From contig NZ_JACKUK010000026.1 in assembly GCF_025822765.1 (NCBI RefSeq), positions 1 to 64,000 of the forward strand: a DNA stretch of 64,000 bases, written 5' to 3'. Positions 1 through 64,000 of this stretch are shown piece by piece (within the stretch, counting starts at the first letter, position 1; every line of letters begins with the position of its first letter). The notes below the pieces were generated by a model. The model made no database searches, was not told where the DNA came from, and saw nothing but the letters and a program-made list of their open reading frames with translations. Origin of the DNA: Mycobacterium barrassiae. Lineage in GTDB: Bacteria > Actinomycetota > Actinomycetes > Mycobacteriales > Mycobacteriaceae. The position numbers were made by a program, and so were the translations under genes.

Positions 1-141
1 GACGCCAGGCTCCCGCCCCTCAACACACGCACGCCAACTGCTACAACATCCAAACGCCCCCGCACGGGACGTAGACCCCCTATGGCCGCTGAAACACTTG
101 ACTCGACCTACAGCCAGCTAGTTCGTGGGACGGGCTGTCGG

Positions 142-1410
142 CTACCGCACGCGGAGCAGGTCGTGGTCCTCGATGGCGGTGAGGATGCGGCGCAGCATTT
201 CGGCGGACGTCTGCTCGGGCTGCATCTCCGGCAGGATCTTCGGAGGGTAGAGGGTGGTCGTCCACATGGCCAGCGCGCCGGGTAGCTGTTGTCGATACAG
301 TTCCCATGCCTGTGCCCTTGGCGGGGCTTGGCCTCCTGCGTGGGCAAGATGATCAAGGTAGGTGTCCAGGAGCGCGTTCTCCCACTCACGCCGCTGCTCG
401 ACGCTCAGTGCCGAGGACAGTGCGTAGGACAGATCGCGCGACCAGTGGCCCGCCGAAATGCATTGCCAATCACACAGTCCCATCCGGCCGGTACCGGTGA
501 TGTACCAATTGCCCAGGTGAGTGTCACCGTGGATCAGTGTTCGTGGCAGTCTGTCGTGCGCATCGACTGACGCCTCGAAGCTGCGCCACAGTTGTTCGCC
601 GCGTCCGACCAGTGGAGCAGGCGTCAAACCCATTTCGTCCGCGCGACGTTGGCCGCGTAGGTGGTATCGGCGGATCATGGAGATGGCGCCGGTGGCCTGC
701 CACCACTGCGGGTACGTGCGCAGCCAGGACGGGCGTCGACCGTCGGTGAGTTCCAGCTTTGCGCCCTGTGCATGAAGTTCGGCGAGTTGGACGACGATGT
801 CGTCGGCCTGCTGGCGCGTTATCGCAGTGGTCGGTGTGCAGAAGGTGGCCGCGCGGGTGGCCACCAGATCCTCGAGCAGGTGAATGGCGCGGTACGAATA
901 GTGCTGCGTGGCACTGTAATACCCGTGCGGCGCTTCAAGTTCGAGTAGCGGCCGCAGCCTGTTGTAGAACCCGGCTTCGGCCGGTGCGGTGCCACTGAGG
1001 CCGTTGCTGATGCGAGTGACGAGTGTCGGCGCGCTCTTCACGAAGAGGGTGTTGGGCAACCTATCGGTGTCGCTGCCTGCGGAGTAGTGCAGCAGTATTC
1101 GCGCACGTACTGACGTACCGGACGAATGGCGTTCCACTGACAGTGCTTCGACTCGTGCGCTACCCAGGTGTGGGCGTAGCACGCGGTTCAGGAAGGTGGG
1201 GGTGATGCCTTCGACGCGACCGGGGACCGTCGCATCTGTCCGCATCGGCTGCCGTCGCAAGCGGTCCACCACCGTGGTTGCCGCCAGCGGCCCGAGCGCC
1301 CCCGCCAGCCTCAGCAAGGTACCGACGGACGGCGGGCCGCCAATCGCAGGCGGGGCGCCGACGCGATCGTGGCTTTGCGCGCCCGTCATGAGGGCATGGA
1401 CTCGGTCCAC
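142..1410 (-). CDS. Phosphotransferase-family (APH/choline-kinase-like) protein
   Basis: The 422-residue protein has a kinase-like fold signature. Near residues 295-320 it carries LIHGDTHLGNWY followed by GLCDWQ, matching the Brenner catalytic motif (HxDxxxxN) and the metal-binding D of aminoglycoside phosphotransferase and ecdysteroid-kinase-like families. The family phosphorylates small hydroxylated molecules, and in mycobacteria many members sit in lipid or steroid catabolic loci. The substrate here cannot be told. The GTG at 1410 is taken as the start, but an in-frame ATG at 1389 is equally possible. It is the last gene of a minus-strand series, separated from the N-demethylase genes upstream by a hairpin, so it is probably transcribed on its own. 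Confidence 0.75.
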   Translation of the reverse strand: MDRVHALMTGAQSHDRVGAPPAIGGPPSVGTLLRLAGALGPLAATTVVDRLRRQPMRTDATVPGRVEGITPTFLNRVLRPHLGSARVEALSVERHSSGTSVRARILLHYSAGSDTDRLPNTLFVKSAPTLVTRISNGLSGTAPAEAGFYNRLRPLLELEAPHGYYSATQHYSYRAIHLLEDLVATRAATFCTPTTAITRQQADDIVVQLAELHAQGAKLELTDGRRPSWLRTYPQWWQATGAISMIRRYHLRGQRRADEMGLTPAPLVGRGEQLWRSFEASVDAHDRLPRTLIHGDTHLGNWYITGTGRMGLCDWQCISAGHWSRDLSYALSSALSVEQRREWENALLDTYLDHLAHAGGQAPPRAQAWELYRQQLPGALAMWTTTLYPPKILPEMQPEQTSAEMLRRILTAIEDHDLLRVR

Positions 1411-1489
1411 GCTTCGCGTGCCTGCATGCCGGTACGGTAACGCATCCTAGGTGCCGGTAAGCCCACTGAGGCTACTTTGCGGACTCTAT

Positions 1490-1502
1490 GGGCCTTCGGC
1501 CC
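1490..1502 (-). terminator. Hairpin terminator after the N-demethylase operon
   Basis: A GGGCC-TTC-GGCCC stem-loop, extendable by one or two pairs, begins 12 nt past the stop of the haem-subunit gene. It has no U-tract, as is usual for mycobacterial hairpin terminators. It would end the operon before the phosphotransferase gene. Confidence 0.55.
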
Positions 1503-1513
1503 GTCCGGCGGCG

Positions 1514-2503
1514 CTAGCCGTGGCTGTTCAACCAGGCGACTGCGCGGTCGCGATAGCTGATGATGCCCTTGTAGTCGGCCATGTCGTCGGGCAGTTCAGC
1601 CAGCACCGTCGCGGCCCGTACACGCCAGGCCGGAACGGTGGCCAAATCGACGAACGGCAGCATGTAGGTGCGGATCAGGAAACAGATTGCACCCGACTCG
1701 GGGAGCCGGATCAGGTGCTGCACTTCGACCCGTAGGTGCACCAGGCGACCGAACGTGTCGTCGTCGACGGTCTGGATCATCACACGGTCCGGACCCCACT
1801 CGTGGTAGAGCTCGGTCGAGACGTCGAGGCGCCGACCGATGGTGAGAGTCCAGTTGGTGCGCCGGTAGGTCTCCCCCGGCTGCAGCCGCATCAAAAACTC
1901 CCGCGCCCGGGTGATGACCCCGGTTTCGCGCAATCTAGGTACGGGGCCGTGGATCTCGAGGAACGTCATGCCGACGTCGAAGCCGAATGACCAATCCGCG
2001 GCGAAGGTCACCACACCCGCATCGCCGAACAAGTCGCCGTCGCGCTGGTCGAGCAGCACGATGTCGTCCTGCACCTGGCTGGCGATATAGGCCAGCGGCT
2101 CGGCCGGCAGCGTTGATTCGTCACCCAGCACGAAATCCTGTGTGATTCCGAGCCTTTCGTTGCGCCAATGCCAGGTGTCGCCGGTGCGGGTCAGCGACAT
2201 GATTTCCGGATAAGACTTGGCCATCTCGCCCATCAGGGTGAGCATGGTGTCCCAGCACGCGACGCGCATGTGCGGCAACGCGGCATAGCGGCTGGGGTCC
2301 CGGGCCAGTATCTGCTCCCTCTGCACCAGTTCGTGTTCGTACTCGCTGTCGATGTCGATGATGCGCTCACCCCACTGACCTGCGGGCGTAGGGACGGCGC
2401 TGCCTGCGGGCTCGACGTTGGTGCTGTAGCGGTACTGATCGGTGGGAAACGGGAACGGGAACGTCGCCACCAGATCGGCGGCGGACACCAGGGATGCGGT
2501 CAC
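1514..2503 (-). CDS. Haem-dependent oxidative N-demethylase catalytic subunit (DUF3445 family)
   Basis: This 329-residue protein resembles the DUF3445 family, the haem-b PAS-fold alpha subunit of haem-dependent oxidative N-demethylase (dimethylamine monooxygenase). Recognisable stretches are the N-terminal FPFPxDxYRYS, the central YIASQVQDDIVLLD segment, and RTNWTLTIGRRLD in the C-terminal half. The complex oxidatively removes a methyl group from secondary amines such as dimethylamine, releasing formaldehyde. The GTG start overlaps the reductase stop in a GTGA arrangement, giving translational coupling. The three-gene set with reductase and DmmA-like subunit supports the call. The true amine substrate is inferred from the family only. 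Confidence 0.8.
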   Translation of the reverse strand: MTASLVSAADLVATFPFPFPTDQYRYSTNVEPAGSAVPTPAGQWGERIIDIDSEYEHELVQREQILARDPSRYAALPHMRVACWDTMLTLMGEMAKSYPEIMSLTRTGDTWHWRNERLGITQDFVLGDESTLPAEPLAYIASQVQDDIVLLDQRDGDLFGDAGVVTFAADWSFGFDVGMTFLEIHGPVPRLRETGVITRAREFLMRLQPGETYRRTNWTLTIGRRLDVSTELYHEWGPDRVMIQTVDDDTFGRLVHLRVEVQHLIRLPESGAICFLIRTYMLPFVDLATVPAWRVRAATVLAELPDDMADYKGIISYRDRAVAWLNSHG

Positions 2504-3432
2504 AGCTTCAACTCCAATTCGGTTGAGGCCACGCGGGATACGCAGGCCATGATGGCGTCACCGGCAGCCTTGTCTGCGTCGGTCAGGTACATGTCGCGGT
2601 GTTGGACCTCCCCGCCGGATACGGTGAGCCGGCACTCGCCACACACCCCCTGGCGACACAGGTTGGGAATCGCGTGGCCGGCGGTCTCCAGCGCCTCCAA
2701 CAGTGAGACGCCTGAGTCGACGGTGATGCTGGTTCCCGAGTTCGCGAGCTTCACGGTGAACGGCTCGCCGGGATCGAGGGCTCCGACTCCGAAGCGTTCG
2801 ACGTGGATACGGCTCTGCGGCCAGCCGTTGTCGACGGCTGCGGCCACCACATCGTCGATGAACGTCGTGGGTCCGCAGAGATAGAGGTGGGAACCGAACG
2901 GTTGTGTCGAGAGCACGTCGGGTAGCGCGGCCAGGAAATCGGCGCGCTGCGTGAAGACGCGGGCGGCATCGATCAATGCAGCGATGTCGTTGAGGTGGGC
3001 CCCACGACCCGGCCTGTGCAGGTACAGCAGTTCGGCCTCTCGGCCCCACTGCCGGGCGCTGCGCAGGTGCGAGATCATCGGTGTGACACCGATTCCGGCG
3101 GCGATCAGCAGGTGGCGGCGCGCCCGAAGGATCGGGGCGAAGGCGCTGCGCGGTGGCAGCACTGATACCGGGTCGCCCACCTGGAGGGCGTGGATCCACC
3201 GTGATCCCCCGGCACCGTCGGGTTGTTCGAGCACCGAGATCTCGTATTGAGTGGGGTGTACCGAGTCTCCGGTCAGCGAGTAGGCGTTGGCGACGCCGCC
3301 GCACTGCATCACGATGTGGCTACCGGGGGTGAACGACGGGAGCGTTCCCCCGTCGGGTCGGGCCATGGTCAGACTGCGGACATCGGCCATCGAGTCGTCG
3401 ATCGCGGTGACGACGAGATCGAGGGCGGTCAT
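2500..3432 (-). CDS. N-demethylase reductase subunit (FNR-type flavin domain plus 2Fe-2S ferredoxin)
   Basis: The 310-residue protein passes electrons from NAD(P)H to the haem subunit. It has a phthalate-dioxygenase-reductase layout: an N-terminal flavin-binding barrel (AYSLTG near residue 50), an NAD-binding domain (AAGIGVTPMISHLR near 110 and YLCGPTTFIDDV near 185), and a C-terminal plant-type [2Fe-2S] domain with cysteines in NLCRQGVCGEC and a fourth in IMACVS. The ATG overlaps the preceding stop as ATGA, and the gene overlaps the next by GTGA, so the three subunits are likely made in fixed ratio. It corresponds to the DmmB/beta subunit role. Confidence 0.85.
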   Translation of the reverse strand: MTALDLVVTAIDDSMADVRSLTMARPDGGTLPSFTPGSHIVMQCGGVANAYSLTGDSVHPTQYEISVLEQPDGAGGSRWIHALQVGDPVSVLPPRSAFAPILRARRHLLIAAGIGVTPMISHLRSARQWGREAELLYLHRPGRGAHLNDIAALIDAARVFTQRADFLAALPDVLSTQPFGSHLYLCGPTTFIDDVVAAAVDNGWPQSRIHVERFGVGALDPGEPFTVKLANSGTSITVDSGVSLLEALETAGHAIPNLCRQGVCGECRLTVSGGEVQHRDMYLTDADKAAGDAIMACVSRVASTELELKL

Positions 3433-3968
3433 GCCGTGGCCACCGGACGCTCGGCGTCGACCATGAACCCCAGATGGGCGCCCTGTCGCCGCGAAACGTG
3501 GTAGTACACGAGCAGATTGCGCTCACATCCGTTGCACACGATGGTGTCCTCGAGGGGCGCCGTCACGCCGGTGCGTTCATCGCAGTGCACGCAGAGCACG
3601 GTGCGCTGCTCGACCTCAGTAGTCGCGAAGGTCATTTCGTCGTCGGCGACCTCGCATCGCACCGCGTGGGCCCGCACCTGCAGGCATTCGTGGGCCGGAC
3701 CCGCGACCATCAGCCGCCAGCCGACGCGCGCGTGCGTGAGGTCGGCGTCGACCGCCGCGACGGCCGCTGAAGCGTCACCGACGTGATGGACCGTGACCTG
3801 CGCGTTGGGGCGCGCGGCTGTGATCTGCACGCACCAGGTGTCGACGACGGCGCCGGCTTCCTCTCCGATGGCCACCACCGTCCAAGCCGAGCCCGACAGG
3901 TCGGCGTCGGGCAGCGTCGGTGTCACCGTCCAGGGCGGCACGCTCGTCAGTTCCAGGGCGGGTTTCAC
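3429..3968 (-). CDS. DmmA-like small subunit of the N-demethylase
   Basis: About 179 residues from the GTG at 3968, which is preceded by GGAGG at 8 nt; a GTG at 3998 has no such site. The C-terminal third has two CxxC knuckles (VLCVHCDE and IVCNGCERN) followed by YYHVSRRQGAHLGF, the layout of the DmmA-family C-terminal domain. In characterised enzymes the small subunit is needed for activity; its exact role is not settled. It is the first gene of the operon, and a palindrome lies about 50 nt upstream of its start. Confidence 0.75.
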   Translation of the reverse strand: MKPALELTSVPPWTVTPTLPDADLSGSAWTVVAIGEEAGAVVDTWCVQITAARPNAQVTVHHVGDASAAVAAVDADLTHARVGWRLMVAGPAHECLQVRAHAVRCEVADDEMTFATTEVEQRTVLCVHCDERTGVTAPLEDTIVCNGCERNLLVYYHVSRRQGAHLGFMVDAERPVATA

Positions 3969-4018
3969 GTATGGACACCTCCAGTTGACGTGGTTCACCC
4001 ATAGGGAACCAAGGTCGC

Positions 4019-4036
4019 GTTTCAGGAACGTGAAAC
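4019..4036. promoter_or_regulatory. Palindromic operator candidate upstream of the N-demethylase operon
   Basis: Perfect 6-bp arms GTTTCA and TGAAAC are separated by 6 nt, about 50 nt before the chosen start of the first operon gene. The size and place fit a dimeric repressor or activator site. No regulator gene is adjacent, so the binder is unknown. Confidence 0.4.
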
Positions 4037-4071
4037 TGGTGTCTCAGACATTTGAATCTCGACCCGTGCGC

Positions 4072-4129
4072 CGACTGCACGCTTGTTTACGGTGCTTCTC
4101 GGCCGATGCGTGCAACAAGCGTGCAGTCG
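4072..4129 (-). terminator. Perfect 16-bp inverted repeat 3' of the Ntn-hydrolase gene
   Basis: The arms 4072-4087 and 4114-4129 are exactly complementary over 16 bp (CGACTGCACGCTTGTT on the plus strand) around a 26-nt loop. The structure starts about 22 nt past the stop of the minus-strand gene at 4151-5194 and lies before the promoter of the N-demethylase operon. The simplest reading is a transcription terminator, although the long loop and lack of a U-tract are unusual. Confidence 0.5.
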
Positions 4130-4150
4130 AGGGCCTCGGGGGGACGCTGC

Positions 4151-5194
4151 CTATCGTTCCTGCGACGCGGTCGTGGGCTTCGCCGCGGCGGCCGCGAGCT
4201 CCTGCAGGATCTTCAGCGACAGGAAGGTCATCGGTCCCTTGTCCACGAACTTGTCGGCCACGTTGCCTGCGATGCCACCCTGGACGGCGAGCTCGCTGAC
4301 CAAGTCGAGCTTGAGTTGCGGGCTGCCCTCAGAGAAGTCGAGGTCGTCGAAGTCGACCCACACGATGTTGGGTCGGGTCGTCGACTCGTACACGTACCGC
4401 TTGTTCGTCAGGTCCAGCACCACCTGCCAAATCGTCTGCGAGGCATCGGGCTTGCCCGGATCCGGGATGCGAAAGGGCTGGGCGCAGTTGCGGATCACCG
4501 AAAACATCGCGGCGATGGCCTCCACTTGACCTGCCGGTGTGGGCAGCCGGCTGGCGTAGTAGCTGGCTCGGGCGAACCGGTCGCTTGCCAGAGTGGACCC
4601 CGGCAATGGGGCGTCGCCACCCAGGCCTTCGTAGCGCTTCGCCAGCTCGAGCTGCTTGTCGAAGGTCGGTGAATTCGTCATGACCCGAAAGTCCCTGCTG
4701 TGGTACACCTTTGGCTGTCCGTCGAGGTACTCGATGATCACCGAGTCGCCGCTGGCATCGTCGAGGGCGAGATGGATCGTTGGAGGATTGCCCCCGGTGG
4801 GATCGTCCATTTGCACTACCTGCACGTTGGTTTCGGCGATCCACTGCACGGCCTCGGCCACGGTCGCGAAGTTGTCCAGGAAGTACTGCAGCCAGATGGC
4901 CTGGCTCAGCTGGGTGCGGGAGTCGTCGGGCGTGCCATAGGTCGACTCGGCAAGCCACAGCACGTGCCCGGCCAGGCCTGCCTCGTTCATCCCGTCGACA
5001 GAGATGATGTCGAAGGCCGTCGCGATCACGCTGCCGTACTTCGAGGTCCACGTGAGCTCGCCCCTGACGCCGTCGTCGCGCGCGATGCCACGGGGCTGCT
5101 TCCAAAGGTTCGTCATCAAGTCCTTGTGGAAGTCCATGTTCCGGCCCACCAGGACCGCGTCGCCCGCATCAGGCCAGATCACTCGTGTGCACAT
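4151..5194 (-). CDS. Choloylglycine-hydrolase-family linear amide C-N hydrolase
   Basis: This 347-residue Ntn hydrolase starts MCTRV. Removal of Met exposes Cys2 as the catalytic nucleophile, as in bile salt hydrolase and penicillin V acylase. GRNMDFH (Asp21) and the later NEAGLAGHVLWL region match the family core. No signal peptide is present. Family members cleave linear amides such as bile-salt conjugates, N-acyl-homoserine lactones and penicillin V; the substrate cannot be inferred here. A GGGA Shine-Dalgarno core lies before the ATG. The length is typical for the family (about 330-350). It is monocistronic, followed by a long hairpin. Confidence 0.85.
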   Translation of the reverse strand: MCTRVIWPDAGDAVLVGRNMDFHKDLMTNLWKQPRGIARDDGVRGELTWTSKYGSVIATAFDIISVDGMNEAGLAGHVLWLAESTYGTPDDSRTQLSQAIWLQYFLDNFATVAEAVQWIAETNVQVVQMDDPTGGNPPTIHLALDDASGDSVIIEYLDGQPKVYHSRDFRVMTNSPTFDKQLELAKRYEGLGGDAPLPGSTLASDRFARASYYASRLPTPAGQVEAIAAMFSVIRNCAQPFRIPDPGKPDASQTIWQVVLDLTNKRYVYESTTRPNIVWVDFDDLDFSEGSPQLKLDLVSELAVQGGIAGNVADKFVDKGPMTFLSLKILQELAAAAAKPTTASQER

Positions 5195-5635
5195 CTGTCC
5201 CAGCTTATCGACGGCGCCGCCAGCGCTTGGCGATATTCTCGACGCGACGAGATGTGGCCATGACCACGTCTGGAATTGACGAATTCATGCCGTCAGCACC
5301 CGAGTTGCGAATGCGACATTCCGATGAGAACCGACGGTGGGTTGTAGCTTCTCAAATCCGGTGTCAGTCGCGGCGTCCTGACCTGTCATGATGCGTGTCG
5401 GCTCACGCGATGCCATCGAGCGCCTGTCTCAAACTCGTGTCATTTCTTCAGAACGCCGCTAACCATCCCCTTGGCGAGCAGCGCCCCTCTCGCTGTGCTC
5501 TTGCCCTGCTGCGCCCGGCCTCACCGTGCGACAAGCTGGGTCGACTTGCCGACCCGAGGCGATTGTGCGCGCCCGCGCGTCATTGGTGCGCACTGACCCC
5601 GATACCGGTCGACTGGGGAGCCGAGCCTAGCTCGG
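5195..5635. other. Intergenic stretch without a supported gene
   Basis: I see no convincing coding frame here. Open frames are short and show no family signature. The part next to 5194 should hold the promoter of the Ntn-hydrolase gene. Together with the decayed SDR to its right it looks like degenerated sequence. Confidence 0.4.
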
Positions 5636-6110
5636 TTAGAGCAGTACGCCTCCGCCATCGACAACCAGGACATGACCTGTTATGTACGTTGCAGAGTCGC
5701 TCAATAGCCATTCGAAGGCACCAGCGACGTCCTGTGGTGTCGCCAGCCGGAGGAACGGACGAGTCGTAAGCCGCACCTCGTCGAGGATCTTGCCTACTGT
5801 GCGCTCACCCGGTTCGAGGGCGGTGTTTCGCCGACGGTTTACGTCTGCTTGTGCGTCCGTTGCGACGGGTCCAGGAGCAACTGCATTCACGGCGATTCCG
5901 CGTTGTCCATGCTGCCGGCCTGCCTGACGATGTATGCCGGCGTGAAGGGCGAAACTTCCGAACGGTCACGAGGACTGGCCGTCTGGGCGAGGAGACTGCT
6001 AACGACGCCTACGTCGTCTCCATCGGTAGACCTGCTGGGCCGTTCCGCGATTTCTATTAACCTCACGAGGAACGCATCGTCCAGCCTGTCGGCTCTAGCT
6101 CTTACGCATT
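5636..6110 (-). pseudogene. Decayed short-chain dehydrogenase/reductase gene (3' part)
   Basis: The minus-strand frame 5636-5890 encodes an SDR C-terminus: VNAVAPGPVATDA, then FLRLATPQDVAGAFEWLLSD and ITGHVLVVDGGG. The same frame continues upstream through HGQRGIAV and ALHAG, typical SDR helix residues, to a stop near 5970. Further upstream another frame reads VGVVSSLLAQTASP, resembling the catalytic-serine strand of an SDR. No YxxxK or N-terminal Rossmann glycine motif is found. I infer a remnant with at least one frameshift and a lost 5' half. The N-terminal limit is approximate. Confidence 0.6.
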
Positions 6111-6295
6111 CTTAGGCCCGCCCTTCTGTATCAATCGGTGCGCCGCCGTGAGTTAAGAGACGGACGGGCCGGAAGGCGCTCGACCGAATCCGAAGGCTCC
6201 GGATCCGTCACGCAACGGCCTCTAGGATCTCTCGTCAGCGAGCAGCTGGCGTTGGGATGTCGCTACCACCGGCACCGGGACTTCGCTCAGCCAGT

Positions 6296-6868
6296 TCACG
6301 TAAGAAGGTCTCGCACCGTCGCTTTGAGCGCGGCGCGACAACGGTCGCGAGTTTCCGCCCCGATGAGCCATTTGGAGATCAGTCCTCCCTGAAGCGCAGT
6401 GAGGACCAGGGCGGAGTGATCGGCGTCGACTCCCTTCTTCACCGATCCGTCGAGAACCCCTCTCGAAATCTCAGCGGCCACTTGCGCGACCCAGTGGCGT
6501 GACGAGTTGGCGACTCGATCGGCCAAGCTTTCATCAAATACCGCGGCCGCGGTGAGTTCGTTCCAGACAATGCTATTTTCGCGGACACGTTTCTTAGGGG
6601 CTAAATCGCTGAGCAGCATCGACTCCACAGCATCCAACCCGGTGCGAGATCGCATAGTCGCGGGCGATACCGAGCCCGCGGCTCTTTCCTCGTTGTACTC
6701 CATGGTCGCGGCGAGCAAACCTGCCCGATTCTCAAAGTGGTAATAGACCAGCGAATTGGTAGCGCCTACAGCCTCCGCAACGTCTTCGACTCGAAGCCCG
6801 TTGACACCTCGACGCGCGATAACAGACCACGCGGCCCGCAACATCTGCTCACGCTTTGACTTCGCCAT
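6296..6868 (-). CDS. TetR-family transcriptional regulator
   Basis: About 190 residues from the ATG at 6868 (MAKSKREQ); a TTG at 6889 is less likely. The N-terminal helix-turn-helix reads ...ARRGVNGLRVEDVAEAVGATNSLVYYHFENRAGLLAA at residues 15-50, the standard TetR signature. The C-terminal ligand domain has no recognisable specificity. It diverges from the operon beginning at 7233, and a TetR-sized palindrome sits in that operon's promoter, so it is probably the local repressor. Confidence 0.85.
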   Translation of the reverse strand: MAKSKREQMLRAAWSVIARRGVNGLRVEDVAEAVGATNSLVYYHFENRAGLLAATMEYNEERAAGSVSPATMRSRTGLDAVESMLLSDLAPKKRVRENSIVWNELTAAAVFDESLADRVANSSRHWVAQVAAEISRGVLDGSVKKGVDADHSALVLTALQGGLISKWLIGAETRDRCRAALKATVRDLLT

Positions 6869-7172
6869 TTGGCCAAGATAACAGCGCAACTAACCGTCGG
6901 CCGTCATTGCATTACACCAGTTCGCGAGCGATGGCGCGTAGTGTGCTCCCCCGACCGCCGAGAGATTTCATTGAGGTGACGAGATGGAGGTACTCACGGT
7001 CCTGTAACTCTCTGGCGTAGAACATGATTCAATGCCGCGCTCGCCCTTCGGACGTACGCCCGGAACTAGGTCACGATGCAAGTTGTCGCGCCGCGGGCGG
7101 ACCAGCGGAGGGGAACGGGTCATCACCGTTATTGACATCCGTTAGGTCGGCGCCTACAGTCCGCGTGTCAGG

Positions 7173-7202
7173 AAAAACTGACTGTTACCTCAGTCAGTAT
7201 TT
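7173..7202. promoter_or_regulatory. TetR-type operator palindrome
   Basis: Perfect 8-bp arms ACTGACTG and CAGTCAGT flank TTACCT, with A-rich and T-rich extensions giving a roughly 30-bp dyad. It lies about 30 nt before the ATG at 7233, where a bound repressor would block transcription of the permease operon. The adjacent TetR gene is the natural candidate to bind it. Confidence 0.6.
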
Positions 7203-7232
7203 TTGGTTTTCAGCGCCGAAGGATGACTCCTA

Positions 7233-7835
7233 ATGCTGGGTCCTGCTCCGATCGTTCCGCGAAACTTCGACGTACCGCTTGAGGTACGAACAGAGAAGTT
7301 CACGCTCAGGCCGCTGTCGTGGAAGCACTTCATGCTTGATTACGAGTGCTATATGTCGAGCGTCGAGCATCTTCAGCAGACGTTCGATCTCGACGGTGAC
7401 GGCCTCTTCATCGATGGCGAGCGGTGGCCCGCTAACAGCGACGTCGAGTTCGCGTTTATCGACGCCTCGTGGTGCCAGTTCGAGTGGCAGCATTTGCGTT
7501 CGTCGTTCACATACGCGGCGTTCACGCCTGCCGAGGACAAGGAGTTAGGCTGCGGTTACATCATGCGGTCCAAGAAGCGGCCTTACTTGGTCGAATGTCA
7601 GACCTGGGTCCGCGCCGACATGCTTGCCGAACGGTTCGACCAGGAATTCCATAGTTGGTTCAAGAGCTGGGTCGAGCAGTCGTGGCCTTTCGACCCTGAA
7701 AACGTTGGCTGGCCAGGACGAGAAATCTCATGGGACGACTGGAACGCGCTGCCTGATATCGAGGGTGTGACCGCTATTAGCTCGCGAGTCCCGGCGACGG
7801 CGCACCCACGGTCGACCCATTCAGCGGACCAGTGA
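7233..7835 (+). CDS. GNAT-like hypothetical protein
   Basis: This 200-residue protein opens with VRTEKFTLRPLSWKHFMLDYECYMSS and later has FTYAAFTPAEDKELGCGYI and ECQTWVRADML. That layout recalls the core strands of the GNAT acetyltransferase fold, but no clear acetyl-CoA pyrophosphate loop (Q/RxxGxG/A) is visible, so enzymatic activity is unproven. An AAGGA site precedes the ATG. It is the first gene of the TetR-controlled operon and ends one base before the permease start. It may modify the compound imported by the permease. Confidence 0.6.
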   Translation: MLGPAPIVPRNFDVPLEVRTEKFTLRPLSWKHFMLDYECYMSSVEHLQQTFDLDGDGLFIDGERWPANSDVEFAFIDASWCQFEWQHLRSSFTYAAFTPAEDKELGCGYIMRSKKRPYLVECQTWVRADMLAERFDQEFHSWFKSWVEQSWPFDPENVGWPGREISWDDWNALPDIEGVTAISSRVPATAHPRSTHSADQ

Positions 7836-7836
7836 C

Positions 7837-9288
7837 ATGCGCCAGTCGAAGGAGTCGACGGCACCCGGGTTAGTGCGCGGGACTGACAGGATCGGCCAGG
7901 TTGAACAAGCGGGTGTCGAATACATCCCCGAGGACGCGCGCACCTCCAAGCCCCGCAACCTGATCGCGGTCTTCGTGGGGTCGAACCTGACGTGGGCGAT
8001 CGTCATCTACGGCTGGTTGCCGGTTGCCCTGGGACTCGACTTCTGGAGCGCGTTCACTTCGACTGTCGTCGGGATGGTCCTGGGGTGCGTGCTGATGATG
8101 CCAGTCGCAACCATCGGGCCTCGAACCGGAACCAATATGACCGTCGCCAGTAGCGCGTTCTTCGGCGTCCGTGGCCGCTTCATCGGGTCAATCCTGGCGT
8201 TCGTCATGGCCATCGTCTTCGGTGCGATAGCCGTGTGGACCAGTGGTGATGCCCTAGTAGCCGCGAGCCATCGCCTCTTGGGGACGCCCGACGGGAACTG
8301 GGCTCGTGCGCTGGCGTACGCGGTCGTGTCCGCGGGCATGATCGCCGCTGCAGTCTATGGACATGCAACGATCGTGGCCCTGCAGAAACTGATAATTCCT
8401 GTCGTCGGGGTACTCCTGATCGTGGGGGTGGTCGTGTTCGCCCCGCGCTTCAATGCGGATGTCAGCTTCGACGACTACGCGCTCGGCGGCTACTGGCAGA
8501 CTTGGATTCTCTCCGCCGTGCTTGGCTTCGCAACCGCGCCTTCCTACGTCACAAGTGTCGGCGATTACACCAGAAGAATCTCGCAGCACCGATACAGCGA
8601 TCTGCGAATTTCAGGTTCACTTGCGCTCGGGCTGATCATCGGCAATATCATACCGATGACCTTCGGAATGTTCACTGCTGCATCGCTATTGGCGCCCACC
8701 GATATCTACATCAACGACATGATAAACGAGTCACCCGCTTGGTACGTCATCGCAATAGTCATCATTGCCCTCGCGGGCGGTGTCGGGCAAGGGGTGCTAA
8801 ACCTCTACTCCAGCGGACTCGACCTCGAAGGCATCGTGCCGTCTCTGTCACGGGTTCAAACCACGACGATCACGGCGGTGATCGCCGTCGCCCTTCTCTA
8901 TATCGCAGCCTTCCTCGTTCCGGCTGTCGAATCGATCACCGCTGCAACGCTTGTGGTGAACGCGATGGCAGTGCCCTGGGCAACGATCCTCGTCATCGGC
9001 GCAGTGCGCAACCTAAAAACCGGCTACGACGTCGACGCCATCCAGGCTTTCGCTGACGGCCGACAAGGTGGGCGCTACTGGTTCACCGGTGGCTGGAATC
9101 TTGCCGCAGTGGCCGCATGGTTGGGTGGAGCGCTGTTTGGCGTTCTCGCCGTCGACACCGAGCTGTATCACGGACCCCTCGCGGGTTTGGCAGGCGGCGT
9201 GGATCTGAGTTGCATCGGTTCAGCCATCATCGCTGCAGTGCTGTACCTAGGCCTCGGAGCCACTCAATCACCGCGCGTAGCAACATAA
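7837..9288 (+). CDS. NCS1-family purine/cytosine-type permease
   Basis: The 483-residue integral membrane protein has about 12 hydrophobic segments. Family marks are the N-terminal PEDARTSKPRNLIAVFVGSNLTWA and the TIGPRTGTNMTVASSAFFGVRG loop, as in CodB-like transporters. These import nucleobases, hydantoins, allantoin or related nitrogen compounds using an ion gradient. The ATG follows the previous stop by one base, so translation is coupled. Its position before an agmatinase-family enzyme suggests a nitrogen-rich substrate, possibly a guanidino or urea-type compound, but this is inference. Confidence 0.8.
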   Translation: MRQSKESTAPGLVRGTDRIGQVEQAGVEYIPEDARTSKPRNLIAVFVGSNLTWAIVIYGWLPVALGLDFWSAFTSTVVGMVLGCVLMMPVATIGPRTGTNMTVASSAFFGVRGRFIGSILAFVMAIVFGAIAVWTSGDALVAASHRLLGTPDGNWARALAYAVVSAGMIAAAVYGHATIVALQKLIIPVVGVLLIVGVVVFAPRFNADVSFDDYALGGYWQTWILSAVLGFATAPSYVTSVGDYTRRISQHRYSDLRISGSLALGLIIGNIIPMTFGMFTAASLLAPTDIYINDMINESPAWYVIAIVIIALAGGVGQGVLNLYSSGLDLEGIVPSLSRVQTTTITAVIAVALLYIAAFLVPAVESITAATLVVNAMAVPWATILVIGAVRNLKTGYDVDAIQAFADGRQGGRYWFTGGWNLAAVAAWLGGALFGVLAVDTELYHGPLAGLAGGVDLSCIGSAIIAAVLYLGLGATQSPRVAT

Positions 9289-9418
9289 GTCGATGATCTC
9301 GGCATACACCAGCTCGGCTTCTGGCGACTCGTGATCTCAGAGCCGTCAGCAACCGCGCAATCCTGCGGCCTATCCAGGCCGCTGAAAGACCTGGCCACCT
9401 CATCAGAAAGGAGACATG

Positions 9419-9606
9419 GTGCCCACCATCGAGGTGAAGGTCTTTAACAATCGGTTCACCGACTCAAAATCAATCAACGACCGATCACCGCACTGACAGA
9501 GGCACTCGGCGAAGTCTACGGAGAACAGGTGCGAGACGGGACCTGGGTGCTGTTGAGCGGCGTGCAACCGTCCCACTGGGAATTCGGCGGGGAGGCGCAA
9601 ACGTGA
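9419..9606 (+). pseudogene. Frameshifted tautomerase-superfamily small protein
   Basis: From the GTG at 9419 the frame reads [21 protein letters not shown] and stops near 9480. A second frame then continues [22 protein letters not shown] and ends EFGGEAQT at 9604-9606. The two pieces together form a normal tautomerase of about 60 residues: the GTG start gives Pro as residue 2, which becomes the catalytic N-terminal proline. AAAGGAG sits just upstream. One base near 9460-9470 is therefore gained or lost, either a true mutation or a sequencing error. Its stop overlaps the ureohydrolase start (GTGA), showing that it was an operon member. Confidence 0.7.
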
Positions 9607-10565
9607 CAATCGCCAACGCAGACAACGAGGCTCCCCTCGGTCCAATGAATGCCACAGAGATCCCCCGGTACGCGGGCCCAGCGACTTTCGCCCGCCTTCC
9701 GCGTACCGACCAGGTGACCCGCACCGACGTCGCTGTCGTCGGAGTGCCATTTGACTCCGGGGTGTCCTACCGACCTGGTGCGAGATTCGGCCCAGCCCAC
9801 ATCCGGGCGTCATCAAGGCTGCTGCGGGCCTACCATCCCCGCCTCGACGTCCAGCCGTTCGCGGTTCAGCAAGTCGCCGATGCCGGCGACATAGCCGTAA
9901 ACCCCTTCGACATCAACGACGCGATCACCACCATCGAACGTGCCTCCGACGAATTACGCGACGGTGGAACCAAACTCGTCACCCTTGGGGGCGACCATAC
10001 AATCGCGGTGCCGCTACTACGCTCCCTGCACCGCGATCACGGACCAATCGCAGTTTTGCACTTCGACGCCCACCTCGACACCTGGGACACCTACTTCGGC
10101 GCCGCGTTCACCCACGGTACGCCGTTCCGCCGCGCTAGCGAGGAAGGACTTCTCGATCCCGAGCACTGCCTACACGTCGGCATCCGCGGTCCGCTATATG
10201 CGCCGAGCGACCTCCGCGATGACCGTGCGCTCGGCTTCCAACTGATCGGATCCGACGACTTCCAGATCGAAGGGCTGGCCACCGTTATCGAGCGCGTCCG
10301 CGCCCGGCTGGGAGAGGCACCCGTGTACGTGTCGGTCGATATCGACGTCCTTGACCCTGCCCACGCGCCCGGCACAGGCACCCCCGAAGCGGGCGGCATG
10401 ACGAGCCGGGAGCTATTGCACTGCCTGCGAAGCCTGGTAGGAATCAACGTGGTCGGAGCCGACATCGTCGAAGTCGCCCCCGCCTACGACCACGCCGAAA
10501 TCACCGGGATCGCAGCCGCCCACGTCGCCTACGAACTTATCTCGGTGATGGCGTCCAACTCATAA
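9603..10565 (+). CDS. Agmatinase/arginase-family ureohydrolase
   Basis: This 320-residue protein has all metal-binding blocks of the ureohydrolase family: GGDHT near residue 120, DAHLDTWD near 140, and [19 protein letters not shown] near 240. The two metal ions activate water to split a guanidino group, releasing urea. [19 protein letters not shown] near the N-terminus is agmatinase-like. Agmatine, guanidinobutyrate or a related compound are all possible. The GTG start overlaps the frameshifted tautomerase stop by 4 bp, so loss of the upstream frame could lower its translation. It is the central enzyme of the TetR-controlled operon. Confidence 0.85.
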
Positions 10566-10609
10566 CCAGCCAGTCTGCGGCAGGCGCCGTCGACCGTCGC
10601 GATACCGCG

Positions 10610-11086
10610 TTGCCCGTCGCGAAGACCTGGTTCGACGACAGACACTTCGATGGCGGCATCCGGTTGATAACCGAACGGCACGCGCATTCCTATGTGCGCT
10701 GCAACATCTGGCACATCCGCGGCGTAGATAGAGACCTCGTGGTCGACGCCGGGCTCGGGGTCTCGTCGCTGCGCGCCCATTTTCCGGCACTATTCGAAAG
10801 CGAGCCCGAACTGTTCCTTACACACGCACACCTCGACCACATCGGGGGAGCACACCAATTCACCGTCTGCTACGCACACCGAGCGGAGTCGGCACACTCA
10901 CCCCAACCTGGATCACTGCGACGCGATGAACTCATTGCGCTCTTGGAACTCGACGTCGCCGAACCAGAAGTCGTCGCCATGCCTGACGTCCTAATCGACG
11001 CCCTTCCCGATCCGAACTTCGATGTTCACGGGCCAACTCGTGGGCTCGCGGCCTTCCGTTGCGGCGGGTTCAGTTTCACCGGCTAA
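10610..11086 (+). pseudogene. C-terminally truncated metallo-beta-lactamase-fold hydrolase
   Basis: The 158-residue frame starts at a TTG (MPVAKTWFDD); no ATG or GTG lies in frame upstream. It contains the MBL signature LTHAHLDHIGGAH near residue 85, so the first zinc site is intact. It ends at FRCGGFSFTG*, just before the expected HTPGHSPG and GD(A/V)L metal-ligand strands. About 100 residues of a normal MBL hydrolase are missing. The break falls immediately before the left island repeat, suggesting that insertion or rearrangement cut the gene. I saw no remainder of the gene beyond the right repeat or beyond the IS element. Confidence 0.6.
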
Positions 11087-11122
11087 CCAACTTGGTAAAC
11101 AACTAGGGGTCGTTTGTTAATT

Positions 11123-11167
11123 TTCGTTGCATCTCGACAAGTGGTGGTGGTGTCGAGATGCAGCGAA
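11123..11167. repeat. Inverted repeat at the left island edge
   Basis: The arms 11123-11139 and 11151-11167 are complementary with one mismatch over 17 bp around an 11-nt GTGG-rich loop, and the similarity extends about 10 bp further out. The left arm resembles the terminal half of the 89-bp repeat in reverse, so this edge carries an extra half-site. Confidence 0.6.
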
Positions 11168-11239
11168 GATTGACAAGACACGCCTGACTACTTTGACAAG
11201 ACATCGGCGTGTCGCGAAGGCTTGTTATTCTTCGCTGCA
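11151..11239. repeat. Left copy of the 89-bp island-flanking repeat
   Basis: It matches 21833-21921 at about three quarters of positions without gaps, in the same orientation. The copy is itself an imperfect palindrome: it opens TGCAGCGAAGA near its start and closes TCTTCGCTGCA, with GACACGCC and GGCGTGTC as inner arms. Such structured repeats at both edges of an accessory block resemble recombinase attachment or MITE-like ends. No integrase gene lies between the copies. Confidence 0.65.
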
Positions 11240-11336
11240 AAAGGCCAGTTCAGCGCGGTTTGAGCACCTCAGGTGGGGCGCGTTTTCGAGCAAAAATGCC
11301 TGTGGCCCTCGATGCGAACCTTGAGCCAGTCCGTGG

Positions 11337-12485
11337 TCAGCTGCCGACGATACCTTTGTCCGGCGTCCATACGGGAATGCCAGAGTCCTTGGGAGGCTTG
11401 ATGATGAACCCTACGCTGTGCCGAGCCCGAGTGACCGCTACGTAGAGATTCGCTGCCTGCTGGTCATTTAGCTTCTTTGCCTTGGTTATGAGCTTGTCAA
11501 TAGGGCCGGTGGGATGAATCAGGACTCGCGGTCGCTCCAGTCCTTTGGCTTTGCCCCAGTTCAGGCACTCGAGGTGGTCATACTGCTTGCCGCTTGCCTT
11601 GCTGCTACGCAGAAGAATTGGATGATGGCGGGCGTCATACTCATCGACATGGTCTGGTGCGATCAGGAAGATCCCATCGTGGTCGGTGCGAACTGTGTTG
11701 AGCGATACCGTCGGTTCGAATCCCCACTCGGGACCGAACAATGAATCGGCGAATGCTGCGATCTCTGGTGCGCATCGCCAAGTTTCGCGTCGTTGCTCGA
11801 TGGCCAGGCGCCCGGCCTGTTCCTGCGCCTGAAACCATTTCCAGATTTTCATGTACATGAACGGCTTGTGTTTGGCTTCACGCTGGTTGGTGGCCAAGAT
11901 GGCCTGACGAATGTCGCCGACCATCTCGAGGGTGACCGTCGATGCCATCAACAGGTCCAGGATCTCCAGGTCATACCCGCACAGATCCTGGACCTCATCG
12001 ATCATGATCCGGTCGTAGACCCGTCGGAGTCGCTGCAGGCAGGTCCCCTCCCCAGCCTGATTGATGCGCACCGCCAACTCCGGGAGGTGCACGCGCCTGA
12101 CTTCGCCATATTCATTGATGTATCGCTGCCAGCCACCAGCGGCTGAGTAGGTCTGGGGTGGGCTGTCGAAGTCGAAACCTTCGACACGCCTGCCCGGAAA
12201 CATCAAGGGGAGGAAGGGGTAAACGAAATTCTGAAGCAGGAATGAAAACCAGCCACCAACCTCGATATGGGGGTGGTCACCGGCCAGCCGGTCCAACCTG
12301 GTGGAAAGCTCGCGCTGGTTATAGTTCGTGTAAGTGAGGACCAGGATGCGCTCGCTCGGATCCGCCGCTTTGCAGGAATCCACCAGTCCCTGGGTCTTTC
12401 GGGATCCGGCGACCGCGAGCGTGAGCCGATTACTGGGCTGAGTTATCAACGAAGGCAATCGCTTCAGTGATGTAGCTCGGCGCAT
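11337..12485 (-). CDS. gajB: UvrD/Rep-like helicase, GajB-like partner of the OLD nuclease
   Basis: The 382-residue protein is a compact superfamily 1 helicase. Visible motifs are a P-loop AVAGSRKTQ near residue 25, ILVLTYTNYNQREL (motif Ia region) at 47-60, Walker B MIDEVQDL at 161-168, EQRRETWRCAPEIAAF near 225, and the motif VI stretch NLYVAVTRARHSV near 340. The P-loop has Arg where the second Gly is expected. It overlaps the 3' end of the nuclease gene by 56 nt if the ATG at 12485 is used; TTG codons at 12458 or 12449 are alternatives. With the upstream OLD-family gene this is the Gabija arrangement, an anti-phage system; it is shorter than described GajB proteins. Confidence 0.7.
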   Translation of the reverse strand: MRRATSLKRLPSLITQPSNRLTLAVAGSRKTQGLVDSCKAADPSERILVLTYTNYNQRELSTRLDRLAGDHPHIEVGGWFSFLLQNFVYPFLPLMFPGRRVEGFDFDSPPQTYSAAGGWQRYINEYGEVRRVHLPELAVRINQAGEGTCLQRLRRVYDRIMIDEVQDLCGYDLEILDLLMASTVTLEMVGDIRQAILATNQREAKHKPFMYMKIWKWFQAQEQAGRLAIEQRRETWRCAPEIAAFADSLFGPEWGFEPTVSLNTVRTDHDGIFLIAPDHVDEYDARHHPILLRSSKASGKQYDHLECLNWGKAKGLERPRVLIHPTGPIDKLITKAKKLNDQQAANLYVAVTRARHSVGFIIKPPKDSGIPVWTPDKGIVGS

Positions 12486-14061
12486 TGAGCGTCTTGTCGC
12501 TCTCCAAGATCCTCAGCGCACCCTCGGTTTTGTTGTTGTCCATCCAGGTGGCTAGGACCGCCTTCGCGGTGATTGCCAGCACCTTACGTACCGTCTTCTC
12601 GTCGTTGGCGTGCACGATCTGAGGCTCTAGCGTGTTGCCCTGACCGAACGCTCCGATGAAGACTCCGCGGTCATCGTTGAGATACTCGGCGAGGTCCTCG
12701 AGTAGTTCGGCCGGGTCGTTTCCGTCGTTGTCGCGCAGCACAGCACATCGCGTCCCGAGCGCCTGAACCAGCCGCAGGCAATGCTTCAATGACAGTGCAC
12801 GCATACTGATTACGTCGATCCCGTCATCAATGGGTCGCCGGCCATCATGTGTATTCATATAGAACCGTTCGACGACGATCTCGTCGGACGGCCCCTCGAC
12901 GAGGATCAGCCGCCCGGCCAAAGCCATTCGCAGTGTGTCGTATCCGGGCAACTTCTTGAAGTAGGCGACGGTATCCGCTGGGAGTGCGCCGAGCGCGGTG
13001 ATGCCACTTTCTCCGACCAGTTGCAGGCCATCCAAACCGATCCGGTTGAGGACGTAGGAGCTGTGTGTAGTTATAAGTAACTGTTGATCGTCGCCGGCGA
13101 GATCGGCGATTCGGGCAAGTAGCTTGTTCAGATTCGTGTGGGAGAGGTGGTTTTCGGGCTCTTCGATCATCACCACCTGTATCGCCGACGCTGTACGTCC
13201 CATGGCCAGCGCAATTTTGATCGCGGCCTGTTGGCCTTGCCCAGAAAGCAGGAACGGGACTGCGGCGACATGCGGGATCACGCTGGAATCCCAGGCGCCA
13301 CGGCCCGTCTGATCCATGGCGAGCTCTAGCGGTTTATCGTCCAGTGGCCCGGGCAGCTCAGCCATCTTTTCGTTCACCGCCTGCAGGTGCGGGGACGCCA
13401 GTGTGTCGCGGTTGGCGCGCACGGCTAGCGACACCTTCGCCTTATCGGGGGCCTCGAGGTGATCGTTGAGGATCTGTTTGAGGTGGACGTCCATCCCACT
13501 GTTCGATCGGATGGTGCGCGAATCAATGACGGCAGTCGTCAGCTCCTTCGGACGTGCTGTCAGCGTCTTGTTGGAGAACGTGCGCCAGTCCACGCGGTAG
13601 TACTCCACAGGCAGCGACGACGGTCCATCAGCATCTGCGCCCAGTCCAGCTAGGTAGGCCTCGATCTCATCGCCGTAGTCGGGATCGGGCTCAACTCTCA
13701 GGCGGATGCCCGCGCAAGCCCTAGTCGGCTGCTCTGAATTATTGGCACCGAACAGATTCCGCTGGAATTCATCACGGTCGTAGAGAAATACTTCGATTTC
13801 GATCGCTGGTGGCGCCGGTGTCTCACCCTTGGCCCTCGCGGCGAAGAACTCCTTCACCACGGGGGCGTTGAACCAGAACGGATTGACCTCGTCACTGGCT
13901 AGTCGTCCATTGATCCGCCCCGTCAGCGCCAAGGTGATTGCCTCGAGCAGGGTCGACTTCCCCGCGTCGTTGTCACCGACGAGAATGTTCAGGCGTTGGT
14001 GGGGCTCGAAGTTCAACTCGCGAAACTTGCGGTATCCCAGCACCCGCACACGCTCAATCAC
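12430..14061 (-). CDS. gajA: OLD-family ATP-dependent endonuclease, GajA-like
   Basis: 543 residues from the GTG at 14061, chosen because GGGGAC lies 6-7 nt upstream and because the ATPase begins VIERVRVLGYRKF. ABC-type ATPase motifs are the Walker A GDNDAGKST (29-37), a signature LLSGQGQQAA (about 271-280), Walker B VVMIEEPENHLS (about 296-307) and the H-loop TTHSSYVL. A C-terminal TOPRIM domain follows: ILVEGPSDEIV (Glu389), LRDNDGND (Asp444, Asp446) and LEPQIV (Glu479). This is the ATP-gated nickase/nuclease of the OLD class paired with a UvrD-like helicase. Gabija nucleases degrade DNA when nucleotide pools fall during phage infection. All catalytic residues appear intact. Confidence 0.8.
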   Translation of the reverse strand: MIERVRVLGYRKFRELNFEPHQRLNILVGDNDAGKSTLLEAITLALTGRINGRLASDEVNPFWFNAPVVKEFFAARAKGETPAPPAIEIEVFLYDRDEFQRNLFGANNSEQPTRACAGIRLRVEPDPDYGDEIEAYLAGLGADADGPSSLPVEYYRVDWRTFSNKTLTARPKELTTAVIDSRTIRSNSGMDVHLKQILNDHLEAPDKAKVSLAVRANRDTLASPHLQAVNEKMAELPGPLDDKPLELAMDQTGRGAWDSSVIPHVAAVPFLLSGQGQQAAIKIALAMGRTASAIQVVMIEEPENHLSHTNLNKLLARIADLAGDDQQLLITTHSSYVLNRIGLDGLQLVGESGITALGALPADTVAYFKKLPGYDTLRMALAGRLILVEGPSDEIVVERFYMNTHDGRRPIDDGIDVISMRALSLKHCLRLVQALGTRCAVLRDNDGNDPAELLEDLAEYLNDDRGVFIGAFGQGNTLEPQIVHANDEKTVRKVLAITAKAVLATWMDNNKTEGALRILESDKTLNAPSYITEAIAFVDNSAQ

Positions 14062-14640
14062 CGATTGTCCCCAGTCTGTAGTTGCCGCGATCTCGCTGCA
14101 CGACCGCCCATACCGGCGCGCCCATTTCAAGTATCAACTCAACTCTTGATAGGAGCCGTCAGAGCTCAGGGCGTGTCCGGGTGAACCTGCGGCAGCCAAC
14201 GATCCCACCGCTTTGCAGATGGGTTTCGAATTGCGAAGCCATTTGGAGGGCGGCGACAACTTCCTGCAACACGTGACGGCGGTCGGCGAGCGCTGAGCGT
14301 GAAGAGCGGGTAAGCGGAATACTAGGACGTCGGCGAAGGTGGCCGGTCGAGTCGTGCTGGCCAATCACCGACGGTCTGCGGCCGCGAAAGCGCGCTTCGC
14401 GGAGCAGCAATCAGCCAAGTGCTGATGGCTCGCTGGGGTGTTACACCAATTTCCGACGAGGAACTCAGCGAACCTCTGCCCGGGTTCATCTTCGTGGAGG
14501 CGCGGTTGTATTGGAATGCCGCCCGCTCCATGATGCAAGCGACGCCGACGGTGTTCGCCGGTTGGCGCGGCGTCAAAACTAGTGGCACCGGTGCCGACCA
14601 GCACGTATTCTGGTGCTCAACAAGGGTGTTAGGAGGGTAG
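14062..14640. other. Non-coding or weakly coding gap between the Gabija pair and the HEPN gene
   Basis: The stretch should hold the promoter of the minus-strand nuclease gene. A plus-strand frame at 14419-14640 (73 residues, MLMARWGVTPISDEEL...) ends exactly where the next gene starts. It has no recognised family and no clear ribosome-binding site, so I leave it as a possible small gene or remnant. Confidence 0.3.
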
Positions 14641-15690
14641 GTGGGCGGCAAGAGTCCAAGCGCCGACGACGTCGCCTCTTTCGAGTACGACCTGGTCGAC
14701 AGCGCAACAGCGTTCCTCACCCGGTCAGTCCAGACGATGGGCGACGACTCCACAGGCCACTCTGCACCGTTCGCGATCGCTGATCTGGCGACCGCAGTCG
14801 AGGTTCTGATGAAGGCCCGCCTGATCCGCCACGACTGGGTGCAGGTGTGTACGAACCTAAACAAGTGGTCGTTCAACGACCTGAAGAACGGTAACGCGAA
14901 AACCGTTGCACCAGAAGAAGCTGTCGACCGACTAGCGAATGTCGCCGGTGTCAACATGGACCGACACAGCCGCGACATTAAGAGTTTCGCGCGCCTGCGT
15001 AATCGCGCTGTGCACCTCACCTTGACTACGCAAGGGGAACAGCCCCTCGGCGTTCAAGCCGAGTATGGGCGCGCCTTGGACTTCGTGCTGTCGTTTCTCG
15101 GCGCCGAGTTCCGCGGGCCGGACATCGGTGACGACATCGCCGCGGCCGTCGATGAGGTCATAGAAACCCTCACTACCGAGGTGGGCCAAATACACGCGTT
15201 AGTCGATGCGCGGATGGCCAGTTTGGCCGACGAGCTGGGGCGCGCCGAGGTGCGGCTAGTCTGTCCTCGCTGCGACCAGCCGGCACTGTTGCTGGTGCAT
15301 GACTCCACGGCGCGCTGCGCGTTCTGCCTGTGGAGTCCTGATGATGGACGCACCGCCGCCGAAGAGTACGTCGATATGGTGTTGGGTCGGTCCCGATACG
15401 AGTCAGCTCAGGACGGCGAACCCTATCCGGTCGAGTATTGCCTCGACTGCGGGTGCGAGGCGCATGTGGAGGGGCTAGAGCCTATTTCAGACGATAGGCC
15501 AAGCCTGCTGCAGCAGATAACCGACGATATCGTGCTCCCGGCTTACTGGGGGTGCTTCAGTTGTGGAAGGACAGCGGATTCAACTGGCCTCGATCGATGC
15601 ACTCGCTGTGGCACTCTGACCGCAGTCAGCACCGGTGGTGGTGTTCCTATCTGCACCGACTGTTTTGCCGGGATCGTGTCTACCGGCTGA
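14641..15690 (+). CDS. HEPN-motif protein with multiple zinc knuckles
   Basis: This 349-residue protein starts at a GTG preceded by AGGAGGG. The helical N-terminal half (residues 15-200) holds RNRAVH at 120-125, an exact RNxxxH, the catalytic signature of HEPN ribonucleases. The C-terminal half carries six cysteine pairs: C208/C211, C226/C229, C267/C270/C272, C305/C308, C320/C323 and C338/C341, suggesting three zinc ribbons. HEPN RNases often act in abortive infection or toxin-antitoxin systems by cutting RNA. No separate nucleotidyltransferase antitoxin is adjacent. Its place next to the Gabija pair suggests a defence role, but the family is not one I can name. Confidence 0.65.
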   Translation: MGGKSPSADDVASFEYDLVDSATAFLTRSVQTMGDDSTGHSAPFAIADLATAVEVLMKARLIRHDWVQVCTNLNKWSFNDLKNGNAKTVAPEEAVDRLANVAGVNMDRHSRDIKSFARLRNRAVHLTLTTQGEQPLGVQAEYGRALDFVLSFLGAEFRGPDIGDDIAAAVDEVIETLTTEVGQIHALVDARMASLADELGRAEVRLVCPRCDQPALLLVHDSTARCAFCLWSPDDGRTAAEEYVDMVLGRSRYESAQDGEPYPVEYCLDCGCEAHVEGLEPISDDRPSLLQQITDDIVLPAYWGCFSCGRTADSTGLDRCTRCGTLTAVSTGGGVPICTDCFAGIVSTG

Positions 15691-15745
15691 TCTCGTGGGC
15701 TCATCGGGTCCAGGCACCGTATGTCTCCGCCCAGATTCTCATCGG

Positions 15746-15943
15746 CTATGGGCGCGGGTGGTCATCGCCGTCATGGGTACGACGGGTGAGTATGCGCAGA
15801 GCGCGGAGTGCGGCATCGCGCCGGCGCTGGGTGCCGGCGAAGGCGGCCGTCATCGCCAAGATAGCCCTGGTGGAGTTATAGATCAGCGGTGGGAGCACAA
15901 CGTAGTCGAACCCCGTCACGGCGTCTCGGATGAAATCCTGCAT
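15746..15943 (-). CDS. Small hypothetical protein
   Basis: A 65-residue frame starts at an ATG with AAGGCAG upstream: MQDFIRDAVTGFDYVVLPP, then an amphipathic AILAMTAAFAGTQRRRDAALRALRIL. The helical, arginine-rich tail looks like a natural small actinobacterial protein. It diverges from the HTH gene at 16097. No function is suggested by the sequence. An open frame on the opposite strand (from 15635) runs through the same DNA but lacks a start signal. Confidence 0.45.
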   Translation of the reverse strand: MQDFIRDAVTGFDYVVLPPLIYNSTRAILAMTAAFAGTQRRRDAALRALRILTRRTHDGDDHPRP

Positions 15944-16096
15944 GGGTCTGCCTTTCGCGCAAAGCGGTCTCAGGGCGAGTCGACCTGGCTGAGCCAACGT
16001 CCGGCCACTCCCCACCGCGCTAAGGTGAGGAAAACGCCAGTTGGGGACGGGTTCGCCGGAATTCCGGCGGACGGAAAACGGGAGGGGATCTCCACA

Positions 16097-17137
16097 GTGG
16101 AAGGCAGCGGGGTGGACGGCGCAGGGTCAGCCCGGGCGCGTTTGGCTGCCGAACTGCGAGGCCTTCGCGAAGCGAACGGCAAGCGAACCTACGCATCGAT
16201 CGTCAACCGCGCGCAGACACATCACCCTTCGATCCCACTCAGCAAGAGCAGCGTCGGCGAGTGGCTAAGCGGACGCGCGGTGCCATCTCCGGCTGGAAAA
16301 CTCACTGCTCTTGTGAAGGCGATGACCGACAACGCGCCGGACCCGGCGCTCGTCCGCTTGCACCGCGCTGCGCTTCTCGAAAAGCGCAGCGCAACTGGCA
16401 GACGCCGGACCGCAAGCCGGCCGGAGCCAGCGCCAGCACCTCCACCGAGCCATATTCCTCGGCTGGACGCAGTCCACTACGCCGACTCGGATCGCGTCTA
16501 CGACCTCGTGCTCGGACGGGGCAGTGAGCTGGCGGCGCCGCGCCTCGACTGGGACAGTCGCCGCGGCCCCGGACACGTGAAGTTTCGTCGAATGCTCGTC
16601 GACGAACTCGACAAAATCGCTTTGCAGGCAAAGCGATTCACTCCCGAACTGAATCTTCGTCAGCTCACCGACGGCGATCTATTGATCTTCGACACCCAGG
16701 TACGGACGCGCAATGGGGTATCTTCCGGACAGAAGGTCAAGCTCACGGGTGACCTCAATCGCGACCCACACATCTATATTCAAAGACGCAGAGTGCGGAT
16801 CGTAATGACGCTGAAACCAGAAATGATTACCACCGACACAGCGTTCGGCTACTTCGGCGAAGGCACCACCCGGCTCGCTGATATCTGCCGCATCAAGTAT
16901 CGGGTTGCCGGCGACGAACTGGCGCGGATGCCAGAAACCGACAAAGTGCAGTACCTCGCAACGCCTCTCGTACTTGGCACGGTCGACGTCTTCAACACTC
17001 ACGCAGACCTCCGTGCAAGTCCCCTATTCGAGACCATCGACATCGAGGAGGACGCTATGCAAACAGTGGGGCCGTGGGTATACGTCTCGGACGGCGAGGC
17101 TTCCTCTTCGCGGGAGAACCTTCGCTCGCCGGAGTGA
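16097..17137 (+). CDS. HTH protein with an unrecognised C-terminal domain
   Basis: 346 residues from the GTG at 16097, chosen because GGGAGGGG lies about 9 nt upstream; the open frame continues far upstream without protein-like character. Residues 8-70 look like a Xre-type DNA-binding region (LAAELRGLREANG...TYASIVNRAQ...LSKSSVGEWLSGRAVPSPAGKLTALVKAM). A proline-rich linker (PEPAPAPPPS) leads to a C-terminal domain of about 210 residues containing HVKFRRMLVDELDKIA, IFDTQVRTRNG, and IYIQRRRVRIVMTLKPEMITTDTAFGYFGEG. I do not recognise this domain. It could be a regulator or effector of the island. Confidence 0.65.
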   Translation: MEGSGVDGAGSARARLAAELRGLREANGKRTYASIVNRAQTHHPSIPLSKSSVGEWLSGRAVPSPAGKLTALVKAMTDNAPDPALVRLHRAALLEKRSATGRRRTASRPEPAPAPPPSHIPRLDAVHYADSDRVYDLVLGRGSELAAPRLDWDSRRGPGHVKFRRMLVDELDKIALQAKRFTPELNLRQLTDGDLLIFDTQVRTRNGVSSGQKVKLTGDLNRDPHIYIQRRRVRIVMTLKPEMITTDTAFGYFGEGTTRLADICRIKYRVAGDELARMPETDKVQYLATPLVLGTVDVFNTHADLRASPLFETIDIEEDAMQTVGPWVYVSDGEASSSRENLRSPE

Positions 17138-17307
17138 GACTCGCATGAGTCCCGGAAACGTACAAGAGTGCCCTCGTGCTGAGACCGCGCCGTGACCGGC
17201 ACAGCGGCGGCACTGTGCTCTCGGCGCTCCGGGTTCGGTACGGTGGCGCTCATCGCGGCCAACCGTCAACGACGCAATCGTCAGGGCATGTGGCTGCAAG
17301 AGTCCAA

Positions 17308-17757
17308 TTAGTCGTGCAACGTCTCAGACGGCAGGGCCAACGTAAGCGCGCTATCGAGAGCAGCGATCGTCGTTCGGAGGCTTCGGACGGTTTTTAAGTG
17401 TAGTTCGGCGGTTTCCAGGGCGGCGTCGCTTGCGGCAGCGGCTGCTGCGCGGGCGTATTGCGCTATGGCCCTGATGGTTTCGCGATCCTGCGGAAGTTCA
17501 TTGGCCGGATTGTTGGGCCGCGTGCGGATTCTGTTGAGAAAGTTTCTGGCCGCAGAAAGCTCTGGGTGTCTGTTTGAGAATGCGACCAGGTCGCCCCATC
17601 GAAAGAGCTTCCTGTTGCCGCTGGTCTGGGCCGGCAACGGGTCGTCTTCTCTTGCGGCCCATTTTGTGATTGTGGTGGCGCTGATGCCGGATCGGTCGGC
17701 CAGCTGCCGCGCACTGAATTCGTCAAGATCGTCTGGCCACCGAGTTACGTCGTTCAT
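17308..17757 (-). CDS. HTH DNA-binding protein with coiled-coil tail
   Basis: This 149-residue protein begins MNDVTRWPDDLDEFSARQLADRSGISATTITKWAAREDD, a helix-turn-helix of the MerR/Nu1 kind with a wing-like GNRKLFRWGDLVAF. The remaining 80 residues are alanine-rich and helical, consistent with dimerisation. It diverges from the pair starting at 17827, and the 69-bp gap holds two TGTGC(A/G)CA boxes, so it probably regulates itself and those genes. Confidence 0.6.
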   Translation of the reverse strand: MNDVTRWPDDLDEFSARQLADRSGISATTITKWAAREDDPLPAQTSGNRKLFRWGDLVAFSNRHPELSAARNFLNRIRTRPNNPANELPQDRETIRAIAQYARAAAAAASDAALETAELHLKTVRSLRTTIAALDSALTLALPSETLHD

Positions 17758-17758
17758 A

Positions 17759-17809
17759 TGTGCACACCTGCATAGTCTTGCGCGTGTCGTCGTTGCTCAC
17801 TTGTGCGCA
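17759..17809. promoter_or_regulatory. Divergent promoter with paired TGTGCACA-type boxes
   Basis: A perfect 8-bp palindrome TGTGCACA at 17759-17766 overlaps the ATG of the HTH gene, and a one-mismatch copy TGTGCGCA occurs at 17802-17809. They may be operators for the HTH protein encoded on the left. Confidence 0.35.
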
Positions 17810-17826
17810 TGTGACAGCCTACCTAC

Positions 17827-18213
17827 ATGGTGCTCCTGGCCACGAACATCGATCGGATCTTGGCCGGATCTCGCGTTGATGCCCGTGGATTGTGGGCTAG
17901 CGAATGCAAGATCTGCGCAGATGGATGGTGGTTTCGGCGGTGCCGCGGCGTCTCAGACACCGACCTTGAGTTGAGCATATGGCTCGGCAATCATCGTCTG
18001 GTGACCGGTTGCCCGACCGGCCTACGGCCTGACGCCGGAGGTCACACGTGTGCACTTACACGCCATCCGGAGGCCCGTCCAGGCATCGGCAGCCCGCGAC
18101 GGGATGGTCGGACCCAGGCTTCGCGGGCAGTGCACGGCGGGTGTTCGATCTCGTTGTGTCGACCTGCTCGCGTCCTTGCCGCCCGACAGGTCGACAGGGT
18201 ACGTGACGCGTGA
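17827..18213 (+). CDS. Hypothetical protein
   Basis: A 128-residue frame from an ATG (MVLLATNIDRILAGSR). It has scattered cysteines (CKICADGWWFRRC, GGHTC, GGCSISLC) but no clear zinc motif or known domain, and the arginine-rich tail is weakly protein-like. It is kept because its stop overlaps the next start in a GTGA arrangement, which is common between coupled genes here. It may instead be chance. Confidence 0.4.
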   Translation: MVLLATNIDRILAGSRVDARGLWASECKICADGWWFRRCRGVSDTDLELSIWLGNHRLVTGCPTGLRPDAGGHTCALTRHPEARPGIGSPRRDGRTQASRAVHGGCSISLCRPARVLAARQVDRVRDA

Positions 18214-18827
18214 CTAGCCGCAATGATCTCGAGGAACTCATGCGTGCCGATCGGCTCAACGCTTGGCCTGTCCGCTTACGCATGTGCCGGATGTTTGGCT
18301 CGCGCGCGTGGTGGTCGGTTGTTCCCAACGCCGATGAGTTGGCGCGGCGTGACGCGCACCCGGTTCGAGCAATCAAGCGGCTCGATGTGGCAGCAGTTTT
18401 GTTGAGTCTTCCGATGAACTTGCCGGTTCCTGAGGACTCGCTACGCCCGAAGGAATTGCGCTTGCTCTCGAGCTTGCCGTCATGTCTCGTCGAGCGAGTC
18501 GACGGCGCAGTAGTGAGGCGAACGTCATCTCCAGTGACAGTCGATCATGTTGTCTTGCCGACCAAGACCTTTCGGCCGGGACTTGAGGCCGTGACAGAGT
18601 TCTCTACTTACTGCGCCAGATCGATGGTGATTCCGGCCGGTACCGATCTAACGGAGATCGAGCTTGCGGAAGCGAGTTACTACGGCGTCGGAATCTACAG
18701 GGCTGATGGCGACTCACTCCTAGAGTTGGTCGCCCCGGAGCCGATGGACGGCTGGCCGGAGACACCTGCGAGCTGGATATTCGCCGAGACTCTTTGGGAT
18801 GAGCTTGGTCCGCTCGGATGTAGCTAG
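18210..18827 (+). CDS. Hypothetical protein
   Basis: A 205-residue frame starting GTGACTAGC. The sequence has ordinary amino-acid composition and the C-terminal VTEFSTYCARSMVIPAGTDLTEIELAEASYYGVGIY looks folded. No family is recognised. It runs convergently with the TGT-like gene, whose stop is only 24 nt away. A role as an accessory of the island is only a guess from its position. Confidence 0.55.
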   Translation: MTSRNDLEELMRADRLNAWPVRLRMCRMFGSRAWWSVVPNADELARRDAHPVRAIKRLDVAAVLLSLPMNLPVPEDSLRPKELRLLSSLPSCLVERVDGAVVRRTSSPVTVDHVVLPTKTFRPGLEAVTEFSTYCARSMVIPAGTDLTEIELAEASYYGVGIYRADGDSLLELVAPEPMDGWPETPASWIFAETLWDELGPLGCS

Positions 18828-18851
18828 ATTCGATACCGGCGAATGCCTTGG

Positions 18852-20156
18852 TCAGGCGGGAAGTTCGGCCCACGCACTGAATGCAGGCCGAGGACGCAAG
18901 GGTTTTGCGCGCCGAAGCTCCTGCGATAAGTACTCATACTCGGCAATTCGGCCTTGGCAGAACGTCTTCCAGAACGCACCTCGGTCAGCGATGCTTTCCT
19001 TCTCGGCGATGATCTTGGACCATTCCTGCCAGACCGCTACGCCGTGAGCCCGCGCATCGGCAGAGTCGTCTTTGGACAGGAAGCGGTCGATGCGCCGACC
19101 GTCACAGGCGGCACATTGACAAGTAGGGGCCGGCATACGGCCGTACTCGGCCGCGATCTTGCTGCCGCGCCACCAGCTGGCCAAACGTTTGTACAAGACC
19201 GACGGTGATTCGTCGTCGCGATTGATCGATTTGGGTTGCTCATCAGGGTCGACAGCGTGTCGCATGCTGCCTCCGCTTCCGATGGCCGCGGCGAATCCGC
19301 CGTGGCACATGACATCAAACGCGTTGAAGTCAGTGCGGAATGCCGCCACGTGGGCCGGTCCCGCGGTGAAGGCCCGCAGCGCGCTGATGCGCCGCTTGGC
19401 GTTCGAGTCGAATGGGTCAAGCTGGCTGGCCAGTATGAGCGCGACCGGAACCATGAGGTCGTTGAGTATCGTCCAGACCCGCAACGTGAGCGATGTGTCG
19501 TCGAGAATCGCCGCGTCAAACGGCACCGTGAAAATGAAATCATTGCGGCTGAGTTGCTGCGCTTGCTCGGCGGCGACTTCCAACGCATCGATACCGTCCG
19601 CCCGGATCAATCCAGTCGGTGTCAGTGCGACGTCTACGCCCAGTGCCCGCTGGTCCGAGAGGTTTTCGTCAAGCGTTTCAGCGAGCATGTCTTGACGCTC
19701 GAAGTGAAACGGCGCAGCTGTGGTTGCGACATGCCGTCGATATCCCTCTGGATCGAAGACCACGGGCGCATCGAATCCGCGCTCGGGCAGCCCCACCATT
19801 ATCTCGCGCAGATTCGTCCGATTGGTCATGCGTCCACGGCTCAATACCAGGCCACTAGTCGTCTCATCGATGTAGGGAAGTACCGCCTCAAGCTGAGCAC
19901 CGGCCGAGGTTTGGACGAGTATCCGATCCATGAGCAGCCCGGCTGTGCCCTCAGGCGTCCCACGTTGAATCAGCCCGGACGGCGCGGCCGAATCTCGCAC
20001 TCGTGGTCGATCAGCGGTGGTGACGCGCCAACGTGGCCGCCTTGTGGGACCGTGGGCGCGCGCGGCATCGGTCGCCCCGCGATCTGCCACCGACATGGCA
20101 CGCTCGGCGCTCGGCGATTTCGCCTTAACCCCGTCAGTATTCTGGGCAGCAACCAT
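18852..20156 (-). CDS. Third gene of the HigBA module: probable TIM-barrel protein with a TGT-like zinc signature
   Basis: 434 residues from an ATG with AAGGAGG upstream. After about 60 disordered residues come alternating strands and helices (MDRILVQTSAG, SGLVLSRGRM, APVVFDPEGY, GVDVALTPTGLI, NDFIFTVPFD, VPVALILASQLD), as in a TIM barrel. Near the C-terminus CQCAAC (C346, C348, C351) with His371 copies the CxCxxC...H zinc site of tRNA-guanine transglycosylases and the phage-related DpdA enzymes. VMCHGGFAAAIGSGGSMRH at 282-300 may be a substrate loop. It lies 16 nt after the HigA-ImmA gene, so it is probably co-expressed. Base or nucleotide exchange is a hypothesis; no TGT active-site aspartate could be assigned. 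Confidence 0.55.
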   Translation of the reverse strand: MVAAQNTDGVKAKSPSAERAMSVADRGATDAARAHGPTRRPRWRVTTADRPRVRDSAAPSGLIQRGTPEGTAGLLMDRILVQTSAGAQLEAVLPYIDETTSGLVLSRGRMTNRTNLREIMVGLPERGFDAPVVFDPEGYRRHVATTAAPFHFERQDMLAETLDENLSDQRALGVDVALTPTGLIRADGIDALEVAAEQAQQLSRNDFIFTVPFDAAILDDTSLTLRVWTILNDLMVPVALILASQLDPFDSNAKRRISALRAFTAGPAHVAAFRTDFNAFDVMCHGGFAAAIGSGGSMRHAVDPDEQPKSINRDDESPSVLYKRLASWWRGSKIAAEYGRMPAPTCQCAACDGRRIDRFLSKDDSADARAHGVAVWQEWSKIIAEKESIADRGAFWKTFCQGRIAEYEYLSQELRRAKPLRPRPAFSAWAELPA

Positions 20157-20171
20157 TCGGGCCTCCTTATC

Positions 20172-21299
20172 TCATTCTGACGCCCGGTCGGGACATTCCT
20201 CGGTCGACGCGGCCAAGGTGTACCGGACCTTGAGAGACTGCCCGACGTGGAACCCGACGATCTTGTCGTGTTGGAGCCGGCCCACGACGATTCCCGGTGA
20301 CACACCGATCCGCTCGGCGAAAGCTTTCATGGCCGCGATGGAAGTCAGTCCCGCCAATTCTGGGGCGTACTCGTGCGGGATGAGCAGATTTCTGGCGAGA
20401 TCGTCTGCCTCCCTCTCCTTGTGTCCATACGCGTGGCGGTCTGTGCTGCCGTCGCTGATGAACACGTCTTTCTTGCCGTGCAGCACAACGTGCGCCAACT
20501 CGTGGAAGAACGTGAACCAAAGTTGATCGTCGGTACCGAAGCGCAACGACAGCTGAACCACCGGTCGGCCGCGCACCCATCGGGCGGCCCCCGAGCAGCG
20601 CGCGCCTCGGACCTCTGGAACGAAAACCACTGCAACACCACATTCGGCAGCGACTCGCACCATCTCGTCGACAAAGACCGCCGGGTCCGGTTCGCGAGTC
20701 AACGCCCTCAGCGCGGGGAGGCTAGCGCGTAACCGCAAGGCATTGAACTCGGCCACCTCGAGATTGTCGGCCTCCAGCTCGCCGAGTCGAAGCCATGCAG
20801 CGACCGCTCCGGGGTGCGACGCGAAAGCCGGCGATTGCCGTAGCGCTGCCGCCTGTTGCCCAAGCCAAAGTCTGCGCCATGCATCAGGATCAGATACTCC
20901 AAAAAACTCCAACAGCTGGCGTACCAAACCCGCCTTGTCTCGCGATGGTGCTGTCAACATTCCTAGCTTGCGCAACGCGCTCACCGGCATCTCGGAGAGC
21001 CAGTCGGTATGGCTTTCGAGGTCCGCACGCCGCGCGACACGCGCACGGTCGTCCTGATAGAGCGCCTCGAGGTTGTTCCACGTTCGCGCTGGAACGCCGG
21101 TAACCAGTTCCAATTTCGCCGCAGTCGCCCGCGTCAACGGCGCGGCGCCGGTAACGATCTGACTCAGCGCCTTCTCGCTGATGTTGATTCGAGATGCAAG
21201 TTCGGCCTGCTTCATCCGACGCTCCTCAAGCCACTCAGCCAATGTCTCACCCGGCGCGACGGCATAGTCGGGCTCAAGCGGTTCGCTGGTCATGTTCAT
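20172..21299 (-). CDS. higA: HigA-type antitoxin fused to an ImmA/IrrE-like metallopeptidase
   Basis: 375 residues. The N-terminal part (15-75) is a HigA/Xre HTH: GETLAEWLEERRMKQAELASRINISEKALSQIVTGAAPLT. A helical middle leads to an ImmA/IrrE peptidase domain with the zinc motif HELAH (266-270) and a downstream EREADDLARNLLIP helix supplying the third ligand. Proteins of this build can neutralise a toxin, repress their own promoter and be cleaved or activated under stress. GAGGAGG precedes the ATG at 21299. It follows the toxin gene by 18 nt and precedes the TGT-like gene. Confidence 0.85.
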   Translation of the reverse strand: MNMTSEPLEPDYAVAPGETLAEWLEERRMKQAELASRINISEKALSQIVTGAAPLTRATAAKLELVTGVPARTWNNLEALYQDDRARVARRADLESHTDWLSEMPVSALRKLGMLTAPSRDKAGLVRQLLEFFGVSDPDAWRRLWLGQQAAALRQSPAFASHPGAVAAWLRLGELEADNLEVAEFNALRLRASLPALRALTREPDPAVFVDEMVRVAAECGVAVVFVPEVRGARCSGAARWVRGRPVVQLSLRFGTDDQLWFTFFHELAHVVLHGKKDVFISDGSTDRHAYGHKEREADDLARNLLIPHEYAPELAGLTSIAAMKAFAERIGVSPGIVVGRLQHDKIVGFHVGQSLKVRYTLAASTEECPDRASE

Positions 21300-21317
21300 T
21301 TCCTCCTCTCGCTGTGC

Positions 21318-21647
21318 TTAGTGGGTGTCAAAGATGCCGACGACGATCATCGCCTTTGTCAAGGCCCAGTCGATCCCGCCATCGTCGGTCAGCGGAGCAG
21401 GATCCTTCGGGCGCACCAGGAGGCGGTACGGATGATCGAGATCACCCGACATATGGCCCTTCCAATTTCCCAGTAGCGCATGCCATCGCCCCGGCAACGG
21501 CAAGAGATCGACCGCACAATCGACCGCGCGCAACGCCGCCAACCGCACTGAAAGCTTTCGAGCGCGCAATGACCCAAGCTCGCGGGTCATTGCTGAACGC
21601 TTGGTCACCAAGCGTTCCAGCGCACGGTCAGCGAAGTCGATCTCCAC
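21318..21647 (-). CDS. higB: HigB-type (RelE superfamily) toxin
   Basis: 109 residues from a GTG. The sequence EIDFADRALERL...RARKLSVRLAALRAVDCAVDLLPLPGRWHALLGNWKGHMSGDL, then PYRLLVRP and IDWALTKAMIVVGIFDTH, matches HigB of host-inhibition-of-growth loci. HigB toxins cut mRNA on the ribosome. The Shine-Dalgarno AGGAGG sits inside a 19-bp palindrome, so the cognate HigA could block transcription, or the hairpin could limit translation. Order toxin-antitoxin is normal for higBA. Confidence 0.85.
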   Translation of the reverse strand: MEIDFADRALERLVTKRSAMTRELGSLRARKLSVRLAALRAVDCAVDLLPLPGRWHALLGNWKGHMSGDLDHPYRLLVRPKDPAPLTDDGGIDWALTKAMIVVGIFDTH

Positions 21648-21652
21648 TTTTT

Positions 21653-21671
21653 GTTTACCTCCTAGGTAAAC
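21653..21671. promoter_or_regulatory. Palindromic HigA operator overlapping the higB ribosome-binding site
   Basis: Perfect 8-bp arms GTTTACCT and AGGTAAAC are separated by CCT, directly before the higB GTG. On the minus strand the centre supplies AGGAGG. This is the expected site for autorepression by HigA. Confidence 0.65.
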
Positions 21672-21832
21672 AATACTAGATTCACCACGTGAACGATCGA
21701 CACGACGCCCCTCGGCCTACGCCGGCCCGCTGCGGACGTCGTGCCTACGTCGTCTTTAGGAAGCTTCCTGCGGAAATCGTGGCCACGACTGATGCAGTAA
21801 AGCCATAGCGGGGCACGTCCTGCTATGCCGAT

Positions 21833-21921
21833 TGTCGAGATGCAAGAAAGATTGACCGGACGCGCCTGGCTACTTTGACCAATCTCGGACGTGTCGCCGG
21901 AGGTTGTTAATCTTCGTTGCA
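21833..21921. repeat. Right copy of the 89-bp island-flanking repeat
   Basis: Same length and orientation as 11151-11239, with the shared blocks TGTCGAGATGCA, AAGATTGAC, CTACTTTGAC and CGTGTCGC. Its ends TGCAAGAAAGATTGACC and TTGTTAATCTTCGTTGCA are again inverted. It lies about 100 bp left of the IS21 element and closes the accessory block. Confidence 0.65.
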
Positions 21922-22080
21922 AAGAGCAGGTCAAGGCCTCATGCCGACAGCGCGATCCCGCCAGACGCTGCGCCGATAGAACGCAAACATCGCCCACGCG
22001 AGGTAACCGACACGCACTGTTGACGACGGTCGAAAACTAGGCCAGAAGCGACGGTTGAAAAGTAGGCCACGTGGTCGTGG

Positions 22081-22863
22081 TTATTGTGCCGTGTTGTCGG
22101 CTCTGGCGGAGGGCAAGGTGTCGATCCCAGTGTCCTTGAGCCTGTAGCTGGAACCTTTGAGGGTCAGGACGTCGGCGTGGTGCACGATGCGGTCGATCAT
22201 CGCGGCCGCGACGACTTGGTCGCCGAATACGTCGCCCCAACGGGCGAAGGGCAGGTTTGAGGTCAGGATCAGCGAGGCGTGTTCGTAGCGGCTGGAGACC
22301 AGTTGGAAGAACAGGTTCGCGGCGTCCTGCTCGAAGGGGATGTAGCCGACCTCGTCGACGACGAGCAGCCCGATCCGGCGCAGCTTGGCCAGCTCGGCGG
22401 GTAGTCGCCCGGCATTGTGGGCGGCCTTGAGTCGGGCGACCCAGTCCACCGCGGTAGCGAATGCGATGCGGTGCCCGGTCTGGGCGGCTTTGATGGCCAA
22501 CCCGATGGCCAGGTGGGTCTTGCCGGTGCCCGGCGGCCCCAACAGCACAATGTTGCGGGTCTTGGCCAGGAACGCGCCGGTGCCCAGGTGGGCGATCATG
22601 TCCCGGTTGAGAGCGGGTTGGTGATCGAAGTTGAAGTCCTCCAACGACTTGCGGGTCGGAAACCCTGCCGAGCGGATACGGGTCGCCGCACCGGAGGCTT
22701 CACGCGCGGCGACCTCCCGGGAAAGCACCGCCGCGAGATACTCTTCGTGAGTCCAGCTGGCATCACGGGCTTGGGCGGCCAGTCGGGCGGCCGAGTCGCG
22801 GATACGTGGCGCTTTGAGCGCTTGCGCGTAGTGCAGGACGGCCTTCATCGGATCCTCGGCCAT
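22081..22863 (-). CDS. istB: IS21-family helper ATPase IstB
   Basis: This 260-residue DnaC-like AAA+ protein has Walker A LLGPPGTGKTHLA near residue 105, Walker B LLVVDEVGYIPF near 170, and the sensor ILTSNLPFARWGDVF near 200. IstB assembles on DNA and directs the IstA transposase to target sites. The length is normal and no disruption is seen. It starts two bases after the istA stop, the usual coupled layout. Confidence 0.95.
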   Translation of the reverse strand: MAEDPMKAVLHYAQALKAPRIRDSAARLAAQARDASWTHEEYLAAVLSREVAAREASGAATRIRSAGFPTRKSLEDFNFDHQPALNRDMIAHLGTGAFLAKTRNIVLLGPPGTGKTHLAIGLAIKAAQTGHRIAFATAVDWVARLKAAHNAGRLPAELAKLRRIGLLVVDEVGYIPFEQDAANLFFQLVSSRYEHASLILTSNLPFARWGDVFGDQVVAAAMIDRIVHHADVLTLKGSSYRLKDTGIDTLPSARADNTAQ

Positions 22864-22865
22864 GC

Positions 22866-24107
22866 TCAGGCCACCTCATCACTGGACGTGACTGCGGCAG
22901 TGGTGAAGTCGACACCGAAAGCACGGTCGTAGTCGCTCAGGTCGCGCACCAGCTGATCACCGACCACCGACGGCGGGCCGGCTTGGAACTGGTGACGCAA
23001 CGCCGCGGCGGTCGCAACGTGGGCCGGGTCGGTCAGGGTTTGTCGCGCCGCCCAACAGCGGCCATGGGTCGCCAACAGGCGCCCGGCCCTACTCACTCTC
23101 ACCTGAGTCAAGGTGGTGCTCACGTCGACGAGTTGGCCGATCGCATTCGGATCGACGGAGTAGTCGTTGCCGGCCACCCGCACGTAGTAGTCGCGTCCCA
23201 GCCGCACCGAAGTCACTGTCTCGACGGTCGGCGACACCGGTGGCAGTGCCAGCATCTGGGCACGGTCGGCGTCGAGGAAGTCGACCGGACGACCATCCAG
23301 TACCCGCACCCGACGCCTGTTCGCGACCGGAAGCCATTGCCCCAGTTGATCATTGAAGTCATCGGGTGAGGTGAAGCTGCGCCCGGGCAAAAATGAGGTC
23401 TCCAAGTACCGGTTGGCTCGCTCGACCATCCCCTTGGATTCGGGATCATAGGGTTTGAGCTGCACCAGCCGCGAACCCAGCGTACCCATCAGCGCGGTGA
23501 CCGGATCGGTCAACCGACCCCGGCGTCCTATCCCGGCCTCGTTGTCCCACCACAACTCATGCGGTATCGCAGCGAAACTGCCCGAGAGCAGCTGCCACAT
23601 CCCGGCCACCAAATCCATCGTCTGACGTGAGGGCAGCATCACCGCGGCGATGAACCGGGAGAACGCGGCCACCATCACCAACACCGGCAGCATCGCCTCC
23701 TGGCCGAACCCGACCGCGATCCTGGGTGCCGGGAACCACAGGTCGCACTGCACCACCCGCCCCGGCGGATGCGCCAGCCGGTCGACCGGATCGGCGGGCA
23801 GATACTCCGGGCGGATCGCCCGGACCCGCTCCCGAAACCACGAGATCGAACCCGTCCAGCCGACCCGCTCAGCGAGCACCGTCGCCGGCAGCTGCGGATA
23901 CGTCGATAACAAGGCCCGAATCCCGGGCTCCACGGCGTCGATCGCCGACGGCGACGAGGCCCGCTCGTACTTCGGTGGCCCATCGCAGGCCAGCGCACCG
24001 GCCACGGTGTCACGTGCGATGCCGAGTTGCCGCGCGATGGCCCGCTGCGACAAACCCTCACTGCGGTGAAGATGCCGGATCAACGCCCAGTCTTCCAAGG
24101 AGATCAC
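22866..24107 (-). CDS. istA: IS21-family transposase IstA
   Basis: About 413 residues from the GTG at 24107; an in-frame TTG at 24140 lies inside the terminal repeat and is less likely. An N-terminal HTH (HLHRSEGLSQRAIARQLGIARDTVAGAL) binds the ends. The DDE integrase core has VVQCDLWFP, ELWWDNEAGIG and the downstream PYDPESKGMVERANRYLETSF with the catalytic Glu. A C-terminal Mu-transposase-like segment (VRVAGNDYSVDPNAIG) follows. The gene is full length. Confidence 0.9.
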   Translation of the reverse strand: MISLEDWALIRHLHRSEGLSQRAIARQLGIARDTVAGALACDGPPKYERASSPSAIDAVEPGIRALLSTYPQLPATVLAERVGWTGSISWFRERVRAIRPEYLPADPVDRLAHPPGRVVQCDLWFPAPRIAVGFGQEAMLPVLVMVAAFSRFIAAVMLPSRQTMDLVAGMWQLLSGSFAAIPHELWWDNEAGIGRRGRLTDPVTALMGTLGSRLVQLKPYDPESKGMVERANRYLETSFLPGRSFTSPDDFNDQLGQWLPVANRRRVRVLDGRPVDFLDADRAQMLALPPVSPTVETVTSVRLGRDYYVRVAGNDYSVDPNAIGQLVDVSTTLTQVRVSRAGRLLATHGRCWAARQTLTDPAHVATAAALRHQFQAGPPSVVGDQLVRDLSDYDRAFGVDFTTAAVTSSDEVA

Positions 24108-24372
24108 CCATCCAATCTGATCGGGTGGCCTACTTTTCAACCGTCGCGACTGGCCGGACTTTCAACCGTCGTCAACACGCACCACACGGCATCCCGCCGC
24201 AGCCGCGCCTTCTGGAGTCACCGACTCCCTGATCCCCTGCTGTACCAGACAATCGAGAGTCTCCTTCGGCGTGGGCTAGTTCGCAGGGTCAGTCGACCAA
24301 CGTTCGACATCTGACACTCTCGGGCTGAACACATGCGGTTCGGCCGCCTGGATTTGTGGTTTTCCCGCAGCA

Positions 24373-24597
24373 TTAGTCGATGAGGTACTCGTCGTTCATA
24401 TCGGCATTCACGGTGAGCGGCCTTTCGGTTATACCGATGCCTTCGTCCTCGGCCATACGGCGCTCCCAGTGAGCCTCCATCAGAACGTTCACCTCGTTTG
24501 CTTGCTCCTGGGACAGGTAGAAAGCCTTGGCTCCGACCACGGCGACTTTTCCGCATACCAGAAGGACGAGATCGCGCTGAACCGCCTTTGACGACAT
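24373..24597 (-). CDS. Small hypothetical protein
   Basis: 74 residues, MSSKAVQRDLVLLVCGKVAVVGAK followed by AFYLSQEQANEVNVLMEAHWERRMAEDEG. It has balanced composition with helix-forming spacing. No domain is recognised and no ribosome-binding site is evident, so the start is uncertain. It lies between the IS element and the oxidase-accessory genes, on the same strand as the latter. Confidence 0.45.
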   Translation of the reverse strand: MSSKAVQRDLVLLVCGKVAVVGAKAFYLSQEQANEVNVLMEAHWERRMAEDEGIGITERPLTVNADMNDEYLID

Positions 24598-24817
24598 GAA
24601 GTGGTTTGCGCGGTGAGTCCAAAAAAGTACATGAAGAAATCACTGGCCGATGGTCCGGCACCAGCAAACGTCCGAGCTGGTATCAGCCACTGCAGCCCTA
24701 GTGAAATATGTCAATAGTGATGATGGTCAGACCACAGTTCCCTTAGGGAGTGCTCACCGGCAGAACGAGACGCCAGCGTCAAGCCGTCAGCTTGAAACGG
24801 ATTGGCCGTCTGCCGCG

Positions 24818-25093
24818 TCACCCCAATGGACCGGTAGCGAACCAGAATCCCAGGATGATCGCCGCTACCACGAAGGGCCATGCTTCGAAGGCGGCGCGCA
24901 CGGGGATAGGTGCGTTTCGCAGCTCCATGAAGTCAAGGATCACATATCTGACCTTGACCGCAGCGATCAGGAAGGTCCCGACCACCGCGAAGGTAGGGCT
25001 GACCAGATCCTTGGACAGTCCCCACGTCGTGACGCACGTAAGCACCACCAGGGCCAACCACACCCACGTGACCCGCTCGCGTAATACGGACAT
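24818..25093 (-). CDS. NorF/cytochrome c oxidase subunit IV-like membrane protein
   Basis: 91 residues with three hydrophobic segments (VWLALVVLTCVTTW, FAVVGTFLIAAVKVRYVIL, AFEAWPFVVAAIILGFWF) and the KVRYVILDFMELR motif typical of small prokaryotic cytochrome c oxidase subunit IV and NorF proteins. Its ATG overlaps the stop of the subunit III-like gene by one base, so it belongs to the same transcript. No subunit I gene (haem-copper catalytic subunit) is present nearby. Confidence 0.75.
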   Translation of the reverse strand: MSVLRERVTWVWLALVVLTCVTTWGLSKDLVSPTFAVVGTFLIAAVKVRYVILDFMELRNAPIPVRAAFEAWPFVVAAIILGFWFATGPLG

Positions 25094-25698
25094 CAGGCTG
25101 CCTTCAAGAGATAGAGCAGGGGGAACAGTACGACCCACAACAGGTCGACCAAATGCCAGTAGGAGGCAACGGATTCCGGCACGGCGCGATGCAAGCTGTC
25201 GTAGGTGCCGCGCCGCGACCTGATCCACAGATAGGTCAGCATGCTGGTGCCCACCACGACGTGTATGAGGTGGATCCCGGTCAGCGTGAAGTACCACATG
25301 AAGAAGGGGTTGGTGCCCGGGTTGATGCCGTGCGCGAACTTATCGAAGTATTCGATCGCCTTGGACACCATGAACATCAGGCCGGTGACCGCACCCCCGA
25401 GCAGGAGAAGAGGCTCGCGGCCGATCTCATTACGCTTCATGGCCTGCACGGCGAGAGCGACCGACCAGGAGCTGGTCAACAGGATCAGCGTGTCGATGCC
25501 GCCCAGATGCATGTTGAGCGTCTGCCGGGAGGCCTCGAACACCTCCGGGTATTTGAGTCGATCCTGCATGAAGCTGAGGAACAGGATCGCGAAGATGACC
25601 GCGTCCGCGCCGATGAAGACCCACACGCCGTCCACACCGGGAAGGCGCCTGGCTTTCACACGACAGGTGGAGACGACCTCATCGCTAGGCGTTGACAA
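25093..25698 (-). CDS. NorE/cytochrome c oxidase subunit III-like membrane protein
   Basis: About 201 residues from a TTG overlapping the end of the upstream gene; a GTG in RVKARRLPG is another possible start. The body has five membrane segments and the subunit III pattern PGVDGVWVFIGADAVIFAILFLSF, SKAIEYFDK, FFMWYFTLTGIHLIHVVVGT and SYWHLVDLLWVVLFPLLYL. NorE-type proteins assist assembly of nitric oxide reductases or related oxidases without binding metals. Here, with a NorF-like gene and a 6-TM partner, the module lacks its catalytic subunit. Confidence 0.8.
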   Translation of the reverse strand: MSTPSDEVVSTCRVKARRLPGVDGVWVFIGADAVIFAILFLSFMQDRLKYPEVFEASRQTLNMHLGGIDTLILLTSSWSVALAVQAMKRNEIGREPLLLLGGAVTGLMFMVSKAIEYFDKFAHGINPGTNPFFMWYFTLTGIHLIHVVVGTSMLTYLWIRSRRGTYDSLHRAVPESVASYWHLVDLLWVVLFPLLYLLKAA

Positions 25699-26473
25699 GC
25701 CCTGCAGCCTCGTCCTCGGACTGGAGCCGAGGGATTGCCTTGATGATGAAGAAGGACAGGCTCGGGATCCAGAAGAACCAGGTGAAGAAGGCAATCCAAA
25801 AGCTGATCACGCCGTTGAACGCCAGCGGCCCTGTCGTGACGAACGGGATCGCACTCACCGCGAAGAATGACACGAAGGTGATCCAACCCCACCAGACGAC
25901 GGGCGCCGGGACCAGCTTCTTCTCCCTCTTGTCCCGCATGAACACGATGCTGATCGCCGCAATCTGCAACGACGTGACGAAGTACGCCAAATCAAACGTG
26001 AGCCAGCCAAACCAGTAGAGCATGTGCATGATTTCGGGACTGAGATTGTTGACCTCGTGCGCGGCGGTCAGCCAGATCGCCATGGTGATCATGACCGGCG
26101 CACAGGTTATCGTCCCGCCCATCATCTCAAGCTTGGACAACAAGCCGCCGGGACCCTCGATACGCTCCATCACTCGGGCGACCGCCACGCTGAACGACAT
26201 GTAGAAGGCGGTCATGGTGAGGCAGATGCTCAATGCGATCAGGAGCGGGAGCCTCAACTCGGTGAAGTGCGCCTTCACCTCGTCCGGCGTCGCGTTGGCC
26301 GACAACGGCGGCATATTGCGGGCGAGGATCCCCCAGAGGCCGAAGACCGCGAACAAGAAAACCGGGCCGGTCCACGCGAGGATCTTCCACGTCCTGTAGT
26401 CCGTCGGATAGGGCGACAAGTCGCGCGTCAGCGGCGCGCGAGGAGGGGTGGCGGGCTCGACGTTCGTTGTCAT
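25685..26473 (-). CDS. Multi-pass membrane protein linked to the NorE/NorF-like pair
   Basis: 262 residues with about six membrane segments (VFLFAVFGLWGILA, LPLLIALSICLTMTAFYMSF, APVMITMAIWLTAA, LYWFGWLTFDLAYFVTSLQIAAISIVFM, WWGWITFVSFFAVSAIPFV, ISFWIAFFTWFFWIPSLSFFIIKAI). The family is not one I can name with a function. The ATG follows GGAGCA at a normal distance. It overlaps the subunit III-like gene by 14 nt, so the three proteins are probably made together. A leader resembling those of gpsA and the PFK gene precedes it. Confidence 0.65.
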   Translation of the reverse strand: MTTNVEPATPPRAPLTRDLSPYPTDYRTWKILAWTGPVFLFAVFGLWGILARNMPPLSANATPDEVKAHFTELRLPLLIALSICLTMTAFYMSFSVAVARVMERIEGPGGLLSKLEMMGGTITCAPVMITMAIWLTAAHEVNNLSPEIMHMLYWFGWLTFDLAYFVTSLQIAAISIVFMRDKREKKLVPAPVVWWGWITFVSFFAVSAIPFVTTGPLAFNGVISFWIAFFTWFFWIPSLSFFIIKAIPRLQSEDEAAGLVNA

Positions 26474-26520
26474 GGATGTGCTCCTTCAAAGTCATCTAGA
26501 TCGTCACCCAGACGCTCAAT

Positions 26521-26546
26521 ACCGGCTTCCCCCCGCAGAGCCATTT
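26521..26546 (-). promoter_or_regulatory. GGGGGGAAG leader element (copy 3)
   Basis: Read on the minus strand, AAATGGCTCTG is followed by CGGGGGGAAGCCGG, then later GGGTGA before the membrane-protein gene at 26473. It resembles the leaders at 27606-27656 and 28971-29021 but is more diverged. Confidence 0.35.
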
Positions 26547-26573
26547 CGTACCCCTAATCGGGGCACCCAGATG

Positions 26574-27599
26574 TCAGAAGCCCGAGCCGTGGACCTCGTG
26601 GCCGGGCTTCTCGGCGGCAAGGCCGCGATACGCGCCTTCGGGGGTTGCGCCGTGGCTGATGACGCCGTCGACCTCGCGCGCGATCGGCATCGACAGCCCG
26701 TACTTCTCGGCGAATTCCATGATCACGCTGGCCGCCTTGACGCCCTCGGCGACCTGATTCATCGACGCAATGATCTCGTCGATCGACTTACCCGAGCCCA
26801 ACTGCTCGCCGACGTGACGATTGCGGCTGCGCTGGCTCGTGCACGTGACGATCAGATCGCCCATGCCCGCCAGACCCGCGAACGTGTCGCGGTGTCCGCC
26901 GGCCGCTTCGCCCATCTTGGACATTTCGCGTATTGCCCGCGACATCACCATCGCGCGCGTGTTTTCGCCGATGCCGAGCGAGTAGCCCATTCCGACCGCG
27001 ATGGCATACACGTTCTTCAACGCCCCCGCCATCTCCACGCCAACCACGTCGTCGGTGGTGTAGGTCCGAAATCGCCTCGTGCGGAACAGCTCCGCGAGCC
27101 GCGCAGCGAGATGCTGATCGGGCATCGCGAGCACGGCCGCGGCCGCGTAGCCGTCGGCGACCTCACGTGCGATGTTCGGCCCGGCCAGGATGCCGGCCGG
27201 ATGACCTGGCAGCACCTCGTCGACGATCTCGCTCATCCGGTAGTTGGTGCCCTGCTCGAGACCCTTCACCAAAGACACCACCGGCACCCACGGCCGCAAC
27301 TCCTTGGCCAGTTCTGTCAGTACTGCGCGGAAACCGTGCGACGGCACCCCCATCACAATGACGTCGGCGCACTCGGCTGCCTCGGAGAAGTCCGTGGTGG
27401 CCTGCAACGTGAGCGCTAACTCGACCTCATTGCCCAGGTACTTGCTATTGCGGTGGTTCTCGTTGATGTCATTGGCGGTCTCCTCGGACCGCACCCACTG
27501 CAACGTCGGCCCACGCCTGGCGCAAATGGACGCTACGGTGGTGCCCCACGAGCCTCCACCAAGTACGACGATGCGCGGTTGGCGCTGAGAAGAGGTCAT
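26574..27599 (-). CDS. gpsA: Glycerol-3-phosphate dehydrogenase [NAD(P)+]
   Basis: The 341-residue cytosolic enzyme reduces dihydroxyacetone phosphate to sn-glycerol 3-phosphate for phospholipid synthesis. Visible marks: the dinucleotide-binding GGGSWGTTVA near residue 13, NSKYLG, SLVKGLEQ near 105, LAGPNIAREVADG near 130, the catalytic-lysine region VEMAGALKNVYAIAVGM near 190, FAGLAGMGDLIVTCTS near 245 and SRNRHVGEQLGSG. The start at ATG 27599 (MTSSQRQ) is supported by its alignment with the start of the PFK gene after a shared leader. Mycobacteria often carry two gpsA copies; this may be the accessory one. Confidence 0.92.
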   Translation of the reverse strand: MTSSQRQPRIVVLGGGSWGTTVASICARRGPTLQWVRSEETANDINENHRNSKYLGNEVELALTLQATTDFSEAAECADVIVMGVPSHGFRAVLTELAKELRPWVPVVSLVKGLEQGTNYRMSEIVDEVLPGHPAGILAGPNIAREVADGYAAAAVLAMPDQHLAARLAELFRTRRFRTYTTDDVVGVEMAGALKNVYAIAVGMGYSLGIGENTRAMVMSRAIREMSKMGEAAGGHRDTFAGLAGMGDLIVTCTSQRSRNRHVGEQLGSGKSIDEIIASMNQVAEGVKAASVIMEFAEKYGLSMPIAREVDGVISHGATPEGAYRGLAAEKPGHEVHGSGF

Positions 27600-27605
27600 A
27601 CATCG

Positions 27606-27656
27606 GCATCCTCACCCATGCGACCGGCCGCGGCTTCCCCCGAACGAGGCAACTTT
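27606..27656 (-). promoter_or_regulatory. Conserved leader before gpsA (copy 1)
   Basis: On the minus strand the leader reads AAAAGTTGCCTCGTTCGG, then GGGAAG, a CG-rich stretch and GAGGATG. It matches the PFK leader almost base for base over about 50 nt, with similar spacing to the ATGACCTC start. Confidence 0.55.
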
Positions 27657-27671
27657 TCAAACTGGGACCGT

Positions 27672-28961
27672 CTACAGCATGTCGTCTGGCTGACCCGTCA
27701 CCGAGATCACTGTCCGATAGAGGTAGCCGTCCGTGGCGACCTTCTTTCGCGACGAGACCGCCGTCGGTATAGGCACAAGGGTCAAACGCCGTCGCCAGGA
27801 ACCGATGACCGTGTCGGTCTTGCCCGCCATCCCCGCGTGAACGGCCGCATGACCCAACCGCAGGCAGAAGTTGGCATCGCGAGCATTGGCAGGCAAACTG
27901 CGGATCATGTAGCTGGGGTCGATGTACTTCAGGCTCACCGAAACGCCTTCAGCCCGCATCCTTTCCGGAATGTTCTCTCGCAAGAAAGTGCCGATGTCGC
28001 CCTGGCGCCGGTTTCCTGACGCATCCCATTCAGTGGCCTCCGGCAACAGATCTTGGCCCGCCCCCTCAGCGACGACGATCACCACGTATCCATCCCGTTC
28101 AATGCGTTGTCGGGCCACTCGGACGACCCCGTCAAGGCTGAACGCGACTTCTGGGATGAGGCACAGGCCGACCTGGGTATCCGCCAGAGTGGCGAAGCTG
28201 GCGATGAACCCGGAGTCGCGTCCCATCAGCTTCACCAGGCCGATACCGGACCGATGACACGACGCCTCCACATATGCCGCTCGCGTCGCTTGGCGTGCGG
28301 CCTCGACCGCCGTGTCGAATCCGAATGACGTGTCGATGAACGAAATGTCGTTGTCAATCGTCTTCGGTACACCCACCACGGCGATCTTGAGGTCTCGTCG
28401 TCGTATCTCCTCGACGATCGAATGCGCACCGCGCAATGTTCCATCGCCCCCGATGGCGAACAACAGCTGGATGCCGAGCCGCTCGAGTGTGTCCACCATT
28501 TCGTCGACCGGTTGCGGTCCGCGGGACGAGCCCAGGACCGTACCGCCGACTTCGTGGATCTGACTCACGCGGCGGGTGGTCAATTCGATCGGCGGCAGCG
28601 CGTTTTGCTCGGCCAGACCCGTGAAGCCGAATCGAAAGCCGTGGATCGTTGCAACACCGTATCTTTCGCGCAAGCAGACCACGATCGATCGTATGACGTC
28701 ATTCAGGCCGGGACAGAGCCCCCCACACGTGACGATCCCGCACTTCAGGGTGTCGGGCTCAAAGTAGATATTTTCCTGCGGTCCCGCCAACTCGAAGGCA
28801 GGAGGGTCGATTCCGGCAAGAAATTGCGTGCGTAACTCGTCAAGATCGGCGCGGAACAAGAGCCGTTTCGATGGGTCCATGAATCCAGTCGAGCGCAATG
28901 GAGACGCGATCTGGCATTCGCCCAGAACATCGGTCCTGAAGTCTGGCGGAAGTGAGGTCAT
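27672..28961 (-). CDS. ATP-dependent-type 6-phosphofructokinase (PfkA superfamily, long form)
   Basis: About 429 residues from the ATG at 28961 (MTSLPPDF), chosen by the leader homology with gpsA; a GTG at 28985 and an ATG at 28973 are in frame. The protein has the long N-terminal extension of the plant and spirochaete PFK group before CGIVTCGGLCPGLNDVIR. GGDGTLRGA carries the Gly that marks ATP rather than pyrophosphate use, and PKTIDND holds the catalytic Asp. MGRDSGFIASFA and LIPEVAF are further family blocks. It phosphorylates fructose 6-phosphate. It is an extra enzyme beyond the usual mycobacterial PfkA and may serve triose and glycerol-phosphate balance with gpsA. Confidence 0.88.
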   Translation of the reverse strand: MTSLPPDFRTDVLGECQIASPLRSTGFMDPSKRLLFRADLDELRTQFLAGIDPPAFELAGPQENIYFEPDTLKCGIVTCGGLCPGLNDVIRSIVVCLRERYGVATIHGFRFGFTGLAEQNALPPIELTTRRVSQIHEVGGTVLGSSRGPQPVDEMVDTLERLGIQLLFAIGGDGTLRGAHSIVEEIRRRDLKIAVVGVPKTIDNDISFIDTSFGFDTAVEAARQATRAAYVEASCHRSGIGLVKLMGRDSGFIASFATLADTQVGLCLIPEVAFSLDGVVRVARQRIERDGYVVIVVAEGAGQDLLPEATEWDASGNRRQGDIGTFLRENIPERMRAEGVSVSLKYIDPSYMIRSLPANARDANFCLRLGHAAVHAGMAGKTDTVIGSWRRRLTLVPIPTAVSSRKKVATDGYLYRTVISVTGQPDDML

Positions 28962-28970
28962 GACAGTCGT

Positions 28971-29021
28971 CATCCTCGCCGACACGGCCGACGCGGGACT
29001 TCCCCCGAACGAGCACCTTTT
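28971..29021 (-). promoter_or_regulatory. Conserved leader before the PFK gene (copy 2)
   Basis: On the minus strand AAAAGGTGCTCGTTCGG is followed by GGGAAG, a CG-rich stretch and GCGAGGATG. It is nearly collinear with the gpsA leader, so both leaders share an origin or a common regulator or RNA structure. Confidence 0.55.
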
Positions 29022-29026
29022 GCTCC

Positions 29027-29052
29027 CCTTCTCGGGGCATGCCCCGAGAAGG
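29027..29052 (-). terminator. Perfect 26-bp palindrome after the FadR-type regulator
   Basis: The arms CCTTCTCGGGGC and GCCCCGAGAAGG are exactly complementary, centred on GCATGC. The hairpin starts 8 nt past the stop of the gene at 29061-29846 and precedes the PFK leader, so it fits a strong terminator without a U-tract. Confidence 0.65.
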
Positions 29053-29060
29053 ACGGTGAG

Positions 29061-29846
29061 TTATTCGCCAACGGCGGCGTCGCCGACCACGATCGCCTCG
29101 CGCTCGTCGGATTCGGCCAGTGCATCAGCGTAGCCATGCACGTGCTTGCGCATCCGCCGCGCCGCGGTCGCGGCGTCACGATCCCGGATGGCGCTTGTGA
29201 TCATCTGGTGTGCCGTCGTTGTCACCGCACGGACCTCGGCATCGATGAAAGCTTCATCTTGCGTGCCCGCATAGATCGCTTGCGATAGGGCAACCATGAA
29301 GCCGATCAACAGTTCATTGTGGCTAGCGACCGCGACTGCCACGTGCCAATCCAGGTTGGCCTGCAGGAACTGTTCGAGATCGGCGTCCGGGAAGGCGATC
29401 GCCTCGTTGGCACGGTCCATTTCGGCGAGATCCACGGCGTCACGGTTGCGGGCGGCAAGCTCGGCGCAGAACGGTTCCAGCGCCTCCCTTGTCTCCATCA
29501 GGTCGACCAGTTTGATGCGCCGTCCGCGGATCAGCATGCTCACCGAGCTGGACATCGACTTAGTGGTGGGCCGCTGGACGAATGCTCCGCCAGCGCGCCC
29601 GGCTTTGACGCGGACCAGGTTTTGCACCTCGAGGATGCGCAGCGCTTCACGCACGGTGGCTCGACTCATCTGCGTTTGCTTCACGAGTTCACGCTCGGCC
29701 GGTAGCGGGGCGCCCTCGGCGAGTTCACCGTTGAGGATCCGCTCACGCAGCTCGCTGGCGAGGACATCTGACGCCTTGGGAACCTCCACAGGTTTCAGCT
29801 TGAGATTGGAGCGCGGAGATGTCGTCGCTGCATCTGCTGCTTCCAT
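29061..29846 (-). CDS. FadR-subfamily (GntR/FCD) transcriptional regulator
   Basis: This 261-residue protein has an N-terminal winged HTH: VLASELRERILNGELAEGAPLPAERELVKQTQMSRATVREALRILEVQNLV (about 28-80). A C-terminal FCD domain supplies metal or acyl ligand binding with DLMETREALEPFCAELAA, NLDWHVAVAVASHN and HQMITSAIRDRDAATAARRMRKHVHGY. AGGTGG precedes the ATG. It diverges from the acyl-CoA catabolic operon, and a GGTCAGACC operator lies 20 nt before its own start. It very likely represses that operon until an acyl-CoA intermediate appears. Confidence 0.88.
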   Translation of the reverse strand: MEAADAATTSPRSNLKLKPVEVPKASDVLASELRERILNGELAEGAPLPAERELVKQTQMSRATVREALRILEVQNLVRVKAGRAGGAFVQRPTTKSMSSSVSMLIRGRRIKLVDLMETREALEPFCAELAARNRDAVDLAEMDRANEAIAFPDADLEQFLQANLDWHVAVAVASHNELLIGFMVALSQAIYAGTQDEAFIDAEVRAVTTTAHQMITSAIRDRDAATAARRMRKHVHGYADALAESDEREAIVVGDAAVGE

Positions 29847-29865
29847 CGCACCACCTAATGGATTA

Positions 29866-29877
29866 TGGTCAGACCTA
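29866..29877. promoter_or_regulatory. FadR-type operator, site 1
   Basis: TGGTCAGACCTA contains the palindrome GGTC-A-GACC, the form bound by FadR-like GntR proteins. It lies in the divergent promoter between the regulator and the first acyl-CoA dehydrogenase gene. Confidence 0.6.
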
Positions 29878-29938
29878 AAATACCATTTATTCTATTTGGC
29901 CGTTCCCTGCAACCGGAATGGCGATGGGAGAAGGACCG

Positions 29939-31015
29939 ATGCACTGGGAGCTCTCAGACGAGCAGGATCTGTTCGTCGCGTCGCTGAGGGAGTGGCTGCA
30001 GGAACGTGCAGACTCCTCGGTGGTGCGCGGTTGGCTCGAAGCGGGCGACCACACCCACTTTGAGCGCCTCTTTGTGGAGGAGGGTTGGGCCAGTGTCGGC
30101 TTCGACGAAAGCTTCGGAGGTCAGGGTGGCGGTGTACTCGAACTCGCGCTCACCGCACGCGAATTGGGCCGTGCCGCGGCACCGTCGGCGGGTTGGCTGC
30201 AGTCCGCCATCGTCGTGCCTGCACTGGCCGACGATCCAGACCTGCTAAACGCCGCGGTGGAGTCCGGTGAAGTGACCGCATTGGCGGTGCGGGCCGACCG
30301 CGTGCCTGCGGCAACATCGGTTGAGCGTTCGGGCGATCGGCTTCGCGGAAGGATACCGTGCGTGCTGGGCGCCGAGCGGGCACGACGGCTGCTTGTCCCC
30401 GCCACCGACGGTAGTACCACCGACCTGTGGCTGGTGGACTCCGCCGCGGAGGGGGTCGGCATCCGCTCACGCGCACTGCTGGATCGGTCCCGGGAAGTCG
30501 CAGACATCACTTTCGATGACGTCGCTGCATGCCGATTGAATGTTGACGCCAACGCGGTGCTTGAGGAAATGGCCTCCAGGGCAGCTATTCTCGTCGCCGC
30601 CGACACGCTGGGTGCCGCTGAGCGAATGCTCCAGCTTGCCGTCGATTACAGCAAGCAACGCCAACAGTTCGGCCAGCCGATCGGTGCCTTCCAAGCGGTC
30701 AAGCACACCGCAGCGCAGATGCTGGTCACCGTGGAGTCCTCGATGTCCATCGTCTTCTATGCAGCACAATCGGTCGAAGAAAGCTTGGCAGAGCGCGCAA
30801 CTCATGCGGCCGTGGCCAAGGCGCAAGTCACCGGTCACGCCGCCGAACTCGCCGACAGCGCGCTGACCCTTCACGGAGCCGTGGGCTACACGTGGGAGCA
30901 CGATCTGCACCTGTTCTACAAGCGCGCCAAGCTCAACGAAGTGCTGTTCGGCGCGCCGGCGGCATGGAACGAACGCATCGCAAAGGCGTTGCCGCTGATC
31001 CCCGTCCCGGCCTGA
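29939..31015 (+). CDS. Acyl-CoA dehydrogenase (FadE-like, first of two)
   Basis: 358 residues from the ATG at 29939, with GGAGAAGG upstream. It has the acyl-CoA dehydrogenase fold: an N-terminal helical domain (ELSDEQDLFVASLREWLQERAD), a mid barrel, and the C-terminal YSKQRQQFGQPIGAFQAVKHTAAQML and LHGAVGYTWEHDLHLFYKRAKL. The normal catalytic Glu position near the C-terminus (FGAPAAWNE) is not conserved. In actinobacteria such shorter chains often pair with a full-length FadE in an alpha2beta2 enzyme with a shared active site, so it may work with the next gene. It introduces a 2,3-double bond into an acyl-CoA using FAD. Confidence 0.85.
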   Translation: MHWELSDEQDLFVASLREWLQERADSSVVRGWLEAGDHTHFERLFVEEGWASVGFDESFGGQGGGVLELALTARELGRAAAPSAGWLQSAIVVPALADDPDLLNAAVESGEVTALAVRADRVPAATSVERSGDRLRGRIPCVLGAERARRLLVPATDGSTTDLWLVDSAAEGVGIRSRALLDRSREVADITFDDVAACRLNVDANAVLEEMASRAAILVAADTLGAAERMLQLAVDYSKQRQQFGQPIGAFQAVKHTAAQMLVTVESSMSIVFYAAQSVEESLAERATHAAVAKAQVTGHAAELADSALTLHGAVGYTWEHDLHLFYKRAKLNEVLFGAPAAWNERIAKALPLIPVPA

Positions 31016-31054
31016 CCAGGTATCGCCGCGTGTGACACAGATCGGCCTTTCTTT

Positions 31055-31067
31055 TTGGTCTGGCCAT
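31055..31067. promoter_or_regulatory. FadR-type operator, site 2
   Basis: TTGGTCTGGCCAT resembles sites at 29866 and 42560 (TGG...CCA palindrome). It lies about 55 nt before the second acyl-CoA dehydrogenase gene, suggesting an internal regulated promoter. Cores TATC and TTAG follow it, but no certain -10 box was assigned. Confidence 0.5.
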
Positions 31068-31119
31068 TAGTATCATTAGCCCATAGCATTATCCACGGGT
31101 TCGTCGAGCGGAGATCAAT

Positions 31120-32286
31120 GTGGACTTCGAGTTGAACGAGGATCAGCAAACGATCCGCGCAGCCGTCGCCGAGCTGGCCGGGAAGTTCGACGATCACTAC
31201 TGGATGACCAAGGATCAAGCGCACGAGTTTCCCACCGAGTTCTACGACGCGTTCGCCGAGGGCGGCTGGCTCGGCATCACCACGCCAGAGGAATACGGCG
31301 GGCACGGCTTCGGCATTACCGAGGCCTCCATCATCCTCGAGGAAGTCGCAGCCAGCGGGGCCGGGATGAATGGCGCCAGCTCGATGCACCTGTCGATCTT
31401 CGGAATGCACCCGGTGATCGTGCACGGATCCGAAGAGCTCAAGGCCCGCACGCTCCCCCGAATCGTCACCGGCGACTTGCACGTATGTTTCGGTGTCACG
31501 GAGCCGGGCGCGGGACTGGACACGACCAAGATCACGACCTTCGCGCGGCGTGACGGCGATCGCTACATCGTCAATGGCCGAAAGGTATGGATCTCCAAGG
31601 CGCTGGAATCGGAGAAGGTCCTGCTGCTGACCCGGACCACGAAGCTCGAGGACGTCAAGCGCAAGACCGAAGGCCTGACACTATTCCTGACTGACCTTGA
31701 TCGCAGCAAGGTCGAGATCCGCCCGATCTCGAAGATGGGCCGAAACGCGGTCAGCTCCAACGAATTGTTCATCGACGGTCTCGAGATCCCGGTCGAGGAC
31801 CGCGTCGGTGAGGAGGGTGAGGGTTTCCGCTACATCCTCGATGGTCTGAATCCCGAGCGCTGTCTGATCGCCGCCGAAGCGCTGGGCATCGGGCGCGCCG
31901 CGCTGCGCACAGCAGTTCGCTATGGCAACGAACGCGAGGTGTTTGGCCGGCCGATCGGCATGAACCAGGGCCTGCAGTTTCCATTGGCCGACTCGCTGGC
32001 CCGCCTGGACGCAGCCGAGCTGGTGCTGCGCAAGGCCACCTGGCTCTACGACCAAGGCAAACCCTGCGCACGCGAGGCCAATACAGCGAAGTACCTGTGT
32101 GCGGACGCCGGTTTCGACGCGGCCGACCGAGCACTACAAACACACGGCGGCATGGGGTACTCGGAGGAGTACCACGTGGCGCGGTACTTCCGCGAGGCGC
32201 GGCTTACCCGCATCGCGCCGATCAGCCAGGAGATGATCCTCAACTACTTGGGCGAGCACGTGCTGGGCCTGCCGAGGAGCTACTGA
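31120..32286 (+). CDS. Acyl-CoA dehydrogenase (second of two)
   Basis: 388 residues from a GTG (MDFELNEDQQTIRAAV) with GGAGATC upstream. Family blocks are VCFGVTEPGAGLDTTKITTFA, KVWISKA, a flavin-stacking region, REVFGRPIGMNQGLQFPLADS and QTHGGMGYSEEYHVARYFREARLTRIAPISQEMIL. The usual EGT catalytic loop is replaced by APISQEM, a common variant in actinobacterial FadE enzymes whose base lies elsewhere. Its stop overlaps the SDR start (TGATG). It likely oxidises the pathway's CoA ester, alone or with the first dehydrogenase. Confidence 0.88.
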   Translation: MDFELNEDQQTIRAAVAELAGKFDDHYWMTKDQAHEFPTEFYDAFAEGGWLGITTPEEYGGHGFGITEASIILEEVAASGAGMNGASSMHLSIFGMHPVIVHGSEELKARTLPRIVTGDLHVCFGVTEPGAGLDTTKITTFARRDGDRYIVNGRKVWISKALESEKVLLLTRTTKLEDVKRKTEGLTLFLTDLDRSKVEIRPISKMGRNAVSSNELFIDGLEIPVEDRVGEEGEGFRYILDGLNPERCLIAAEALGIGRAALRTAVRYGNEREVFGRPIGMNQGLQFPLADSLARLDAAELVLRKATWLYDQGKPCAREANTAKYLCADAGFDAADRALQTHGGMGYSEEYHVARYFREARLTRIAPISQEMILNYLGEHVLGLPRSY

Positions 32287-33053
32287 TGACACAGCGGCGT
32301 GACGTGTTCCGGCTCGACGGCCGCTCGGCGTTGGTGACCGGGGCGGGCAGCGGTGTTGGCGAGGCGATCGCCCGCGCGTTTTCCGCGGCGGGCGCCGCGG
32401 TACTGGTGACCGATGTCGACAAGGACGCTGCGGTGGCGACAGCGGAATCCATCGCCGCCGGCGGCGGCACCGCTACACCATTTGTGCTCGACGTGCGCGA
32501 TTCGGCGGCGGCGGCGGAAGCGGCCGCGGCGGCCGCCGAAATGGGCGGCGGCACATTGCACATCCTGGTGAACAACGCGGGCGCTATCGCGCCGGCGATG
32601 TTCGCGGACCTGTCCGAGGAAAACTTCCGCCGCATCATCGACATCCACCTGGTGGGCAGCTTCGTCTGCAGCCAAGCGGCGCTGGCACACCTGCCGACCG
32701 ATGGCACGGGGCGCATCATCAACGTCACCTCCGCCGCCGGACTGACCGGGACCATTGGGCAGGCCAACTACGGGGCCGCAAAGGCCGGCATCGTCGGGCT
32801 GACGAAGTCGCTCGCGCGCGAGCTGGCCCGCCAATCCATCACGGTGAACGCCGTTGCGCCGCTGGCCGCCACTGCCATGACCGAGAACATCCGGAGCAAC
32901 GAGAAGCTGGCCGCCAAGACGTTGGCCCGGATTCCCTTGGCGCGCTGGGCATTCCCGGATGAAATCGCCCCGACGTTCGTCTTCCTGGCCTCGGACGCCG
33001 CGTCTTACATCACCGGACAGGTGTTACCCGTTGACGGCGGGACGGTGATCTGA
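32286..33053 (+). CDS. Short-chain dehydrogenase/reductase
   Basis: 255 residues from the ATG overlapping the previous stop; an open frame upstream of it belongs to another frame of the dehydrogenase. Classical SDR marks: TGAGSGVGEAIA, NNAGAI, the Ser in INVTSAAG, YGAAK (YxxxK) and a C-terminal ASYITGQVLPVDGG. FabG-like, it would oxidise a 3-hydroxyacyl-CoA to the 3-keto form with NAD+, fitting between hydratase and thiolase steps. Confidence 0.87.
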   Translation: MTQRRDVFRLDGRSALVTGAGSGVGEAIARAFSAAGAAVLVTDVDKDAAVATAESIAAGGGTATPFVLDVRDSAAAAEAAAAAAEMGGGTLHILVNNAGAIAPAMFADLSEENFRRIIDIHLVGSFVCSQAALAHLPTDGTGRIINVTSAAGLTGTIGQANYGAAKAGIVGLTKSLARELARQSITVNAVAPLAATAMTENIRSNEKLAAKTLARIPLARWAFPDEIAPTFVFLASDAASYITGQVLPVDGGTVI

Positions 33054-34255
33054 TGGGCCGCAAGGTGACCGGGCCATTCGCCTCGACAGGCCGCGAGGTC
33101 TACATCGCCGAGGCCGTACGCACTCCTACCGGCAAGTCCCACCCTGAGCGCGGCTGGTACCGGGACACGCACCCGAACGCGATGTTGGCCGCCTGCTACG
33201 CCGAGTTGATCGCCCGAAGCGGTATCGAGGCCGAGGTGGTCGAGGACCTGGTGATCGGCTGCACCGCCCCGTTTGGTGAGCAGTCCCGCAACATTGCCCG
33301 CAACGCCTGGTTGCAGGCCGGCTATCCGCCAGAGGTACCGGCGACGACGCTGGACAGGCGCTGCGGCTCAGCGCAGACCGCAGTGGAGATGGGTGCGGCA
33401 CTGGTGGCCTCGGGCACTCACGACGTCGTGATTGCCGGCGGTGTTGAACACATGGGCCACGTCCCCATCGACTCCCCCGTCAAGCTCTCCGAACTGTACG
33501 GGGACCCTTGGCCGGCCGAGCTGCGTGACCGCTACAGCTTTGTGCACCAAGGCGAGAGCGCCGAGATGATCGCCGACCAATGGGGGCTGGACCGTGACGA
33601 GATGGATGCCTTCGCCGCGCGTTCGCACCAGAACGCCGCCAAGGCGATAGCCGACGGCCGATTCTTCGCCGAGATGGTCCCGATGACCCTCGACGGCCAG
33701 CTCCGCCACTCCGACCAATGCGTGCGTCCCGAGACGACCGTGGAGACGCTGGCCAACCTCAAGCCGGTATTTCGAAAAGAAGGCGGACGAGTCACCGCCG
33801 GATCCTCATCGCCGATCAGCGATGGCGCCGCCGCGGTGCTTCTGTGTTCTGGCGACGCCGCGCGCCGGCTCGATCTCCGGGTACGGGCGCGGATCGTCGA
33901 CCAGACGACGGTCGGCGTGGATCCAATCATCATGCTGACGGGGCCCATTCCCGCGACGCGAAAACTGTTGCAGCGCAATGCTATCAGCGTCGCGGATATC
34001 GATTTGTTCGAGGTCAACGAGGCCTTCGCGTCGGTTGTCCTGGCCTGGCAGCGCGAGCTCCAGCCAGAAGCAGACCGCGTGAACGTCAATGGTGGAGCGA
34101 TCGCACTAGGCCACGCCGTCGGCGCCACCGGCGCCAGGCTGATCGCGACCATGGTCGCCGAACTCGATCGCCGTGAGGCCGATCTCGGCCTGGTCACCAT
34201 GTGCTGCGGCGGGGGCCTGGGCACAGGCACGTTGATCCAGCGGGTACCGACGTGA
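33053..34255 (+). CDS. Thiolase (acetyl-CoA acyltransferase)
   Basis: The 400-residue protein has the nucleophilic Cys104 in DRRCGSAQTAVEMGA, the GGVEHMGHVP block, NEAFASVVLAW, the general-base His in NGGAIALGHAVGATGARL and the second Cys in MCCGGGLGTGTLI. All catalytic residues are present. It cleaves a 3-ketoacyl-CoA with CoA. The ATG overlaps the SDR stop (TGATG), and the stop overlaps the CoA-transferase GTG, so it is fully embedded in the operon. Confidence 0.92.
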   Translation: MGRKVTGPFASTGREVYIAEAVRTPTGKSHPERGWYRDTHPNAMLAACYAELIARSGIEAEVVEDLVIGCTAPFGEQSRNIARNAWLQAGYPPEVPATTLDRRCGSAQTAVEMGAALVASGTHDVVIAGGVEHMGHVPIDSPVKLSELYGDPWPAELRDRYSFVHQGESAEMIADQWGLDRDEMDAFAARSHQNAAKAIADGRFFAEMVPMTLDGQLRHSDQCVRPETTVETLANLKPVFRKEGGRVTAGSSSPISDGAAAVLLCSGDAARRLDLRVRARIVDQTTVGVDPIIMLTGPIPATRKLLQRNAISVADIDLFEVNEAFASVVLAWQRELQPEADRVNVNGGAIALGHAVGATGARLIATMVAELDRREADLGLVTMCCGGGLGTGTLIQRVPT

Positions 34256-35478
34256 TCGACTTCAGCAAGTATCTGACCAAGGGAGCCGGAGTCTGGTGGG
34301 GGCAAGCCGCCGCCGAGCCGCGCCCTCTCGTCGACGCGCTGATCGCGCAGACCGAACGTATCGGCCCGCTACGGGTTTTCACCGGGCTCAGCTGGAACGA
34401 CCAACTCGCGGTCAGCATGCCCGAAGCCGTGTCGATGTTCTCCTACGGCGGGCTTGGTGAGCTCCGTGAGCTCGGCAAATCGGGTCGCCTGGAAGTTGTG
34501 CCGTGCCACTACTCGGCGCTCCCACGAATGTTCGCCGAAGGCCGGTTGCCGTCTGACGTGGGCCTCGTTCAGGTGTCGGCGCCCGACGAGCACGGCAGGT
34601 GCTCGTTGGGGATCGGCGTCGACTACGTCGCCGATGCACTGCGGCACACCCCGGTACTCATTGCCGAGATCAACCAGAGGATGCCCGCCACCCTGGGCAC
34701 CCAACGGATTCCGCTCGAGCGCTTCGCGGCGACCATCAACACCGACCGGTCACTGCCCGAGGATCCGACCCGCGCACCGGGTGTCACCGAGGGACGGATC
34801 GCCGCCCATATCGCCGAACTCGTCGAGGATGGCGACACGGTGCAGTTGGGAGTGGGCTCGATGGGCGCAGCGGTGCTCGACGCGCTGGCCGAACACCAGG
34901 ACCTGGGGTTTCACACCGGCATGATCACCGACGGGCTGCTCCGCCTCGTCGACAAGGGCGTGGCGACCGGCAGCCGCAAAGAGATCGATCCGGGGCTGAT
35001 AGTGGCCGGGACTGCACTGGGTTCCGCGGAGCTCTACCACCGAGTGCCGGAACTGCCAGCGAGATTCCTTCCGACCAGCTACACCCATAGCCCGCTGGTG
35101 CTTTCGCGGCTGCGCTCTCTGGTTTCGGTGAACTTCGCCGTCGAGGTCGATCTGACCGGTCAGGTGGGCGCCGAGGTCAGCCGCGGGGTATACGTCGGCG
35201 CTGTCGGTGGGTCGGTGGACTTCGCCAGGGCCGCCGCGCTCACCGGAAAGCGTTCGATCATCGCACTGCGCGCCACGTCGGGAGGTCGGTCCACGATAAA
35301 GGCCGCACTCGACGGTGGGGTCGTCACCACTGCGCGTTCCGACGTCGATGCCGTCGTCACCGAATACGGTGTCGCACACCTGCGCGGCTGCAGCATCGGC
35401 GAGCGGGCCAGGCGCATGGCCGCGATCGCCGCCCCGGAATTCCGCGAGCGCCTCGACCGTGAAAGGAACACATTGTGA
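34252..35478 (+). CDS. Acetyl-CoA hydrolase/4-hydroxybutyrate CoA-transferase family protein
   Basis: 408 residues from the GTG at 34252 (GTGA overlap with thiolase); upstream codons in this frame are inside thiolase. Visible marks include VSAPDEHGRCSLGIGVDY, QLGVGSMGAAVLDAL and the catalytic-Glu region VVTEYGVAHLRGCSIGERA of the Cat1/AbfT class. Such enzymes move CoA between carboxylic acids through a glutamyl-CoA intermediate. In this operon it could activate the substrate or an intermediate at the cost of acetyl- or succinyl-CoA, or recycle CoA after side-chain removal. Confidence 0.85.
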   Translation: MIDFSKYLTKGAGVWWGQAAAEPRPLVDALIAQTERIGPLRVFTGLSWNDQLAVSMPEAVSMFSYGGLGELRELGKSGRLEVVPCHYSALPRMFAEGRLPSDVGLVQVSAPDEHGRCSLGIGVDYVADALRHTPVLIAEINQRMPATLGTQRIPLERFAATINTDRSLPEDPTRAPGVTEGRIAAHIAELVEDGDTVQLGVGSMGAAVLDALAEHQDLGFHTGMITDGLLRLVDKGVATGSRKEIDPGLIVAGTALGSAELYHRVPELPARFLPTSYTHSPLVLSRLRSLVSVNFAVEVDLTGQVGAEVSRGVYVGAVGGSVDFARAAALTGKRSIIALRATSGGRSTIKAALDGGVVTTARSDVDAVVTEYGVAHLRGCSIGERARRMAAIAAPEFRERLDRERNTL

Positions 35479-36416
35479 ACGGATTGCCCGCGCACGTCGA
35501 GATCCGTGAGGTGGGACCGCGCGACGGATTTCAGAACGAGCCCGAGACCATCGCCACCGCCGACAAGATTCGGCTCATCAACCAACTCGCCCTCACCGGC
35601 CTGAAGCGGATCGAGGTCGCCAGCTTCGTGCGGCCCGACGTCATCCCGCAGCTGTCCGACGGTGTCGAGGTCCTCAACGGCGTCGACACGCCTGACGACG
35701 TCTCGTTGATGGTGTTGGTGCCCAACAGCAAGGGCCTCGACAACGCCCTGCGGGTCCGCCAGACCTTTTCCGAGGTGGCCATTTTCGTCAGCGCATCGGA
35801 GACGCACAATAAGAAGAACGTGAATCGGACAATCGCGGAATCCATGGCCGACAACGAGATCATCGCCAAGCGCATCGTTGCCGAAGATCTGCGATGCGCC
35901 GCCGTCGTCGCGACATCGTATGGTTGCCCGTTCGAAGGCAGGGTGCCGATGACGCGGGTGCTCGACATCGCCGAGCAGTTCGCCGCGGCAGGTGCCACCG
36001 AGGTCGGCTTCGGCGATACCACGGGGATGGCCAATCCCGCCTATGTCGAGGAGTTCTTCGCCGCCGCCATCGAGCGCCTCCCCGGCGTCGAGGTCACCGC
36101 ACACTTCCACAACACCCGCGGCCAGGGCCTCGCCAACGCGTATGCCGCACTTCGGGCCGGCTGCACCAGCTTCGAGTCGAGCTTCGGGGAACTCGGCGGC
36201 TGCCCCGTGCCCGCCGGTTCTACCGGAAACATCGCGTCGGAGGACCTGATCAGCATGTTCGAGGAGATGGGCGTATCCACCGGGGTTTCGCTGGCGGGGC
36301 TCATCGATGCGGCCCGCGCGGCCCAGAGTGTCCTCGGCAGGAAACTGACCAGCCATTCGATCGTCGCGGGTCCGATCGACTGGAGGTCGAACCCAAGCGC
36401 ACCGTCCTGCCGTTAG
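35475..36416 (+). CDS. Hydroxymethylglutaryl-CoA lyase-like enzyme
   Basis: The 313-residue TIM-barrel protein has VEIREVGPRDGFQNE at the N-terminus (catalytic Arg, Asp), KRIEVASFV, FGDTTGMANP, the metal-ligand HFHNTRGQGLANAYAA and the GGCPVPAGSTGNIASEDL catalytic Cys loop. The family cleaves 3-hydroxy-3-methylglutaryl-CoA, or a similar tertiary 3-hydroxyacyl-CoA, to acetyl-CoA and an acid. Its presence in a FadE-ECH-thiolase operon points to a branched substrate that cannot be beta-oxidised at a quaternary or methyl-branched carbon. The start overlaps the previous stop by GTGA. Confidence 0.87.
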   Translation: MNGLPAHVEIREVGPRDGFQNEPETIATADKIRLINQLALTGLKRIEVASFVRPDVIPQLSDGVEVLNGVDTPDDVSLMVLVPNSKGLDNALRVRQTFSEVAIFVSASETHNKKNVNRTIAESMADNEIIAKRIVAEDLRCAAVVATSYGCPFEGRVPMTRVLDIAEQFAAAGATEVGFGDTTGMANPAYVEEFFAAAIERLPGVEVTAHFHNTRGQGLANAYAALRAGCTSFESSFGELGGCPVPAGSTGNIASEDLISMFEEMGVSTGVSLAGLIDAARAAQSVLGRKLTSHSIVAGPIDWRSNPSAPSCR

Positions 36417-36451
36417 ACCGTCCCATCACCGAATGTCAGAGGAGAGAACAT

Positions 36452-37210
36452 ATGAGCAATCGCGTCGCATTCGTCACCGGCGGAGCCCAAGGCATCGGCC
36501 AGGGCATCTCAGAGACGCTCGGCGCCAACGGGTTCCGGGTCGCCGTCGCCGACCTGAACCTCGAAGCCGCAGAAGCCACCGCGAAACGCATCACCGACGC
36601 CGGTGGCGAAGCCGTCGCCGTTCAGGTCGACGTGACCGATACCGAGTCGGTCAAGGGTGCAGTCAAGACCGTCGTCGCAGAACTCGGTGAGATCGAGATC
36701 GTGGTCAACAACGCCGGCTGGGACGACTTCATGCCCTTCCTGAAAACCTCGGAAGATTTCTGGGACAAGATCCTTGATATCAACTTCAAGGGCCAACTGC
36801 GCGTCATGCACGCCATCGTGCCGGGAATGGTGGAGCGGGGGTTTGGACGGGTGATCAACATCGGTTCGGACGCCGGCCGAGTCGGCTCGTCTTTGGAGGC
36901 GGTCTATTCCGGGGCCAAGGGCGGCATCATCGCGTTCACCAAGACCCTCGCGCGCGAGGTGGCGACCAAGGGTGTCACCGTCAACACGGTCTGCCCCGGC
37001 CCCACGGACACGCCCGCCTTGCGCAAGTTCGCGGACGCGTCCGGCGAGGATGCCGACAAGGTGATCGGCGGGATGACCCGCTCGGTGCCGATGAAGCGCT
37101 TGGCCCAGCCGTCCGACATCGCCGCGGCGGTCGCGTTCTTCGCCTCCGATGCCGCGGAATACACCACCGGTCAGACGCTGTCCGTCAGCGGCGGCCTGAC
37201 TATGGCCTGA
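36452..37210 (+). CDS. Short-chain dehydrogenase/reductase (BadH-like)
   Basis: 252 residues from the ATG at 36452, preceded by AGAGGAG; the open frame extends upstream but is a shadow of the lyase gene. SDR marks: TGGAQGIGQGIS, NNAGWDDFMPF, the Ser in INIGSDAG, YSGAKGG and CPGPTDTPALR. The WDDFMPF stretch after NNAG and the CPGPTDTP loop recall 2-hydroxycyclohexanecarboxyl-CoA dehydrogenase from alicyclic acid degradation, suggesting a cyclic hydroxyacyl-CoA substrate. The match is by eye only. Confidence 0.87.
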   Translation: MSNRVAFVTGGAQGIGQGISETLGANGFRVAVADLNLEAAEATAKRITDAGGEAVAVQVDVTDTESVKGAVKTVVAELGEIEIVVNNAGWDDFMPFLKTSEDFWDKILDINFKGQLRVMHAIVPGMVERGFGRVINIGSDAGRVGSSLEAVYSGAKGGIIAFTKTLAREVATKGVTVNTVCPGPTDTPALRKFADASGEDADKVIGGMTRSVPMKRLAQPSDIAAAVAFFASDAAEYTTGQTLSVSGGLTMA

Positions 37211-37241
37211 GCCAATCCTCCACCAGCAGAATGAGATCCCC

Positions 37242-38021
37242 ATGAATGAATCACCGGCGCCCGTAACCTGGAGACGGGACGGCGTCATCGTCGAGATCAA
37301 CCTGAACGGGCCACCCGCCAACGCGCTGGGGCCCGCGATCGTCAACGGCCTGCACGCGGCGATGGGATCCGCGGAGGTGGCCGACGCCAAGGTGCTGATC
37401 ATGACGTCGTCGGTGCCGGGCTTCTTCGCCGCCGGCGCTGACATCAAACACATGTCGTCGGTCGACGCGGCATCGTTCCGGGAGTATGGCGACGGGCTAC
37501 GTGCGGCACTTGATCGACTCACCCGCCTGCCATTGGTCTCTGTCGCCGCCATCGATGGCCTGGCTCTTGGGGGCGGTCTCGAGTTGGCGATGGCGTGCAC
37601 CATGCGGGTCGCCGCAACATCGGCTCGGCTCGGCCTTCCCGAAGTCAAACTGGGCCTCATCCCCGGCGCGGGTGGAACACAGCGGCTGCCCCGTCTGGTC
37701 GGCCGTGGCCGCGCACTCGACATCATGCTCACGGGCCGGCAGGTCGAGGCGGATGAGGCGTACTGGATCGGCCTGATCGATCGCTTGGCCGACCCGGGGG
37801 AAACCGCCGGGGCAGCCGCGTGGCATCTCGGCCATCAGTTGGCCGCTGCGTCCACACCTGCCCAACTCGCCGTGGTCCGCACCGTCGATGCCGCTTGCGA
37901 TCGACCGCTGGCCGACGGCTTGCACTACGAGGTCGAACAGGTTCAAGAGTTGTTCGAACGCGGCGAGGCGCTCGAGGGTCTACGCGCGTTCATCGACAAG
38001 CGCGCACCCGAATTCGTCTGA
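37242..38021 (+). CDS. Enoyl-CoA hydratase
   Basis: This 259-residue crotonase has the oxyanion-hole AAGADIKHM and GLALGGGLELAMAC, and both catalytic glutamates of true hydratases appear: GGGLELA and LPEVKLGLIPGAGGTQRLPRL. It would add water across a 2,3-enoyl-CoA to give the 3-hydroxyacyl-CoA used by the SDRs. The ATG lies 32 nt after the SDR gene. It differs clearly from the two crotonases that follow. Confidence 0.9.
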   Translation: MNESPAPVTWRRDGVIVEINLNGPPANALGPAIVNGLHAAMGSAEVADAKVLIMTSSVPGFFAAGADIKHMSSVDAASFREYGDGLRAALDRLTRLPLVSVAAIDGLALGGGLELAMACTMRVAATSARLGLPEVKLGLIPGAGGTQRLPRLVGRGRALDIMLTGRQVEADEAYWIGLIDRLADPGETAGAAAWHLGHQLAAASTPAQLAVVRTVDAACDRPLADGLHYEVEQVQELFERGEALEGLRAFIDKRAPEFV

Positions 38022-38039
38022 TCATCCGGAGGTGGCTTC

Positions 38040-38852
38040 ATGATTGATCTCGAACGGCGCTATGAAACATTGCTTCTCGTGTCGCCCGCAAACGGTGTGG
38101 TCCAGGTGACGCTCAACCGGCCCGACCGTTTCAACTCGATGACGGCGACCATGTTCAACGAGCTGGAAGCGGTCGCGCGCGAGATCGGCGACGACCGTGA
38201 CGTCCGGGTGGTGATCCTGACCGGGGCGGGCAAGGCGTTCTGCTCGGGCTACGACCTCGACGATGCCGAAAAGCTTCCGACACTGGGGGCTCTGGGCATG
38301 CTGGACCTTCAGGAGCGCGCCGCCCGGGCGCTCGGCGCCGTGCGAGGGGTCCCAGTACCGGTGATCGCCGCGGTCAACGGGCCTGCCGCCGGCGGTGGTA
38401 TGTCGCTGACACTGATGGCCGACATCCGGCTCGGATCGCCAGCGGCGAAGTTCAACGCCGCATTCGTCCGAATCGGGCTGTCGGCCGGCGATCTGGGTGC
38501 CTCCTGGTTGCTGCCGCGGCTCATCGGTCCGTCCAAGGCCGCCGAGATCGCATTCGCCGGACGCATGGTCGAGGCCGAGGAGGCAGAACGCATCGGTCTG
38601 CTCAACCGGGTGACCGGTGCCGATGACCTGCTCGACCAGACGCTGGCCATGGCGACGCAGATATGTGCGAACTCCCCCGGGGGCATCCGGATGTCCAAAC
38701 GGGCATTGCAGGCCAACATGGAAGTCACGTCCTTCGCCGCAGCCCTCGAGCTGGAGAATCGCGGTCAGGCACTCCTGACGCGCTGTGAGGACATGACCGA
38801 GGCGCTGGACGCCTTCAAAGCCAAACGTGCGCCGAACTTCGCCGGGCGGTGA
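38040..38852 (+). CDS. Crotonase-family protein lacking the hydratase glutamates (first paralogue)
   Basis: This 270-residue protein has the crotonase oxyanion hole (FCSGYDLDDAEK; NGPAAGGGMSLTLMADIR), but the usual ELA and PEVKLG glutamates are replaced by SLT and NAAFVRIGLSAGDLGASWLLPRLIG. An acidic residue in SAGDLG may serve instead. Such members act as isomerases, hydrolases or C-C bond cleaving enzymes rather than hydratases. A GGAGG lies 8-10 nt before the ATG. The next gene is a close paralogue. Confidence 0.85.
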   Translation: MIDLERRYETLLLVSPANGVVQVTLNRPDRFNSMTATMFNELEAVAREIGDDRDVRVVILTGAGKAFCSGYDLDDAEKLPTLGALGMLDLQERAARALGAVRGVPVPVIAAVNGPAAGGGMSLTLMADIRLGSPAAKFNAAFVRIGLSAGDLGASWLLPRLIGPSKAAEIAFAGRMVEAEEAERIGLLNRVTGADDLLDQTLAMATQICANSPGGIRMSKRALQANMEVTSFAAALELENRGQALLTRCEDMTEALDAFKAKRAPNFAGR

Positions 38853-39670
38853 GCATGAAGATCGGCACGAAGCGTTGGAATCGGGTTGCGCGGCGGCCGC
38901 TGGCCGATGTCCTCGAGGAACTGCGCACCGCAGATACCCTGGCTTTCGACGAAGTTCGACCCGACATCCTCGTGATGTCGGTGAACCGGCCACACCGGGG
39001 AAACTCGCAGACAGTCGAGATGTTCGGCGAACTCGCTTGGGCCGCAGCCACTCTACGAACTGCGCACTTGCGGACACTCATCATCACCGGCGCAGGAGGC
39101 AAGGCGTTCTGCACCGGCTTCGACCTCGATGAGGTCGATGCTCTGACCACGATGACGGTGCCGGAGTTCACGGATCTCATCGAAACCGCCGCGTCCGTGT
39201 CGACCGGACTGCGCGGCCTGCCCTATCCGGTGATAGCTGCAGTCAGCGGCCCCGCGGCCGGTGGCGGGTTGTCATTGGCCCTAGCCGCCGATATCCGAGT
39301 CGCCGACGAGACAGCGAGTTTCAGCGCCGGTTTCGTGCGGATCGGCTTGTCCATCGGCGAGCTCGGCACATCGTGGAACCTGGCCCGGTTGATCGGTTCT
39401 GGCAGGGCAGCAGAGCTGGCGTACACCGGACGGACTGCGCGGGCCGCCGAAGCGATGCGGATCGGCCTGGTCGACCGACTCACCGATGCGGACACCGCGC
39501 TCGAGGCGGCCCTCGAGATGGCCGAAACCATCGCCGAAAACTCTTGGGAGGGTGTGCGCTCCACCAAGAACGCGTTGGTGCGCAACATGGAGAACGACTC
39601 CTTGCGGTCTGCACTGGAAATCGACACCCGCGGTCAGGCGCTGAATCTTCGACAGGCTGAGTCGCGGTGA
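38849..39670 (+). CDS. Crotonase-family protein (second paralogue)
   Basis: 273 residues from a GTG overlapping the previous stop (GTGA); the ATG two codons on is an alternative. It shares GPAAGGGLSLALAADIR and FSAGFVRIGLSIGELGTSWNLARLIGSGRAAELAYTGR with the preceding protein, with Glu in place of Asp (SIGELG). Again the hydratase glutamates are absent. The N-terminal 35 residues (KIGTKRWNRVARRPLADVLEELRTAD) are an extension not seen in the neighbour. A shared or heteromeric function with the upstream paralogue is possible. Confidence 0.83.
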   Translation: MSMKIGTKRWNRVARRPLADVLEELRTADTLAFDEVRPDILVMSVNRPHRGNSQTVEMFGELAWAAATLRTAHLRTLIITGAGGKAFCTGFDLDEVDALTTMTVPEFTDLIETAASVSTGLRGLPYPVIAAVSGPAAGGGLSLALAADIRVADETASFSAGFVRIGLSIGELGTSWNLARLIGSGRAAELAYTGRTARAAEAMRIGLVDRLTDADTALEAALEMAETIAENSWEGVRSTKNALVRNMENDSLRSALEIDTRGQALNLRQAESR

Positions 39671-40599
39671 CGACCGCGAGCGAGCAGGACAGCGGGCTGC
39701 ACCCTACCGACGACCTTCGGCACCGGCCGGTGGCTGGGGAGCGCACCCGCGACAGTCTGTTCTGGCAGCTGACCATGCCGGAACACGAACTAGGCATGCA
39801 GGTCTATCTGTACCTCACTGGCACTGGAAAGGCCGGGTACAACGTCTGCGTGTGGGGACCGGACGCGCGACCGTTGGCGCTGCACCAACACGCCGGCCGG
39901 ATACCCGACGAAGCCGATCTGGACGACTTGACATTCGACGGCCTGACGCTGAGTCAGCCCGAGCTGCTGAAGTCCTGTTTGATGACCTACGACCGTGACG
40001 ACGTCCGGATCGAATTCGCCTTCACCGGCATTCACGACGCATTCAGCTACCGCAGTAACCCCGACGGCTTGCCGTCATGGTTCGCGGTGAACCGGATCGA
40101 ACAGACGGGCCGGGTGCACGGAGGTATCGAGGTCTCCGGTCGCCGCATCGAGTGGGACCGGATCGGTCACCGCGACCATTCCTGGGGCGTTCGCGACTGG
40201 GGTGTGCCGCAGCATTGGAAATGGTTTGTCGCGTACACCGAATCGGGCCGGGCCGTCAACGGATGGATCTGGATCGCCAAGGGCGAGTGGGGTTTCGCCG
40301 GGTATGTCGTGAGTGATGGGGTGACCTACCCGATTCAGCACATCGACCAACACGCCGAATACGGTGAGCAGATGCGGCAACGCCGGCTGCGGGCCACCTT
40401 GACCGACGTCACCGGGACCCGAACCGAGCTGGAACTCGATGTGTTCGGGGTCATCGAACTGCCGACGCACGACCGGTTGCAGACCGTGATCCGCGAAGGC
40501 GCATGCCGTGCGGTCATCGATGGCGAGCAAGGTGCGGGGCAGTTCGAGACTCACTGGCAGGGAAGCTATCTGGACTATCTCACAGGTCAGGCCAGATGA
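39667..40599 (+). CDS. DUF7064/AttH-like protein
   Basis: A 310-residue protein rich in beta strands and tryptophan. The segment RIEWDRIGHRDHSWGVRDWG near residue 165 is the hallmark of the AttH/CrtC-like lipocalin-type families, which include carotenoid hydratases and related proteins in terpenoid and steroid loci. Flanking parts (SLFWQLTMPEHELGMQVYLYL; YHxxx-rich C-terminus) fit the mycobacterial DUF7065/DUF7064 type. No signal peptide is seen. It overlaps both neighbours by 4 bp. Hydration or substrate binding of a terpenoid-like CoA ester is a hypothesis. Confidence 0.65.
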   Translation: MTTASEQDSGLHPTDDLRHRPVAGERTRDSLFWQLTMPEHELGMQVYLYLTGTGKAGYNVCVWGPDARPLALHQHAGRIPDEADLDDLTFDGLTLSQPELLKSCLMTYDRDDVRIEFAFTGIHDAFSYRSNPDGLPSWFAVNRIEQTGRVHGGIEVSGRRIEWDRIGHRDHSWGVRDWGVPQHWKWFVAYTESGRAVNGWIWIAKGEWGFAGYVVSDGVTYPIQHIDQHAEYGEQMRQRRLRATLTDVTGTRTELELDVFGVIELPTHDRLQTVIREGACRAVIDGEQGAGQFETHWQGSYLDYLTGQAR

Positions 40600-41618
40600 C
40601 GTGGTTCTGGTCCGTTGAGCAGCTCGACCAGCTGGGCAAGTATCTCTCCGAGCACGGTCTGTGCGGCCCGACGGTTACCGCCTCGCCCATCGGCGACGGC
40701 CATTCCAACCTGACGTTCCTGGTGTCCGACGGCCACTCGCAAGTCGTGGTGCGGCGTCCGCCGCCACCGCCTCTGCCCCCGGGTGCCCATGATGTGCTGC
40801 GGGAGGCCACGCTGCTGCATGCACTCGCAGAGACGGATGTCCCCACACCCCGGGTGTTGGCCACCGCCTCCGCGAACGAGCTGCTCGACGTTCCAATGTT
40901 CGTGATGGAGTTCGTCGATGGGACGGTCATCACCGAATCGACACCGGCCACCGGCGACGACGTGGAGCTGCGACGGTACATCGGCGAGTCTCTCGTGGAC
41001 ACGCTGGCCGCGTTGCACACCGTTCCGTGGCGTGACGTCGGTCTTGGCGACTTCGGCAAGCCCGAGGGCTTCAACGCGCGGCAGTTGCGGCGAATGCGGT
41101 CGCTGATCGAGATCGACGGATCCATCCCCAAGCCATTTGCCCCGTTGGATGAGTGGCTGCTGTCATATGCGCCGCCCGAATCCGCAACATCGATCGTTCA
41201 CAACGACTTTCGTATCGGCAACATGATCGTCGACCTCACAACGGGTTGTGTCGCCGCAGTACTGGACTGGGAGCTCGCGACCATCGGCGACCCGCTTGCG
41301 GACCTCGGGTACCTTCTCGCGTCGTGGCCGGTGCAGGGCGAGCCGGTCGTCCCGACTGCAGCGATGGCCACCGCGGTGCTCGAGGCGGGTTATCCGAGCC
41401 GCACGGCGCTGCTCGACCGCTACGCCGACCGGACTGGCGCCGACCTGTCGGGGCTGAACTGGTATGCCGCGCTGGCGATGTACAAGCTGGCCGCGCTCTA
41501 CGAATACAGCGGCAGGCGGTTCGACGCGGGCGTGGGCGACCCCTATTACGCTGACCCGGCGTTTGTACCGGCGTTCTTGGCGGCAGGCGAACGGCTGGCC
41601 GGCGATCCGATCGCCTGA
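40596..41618 (+). CDS. Phosphotransferase-family protein (ACAD10-like kinase domain)
   Basis: 340 residues from the ATG at 40596 (ATGA overlap). It shows an APH-fold: a nucleotide loop IGDGHSNLTFLVSDG, RRPPPPPLPPGAHDVLREATLLHAL, then SIVHNDFRIGNMIVD (catalytic HNDxxxxN) and AVLDWELATIGDPLADLGYLLA. Kinase domains of this type fused or linked to acyl-CoA dehydrogenases phosphorylate hydroxyacyl-CoAs so that a later FadE-like enzyme can eliminate phosphate. That role would suit a tertiary or 4-hydroxyacyl-CoA in this pathway, but is inferred from context. Confidence 0.85.
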   Translation: MTWFWSVEQLDQLGKYLSEHGLCGPTVTASPIGDGHSNLTFLVSDGHSQVVVRRPPPPPLPPGAHDVLREATLLHALAETDVPTPRVLATASANELLDVPMFVMEFVDGTVITESTPATGDDVELRRYIGESLVDTLAALHTVPWRDVGLGDFGKPEGFNARQLRRMRSLIEIDGSIPKPFAPLDEWLLSYAPPESATSIVHNDFRIGNMIVDLTTGCVAAVLDWELATIGDPLADLGYLLASWPVQGEPVVPTAAMATAVLEAGYPSRTALLDRYADRTGADLSGLNWYAALAMYKLAALYEYSGRRFDAGVGDPYYADPAFVPAFLAAGERLAGDPIA

Positions 41619-41632
41619 ATCGCGGCCGGCCC

Positions 41633-42538
41633 CTACACCGAACGCGCCGCCTTGGCGGCGGCCGAGGCGGCCTTGCTGCGCTCCCGGGCCTCGGCCCAGT
41701 CTGCATCGCTCAGCGCGGTGAGGCCGGCGAAGGTGTTCGGCCCGGCGAGCCGCTGACCGCCATCCATCGCGATGGTTTCACCGGTGAGGTAATCGCAGGC
41801 ATCCGAGAACGCGAACACGGTCAGGTTCGCCAACTCGTCGATGGTGCCGGATCGACCGAGGGGAATCTGATCCACCTGCGTGGCCCCGACGGAGCTCTTG
41901 TCAGTGGGGTTGAGCATCTCCCACGCGTACTCGGTCGGAATAGGGCCCGGTGCAAGCGCATTGATCCGAATTCCGTAACGGCCCCATTCCACCGCCAGGG
42001 ACATCGTCATCGCGTGCACCGCGGCTTTCGCCATGGCCGACGGGACCACGAACGCCGATCCGGACCACACCCACGTGGTGAGGTTCGACAGCACGGATCC
42101 GGGCAGGCCGGCGGCGATCCACCGCTTGCCTAGGGCAACGGTGGTGTTGAACGACCCGGTCATGACGGTCGACGTCACTGCCTCGAAGGCTCGCTGGCTC
42201 AGCGAGGCGGTCGGGGCGATGAAGTTCGCGGCGGCGTTGTTGAGCAGCCCGGTCAGCGGCCCATGCCGCTCCCAGATCTCGTCGACCGCCGCGTCCACCG
42301 AGGCGGAATCCCGCACGTCGACAGTCTGATAATGCACGGCGCCTTCGCGGCCGTCGGCAGCCTCTTCGGCGGCCTCGGCGAGCACCGCGCCACGCCGGCC
42401 CCAAAGATGCACTTCGGCGCCGTGCCTGGCCAGCCGACCGGCCACTCCGCGGCCGAGACCCGTTCCGCCGCCGGTAATGAGGATCCGCTTATCTGACAAC
42501 ACATCCGGTGCGAAGATTTCACGCTTCGTTGGGCTCAT
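41633..42538 (-). CDS. SDR of the 2,4-dienoyl-CoA reductase type
   Basis: 301 residues from the ATG at 42538, preceded by GGAAGG; an in-frame GTG at 42571 would overlap the operator. Rossmann motif TGGGTGLGRGVA, NNAAANF, and SAMAKAAVHAMTMSLAVEWGRYGIRINALAPGPI. The YxxxK tyrosine is replaced by Ser, as is normal for 2,4-dienoyl-CoA reductases of the DECR group. It likely reduces a conjugated dienoyl-CoA, consistent with an unsaturated substrate. It converges on the catabolic operon and is probably in the same regulon through the operator upstream. Confidence 0.85.
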   Translation of the reverse strand: MSPTKREIFAPDVLSDKRILITGGGTGLGRGVAGRLARHGAEVHLWGRRGAVLAEAAEEAADGREGAVHYQTVDVRDSASVDAAVDEIWERHGPLTGLLNNAAANFIAPTASLSQRAFEAVTSTVMTGSFNTTVALGKRWIAAGLPGSVLSNLTTWVWSGSAFVVPSAMAKAAVHAMTMSLAVEWGRYGIRINALAPGPIPTEYAWEMLNPTDKSSVGATQVDQIPLGRSGTIDELANLTVFAFSDACDYLTGETIAMDGGQRLAGPNTFAGLTALSDADWAEARERSKAASAAAKAARSV

Positions 42539-42558
42539 CGACGTACACCTTCCCAATG

Positions 42559-42572
42559 TTGGTCTTACCATA
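42559..42572. promoter_or_regulatory. FadR-type operator, site 3
   Basis: TTGGTCTTACCATA has the palindromic core GGT-CTT-ACC and matches the sites at 29866 and 31055. It lies between the divergent SDR and the membrane-protein gene starting at 42600, so both may answer to the same regulator. Confidence 0.55.
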
Positions 42573-42599
42573 TTAAATATCGACTGTTATGCTATCACC

Positions 42600-43424
42600 G
42601 TGCCGCCGGTCGATCATGAACTGAATCTCACCATGCAGGCCGTCCTGACCAGCGTCAGCTGGGGCCTGACCGCGGTACTCCTGGCGATCGCAATCTGGTT
42701 GGGTGTGCGCGAGCGGACACCGTTCTACGCCCTCATCGTGTTGGCAGCCGGCGTAGGCGCATTCGCCGAACCCCTCTACGACGTTGCGATGATGCTGTAC
42801 TTCTACTCCACACCAGGCATGTGGACGCATTTCACGGCGTTTGACATCCCGCAGCCGATCTGGACACATAGCGGATATGTGGTGCTCTACGCCGCTCCGG
42901 CGATGTACATCGCTCACCAGATCAGTCGGGGAACGATGACCCGCCTCAAGCTGTTCGGCTTGGCCGGCATCACGCTGCTTGAATCCGCCGTCTTCGAGAT
43001 CGTCGGCATCAACGGCGGACTCTACAGTTACTGGGGGCCGCATGTATTTCGGATCTTCGAGTACCCGCTGGTGATTGGTGTGCTCGAAACGGCTCAAGTG
43101 ATCTGCTTCGCCATTGTGGCATCTCAGCTGCGTGCCCGCACCGCCAGTCAGTGGCATCTACTCGGTCTGTTGGTGCTTTTTCCATGCACCTTTTTCGGCG
43201 CCAACTTCGGCTTGGGTTGGCCGACGATCATCGCTATTCATCTCGAGAACACCTCGACATCGGTCGTTGTGGCGGCAACGGTGGTGAGTATTGGCCTCGC
43301 GGCGGTCATGATCCGGATGTCCGCTTCCTTCCTGCCGCGGGTAGCAGCCGGCGACGCCAGGGTCAGGCAGAACACCGCCACAGAACACGCGCTGCCGGCC
43401 GTTCGTAGCGGCGATCCGATCTGA
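42600..43424 (+). CDS. Multi-pass membrane protein of unknown function
   Basis: 274 residues from a GTG (MPPVDHELNLTMQAV); no good ribosome-binding site, so a leaderless or short-leader start is possible just after the operator. It has about seven hydrophobic segments (SVSWGLTAVLLAIAIWLGV, FYALIVLAAGVGAFAEPLYDV, GYVVLYAAPAMYIAH, FGLAGITLLESAVFEIV, EYPLVIGVLETAQVICFAI, LLGLLVLFPCTFFGANFGLGW). The layout faintly recalls AveC-like spirocyclase membrane proteins of mycobacteria, but I cannot confirm this. It is followed by the DUF2834 gene. Confidence 0.65.
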   Translation: MPPVDHELNLTMQAVLTSVSWGLTAVLLAIAIWLGVRERTPFYALIVLAAGVGAFAEPLYDVAMMLYFYSTPGMWTHFTAFDIPQPIWTHSGYVVLYAAPAMYIAHQISRGTMTRLKLFGLAGITLLESAVFEIVGINGGLYSYWGPHVFRIFEYPLVIGVLETAQVICFAIVASQLRARTASQWHLLGLLVLFPCTFFGANFGLGWPTIIAIHLENTSTSVVVAATVVSIGLAAVMIRMSASFLPRVAAGDARVRQNTATEHALPAVRSGDPI

Positions 43425-43435
43425 GGAGGCCAGCA

Positions 43436-43822
43436 ATGTCTGCATCCACGTCAACCAATGTTCGACACGGCTTTTTCATCCTTGCCGGCGTCGTCGCGTT
43501 GCTGTTGACCTGGCCGCACGCATTCGAATGGATGGCCGCCGGGGGAAACATCCTCAACCCGGTCGCGTTCTTCGGCGACGCGATCGCGGCTGGTGGCACC
43601 GCGGCGTTCCTCAGCATCGACATGGCCATCGCCTGGCTCGTATTCATGGTGTGGGTTGTATTCGACTGCAAGCGAATCGGCCTGGGGTATAAATGGGGCT
43701 GGTTCTTCGTGGCGTTGTCTTACATCGGTGTATCGATGGCGTTCCCGGTATATCTCGTGACTCGTGAGCGCTACCTTGAGAAGCGTACTCGCACCGACAA
43801 ATTGAGCACCTATCAGACCTGA
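43436..43822 (+). CDS. DUF2834-type small membrane protein
   Basis: 128 residues with three or four membrane segments and the family pattern FFILAGVVALLLTWPHAFEW near the N-terminus and KWGWFFVALSYIGVSMAFPVYLVTRERYLE near the C-terminus. GGAGG precedes the ATG. It lies 11 nt after the previous membrane protein and is probably co-transcribed. No biochemical role is known for the family. Confidence 0.75.
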   Translation: MSASTSTNVRHGFFILAGVVALLLTWPHAFEWMAAGGNILNPVAFFGDAIAAGGTAAFLSIDMAIAWLVFMVWVVFDCKRIGLGYKWGWFFVALSYIGVSMAFPVYLVTRERYLEKRTRTDKLSTYQT

Positions 43823-43932
43823 CGGTTCCCCGAGGCCGGATCGCTCGGTCGGTTTTGGTCCTGTGGCACTAGCGGGTTGAGGCGCCGGGCAATGGGCATG
43901 CGGATTCAATGTTCGGGTCGGTCCGTGCAGCG

Positions 43933-46900
43933 TTAGATGACTGACGTCTCGCCCAGATTGGAAACGAAATCCCGAACTTTCGCCGTCTCGGCCGAATCGA
44001 ACTCGTCCGCACCCACCGTATCCGCCGCAAGGCGGAGCATCGACGGTCCCTCGTCTACCAGGAGCCGGCTAAGCCTGAGCGCCGCAATGGTTCTCAATGC
44101 TGGCGCCAAGACGCGCTGCGCTTCGTCGGCATCACCCGCCCCGGCGAGGCAGAGCGCGTACTGGAGCGCGGCCCGAAGGTGTGCGCGCGGACGCCGGCTT
44201 CGGTCGACGGTGTCAATGCGAACGCGTGCTCGACTGCAGGCTGCGTCGAGCGCTGACGGCCGGCCGTCGTTGAGGAGGAGCCGGATCTGTGAGTCCTCCT
44301 TGAACTCCGCTGTCGCATCATTCTTACCATCGAGCGGCTGTGGACCTTGACTCATCACGCGGGCTGAGAGCGTCTCGTTGACCCGTTCATTTGACATCGT
44401 CGCCAATCTGACCTGTTCATACACAAGGCGCGCCTCGAGCCTGGGAAGTTGCAGTGCCCTTGCCATCTCAAGGCCTTCGGCGAGGCGGCGGTCGGCGGCA
44501 GCTGTGTCACCGCGGGCGAATTTCAGCCGAGCTCCGGTGCCGAACGCCGCCAGCATGAAGTCGACGATGCCACCCTCGGCACCGAGTTCGTACGCGTCGT
44601 CTAGCAATTGCTCTGCCTCATCGAGTTGGCCGTGTTCGTAGAGAAGCTCCCCCAACAATGAGCCGGCGAGTTTTGCGACGTAGGTCGGGCGCCCTGACGG
44701 TAATAGCGCAATTCGCATCGCATGTCGCAGATGTGCTTCGGCGCCCGCCACATCGAGCTGCTCGTTTTCGGCGATCGCCGCGAAACAGTATCCGTAGCTG
44801 ACGCTTAGTGTTCCGGAGATCTGGCGATGGTATTGGCGTCCCCACCTCTGCCAGCGAAGTGCTTCGTCATAGTCCGACGCAAGGAGCGCACCGAACGAGG
44901 CGAGATCGGCTGCACGACATAGAATCCACGGGCGAAGCGTGTCCGCCCTCTCAACACACGCGGCAACCGTAGCGTCGGTGGAAGAGCCGACGCGGTCCTG
45001 GAAAGCGGCGATCACGGCGCGAATGAGATCCATTTCGGCGCGCACGTCGCCAGCCTCGTCTGCCGGGAGCGCGTCGAGTCCGACATCGGCCAGGCGAAGC
45101 GCGTCCTCAGCCGCGGCCGGGCGGTGAAGCACCACATTCGCCCAGGCAATGTCGACCTGCAGCCGCGGACGGTCATCGGCGTCCTGCGCCGGCAGCTTGG
45201 CCGCCAGTCCGATCAATGTGCTCATCTGGGACTGCTCGTTCAGATCGGCGGCAGCCTGCTCGACGGCATCCACGGCCTGCGCGGTGTCTCCGGCAAGGAT
45301 CAGATGATCGACGGCCTGGCTGAGCATCCTCTGTTCGGTGAACCACTGTGCGGCTTTGCGGTGTAGATCCGATATGCGATCCTCCGCGTCACGTTCAAGG
45401 CGGTGCAAAAGGAACTCGGCGAAAAGTTGGTGGTACTGAAACCAGGTTCCGGCGGCGTCGGTCCTACGCAGGAAGAGGTCGCGTCTTTCGATCTCCTCGA
45501 GGAGGCTTCGACTCCGGCGGTCGCCGGTCAGAGCAGTGGCCAATCCGCTGCAGATCTGCTTGGGGATGCACGTCGACAGCAGAAACTCCAGCAGGTCGGA
45601 TTCAAGGCTGTCCAAAACGTTGGACGCGAGATATTCGCCAATTGCTTTGTCCCGCCCGGACAAATGCTCGATCAATGCGGCTGGATCGGAGTGCTCGCGG
45701 AGTGACAACGACGCCAACTGCAGGGCGGCGGCCCACCCGTCGGTCGACTCTTCCAGCCCGGCCACGTCGGCGCTCGTGAGGTCGAGGCCGCAGTGGTCGA
45801 CGAGCAACGCCCGGGATTCGGCCGTATCGAACTTGAGGAGCGACGCATCGATTTCAACGAGCTCTCCCTGAACTCGCAACGTCGAGAGCGGTAGCCCAGA
45901 GCCAGTCCGGCTAGCGACTATCACATGCAGGTGATGACAGCAATTCTCAAGCAGATAGGCGAGAGCGCTCGTCGTCTCGGCATTGCCTATCCGATGCCAG
46001 TCGTCAAGTACCAGCACCAAGGTTTGATTGTCGGAATGCAGGCGATTTATCAATGCGTTGAAGACGAATTGGTGCGTGTTTTCCAACCGGCCGTCGAGTT
46101 CCTGTTGCAGTTCGTCGGCGAGGTCAGGCATGGTTCGCCGAATAGCCTCAATCAGGTGGGCGAGGAACCAGATCGCGTCGTTGTCATCGCTGTCGATGGC
46201 CAGCCATGCGCCATTCAAGCCCTCGCGGGTGAGGATTTCGCCCCACTGTGCTGCCAGGGTGCTCTTCCCGTAGCCCGCGGGCGCGTGGATGAGGACCAAC
46301 TTCGGTCTTCTCCCGGACCCAAGGCGGTCGAGGATGTGTCGCCGCGGCACGGTCGGGCGGTTAAACGTCGGCGGTCGGAACCGTGTCGGTGCGCTCGGCG
46401 GGTACTGCGCCCTCGCGGCCGCACCCGACCCGTCCGCCCCTAATGCCAGGGGCGCCGAACGCCCCATCGATGGAGGAACGGGAGTGCCTGTGTCGGAGGG
46501 TGATTCATCAGCATCGGCCGACGGTTCCGGTAATTCGAGCGGAATCTCGGCGATGGTGAGCCCGATGTGGGTGCCGGCTTTCCTCAGCACCTCACCGAAC
46601 TCCGCGGCTGAACTGGGGCGCCGCGATGGATCGGTATTCAAGCCGAGCTCTATTGCCGAGCAGACGTCATCTTGCACGCCCTGCGCGCGGAGATCGGGGA
46701 TGGGACCCGCGAACACGCGACGAACAAAGGCGATCGGATTCTCGCCCGCGCGGAATGGGAATGGCGGGGCTCCGTTGAGCAGCGCGAAGACTGTCGCCGC
46801 CAGCCCGTAAACGTCCGCTGCCGCCGAGGGGGTGCGACCCTCGAACAGCTCCGGCGCGGTGTAGGCCGGTGATCCAACGATGGTGTTTGCAGCGGTTTCC

Positions 46901-47430
46901 CGGCTACCCGTGATGCGCGCAATGCCGAAGTCGCAGAGTTGCGGTTCCCCGTAGGCAGTGAGAAGGATGTTGGGGGGCTTGACATCTCGATGTAGGACAC
47001 CAGCGCGGTGCGCGGTTTCCAGAGCGCCGGCCATACGGACCCCTACCGTCAACGCTTCACCGACGGAGAGCGGTCCATGACCTTTGATCCAGGAGTCCAA
47101 CGTGTTTCGACTGTGGTAAGGCATCACGATGTACGGGCGTCCGGCAAACGTTAGGCCGCAATGCAACACGGGCACGATGTTCGGGTGGCCAGAGACCCGC
47201 CCCATGGCCCGCTGCTCGCGCTGGAAGTGTTCGAGGTCGAAGTCGTCCTGATCTGAACTGAGCACCTTGATCGCGACGACGCGGTCCAGTGACGGCTCGT
47301 TGCAGCGGTACACCACTCCGAATCCGCCGCGCCCCACTGGCTCAGCGTCGCAGTAGCCCTCTGCCTCGAGTTCGGCGACGATACCGATGGCGAGGCCGCG
47401 TTGAGTCCTGTCGTCCGTCGGCGTTCCCAT
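43933..47430 (-). CDS. pknK: PknK-like serine/threonine protein kinase fused to a MalT-type ATPase
   Basis: 1165 residues. The N-terminal kinase has the glycine loop GRGGFGVV (33-40), Lys55, HRDVKPPN (147-154) and DFGIA (167-171), all intact. A low-complexity linker (300-360) leads to a STAND/MalT-like ATPase with Walker A HAPAGYGKST (381-390) and Walker B LVLVLDDWHRIG, followed by a long helical TPR-like region. No LuxR-type HTH is present at the C-terminus, as in M. tuberculosis PknK. PknK modulates transcription and translation in stationary phase and under stress. No AraC-type partner (VirS) is adjacent here. Confidence 0.87.
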   Translation of the reverse strand: MGTPTDDRTQRGLAIGIVAELEAEGYCDAEPVGRGGFGVVYRCNEPSLDRVVAIKVLSSDQDDFDLEHFQREQRAMGRVSGHPNIVPVLHCGLTFAGRPYIVMPYHSRNTLDSWIKGHGPLSVGEALTVGVRMAGALETAHRAGVLHRDVKPPNILLTAYGEPQLCDFGIARITGSRETAANTIVGSPAYTAPELFEGRTPSAAADVYGLAATVFALLNGAPPFPFRAGENPIAFVRRVFAGPIPDLRAQGVQDDVCSAIELGLNTDPSRRPSSAAEFGEVLRKAGTHIGLTIAEIPLELPEPSADADESPSDTGTPVPPSMGRSAPLALGADGSGAAARAQYPPSAPTRFRPPTFNRPTVPRRHILDRLGSGRRPKLVLIHAPAGYGKSTLAAQWGEILTREGLNGAWLAIDSDDNDAIWFLAHLIEAIRRTMPDLADELQQELDGRLENTHQFVFNALINRLHSDNQTLVLVLDDWHRIGNAETTSALAYLLENCCHHLHVIVASRTGSGLPLSTLRVQGELVEIDASLLKFDTAESRALLVDHCGLDLTSADVAGLEESTDGWAAALQLASLSLREHSDPAALIEHLSGRDKAIGEYLASNVLDSLESDLLEFLLSTCIPKQICSGLATALTGDRRSRSLLEEIERRDLFLRRTDAAGTWFQYHQLFAEFLLHRLERDAEDRISDLHRKAAQWFTEQRMLSQAVDHLILAGDTAQAVDAVEQAAADLNEQSQMSTLIGLAAKLPAQDADDRPRLQVDIAWANVVLHRPAAAEDALRLADVGLDALPADEAGDVRAEMDLIRAVIAAFQDRVGSSTDATVAACVERADTLRPWILCRAADLASFGALLASDYDEALRWQRWGRQYHRQISGTLSVSYGYCFAAIAENEQLDVAGAEAHLRHAMRIALLPSGRPTYVAKLAGSLLGELLYEHGQLDEAEQLLDDAYELGAEGGIVDFMLAAFGTGARLKFARGDTAAADRRLAEGLEMARALQLPRLEARLVYEQVRLATMSNERVNETLSARVMSQGPQPLDGKNDATAEFKEDSQIRLLLNDGRPSALDAACSRARVRIDTVDRSRRPRAHLRAALQYALCLAGAGDADEAQRVLAPALRTIAALRLSRLLVDEGPSMLRLAADTVGADEFDSAETAKVRDFVSNLGETSVI

Positions 47431-47511
47431 CCCAGATGCCTTCGCTGTGGCCGTTCAGCCTACTCCCGTCGCTGCTGGCGGATCGCAGATCCGATGGCTT
47501 GTGACACTTCC

Positions 47512-48174
47512 CTAGCTCGGCGGATAGGCCGGCGGCGGGAACACGCCTCGCAGGATCCACGGGAACCAGTCGATGCCGTATTCGATCTCGTCGCTGCCGT
47601 CATAATCAGGGTTGGGATCGAGCGCAGAATTCTCCGCAAGGACGACTCCAGGTGGAAGCCCCGCTTCTGGCCCAAGCGGTGAGTCCTCGACGGGTACCTC
47701 AGGCTGCCCGTAGACGGCGACCACGACGGTGCGATCCAAACTGTTTTCCGACCACACCCCCACCTGGGTGTTGGCGCAGTTGGACATGATCGCGAAATAG
47801 GCAGGGTTGTAATACCACTGGTTGATCAGCGCGATACCGCTGATCGCCAAGGCTGGATTGATCGCCACCGTCTCCGTCACTGTGCCCCGATAGCCGGCGG
47901 CCTGAGCACGGCTTTGTGCGGTGGACCCGTCAGAGCCGACATCTCCGTTCAGGTTGCGGTTGTTCAGCACATCTCTCGTGTGCCACTCGGCTGCCAGCTG
48001 CAACTGCGGATTGATCTTGACGTCGTTCTTGCAGCCGGCCTGATGCTGAACGGTGTAGACGTTGGCGACCACGCTTTCGTTGAGTCGCTTGTTGTCGGCA
48101 TGCGCGCTGGGCGTGCAGAGCAGGCTTGCGACAACGACTGCAACGAAAGGCAGCGTCAGCGACGGATATCGCAT
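47512..48174 (-). CDS. Secreted CAP-domain protein
   Basis: 220 residues with a signal peptide (PSLTLPFVAVVVASLLCTPSAHA, cleavage after AHA near residue 26). The mature part resembles a CAP/SCP domain: LNESVVANVYTVQHQAGCKNDVKINPQLQLAAEWHTRDVLNN, with GSDGSTAQSRAQAAGYRGTVTETVAI and a later NCANTQVGVW. Two cysteines may pair. The C-terminus is proline-rich (FPPPAYPPS). CAP proteins are common next to mce operons; a lipid-binding role outside the membrane is plausible. It lies 15 nt after the last Mce-associated gene. Confidence 0.75.
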   Translation of the reverse strand: MRYPSLTLPFVAVVVASLLCTPSAHADNKRLNESVVANVYTVQHQAGCKNDVKINPQLQLAAEWHTRDVLNNRNLNGDVGSDGSTAQSRAQAAGYRGTVTETVAINPALAISGIALINQWYYNPAYFAIMSNCANTQVGVWSENSLDRTVVVAVYGQPEVPVEDSPLGPEAGLPPGVVLAENSALDPNPDYDGSDEIEYGIDWFPWILRGVFPPPAYPPS

Positions 48175-48189
48175 GTCGTGTCCTTCGTG

Positions 48190-48771
48190 TCAGACGGGCT
48201 CGAATTGGGAGATCAGCCACCGGCCATCGATCTTGTCGAGCGTGACCCGGACGCTGGATGCGCTGTTGGTCGGCGCCTCCTTGCCGACGACGACGGTCTG
48301 GTTGACGAACAGCAGGACCACGGCGTGGTCGGCGCTGGCGGATGTCGACGTCGCCGCCGGGACGGTTGCCACGGCGGATATCTGCTTCTGCTTTGCCCCC
48401 GGGATCACCACATCGCGGGTCAGCGACGTGTAGGAGTCCAGGAATTCACCGGTCAGTCTGCTCTTCGCGGCTTCGAGGTCCTTTTCCACGGTCTCCGGCC
48501 GGTAGGACAGCAGGGCGATTGTGCCATCGCTGGCAGCCCGCATGGATTCACCGTGGGCCACGTCAACTTCGCGGGCCGAGTCCCCTTCGTACTTCAGAAA
48601 ACCCGCGGCGAAGACCAGCAGCATCGCCAGCCCGGGCAATACCCCGTAGGCGACCGCGCGCGACCAGCGGATGCGGCGCTCATCTGCTGTTTGCACCGGC
48701 TCGGCTTGCGTCTCCGCTACCACGTCGGTGGCGGTTGGCTCGTCGGCACTGCGGAAGTTCGGCCACCTCAT
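48190..48771 (-). CDS. Mce-associated membrane protein (second)
   Basis: 193 residues from the ATG at 48771 (ATGA overlap with the preceding gene). One membrane segment, VAYGVLPGLAMLLVFAAGFL, follows a 38-residue cytoplasmic tail; the outer domain has RLTGEFLDSYTSLTRDVVIPGAKQKQI and ends with KIDGRWLISQFEPV, the standard Mas layout. These proteins stabilise Mce complexes in the periplasm. Confidence 0.85.
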   Translation of the reverse strand: MRWPNFRSADEPTATDVVAETQAEPVQTADERRIRWSRAVAYGVLPGLAMLLVFAAGFLKYEGDSAREVDVAHGESMRAASDGTIALLSYRPETVEKDLEAAKSRLTGEFLDSYTSLTRDVVIPGAKQKQISAVATVPAATSTSASADHAVVLLFVNQTVVVGKEAPTNSASSVRVTLDKIDGRWLISQFEPV

Positions 48772-49376
48772 GACACAAACTCCACGTTGGAGACTTTGGC
48801 CTGATCTCCGACCCTTTCCACGGAGATCCGCATCCGCCATGCCCGCGGGTCCTGTTCAGGGGCACCCGCATTCGATGTTTTCACCGCCACGGCCACCAAC
48901 ACCTGGGCTGAGCCGTCCCCCTCCGACTCCACCCCCGCCTCAGTAATTGTGCCGACCGACGTCGACTTGGCCTGCTTGACCACGTCGACGAACGGCTGTG
49001 ACCGCGTGGCGAAGTCGTCGTGGAACTGGCCGGTGGCACCGTCAAGAATGCGCTGTATATCGTGTTCGGCATGCTGCCAGTCGATGGTGGTCAAGTTCAA
49101 CGCGCCCCGCCTGGCCGCCTGGAGAAATTGACTCTGCTCAGCCTCCGCCTCGTGTGACTGGTAGGCCCGAAATCCCAACCACCCCACCAGGACCCCCAAG
49201 GCAAGAACGACGGCGGAACCGAACAGCATCGCACGCCGCACCGCCGGCATCGGTTCCCTGGACGCCGAGAGTGTGTCCGTTGCGGCGTCGGACCCGGCCG
49301 CGTGGTGCTCGATATCCACGATGTCGTCATCCAAGAGCAGGCTCAGCTCCCCGGCGGGATCAGCAGGTTCTGCCAT
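48768..49376 (-). CDS. Mce-associated membrane protein (first)
   Basis: 202 residues from the ATG at 49376, preceded by AGGAGAAG; the longer open frame upstream lies inside mceF. A membrane segment AMLFGSAVVLALGVLVGWLGF follows a charged N-terminal tail. The outer region (LTTIDWQHAEHDIQRILDGATGQFHDDFATRSQPFVDVV) and the ending RISVERVGDQAKVSNVEFVS match Mas proteins. Its start overlaps the mceF 3' end by 34 nt. Confidence 0.85.
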   Translation of the reverse strand: MAEPADPAGELSLLLDDDIVDIEHHAAGSDAATDTLSASREPMPAVRRAMLFGSAVVLALGVLVGWLGFRAYQSHEAEAEQSQFLQAARRGALNLTTIDWQHAEHDIQRILDGATGQFHDDFATRSQPFVDVVKQAKSTSVGTITEAGVESEGDGSAQVLVAVAVKTSNAGAPEQDPRAWRMRISVERVGDQAKVSNVEFVS

Positions 49377-50782
49377 GTCTTCTCCTCTGGCGCTGTCTGC
49401 GCCAAGTCCGATTGCGTGTAGGTCTGTCCGTCCGGCCCGAGGTACGTCCCGGTTGCCGGGTCGTACGGAACGGCGGCTATGGGCGGCGGGGCCGGGGCCG
49501 GCGGCGACCCGGGCGGCAACTGCGGGATGTCCTGACCGGACAGGGTGGCATTGGGGTCGCCCTTCCAGTTTTCCCCGTCGTTGAGCGGCACGTACTGCTC
49601 GTCGCTTTCGCAGAGTTTCACCGTGGGTGCGCGCTTGCCGGGCCTCGTTGCGCAGGGGGTGTTCTTGGCGCCGCGCACGTTCCACATCGAATCCTGCGGA
49701 GTTCTGCAGTACAGGTCGCCGGGTGCACGTGGTGGGTGGTCCTCGAGGCTAGTCGCCCGTCGCTGCTGGGCCGGCAGGAATCCGGTGGTGCACGGCGGCG
49801 GCAGATTGATGTTGAGGTTGAAGCTGAGGTATTCGCCCCGGTAGTCCTGCTTGGTGTTTCTGTTGGCTAGGAACGTGGCTCCGGCCTCCGCGGTGACTTG
49901 GGGCAGCAGCACCAGCAGCTGCTCGATATTGGCCTGGTAGGTGAGCGCCACCTCGCCGACGCTCACGAGATTCGCCAGCAGGACCGGCAAGGTGGGTTGC
50001 AGCCGCTCAACCAACTCACGTGCTTCGCCGAAGGCGGGTCCCCCGTTCTCCAGCAGGCCGGCGACATCCTGATCATGGGTCTTCAGCTCACTGGTCACCG
50101 TGGCCAGGTTCGACGCCCACGCCTGGATAGCGTCGGAGGTGTTGGTCTGCGAATCGAGCACCGGTTTCGATTGCTCGATCAACGCGATCAACGGATCGAG
50201 ATTCTCCCGCGCCTCGATCGACAGGTCGATCGTGCCATGGACGATGCGGGTCAGTTCTGGACCCAAACCGCCCACGGCCGTGTAGGACTCGTCGATGGCG
50301 GTCTTGAGGTTGTCCTTCGGTACCGCTCTCAGACCGGTCACCACCTCCGACAAAATGGTGTTGATATCGGGCGGCACGCTGGTGTTGGCCAGCGCAATCA
50401 CGTCCCCGTCCTGAAGGGGCGGCGAGGTGGCGTTGCGGGGGAGCAACAGGACATACTGTTCGCCGATAGCCGATTGGCTGTGCACCTGAGCTTCTAGGTC
50501 CGACGGGATGTCGATGCCGGATTTCAGCGACAGCACGGCTTCGACCCCGGTGCCGGTCAGGTGCACCGATTCCACCCGGCCCACTTCGACGCCGCGATAG
50601 GTGACGTTGCCGCTGGCATACAGGCCTGCGGCTTGCGGTAGTTCCACCGTCACCGTGTAGCGGCCTACGCCGAACATCTTGGCGGGCAGCTTCATGAACT
50701 GCAAAGACATGAATCCCAGCGCGATCAGCGCGATGACGGCAAAGATCGCCAGCTGGATCTTGGCCCGCTTGTGTAGGTGCAT
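49343..50782 (-). CDS. mceF: Mce-family protein MceF
   Basis: 479 residues from the ATG at 50782 (MHLHKRAKIQLAIFAVIALIALGF). One N-terminal membrane anchor, an MCE/MlaD domain (TVELPQAAGLYASGNVTYRGVEVGRVESVHL), a helical needle-forming region rich in Leu heptads, and a C-terminal extracytoplasmic proline-rich tail with several cysteines. The six Mce proteins form a hexameric channel across the periplasm for lipid import. The final position in mceA-F and the form of the N-terminus fit MceF. Confidence 0.92.
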   Translation of the reverse strand: MHLHKRAKIQLAIFAVIALIALGFMSLQFMKLPAKMFGVGRYTVTVELPQAAGLYASGNVTYRGVEVGRVESVHLTGTGVEAVLSLKSGIDIPSDLEAQVHSQSAIGEQYVLLLPRNATSPPLQDGDVIALANTSVPPDINTILSEVVTGLRAVPKDNLKTAIDESYTAVGGLGPELTRIVHGTIDLSIEARENLDPLIALIEQSKPVLDSQTNTSDAIQAWASNLATVTSELKTHDQDVAGLLENGGPAFGEARELVERLQPTLPVLLANLVSVGEVALTYQANIEQLLVLLPQVTAEAGATFLANRNTKQDYRGEYLSFNLNINLPPPCTTGFLPAQQRRATSLEDHPPRAPGDLYCRTPQDSMWNVRGAKNTPCATRPGKRAPTVKLCESDEQYVPLNDGENWKGDPNATLSGQDIPQLPPGSPPAPAPPPIAAVPYDPATGTYLGPDGQTYTQSDLAQTAPEEKTWQNLLIPPGS

Positions 50783-51945
50783 TACGGCCCCTGATCCCCG
50801 CGATACGGAATGACGAGCGGATTCCCCGCAGTGTGCTGGGAGTGGCCCGCGGTGCACGGGCTGGGGAACTGCCCGATGGTGCGGCCCCACTGCATCTCCA
50901 GCCAGGTCAGATCGCACTCCCACCGGGTACCGGTGAAGAAGGAGGCGTCGAGGCGGCTGAGCGTGAGGTCAATGATGGCTGTCAGGTTGGCGTAGTCACC
51001 CCGTTGCCAAAGCTCGATGGTTTCGTTCGGAAACGGGAAGGTGAGGATCCCGCTCAGCGCCCGCGTCATGCTCGGGCCGGCGTTGGCAAGCGACTCCAGT
51101 ACCGGTCCGCTGTCGCGCAGGATCTTGACCAAGTCGTCCTTGGACTGGTTGACGGTGTCGGTGAGCAGCGCACCGAATTTGCCGAGCTTGTCAGCCGCGT
51201 CGACAAGGTCGTTTCGCTGATCGTTGAGCACCGCAAGCGCATCGGGGACCGTCTCCAGCGCGCGATCTACGACGGGCTGCTGAGCGGCCAACTGCCCGGC
51301 CAGGCTGTTCAGGCTCTCGGTGGCCGCGATGATGTCGCCGGACTGATCGTCAAGATAGGCGGTGAATCTGTCCAATTGCTCGATCAGGCTTCGCAGATCT
51401 CCCGCACGGCCCCGAAACGCGATGCTGAACGCTTCGGTGATGTCACCCAGCTTGCCTATCCCACCGCCGTTGAGCACCATCGACAGCGCCGCCAGCGTCT
51501 GCTCGGTAGTCGGGTAGAGACCGCTGTTCGCCAACGGAATCAGCGAACCATCATGCAGTCTGCCTTCAGGTGGGGCGTCTGCCGGGGCCGCCAGCTCGAT
51601 GTGCTGGGAACCCAGCAAGCTGGTCTGGCCAAGCTTGGCGGTGGCGTTGCCGGGCAATTCGACATCGCCGTTGACGCGCATGGTCACCAACGCGTGCCAG
51701 CCCTGTCGCTCGATATTCGTGACATTGCCGACCGTGACGTCGGCGACGCGCACCCTCGCGTTTTGTTGGAGATTGTTGACGTCGGGCATCTGCGCTTGGA
51801 CCACATAGGAGCCGGGTCCTTTGCCCTGGGTGCCCGGCAGCGGTAGCGAATTCAGCCCGCGCCAGTCGGCGCACCCAGAGGTCCCGATCACGACGGCGAC
51901 GATCAGCATCAGACCCGCCGCCGCGCGGCGTCGGCCGCTGATCAT
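50782..51945 (-). CDS. mceE: Mce-family lipoprotein MceE
   Basis: 387 residues from the ATG at 51945, preceded by AGGAGG. A lipoprotein signal MLIVAVVIGTSGC ends in Cys near residue 25, characteristic of MceE/LprK. The MCE domain follows (VQAQMPDVNNLQQNARVRVADVTVGNVTNIERQG). The C-terminal part has TRWECDLTWLEMQWGRTIGQFPSP. The stop overlaps the mceF start by one base; the start overlaps the mceD stop as ATGA. Confidence 0.92.
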   Translation of the reverse strand: MISGRRRAAAGLMLIVAVVIGTSGCADWRGLNSLPLPGTQGKGPGSYVVQAQMPDVNNLQQNARVRVADVTVGNVTNIERQGWHALVTMRVNGDVELPGNATAKLGQTSLLGSQHIELAAPADAPPEGRLHDGSLIPLANSGLYPTTEQTLAALSMVLNGGGIGKLGDITEAFSIAFRGRAGDLRSLIEQLDRFTAYLDDQSGDIIAATESLNSLAGQLAAQQPVVDRALETVPDALAVLNDQRNDLVDAADKLGKFGALLTDTVNQSKDDLVKILRDSGPVLESLANAGPSMTRALSGILTFPFPNETIELWQRGDYANLTAIIDLTLSRLDASFFTGTRWECDLTWLEMQWGRTIGQFPSPCTAGHSQHTAGNPLVIPYRGDQGP

Positions 51946-53276
51946 CGGCCACCTCCTGGGGGCACCATCATGCCGGGTAGACCGGCGGCGGGATCGGTCG
52001 ATACCGTCTCGGAGGGCGGCGCGTCCGGCGGTGCTTCCGCGGCCAGCGGTGCGTGCGGGGCCGGCGCTTCGGCGGGCAGCGGCGCAGGCGGCGGGGCGGG
52101 CGGGACATAATCCGGCCGCATCCATTCCTCGCTGAAGGTGACTTCGTTCGGCCTGGCCTGCGTTCCCACGAAAAGGTCGAATCCCAGCGGCGGCCAGTTG
52201 TACTGGCGGTTCTTCACGATCGGTGCCAGGTACTGCACACAAAGCTTCGAGGCCTGCTCGGCGCCCAGGCGGGACGCGGCCTGGATTGCTCCGCAGAGGA
52301 AGGCGATGGGGTTGGCGAAGTTGTTGACCGGCAGCGCACCGGTGAACGCGCCGTTGGCCGGCTCGAAAATGTTGCTGAAGTTCTGGAATGCGGTCGGGGT
52401 GATATGCAGCGCTTGCTCGATGTCGTCGATGCTGTCGACCAGTGTGGTGGTGACCGAAGCCAGCTTGTCCGATGTGGTGCCGAGCGCCTCGCGGTTGTCG
52501 GCGGCAAAGCTGCCCAGATCGCCTACGACCGCATTGAGGTCCTCCATCGTTTGACCGACCTTGTTCGGGTCGTCGGCCAAGAGTCCCGTCACGGCGGACA
52601 AATTGCGGTTGAGCTGCTCGAGCAGACCGGTAATGTCGTGCAGCGCCGACACCAGCGTGGAGAGGTTCTTGAAGGTGGCGAAGATGTCGCCGCTGTGGTC
52701 ACTGAGCGCAGATATCGTCTGCGACAGCTTGATGACGGTGTCACGGATGGTGGTGCCCTGACCGCGCAGGTTGTCGGCGGCGGTGTTGATGAACTCACCC
52801 AGTGTGCTGACCCCACCGGGCGTGGTGGGTTGCAGCAGTTCGTTCAGCCGCTGGAGTTGGTCGCGGATGTCGTCCCATTCGACCGGCACCGCGGTGCGGG
52901 ACTGCGGGATCTCGGCGCCATCGCCCAGCGTGGGGCCGGTGGAATAGGCGGGCGTGAGCTGGATCGCCCGGCCCGTCACCAGCTGTGGCGACAGGATTAC
53001 GGCGTTGACGTCCGCGGGGACTTTGTACTCGCCATCGATCCAGAACCAGATCTTGACCCGCTCAGGCTGCGGTTCTATTTTCGCCACTTTGCCCACCGGC
53101 ACGCCCAGGATTCGCACATCGTCACCGGGGAACAGCCCGATGCTGTTCTCGAAGTAGCCGGCGACCATCGTGCGGCCGGTCTGGCTGGTGGTGCGCACCG
53201 CGACGACGACCCCGGCAACCATCACCACGACGAGTGCCACCGCCAGGACGGTGCGCGACATCAGCTTCTCGATCAT
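51942..53276 (-). CDS. mceD: Mce-family protein MceD
   Basis: 444 residues with a membrane anchor (TVLAVALVVVMVAGVVVAVRT) and an MCE domain (GYFENSIGLFPGDDVRILGVPVGKVAKIEPQPERV). The long helical region and the alanine/proline-rich tail (PPAPPPAPLPAEAPAPHAP) are normal for MceD. It overlaps mceE and mceC by 4 bp each. Confidence 0.92.
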   Translation of the reverse strand: MIEKLMSRTVLAVALVVVMVAGVVVAVRTTSQTGRTMVAGYFENSIGLFPGDDVRILGVPVGKVAKIEPQPERVKIWFWIDGEYKVPADVNAVILSPQLVTGRAIQLTPAYSTGPTLGDGAEIPQSRTAVPVEWDDIRDQLQRLNELLQPTTPGGVSTLGEFINTAADNLRGQGTTIRDTVIKLSQTISALSDHSGDIFATFKNLSTLVSALHDITGLLEQLNRNLSAVTGLLADDPNKVGQTMEDLNAVVGDLGSFAADNREALGTTSDKLASVTTTLVDSIDDIEQALHITPTAFQNFSNIFEPANGAFTGALPVNNFANPIAFLCGAIQAASRLGAEQASKLCVQYLAPIVKNRQYNWPPLGFDLFVGTQARPNEVTFSEEWMRPDYVPPAPPPAPLPAEAPAPHAPLAAEAPPDAPPSETVSTDPAAGLPGMMVPPGGGR

Positions 53277-54604
53277 GGTTGTCTCCCTGGCGTGGGCAAC
53301 TGCTCACCCGGCGCGGGCACATAGACCGGGGCGGGGGTCGGTTCAGGCGTGGACGCCAGCTCGGGCGGCGGGGGCGCCGGCGGCCCGGGCGGCGGGCCGC
53401 CCGGCGGTGGGGCCGGCAGCGGTTCGCGGTACGGGTAGCGGCCCGGGAACTGCGCGGGCAGCCTCGGATCTTGGTTGCCGGTGATCGCGTCGGGCAGTGT
53501 CAGGTGCGGCTCGCCGCCCTGACCGGTCCGGGGGTACGGCACCGGTAGCGCGGGCGTCCCCGGCTGGCCGGTTTGCGGGTCGGTCAGTTCCGAGGGCAGC
53601 AACACGGCTGGGTCCAGTCCCAGATCGGAGAACGCGGCATCGACGAACGGCTGAACGAACTGACCGGGCAGCAAGTTGACGATATACGCCTTGAAGAAGG
53701 GTCCCGAGCCAAGCGATTCCCCGAGCGACATCGCGTAGGTGTTGAGCCCCTTGAGAGCCAGTTGCACCCGCTCTTTGCGGTCGTCGATGATCGTCAGCAC
53801 GCCGTTGAGCTTTTCCAGAGCCGGCCGCAGTTGTTCTCGGTTCTCTTCGATGAATCCCTTGAGTTGCCGCGCCGCCGACGAGACGTTGTACCAAATCTGA
53901 TCCAAGGCGTCGCTTTGCGTCCGCAGTTCGGCCAGCAACGCATTGGTGTCCTTCACCAGGCTGACCACCTGGTCGGTGCGCCTGGCCAGTACTCCCGTCG
54001 CTTTCGCCGCGTTGTCGAGCAGGTTGCGCAAGTTGGCGTCACGTTCGTTTAGTGTTTGGGCGAACCGCGCTACGCCCTGCACGGCGACCTGGAGCTCTTC
54101 CGGGGTGTCGGAGAATGTCTGGGCCAGGGTTGCCAACGACTCCGAGACCTGGGCGGTGTTCAGCCCACCTATCGTGGTGGCCAAGTCGCCAAGGGCGTCG
54201 GGCAGCTGGTAGGGCGACGTGGTCCGCTCGATCGGGATGGTGGTGACCAGCGTGTCGTCGCCGCGGGGCAGGACCTCGAGCACCTTGGTGCCCAGGAGGC
54301 TTTTGGCCCTGATGCGGGCCTCCGAACGGTCCCCCACATGAATGCTTTGGTCCACCGAGAACGTGACGAGCACCCGCGATCCCTCGAGGTCGATGCTGGA
54401 CACCTTTCCGGCGCCAAAGCCGGAGACTTCGACCGAGGCGCCGGTGAACAGACCACCGGCGTCGGCGAATTCGGCTGAATAAGTGTTGCCCTGGTTGAAG
54501 AACGGCAGCTTCTGGTAGTTGAGCGCGGCCAGCGTGATCGCCAGCACCGCGATGACCCCGGTGAGCCCGATGGTCACGGGGTTGCGTTCGGAGAAGGTCT
54601 TCAT
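53273..54604 (-). CDS. mceC: Mce-family protein MceC
   Basis: 443 residues from the ATG at 54604 (MKTFSERNPVTIGLTGVIAVLAITLAAL...), which overlaps the mceB stop; the frame upstream is a shadow. The MCE domain is YSAEFADAGGLFTGASVEVSGFGAGKVSSIDLEGSRV. A very proline-rich C-terminus (PPPGGPPPGPPAPPPP) ends the protein, as in other MceC chains. Confidence 0.92.
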   Translation of the reverse strand: MKTFSERNPVTIGLTGVIAVLAITLAALNYQKLPFFNQGNTYSAEFADAGGLFTGASVEVSGFGAGKVSSIDLEGSRVLVTFSVDQSIHVGDRSEARIRAKSLLGTKVLEVLPRGDDTLVTTIPIERTTSPYQLPDALGDLATTIGGLNTAQVSESLATLAQTFSDTPEELQVAVQGVARFAQTLNERDANLRNLLDNAAKATGVLARRTDQVVSLVKDTNALLAELRTQSDALDQIWYNVSSAARQLKGFIEENREQLRPALEKLNGVLTIIDDRKERVQLALKGLNTYAMSLGESLGSGPFFKAYIVNLLPGQFVQPFVDAAFSDLGLDPAVLLPSELTDPQTGQPGTPALPVPYPRTGQGGEPHLTLPDAITGNQDPRLPAQFPGRYPYREPLPAPPPGGPPPGPPAPPPPELASTPEPTPAPVYVPAPGEQLPTPGRQP

Positions 54605-55626
54605 TTCGGTGCGCACCGCCCCGTGCTCTGCCCGGCCGCCTTGACGTAGACCGGCTGGCCGCCCTTGCCGTTGAGCTTGAGCACCGCGTCGCACAGATAG
54701 AAGCTGAAGTAGTCGCCGTACATGGCCTGCCGGTTCAGCGCGCGGTACTTGTCCGGCAGCTGTTCGATGAAGCGTTCTAGGTATTCGTGGTCGGCGACCG
54801 CGATGCCCGCCGCGCGGTCGAGCTCTTGTACCACCCGCTGGAACGGCTCGCGGGCGTCGGCGAACAGATCGGCGAATGAACCTGCGCCGGCGTCGATGTG
54901 GGCCACCGCGTTGGAGAGGTCGGTTCTGCGTTCGGCCAACCCGCCCACCAGCTCCGACAGCGCCGTCACGGCTTTGTCGAACCGCTCGCTCTGGCCGCCG
55001 AGCGACCCCAATACGATGTTGAGGTTGTCGATGGTCTGCCCGATCAGAAGGTCGCGGTCGGCCAACGTGTTGGTCACCGCGGCGGCCTGGGTCAGGAACG
55101 ACCCGATCGTGGTGCCCTGTCCCTGAAATGCCTCTATCAACTGTCCGGTCAGCTCATTGACCTGGTCCGGGTCCAGCGCCCGAAACAGCGGCTGAAAGCC
55201 ACCGATCACGGCGTCGAGGTCCAATGCGGGTCGGGTGTGGTCGGTCGGAATCGTGTCACCGGGCTCGAGTGTCTGAAGCCCACCGGCGCCTTCGAGTAAT
55301 GCCAGGAAGCGGTTGCCGATCAAGTCGTCGAAGCGGATCTCTACGCGGGACCCCTCCGTGAGGACCACGGACTCGTCGGCAGAGAACTCGACCCGCACCG
55401 TTGCGTCCCGGTTGACGACGATGTTTTGAACCTTGCCGACCTCGACGCCCGCGATGCGGACGATATCGCCATTCCGCAGACCCGACACGTTCACGAACTG
55501 AGCGAAGTAGCTCTTTCCCTGCTCGAATCGAAACTGCGCGAAGACGGTAAACAGCACCAACGCGCCGAGCAGGCAAACCGCGAGGAAGATGCCCAGGCGC
55601 CAGGCGGCGGCTTTCAGCTCTTTCAC
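54601..55626 (-). CDS. mceB: Mce-family protein MceB
   Basis: 341 residues from the GTG at 55626, preceded by GGAGAAG. Anchor ELKAAAWRLGIFLAVCLLGALVLFTVF, MCE domain FAQFVNVSGLRNGDIVRIAGVEVGKVQNIVV, then a helical domain and a Cys-containing end (YLCDAVLKLNG...GRCAPK). The length of about 340 is typical for MceB. A longer open frame upstream overlaps mceA in another frame and is not coding. Confidence 0.92.
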   Translation of the reverse strand: MKELKAAAWRLGIFLAVCLLGALVLFTVFAQFRFEQGKSYFAQFVNVSGLRNGDIVRIAGVEVGKVQNIVVNRDATVRVEFSADESVVLTEGSRVEIRFDDLIGNRFLALLEGAGGLQTLEPGDTIPTDHTRPALDLDAVIGGFQPLFRALDPDQVNELTGQLIEAFQGQGTTIGSFLTQAAAVTNTLADRDLLIGQTIDNLNIVLGSLGGQSERFDKAVTALSELVGGLAERRTDLSNAVAHIDAGAGSFADLFADAREPFQRVVQELDRAAGIAVADHEYLERFIEQLPDKYRALNRQAMYGDYFSFYLCDAVLKLNGKGGQPVYVKAAGQSTGRCAPK

Positions 55627-55657
55627 GTCTTCTCCCGATCCGGTCGGCTGGCGGCTG

Positions 55658-57037
55658 TCATGGCGGTGTCTGTCCATTCGACGCGGGATTTGCCGGGCCC
55701 GGGCCGGGGCCGGCCGGCGCCACTCCCGGCCATAGCGGCACCCCGCCCGGCCCATACAGCGGCGCGCCGTACGCCGGCGCTCCCGGATAGGGCACCGGTC
55801 CGATCGCCGGCCCCGGGATGCACTTGCGGACGCTCGGTGGCTCCGGGACAGCGCGCGTGACCGGAAGCCAGTTGGCATAGCAGGGGTGCCCGATGCCGGG
55901 GTTGGGCCGAATGTCCACGCCAGTGCCCCAACCGGTGTTTGTGATGAGCTGACGCACCGGGAAGTTCTTCGCAACGTCGGGCAGCGACCCACAGCCGGGC
56001 TTGCCGCCCGGTCCACCCTTTGCCGCGACGACCGGGAGATGGTCCGGATACCTGTACGGGTCGTTGCCCAGCAGCAGGGCGGCGTCGAAATGGAGGGTCC
56101 GGCCGTCGCGCCCGCCAAACACCTCGTAGCCCCCGTTCTCGAGGTTGAAGTGTGCGCCCTGGAGCAAGCAGGTGAAGCTCGGGCTGTATTCGAGCAGCAG
56201 ACCCGTGGTGGGCTCGAGGACGTCAGCTGAGGCGACGAGGTTGTCCTTGCTGGTGGCGAGCAGATTGGACCCGGCCTGACCGAAGCCGGTGACGTTGAGC
56301 AGCAAGTTGTCCAGTGAGCTCGAATGATCCACGACGGTCTGGCTTGTGGTGCTGGCGGCATCCAGGACGGTCAAGATGTCCTGGGCCGCCGCTGCGTAGG
56401 TGTCGTTGAAGTTCTTGAACGAGCGCCAGTCTTCGCGGATGAGCTCGCTGCGGTCGTTGAGCGCCGTCAGCACCTGGTTCAGATCGGTGGTGGCCTGGCC
56501 CATCCGTTCGCCTTGTCCACGGACCGCGTCGGCCACAGCGGTCAGCACCGCATTCAGCTTCGCGGGGTCGATCATGTCGATCAGGTCGACGACGTTTTCG
56601 AAGACCGAGTTGACCTCTGTGCTGACGTTCCTCGAGCGCAACACAGCGCCTGCGGCCAGCCGTTCTTTGCTCGGGTTCTCCGGATAGACCAGGTCGACGA
56701 ACTTGGCGCCGAACGCGGTGGTGACGTCGATCTCTGCCTCGACGTTGGCCGGGATGTACTGGATCTGATCCGGTTGGATCTCCAGCGTGAGGCGCGCACC
56801 GTCCTTGGAATTGCCGACCTGGCCGACCCTGCCCACCTCCACGCCGCGCATTTTCACCTTGGCGTTGGTCTCCATGATGATCCCGGATCGTTCCGATGTC
56901 AGCGTCACCGGCACGAATGATTTGAACGTGCCAGAGAAGATCGCCGAGGTCACCACGACGAACACCACAGTGACAACGATCAGCATCAACGCCCACCATC
57001 CGGGGCCGATGCGCTGTTCTCCTGGCCTTTTCTCCAT
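55658..57037 (-). CDS. mceA: Mce-family protein MceA
   Basis: 459 residues; anchor WWALMLIVVTVVFVVVTSAIFSG, MCE domain VTLTSERSGIIMETNAKVKMRGVEVGRVGQV, then FGAKFVDLVYPENPSKERL, the standard MceA block. The C-terminal region carries paired cysteines and a glycine/proline-rich tail (YGAPLYGPGGVPLWPG). It is the first of the six Mce proteins and lies 4 nt after yrbEB. Confidence 0.93.
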   Translation of the reverse strand: MEKRPGEQRIGPGWWALMLIVVTVVFVVVTSAIFSGTFKSFVPVTLTSERSGIIMETNAKVKMRGVEVGRVGQVGNSKDGARLTLEIQPDQIQYIPANVEAEIDVTTAFGAKFVDLVYPENPSKERLAAGAVLRSRNVSTEVNSVFENVVDLIDMIDPAKLNAVLTAVADAVRGQGERMGQATTDLNQVLTALNDRSELIREDWRSFKNFNDTYAAAAQDILTVLDAASTTSQTVVDHSSSLDNLLLNVTGFGQAGSNLLATSKDNLVASADVLEPTTGLLLEYSPSFTCLLQGAHFNLENGGYEVFGGRDGRTLHFDAALLLGNDPYRYPDHLPVVAAKGGPGGKPGCGSLPDVAKNFPVRQLITNTGWGTGVDIRPNPGIGHPCYANWLPVTRAVPEPPSVRKCIPGPAIGPVPYPGAPAYGAPLYGPGGVPLWPGVAPAGPGPGPANPASNGQTPP

Positions 57038-57041
57038 GTCG

Positions 57042-57896
57042 CTAGCCCGCCAAGTTGAAATTGCCGGACTGCCCGTAGACGGCCAGTGAAATGAAGATGA
57101 TCACGACCGCTGCGACCACCATCGAGGTGCGCACCGCGCGACCCACGGCCTCACCGACCCCGGCCGGCCCGCCGGACGCGTTGTACCCGTAGTAGGTGTG
57201 CACCAGCATGACCACCAGCGTGATCGCGACAACCTGGAAGAACGACCAGATCAGATCGGTGGGGTTGAGGAAGGTGTTGAAGTAGTGGTCGTAGACGCCG
57301 GAACCCTGGCCGTAGATGGCGGTGGTGCCGATGCGAGCGGCCACGAACGCCATCATCACCGCGATGCAGTACAGAGGGATCACCACGATTACCCCCGCGA
57401 GGACCCGGGTGGATGCGAGGTAGGTGACGCTGCGGATACCGATCACCTCGAGTGCGTCGATCTCTTCGTTGATCCGCATCGCGCCGATCTGAGCGGTTGC
57501 ACCGGCGCCGATCGTCGCCGACAAGGCGACTGACGTCGTCCCCGGCACGATCAACCGCACGTTGAAGAATGCCGACGCGAACCCCGTGAGGGCCTCGAAG
57601 CCCACCGACGCCAACTGGTTGTACCCCTGCACCGCAACCAATGCGCCAGTGGTGAGGGTGAGGAAGCCGACGATCGCTACGGTTCCCCCGACCACTGCGA
57701 GTGCCCCGGAACCCAATCCCATCTGAGCGATAAGCCGCCACAGTTCTGTCCGGTAGTTGATGACAGCATCCGGAATCGACATGAGTGTCTTGGCATAGAA
57801 CTGCGCCTGCGATCCGATCCGCCGCCACCCTTCGACCGCGCCTTCGGACGCGCGGCGCAGACGCATGTAGGGCTTGCTCGGAACGGCCTGTGTCAT
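57042..57896 (-). CDS. yrbEB: YrbEB permease subunit of the Mce transporter
   Basis: 284 residues with about five membrane segments and the MlaE/YrbE signature VALSATIGAGATAQIGAMRINEEIDALEVIGI in the coupling loop. Together with YrbEA it forms the membrane core that, with a separately encoded MceG ATPase, drives lipid import. The ATG at 57896 fits the family N-terminus (KPYMRLRRASEGAVEGWRRIG). Confidence 0.93.
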   Translation of the reverse strand: MTQAVPSKPYMRLRRASEGAVEGWRRIGSQAQFYAKTLMSIPDAVINYRTELWRLIAQMGLGSGALAVVGGTVAIVGFLTLTTGALVAVQGYNQLASVGFEALTGFASAFFNVRLIVPGTTSVALSATIGAGATAQIGAMRINEEIDALEVIGIRSVTYLASTRVLAGVIVVIPLYCIAVMMAFVAARIGTTAIYGQGSGVYDHYFNTFLNPTDLIWSFFQVVAITLVVMLVHTYYGYNASGGPAGVGEAVGRAVRTSMVVAAVVIIFISLAVYGQSGNFNLAG

Positions 57897-57905
57897 CGGT
57901 TCACC

Positions 57906-58676
57906 TCATTGCACCGTGAACTGGATACCGACGGCGGTCACGATCATGTTGATCGCGAACAACACCATGAAGGTGAACACGACCGTCTCGTTGACCGCGT
58001 TGCCGACACCGGCTGGGCCGCCGCCGACCGAGATGCCCTTGTAGCAGGCGATCAGACCTGCCGACATGCCGAAGAGCATCGCCTTTACCAGCGAGACGAT
58101 GACGTCGGCAGGGCCGGTGAGGAGCGTCAGACCTGCCACGAACGCACCGGGCGAGACATGCTGGACGAACACGGTGAACAAGAACGCGCCGGTCAGGCCC
58201 ACGAGGATTACCGAGGCAGATAGCGCCAAAGCCACCGTGGTCGCCGCCAGTACCCGGGGAACCACCAACGCCTGGATGGGATTGACGCCCATCACCCGCA
58301 GCGCGTCGATTTCGTCGCGAATGGTCCGCGCCCCGAGATCGGCGCACATGGCGGTGGCGCCCGCTCCGGAGACCACGAGCACCGTCACGATGGGCCCGAT
58401 CTGGTTCACCGTGCCGATCGCGGCGCCGGTGCCGGAAAAATCCGAAGCTCCGAATTCGGTGAGCAGGACGTTGAAGGTGAATACCAGAAGCACCGAGTAG
58501 GGCATCGTCAGCATGAGCGCCGGCAAGACAGAAACCCTTGCTACGAACCAGCTCTGGAGTATGTACTCCTTCCAGGCGAACGGCGGTTTGACCATCTGCA
58601 CGAACGTGTCGAGCGTCATGGCAAAGAAGCCGCCGAGTGCACGAACCGGCTTGCCACCCAGATACGTCGACACCAT
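57906..58676 (-). CDS. yrbEA: YrbEA permease subunit of the Mce transporter
   Basis: 256 residues from the ATG at 58676 (MVSTYLGGKPVRALGGFF); an earlier in-frame start at 58715 would add 13 residues. It has five membrane segments and the coupling-loop motif ATAMCADLGARTIRDEIDALRVMGVNPIQALVVPR. First gene of the operon; its promoter should lie in the gap to the right. Confidence 0.92.
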   Translation of the reverse strand: MVSTYLGGKPVRALGGFFAMTLDTFVQMVKPPFAWKEYILQSWFVARVSVLPALMLTMPYSVLLVFTFNVLLTEFGASDFSGTGAAIGTVNQIGPIVTVLVVSGAGATAMCADLGARTIRDEIDALRVMGVNPIQALVVPRVLAATTVALALSASVILVGLTGAFLFTVFVQHVSPGAFVAGLTLLTGPADVIVSLVKAMLFGMSAGLIACYKGISVGGGPAGVGNAVNETVVFTFMVLFAINMIVTAVGIQFTVQ

Positions 58677-59084
58677 CAGCAGCACCCCCGCGGCGCGGAC
58701 ATGCACCAGGTGCACGGCCCGTGCGAGCCGCTGCCGGACCAGCCCGCGCGCACAGCCGCGGCGAGGACGCCCCGGGTCGCCCGCAGCGCTACACAGTCAC
58801 GATCAGCCGGCAACATGGCCGGAACGCTACGAGGCCATCAGCACGGTGACTGCTCCATCAAGAGGGATTATGAGTCCCTCGTCAGAGTCATTCCCCGGCC
58901 ATCCGGCCAGCCAGACATGGATTTGCTGTGCAGATCCCTAACGAGCGCCGAATGCCCAGCTGTCGCTGACCGCAACGCGTCTGGCGCTGGCGCGGAGCGC
59001 TTTTGACGACCGCGTCACCAATCATCCTGTGAAGTCGAGGCGTCCGTTGGGTTGCGCCGGCAGGCGCCCCGCATCAACACCGGC
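58677..59084. other. Gap upstream of the mce operon
   Basis: No supported gene. It should contain the mce promoter on the minus strand and the 3' end of the acyl-CoA synthetase transcript. A weak dyad (GGGATTATGAGTCCC, near 58862-58876) is the only structure seen. No regulator gene of the Mce1R type lies next to it; the nearest GntR gene is at 60851. Confidence 0.4.
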
Positions 59085-60764
59085 TCACCCATCTCGGTAT
59101 TCACCCACCAAATCGTTTGTCTGACTTGCATTTTCGCGAGCCCGCAGGTCGACGCGCCGAATCTTGCCGGAGATCGTCCTGGGTAGCTCCATGAATTCGA
59201 TCCGGCGGATCCGTTGGTAAGGCGCGAGGTTTAGCCGCGCATGGGCGAAGATGGCGTCGGCCGTAGCGCGATCGGGGACCCACCCCGCCGCCAAACTGAC
59301 ATATGCCTTGGGCACCGCCAACCGCGTTGGATCGGGGGCCGGCACCACCGCCGCCTCGGCCACCGCCGGATGCTCGATGAGCACGCTTTCCAATTCGAAC
59401 GGGGAGATCTTGTAGTCGGACGCTTTGAACACATCGTCGGTGCGCCCGATGTACGTGATGTAACCGTCGGCGTCGCGGCTCGCGACGTCCCCGGTGTGGT
59501 AGTAGCCGGCTTCGGTGACCGCGTCGTTGCGGTCTTCGTCGCCGAGATACCCGGTCATGAGGTTCACAGGTCGCGGGTCCATTCGCAGGCAGATCTCCCC
59601 CTCATCGGCCGGTTTCCCGGTGACGGAGTCGACGATCTCCACGGCAACGCCCGGCAGCGGCCGGCCCATCGATCCGGGTTTGACCGGTGAGCCCGGGGTG
59701 TTGCCGATCAACGCCGTGGTCTCGGTCTGCCCGAACCCGTCCCGGATCGTCAGCCCCCATCGCTTTTGGACATTCGCGATGACTTCCGGGTTGAGCGGCT
59801 CCCCCGCGCCGACCGCCTCCCGCAGCGCGGCCGGCGTGGGACCCAGATCGGCTTGAATAAGCATGCGCCACACCGTCGGTGGCGCGCACAACGAAGTGAC
59901 GTCAGCCTGCCGCAGCATCGTGAGGAATCGCTCTGCATCGAAGCGCGCGTAGTTGTACACCACGATGGTCGACTCGGCGATCCACGGCGCGAAGAACGAA
60001 CTCCAGGCGTGTTTGGCCCATCCCGGAGAGCTGATGTTGAGGTGGACGTCGCCTGGGCGGAGCCCAAGGAAGTACATCGTCGACAAATGCCCGACCGGAT
60101 AGGACCGGTGCGTGTGCTCGACGAGTTTGGGCCGACTGGTGGTGCCGGACGTGAAGTAGACCAGCATCGGATCGTCCGCGCCGGTCTGGACGCCGGGCCA
60201 TGACGACTCGACTACCGTGTCGGCCAGGCGGTAGCGGCGCCACGGAGCTGGGGCGTCGCCAATCGCGAAGCGCCCGAAATCCCCGGGAATCTCGGCGAAT
60301 TTGTCCACCTGGTCGGCGTTGGTGATGACGTGGCGTACCGCGCCCCGCCCGACTCGGTCGGCTAGGTCCTTGGGCCCCAGCGCCGTCGTGGCCGGCATGA
60401 TCACGGCGCCCAGTTTCATCACCGCGAGCACCGACTCCCACAACTCGACCTGGTTGCCGAGCATTACCATGACGCGATCGCCGGGCGCGACGCCTTCTTC
60501 GGCGAGCGAGGTGGCGAGCCGGCCGGATCGCTCGGACATCTCGGCGAACGAATACGAGCGGTCGGACCCGTCCTCATCGATGATGCGCAGCGCCGTTCGG
60601 GGGTTGTTGGCAGCAACGGGGTCGAACCAGTCGAGTGCCCAGTTGAACCGGTCCCCGACGTCGGGCCAGCGGAAGGCGGTGACCGCCGAGTCGTAGTCGT
60701 CGCGGTGCTGCACGAGAATGTCGCGGGCAGCGCGGTAGGCCTCTCGGCCGGTTGCACGATCCAT
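59085..60764 (-). CDS. AMP-forming acyl-CoA synthetase
   Basis: 559 residues from the ATG at 60764, preceded by GAGGAG; in-frame starts further upstream lack this site. ANL-superfamily motifs: the P-loop YFTSGTTSRPKLVEHTH (A3), DGFGQTETT (A5), YYHTGDVASRDADGYITYIGRTDDVFKASDYKISPFELE (A7-A8) and the adenylation Lys in PRTISGKIRRVDLR (A10). The overall layout is that of acetyl- and medium-chain acyl-CoA synthetases. It would activate an organic acid, perhaps one brought in by the neighbouring Mce system or used by the cluster to the right. Confidence 0.9.
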   Translation of the reverse strand: MDRATGREAYRAARDILVQHRDDYDSAVTAFRWPDVGDRFNWALDWFDPVAANNPRTALRIIDEDGSDRSYSFAEMSERSGRLATSLAEEGVAPGDRVMVMLGNQVELWESVLAVMKLGAVIMPATTALGPKDLADRVGRGAVRHVITNADQVDKFAEIPGDFGRFAIGDAPAPWRRYRLADTVVESSWPGVQTGADDPMLVYFTSGTTSRPKLVEHTHRSYPVGHLSTMYFLGLRPGDVHLNISSPGWAKHAWSSFFAPWIAESTIVVYNYARFDAERFLTMLRQADVTSLCAPPTVWRMLIQADLGPTPAALREAVGAGEPLNPEVIANVQKRWGLTIRDGFGQTETTALIGNTPGSPVKPGSMGRPLPGVAVEIVDSVTGKPADEGEICLRMDPRPVNLMTGYLGDEDRNDAVTEAGYYHTGDVASRDADGYITYIGRTDDVFKASDYKISPFELESVLIEHPAVAEAAVVPAPDPTRLAVPKAYVSLAAGWVPDRATADAIFAHARLNLAPYQRIRRIEFMELPRTISGKIRRVDLRARENASQTNDLVGEYRDG

Positions 60765-60850
60765 GGGTCGGGGCTCCTCACATCGGTTCATCTGGGAAAC
60801 TGGCGGTGACGGCGCCACTGCGGGGCCGAAGGGGATTTCAAGGAGGCTGC

Positions 60851-61582
60851 GTGCAACGTCGCGAACCTGCGCTGCGGTCCTCCCGGGCTGAACGAGTCGC
60901 GGCTGATCTGGAGCACGAGATCCTCAGCGCCCGCCTGCCGGTCGGTGCTCACCTCGGGCGCCGCTCGGAGATCATGGACCGGTTCGGGATCAGCCCGACG
61001 GTGATGAACGAGACGCTGCGCATTCTGCGCGATCGCGACCTGGTGTCGGTGCGGCCTGGGCCAGGGGGTGGAATCACTGTTGCCAGTGCACACCCACAGG
61101 TTCGTCTGGGGGCACTGGATCTGTCGTTTCAGCCATCCACCCCCCACCCCCTCGACCTGTTCGAAGCGCGGTTGTACCTCGAGTTCGGGCTGACCAAGGC
61201 GGCGTTCGAGCGGGCAACCGACACCGATGTCGCGGCGATGCGATCGGCGATGGTCGCGATGCGGGCGTGCACCGACGCCGCGCAGTTCTTCGACGCCGTG
61301 CTGGCGTTTCACGGCGTCGTCGCGGCGGCGGCCCACATTCCCGTCCTTGAGGGAATGCACCAGCTCATCGTGACCAGCATCAAGGCCGTGCTGAACAGGG
61401 TGGTGTTCGTCGACGACCACGGACCGCTGCTGAAAGGCAGTCTCGACGTCCACGACGACATCGTGGCCGCCATCGCACTGCACGATCAGGCGTCGTTCGT
61501 CGACGCGATCAATCGCCATGATCAAGATCTGATCCGCGCCGACGATCCCGATCGCACACCGATCACCCCGCAGCACCCCTGA
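60851..61582 (+). CDS. GntR-family (FCD-type) transcriptional regulator
   Basis: 243 residues from the GTG at 60851, with AGGAGG 4 nt upstream. The winged HTH is RAERVAADLEHEILSARLPVGAHLGRRSEIMDRFGISPTVMNETLRILRDRDLV; the C-terminal helical FCD domain includes DLFEARLYLEFGLTKAAFERA, FDAVLAFHGVVAAAA and HDDIVAAIALHDQASFVDAINRHDQDL. It diverges from the acyl-CoA synthetase with 86 bp between starts and precedes the meta-cleavage-type genes, so it may regulate both. Confidence 0.85.
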   Translation: MQRREPALRSSRAERVAADLEHEILSARLPVGAHLGRRSEIMDRFGISPTVMNETLRILRDRDLVSVRPGPGGGITVASAHPQVRLGALDLSFQPSTPHPLDLFEARLYLEFGLTKAAFERATDTDVAAMRSAMVAMRACTDAAQFFDAVLAFHGVVAAAAHIPVLEGMHQLIVTSIKAVLNRVVFVDDHGPLLKGSLDVHDDIVAAIALHDQASFVDAINRHDQDLIRADDPDRTPITPQHP

Positions 61583-61712
61583 CCGAACGTCGCTGGTAGC
61601 GCATAGACGCTCGCTTCCACCACTGGACCCGTCCTCGTTGCATACCGGCTACTTCTACCACCATCGAGGTGTGATCTACAACATTGTGCATGCATATCTT
61701 GAATTGTGAATC

Positions 61713-61718
61713 TATAAT
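61713..61718 (+). promoter_or_regulatory. Consensus -10 box (TATAAT) for the amidohydrolase operon
   Basis: An exact TATAAT lies upstream of the amidohydrolase frame; initiation would be expected near 61724-61727. No good -35 box is seen, but two ATTGTG(C/A)A repeats lie just upstream. A TTGGATCAGACCAG operator-like sequence overlaps the predicted start of transcription. Confidence 0.5.
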
Positions 61719-61724
61719 AGCTAA

Positions 61725-62783
61725 ATTGGATCAGACCAGCCGCCCAACGTCAGGCACGGAGTCACGACCATCGACGCTCACCGATCCGCAGGCACGGCGC
61801 TCGTCGATGTCCACACCCACGCCATCGACCAGGACCTGCCGGACCTGACGCAGCGCTATCCAGACGACGGGTGGCCCAGCGTCGAACGCATCAGCGAAAT
61901 AGAAGCCAGCTTGATGTTTGACGGGGTTCCCTACCGCCGCATCGACCACCGGTGTTGGTCAGCGGATGCCCGACTTGCCGACATGGATCGTGAAGGCGTT
62001 GCCGTACAGGTGCTTTCGCCGATTCCCGTGACCTTCTGTTATCAGGCGTCTGCGGCTGGCACGGCCGAGCTGGCCTCGGCACAAAACGAGTTCTTCGCCC
62101 GGATCGTGCGCGCGCACCCGAACCGCTTCGCCGCATTGGCCGCCGTTGCCATGCAGGACCCCGACCGGGCTGTCGACGAGATGCGCCGGTGTATGGGCCG
62201 GCCGGGCTTCCTGGGCGTCGAGATCGGCACACGGGTCGGCGGAATCGAGCTGGCTGACCCGCGCCTGGACCGGTTCTTCGCCGTCGCGCATGAACTCGGC
62301 GCGCTGATCCTGGTCCACCCCAGCGACCAGGACCTGCCGCCCCGGGTGACCGGGCTGGGAATCGGCTTCGGAGCTGGGATGCTCATCGAGACGGCAGTGG
62401 CTGCGGCCGCGCTGCTCACCAGCGGCGCGCTAGCCAGCCGACCCGGCGTGCGAATCTGCCTGGCGCACGGCGGTGGCGCCCTGCCGGCACTGATCGGTCG
62501 ACTCGACAAGGGGGCGTTGATCGCCGGCATGTCCACAGACTCCCCTACCCTGCCAAGCCGACTGGCCCGCCGAATGTGGTGCGACTCACTGACATACGAC
62601 CGCCGGAGCCTAGACGCCGCGGTTGAGGTCTTCGGCAGCGACCACGTGGTTTTCGGATCCGACTACCCCTTCCCCGCGATGCCCCACCCCATCGACGACA
62701 TCGTGGCCGATCTGCCCGCCGACCTGCGACGCAGGATCTACCGCACCAATCTGGAGGAATCATGGCGCAGTTCCTTGGTCTAG
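61725..62783 (+). CDS. Amidohydrolase-2 family protein (ACMSD-like), start codon uncertain
   Basis: The open frame runs from the codon after a stop at 61722. The metal motif VDVHTHAI (HxH) is encoded at about 61803-61826, then VLVHPSDQ, CLAHGGGALP and FGSDYPFPAMPH supply the remaining ligands of the amidohydrolase-2 TIM barrel (2-amino-3-carboxymuconate semialdehyde decarboxylase type). The first in-frame ATG or TTG (61911, 61908) would delete the HxH strand, and no ATG, GTG or TTG occurs upstream in frame. Either a rare start such as ATT at 61725 is used or a base is missing. It likely decarboxylates or hydrolyses a ring-cleavage product with the next two genes. Confidence 0.75.
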   Translation: MGSDQPPNVRHGVTTIDAHRSAGTALVDVHTHAIDQDLPDLTQRYPDDGWPSVERISEIEASLMFDGVPYRRIDHRCWSADARLADMDREGVAVQVLSPIPVTFCYQASAAGTAELASAQNEFFARIVRAHPNRFAALAAVAMQDPDRAVDEMRRCMGRPGFLGVEIGTRVGGIELADPRLDRFFAVAHELGALILVHPSDQDLPPRVTGLGIGFGAGMLIETAVAAAALLTSGALASRPGVRICLAHGGGALPALIGRLDKGALIAGMSTDSPTLPSRLARRMWCDSLTYDRRSLDAAVEVFGSDHVVFGSDYPFPAMPHPIDDIVADLPADLRRRIYRTNLEESWRSSLV

Positions 62784-63838
62784 GCCTGACCCACTATCCG
62801 CTGCTGGCCGGCACGGACGAACACATGGCCTCCCTGTTGCGTTGGACGCTGGCCGATCCCGACATCCCCGCCGCGGCCAAGGATCCCGCCAACTGGCCCG
62901 CGCCGATGCGTGCCGAGTGGGGCAACGACAAGGGTGTCGCCACGGCCGCCCATCATCGGAAGCTCTTGGTGGAGAGCCTCGCCCGGTGCCGTGATGCGCT
63001 GGACGAATTCGCACCCGACGTCATGGTGGTGTGGGGCGACGACCAATATGAGAACTTCCGCGAAGAGGTCATTCCGCCGTTCTGCGTGCTGGCCTACGGC
63101 GACGTCGAGGTCGACCCGTTCGAGGTGATGACCAACCGGGGCAGTCCCAACGCATGGGGTCTGCCCGACGACACCACCATGACGTTGCACGGGGACGCCG
63201 AGGGTGCCCGCGCGCTCGCCGACCGGCTGCTCGCACGCGGCTTCGACGTGGCGTACTCGTATCAGAAGCGGGCCAATTCGCCGTTCCCGCACGCGATCGC
63301 CAATACCCAGCTCTTCCTGGACTATCCGCACGCCGGGCGTCAGTTCCCCTATCGGATGATTCCGATCACCGTCAACTGTTATGGCCAGCATGCAATCGCG
63401 CGGCGCGGCGGGCTGGCGCGGTTCGCCGAGATCGCCACGGAGAGACTTGATCCAGTCGGTCCGTCCCCCGCGCGATGCTTTGCGTTGGGCCGGGCCGTGG
63501 CACAGTCGTTCGCCGACACCGATCTTCGCGTCGCATTGGTCGCCTCGTCGAGTTGGTCGCACGCGTTCCTCACCGACAAAACGTGGCACATCACCCCGGA
63601 CACCGAGGCGGATCTGCGACTCTACGACTTGTTCGCCGCGGGTGAATATGCCAAGTGGAAAGAGACCACCACCGCAGAGATCGTCGACGCCGGACAGCAC
63701 GAAATGCTGAATTGGTTTTGCCTGACCGGCGCCGCCGACGAACTCGGCCTCGACCTTGCGTGGTCGGATCTCGTCACCACCGATGTCTTCAACTCCAACA
63801 AGTGTTTTGCAGTGTTCAAGGAAGGAAGTCCCCGATGA
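62762..63838 (+). CDS. LigB-type class III extradiol dioxygenase family protein
   Basis: 358 residues from an ATG with GGAGGAATC upstream, overlapping the amidohydrolase 3' end by 22 nt. It has LTHYPLLAGTDE near the N-terminus (iron-ligand His), PDVMVVWGDDQYENF near residue 85, VNCYGQHA near 205, VALVASSSWSHAFL near 260 and GQHEMLNWFCLTGAADELGL near 320. This layout fits the catalytic LigB/protocatechuate 4,5-dioxygenase beta-subunit fold, although a separate small LigA subunit is not seen. It would cut a catechol-type ring in an aromatic pathway. Confidence 0.8.
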   Translation: MAQFLGLGLTHYPLLAGTDEHMASLLRWTLADPDIPAAAKDPANWPAPMRAEWGNDKGVATAAHHRKLLVESLARCRDALDEFAPDVMVVWGDDQYENFREEVIPPFCVLAYGDVEVDPFEVMTNRGSPNAWGLPDDTTMTLHGDAEGARALADRLLARGFDVAYSYQKRANSPFPHAIANTQLFLDYPHAGRQFPYRMIPITVNCYGQHAIARRGGLARFAEIATERLDPVGPSPARCFALGRAVAQSFADTDLRVALVASSSWSHAFLTDKTWHITPDTEADLRLYDLFAAGEYAKWKETTTAEIVDAGQHEMLNWFCLTGAADELGLDLAWSDLVTTDVFNSNKCFAVFKEGSPR

Positions 63839-64000
63839 CGACGTCGACTGCGGTGGCGCAGTGCACCATCGATGCGGGAGGCATCGAAACCCGCTACCTC
63901 GAGGCGGGATCCGGCGAACCGGTCCTCATGCTGCATGGCTCTGGCCCGGGTGTATCGGGAACAGCCAACTGGCAGTACAACATTCCTGCACTTGCCGAGA
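63835..64000 (+). CDS. Alpha/beta hydrolase, meta-cleavage-product type (partial at window end)
   Basis: The ATG at 63835 overlaps the dioxygenase stop (ATGA). The 55 visible residues contain GGIETRYLEAGSGEPVLMLH followed by GSGPGVSGTANW, the oxyanion-hole loop of BphD/HsaD-like C-C hydrolases acting on meta-cleavage products. The catalytic triad lies beyond the window. With the dioxygenase and amidohydrolase it forms the expected ring-cleavage sequence. Confidence 0.8.
   Translation, partial: MTTSTAVAQCTIDAGGIETRYLEAGSGEPVLMLHGSGPGVSGTANWQYNIPALAE

What the first reader, a model, noticed from the sequence alone, without database searches (positions are those of the whole stretch)
18852..21671. 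Three-gene HigB / HigA-ImmA / TGT-like zinc protein module
Seen: a HigB toxin, an antitoxin fused to an HExxH metallopeptidase, and a third gene 16 nt downstream with a strong ribosome-binding site. The third protein has TIM-barrel-like alternation and a CxCxxC...H zinc signature (C346, C348, C351, H371) like tRNA-guanine transglycosylases and DpdA. Known: HigB cuts mRNA on ribosomes, and ImmA-type peptidases respond to stress. Inferred: the third protein might modify or sense a base, nucleotide, tRNA or DNA, making this a tripartite stress or anti-phage system. I know of no described system of this composition.
Basis: partly seen in the sequence, partly recalled or inferred. Interest (0 to 1): 0.78.

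Follow-up and report, generated by a model that had tools for sequence, protein, structure and literature searches.

The report
Toxin-antitoxin defence module with borrowed parts
A bacterial toxin, its protease-armed antidote and a zinc protein sit in one operon that looks like a known kind of anti-phage defence, but the zinc protein and an overlooked neighbouring gene form a little-known pair that seems to belong to a different defence family.

Summary
The trio is real, on the minus strand: HigB-like toxin (B), HigA fused to an ImmA/M78 peptidase (A), and a 434-aa zinc protein (C) 15 nt downstream. The composition is not undescribed: PD-lambda-2 is HigB / HigA-peptidase / third protein, and PADLOC's PD-Lambda-2_B model hits A at 3.5e-28. 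But the third protein there is Beta-like, and C is not. C belongs to an unnamed family. The ImmA-type genes of the three C-linked relatives tested score as RmrA (RosmerTA). The window therefore looks like a hybrid: a PD-lambda-2-type front end in the place of RmrA, ahead of a C-D pair, near Gabija-like genes and an IS21 element. C gives a low-confidence TIM barrel; its zinc tail resembles TGT, its barrel does not detectably. TGT/DpdA membership is unproven. Abortive phage defence is inferred by analogy, not shown. New variant of a known kind.

The parts
21653..21671 (.). perfect 7-bp inverted repeat GTTTACC-N5-GGTAAAC overlapping the HigB ribosome-binding site; candidate HigA operator
   Evidence: one exact copy; at up to 2 mismatches 2 in the window against 0.02 expected; operator role inferred
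21318..21647 (-). gene B: HigB-like (RelE family) toxin, 109 aa, GTG start
   Evidence: Pfam 0.021, below cut-off; PHROG TA toxin 1.8e-5; relatives upstream of HigA-ImmA genes elsewhere
20172..21299 (-). gene A: HigA-like HTH fused to ImmA/M78 metallopeptidase, 375 aa
   Evidence: PADLOC PD-Lambda-2_B 3.5e-28; RmrA at best 5.5e-10; HigA 2icp 7.5e-5
21087..21242 (-). HTH domain of A (residues 20-71)
   Evidence: HTH_3 2.6e-8
20274..20573 (-). HExxH peptidase domain of A (residues 243-342)
   Evidence: Peptidase_M78 1e-10
18852..20156 (-). gene C: 434-aa zinc protein, TIM-barrel-like, unnamed family
   Evidence: no Pfam, NCBIfam or PADLOC hit; family; fold, low confidence
19044..19121 (-). codons spanning C346-x-C348-x2-C351...H371, the probable zinc site of C
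   Evidence: C348, C351 invariant, C346 and H371 90% or more, in 39 sequences; tail resembles TGT
18210..18827 (+). gene D: 205-aa protein convergent with C (24 nt between stop codons); fourth member of the module; start codon uncertain
   Evidence: relatives convergent with C in 21 of 34 C loci; best model pLDDT 81; weak PD-(D/E)XK likeness

Best explanation
A mobile, TA-like anti-phage (abortive infection) module assembled from two known kinds. The front end is a HigB/HigA-ImmA pair of the PD-lambda-2 type, in which the two proteins hold each other in check and the HigA part represses the operon. The back end is the C-D pair, which elsewhere follows RmrA-like proteins, the HTH-ImmA antitoxins of RosmerTA; C stands in the partner position that RosmerTA systems give to their toxin RmrT. 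Most likely C is the effector or trigger partner read by the ImmA-type protein, and infection releases both C and the HigB/HigA-ImmA pair, so that translation stops. Shown: gene order, family assignments, the different front end, the conserved zinc site, the conserved convergent D. Inferred: neutralisation, which protein is toxic, the trigger, the activities of C and D, and phage defence.
For: PADLOC PD-Lambda-2_B hits A at 3.5e-28. PD-lambda-2 is reported as an abortive-infection system of HigB / HigA-peptidase / a third component needed for defence (passages of PMC9519451). C lies directly downstream of an ImmA-type gene, same strand, in 15 of 34 loci, from genomes of the family of Actinokineospora to an Arthrobacter plasmid with a zeta-toxin gene nearby. 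That gene scores as RmrA in 3 of 3 relatives tested, of 14: L041 6.7e-55, L138 5.5e-55 and L126 1.7e-58. RmrA antitoxins pair with different toxins and RosmerTA gives phage defence (passages of PMC10440598). The window also has GajA/GajB-like genes at 1.8e-188 and 2.9e-108 and an IS21.
Against: No functional data for C, D or this operon. In PD-lambda-2 it was the HigA-peptidase protein whose overexpression was toxic, and the HigB-like protein rescued it, so the classical roles may be reversed here. The hybrid is a single case: HigB with C in 1 of 34 loci; among 198 genomes of the genus only the own one has an intact C. 11 of 34 C loci have neither A nor D, which argues against an obligate lethal toxin. 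No PADLOC model hit any of 14 C proteins; whether PADLOC holds RmrT models was not checked.
Confidence: 0.45

Rival explanations
1. C is a sensor or accessory rather than an effector: like PD-lambda-2C it is needed for defence but not for neutralisation, and the HigB/HigA-ImmA pair alone does the damage.
For: PD-lambda-2C is required for defence but not for neutralising the toxin. C fills the same third slot, 15 nt after A. C occurs without A in 19 of 34 loci and without A or D in 11.
Against: 14 of the 15 loci with A have no detectable HigB, so something else would have to be the effector there. C is unrelated to Beta by profile (hhalign probability 0.2 and 1.2).
Confidence: 0.25
2. Chance neighbour: an ordinary mobile HigB/HigA-ImmA addiction pair landed upstream of C (perhaps with the IS21), and C plays no part in it.
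For: 0 of 23 other HigA-ImmA loci carry C or D within the flanks fetched. HigA-ImmA pairs sit beside quite different cassettes on plasmids. Only one hybrid is known.
Against: The pair stands in the place where other C loci have their ImmA-type gene, in operon orientation, 15 nt from C with a good ribosome-binding site; C follows an ImmA-type gene in 14 other loci.
Confidence: 0.18
3. C is a TGT/DpdA-type transglycosylase that swaps a base in tRNA or DNA, and the TA pair guards this modification system.
For: The C profile ranks TGTs in the first five places among 626 non-C genes; 5 of 7 PDB profile hits are one TGT family (QTRT1) around the zinc site, E 0.77-0.92; TGT 1s38 is Foldseek rank 3, E 5.9e-4, and the two TGT rows have the highest TMq of the 50 listed, 0.35 and 0.36. 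HigA-ImmA relatives lie beside thymidylate synthase plus aGPT-Pplase3/ADDT genes, a DNA-hypermodification family, on 3 plasmids.
Against: The barrel alone gives no TGT enrichment (p = 1) and the signal shrinks when the four ligands are masked (p = 5e-5, TGTs not independent). The best PDB profile hit, at 0.14, is an aldolase, not TGT. hhalign with TGT gives probability 1.7. No Pfam TGT match. A TGT is found in 3 of 15 C-bearing genomes; QueC matches in 13 of 15, but full-length in 5, so there is no shared 7-deazaguanine supply. The barrel model is poor and matches many unrelated barrels.
Confidence: 0.1

Closest known systems
PD-lambda-2 (E. coli anti-phage system, PMC9519451)
   Same: HigB-like protein first, HigA-like HTH fused to a peptidase second, third gene in the operon; A matches PADLOC PD-Lambda-2_B
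   Different: third protein is the zinc protein C, not Beta-like; extra convergent gene D; no activity shown
RosmerTA (RmrA HTH-ImmA antitoxin with diverse RmrT toxins, PMC10440598)
   Same: in relatives C lies directly downstream of an ImmA-type gene that scores as RmrA in the three tested
   Different: the window's own A scores far better as PD-Lambda-2_B than as RmrA and brings HigB; C matches no PADLOC model; I know of no described D-like part
Toxin-antitoxin-chaperone (TAC) modules, higBA with a SecB-like chaperone
   Same: three genes with higBA
   Different: C is a zinc, barrel-like protein with no family match, not a recognised SecB; A carries a peptidase (SecB likeness of C was tested only by the Pfam and NCBIfam scans)
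tRNA-guanine transglycosylase / DpdA
   Same: CxCxxC...H zinc signature after a probable TIM barrel; weak profile similarity of the tail
   Different: no sequence relation of the barrel found by the tests made; no Pfam TGT match; DpdA itself was not compared

Membership tests
PD-lambda-2 | HigB-like toxin as first gene | tested here: met
   (Pfam itself below cut-off)
PD-lambda-2 | HigA-like HTH fused to a peptidase as second gene | tested here: met
   (PD-Lambda-2_B 3.5e-28)
PD-lambda-2 | third gene of the Beta / PD-Lambda-2_C family (P4 antitoxin relative) | tested here: not met
   No PF14350 or PADLOC hit for C; hhalign with Beta 0.2 and 1.2; Beta proteins do hit PD-Lambda-2_C in 5 of 5 given
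PD-lambda-2 | abortive defence needing the third gene | not testable with these tools
   needs phage assays
RosmerTA | RmrA-type HTH-ImmA antitoxin | tested here: inconclusive
   window A: RmrA 5.5e-10 against PD-Lambda-2_B 3.5e-28; C-linked relatives: RmrA 6.7e-55 to 1.7e-58 in 3 of 3 tested
RosmerTA | toxic partner RmrT | not testable with these tools
   toxicity of C unknown; no PADLOC hit in 14 C proteins
TGT/DpdA | CxCxxC...H zinc site | tested here: met
   resemblance of the tail beyond the ligands is slight
TGT/DpdA | TIM-barrel fold | tested here: inconclusive
TGT/DpdA | match to the TGT family model over the barrel | tested here: not met
   (no PF01702 at E<=1), (barrel p = 1)
TGT/DpdA | catalytic aspartate pair at TGT positions | tested here: inconclusive
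   Asp135 and Asp276 are nearly invariant but the model is too poor to place them
PD-(D/E)XK nuclease fold (for D) | fold match | tested here: inconclusive
PD-(D/E)XK nuclease fold (for D) | conserved D...(D/E)xK active site | tested here: inconclusive
   no such motif stands out by eye in the alignment of 21 D proteins

The most novel reading that the evidence does not exclude
C (zinc TIM barrel with a TGT-like tail) and the convergent D (PD-(D/E)XK-like) form a base-marking and base-sensing pair, a new kind of self/non-self system, whose ImmA-type front end is exchangeable: RmrA-like in other carriers, a complete HigB/HigA-ImmA killer in this genome.
Probability: 0.1. Interest if true: 0.78.

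Novelty: new variant of a known kind. Interest (0 to 1): 0.5.

Why it matters
It suggests that the ImmA-peptidase proteins of two separately described phage-defence families (PD-lambda-2 and RosmerTA) are interchangeable in front of the same partner, and it points to an unnamed, conserved convergent gene pair (C-D). That makes a testable question of how ImmA-type antitoxins sense infection: the same C appears to be read by two different ones.

Tried and rejected
TGT by profile: hhalign of 39 C sequences with 16 TGTs gave probability 1.7; a TGT profile run the other way put two other genes ahead of the first C. Beta family as third gene: rejected. Of 20 Beta loci (L021-L040) none shows A, B, C or D within the roughly 1.5 kb of flank. 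Plasmid and phage collections with C: no match; with the relative L005: one plasmid. First genome-contig scan with C alone: nothing. IMG/VR: two scans, no relative. Of the papers I read passages of two; the others, the one hit included, were seen only in listings. Promoter scan for sigma-70 sites: none. Limits of the neighbour count: the flanks fetched are those of the better matches, not of every match; several loci come from one genus. Dropped before the count of 34: L058 (doubtful), L059 (fragment), L064 and L065 (same loci as L041 and L139). The first HigB profile was a single sequence and missed small genes upstream of A in some HigA-ImmA loci; a ten-sequence profile again found HigB in 1 of 34 C loci, and in 14 of 23 HigA-ImmA loci, nine of which had helped to build it.

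Full report
Observation. The gaps are 18 and 15 nt, with GGAGG-type sites before the starts of B, A and C. A carries HTH_3 and Peptidase_M78. B is a weak Pfam HigB (0.021, under cut-off) but a PHROG TA toxin (1.8e-5). C has no Pfam, NCBIfam or PADLOC match at E<=1. A perfect 7-bp inverted repeat overlaps the B ribosome-binding site, as one would expect of a HigA operator (inference).

Known composition. PADLOC assigns A to PD-Lambda-2_B at 3.5e-28. [quoted passage not shown] unexpectedly the second protein alone was toxic and the first rescued it. So the claim that no such composition is described does not hold. PADLOC's PD-Lambda-2_C models hit 5 of 5 Beta (PF14350) proteins that I gave; they hit none of 14 C proteins, and C is not related to Beta by hhalign. 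The third slot is filled by something else.

The C family. Genomes with a match, own included: 4 of 100 near relatives, 18 of 397 of the order, 4 of 396 of the phylum (only four candidates scored per genome, so a floor). With the relative L005 as query: 43 of 249 genomes of the family of G388. These counts include fragments and weak hits. Named carriers are Actinokineospora inagensis and Actinosynnema pretiosum and an Arthrobacter agilis plasmid. Of 198 genomes of the genus, three match: the own one, a short 62%-identical fragment in G015 and a doubtful hit in G049.

What travels with C. I fetched flanks for 34 C loci (window, L041-L057, L126, L138-L152) and scored them with profiles of A, B, C and D. 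An A-type gene is upstream on the same strand in 15 (one, L149, weak at 0.0023). D is present in 21 (L152 weak at 0.001) and convergent in 21 of 21; the stop codons overlap in 16, and in L146 C is split over two frames. A and D together: 13; A only: 2 (in L057 the contig ends just after C); D only: 8; neither: 11. B is found in the window alone, with a one-sequence profile and with a ten-sequence profile. With D as query, 43 of 278 genomes match; the 4 hits below 1e-20 (window, G094, G208, G207) have C in the 1.5 kb next to them, and of the 26 other fetched loci, partial matches to the C-terminal half of D, none has C nearby. So C-D is a real pair, but D-like proteins also occur without C.

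Two kinds of ImmA-type gene. Those of L041, L138 and L126 score as RmrA at 6.7e-55, 5.5e-55 and 1.7e-58; the other eleven were not scanned. The window's A scores RmrA at best 5.5e-10 and PD-Lambda-2_B at 3.5e-28. Eleven other HigA-ImmA relatives of the same genus and 12 of the 65 plasmid records found have C or D in 0 of 23, but HigB in 14 of 23. The simplest reading is that a HigB/HigA-ImmA pair stands in the place of RmrA in front of C-D.

Mechanism. By analogy with PD-lambda-2 and RosmerTA (passages of PMC10440598), the operon is most likely an abortive phage-defence module in which an ImmA-type protein holds a toxic partner in check. I commit to C as the effector or trigger partner in the RmrT position, with the HigB/HigA-ImmA pair as a second, translation-stopping arm in this genome (0.45). 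That HigB cuts mRNA on ribosomes is recalled for the family, not tested. Which of B and A is toxic here is open, since PD-lambda-2 showed the reverse of the classical roles. GajA/GajB-like genes in the window fit a defence island.

Novelty. New variant of a known kind: known parts in a new combination, with an unnamed third family and a newly noticed fourth gene. The searches gave no paper that I could tie to C or D, within an open-access library and without a name to search by.

Noticed in passing
window 11337-14061, minus: Gabija-like pair: GajA-like (PADLOC 1.8e-188) and GajB-like (2.9e-108) genes.
   Followed up: partly
window 22081-24140, minus: IS21-type transposase and IstB pair just upstream of the operon.
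   Followed up: no
window 14641-15690, plus: Protein with PADLOC HEC-08 and DUF3644 matches at 1.1e-15 and 9.9e-14.
   Followed up: no
window 11082-11100: A second, imperfect copy (2 mismatches) of the palindrome at the higB start lies at the end of the ORF 10610-11086, about 240 nt from the GajB-like gene.
   Followed up: no
L176, L178, L182, L187 and L131: HigA-ImmA genes lie divergently next to multiubiquitin and ThiF genes in 4 of 12 plasmid loci, and next to Multi_ubiq, ThiF and DUF6527 proteins in a relative of the window's genus (L131).
   Followed up: partly
L181, L183, L184, L185: HigA-ImmA genes have a thymidylate synthase gene close by on the opposite strand in 4 of 12 plasmid loci; in L181, L183 and L185 the protein between them is aGPT-Pplase3/ADDT, a thymine-hypermodification family.
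   Followed up: partly
L128: HigB/HigA-ImmA sits among genes that look by eye like a type I restriction system.
   Followed up: no
L042 8160-8480; L138 5141-5422; L144 4980-5258: A small gene lies upstream of D; in L042 (opposite coordinates, same strand as D) and L138 it matches winged-helix families weakly; in L144 it was seen only by eye and lies on the other strand.
   Followed up: partly
L059 (G015): Fragment 62% identical to the zinc region of C in another species of the genus, a likely remnant.
   Followed up: no
L192-L217: D-like proteins without C nearby (26 loci) match only about the C-terminal half of D; three scanned have no Pfam family above cut-off.
   Followed up: partly
L046-L056: Lone C relatives without A or D, two of them (L048, L049) in similar chromosomal neighbourhoods, with the zinc motif kept; they may be the non-defence ancestors of C.
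   Followed up: no
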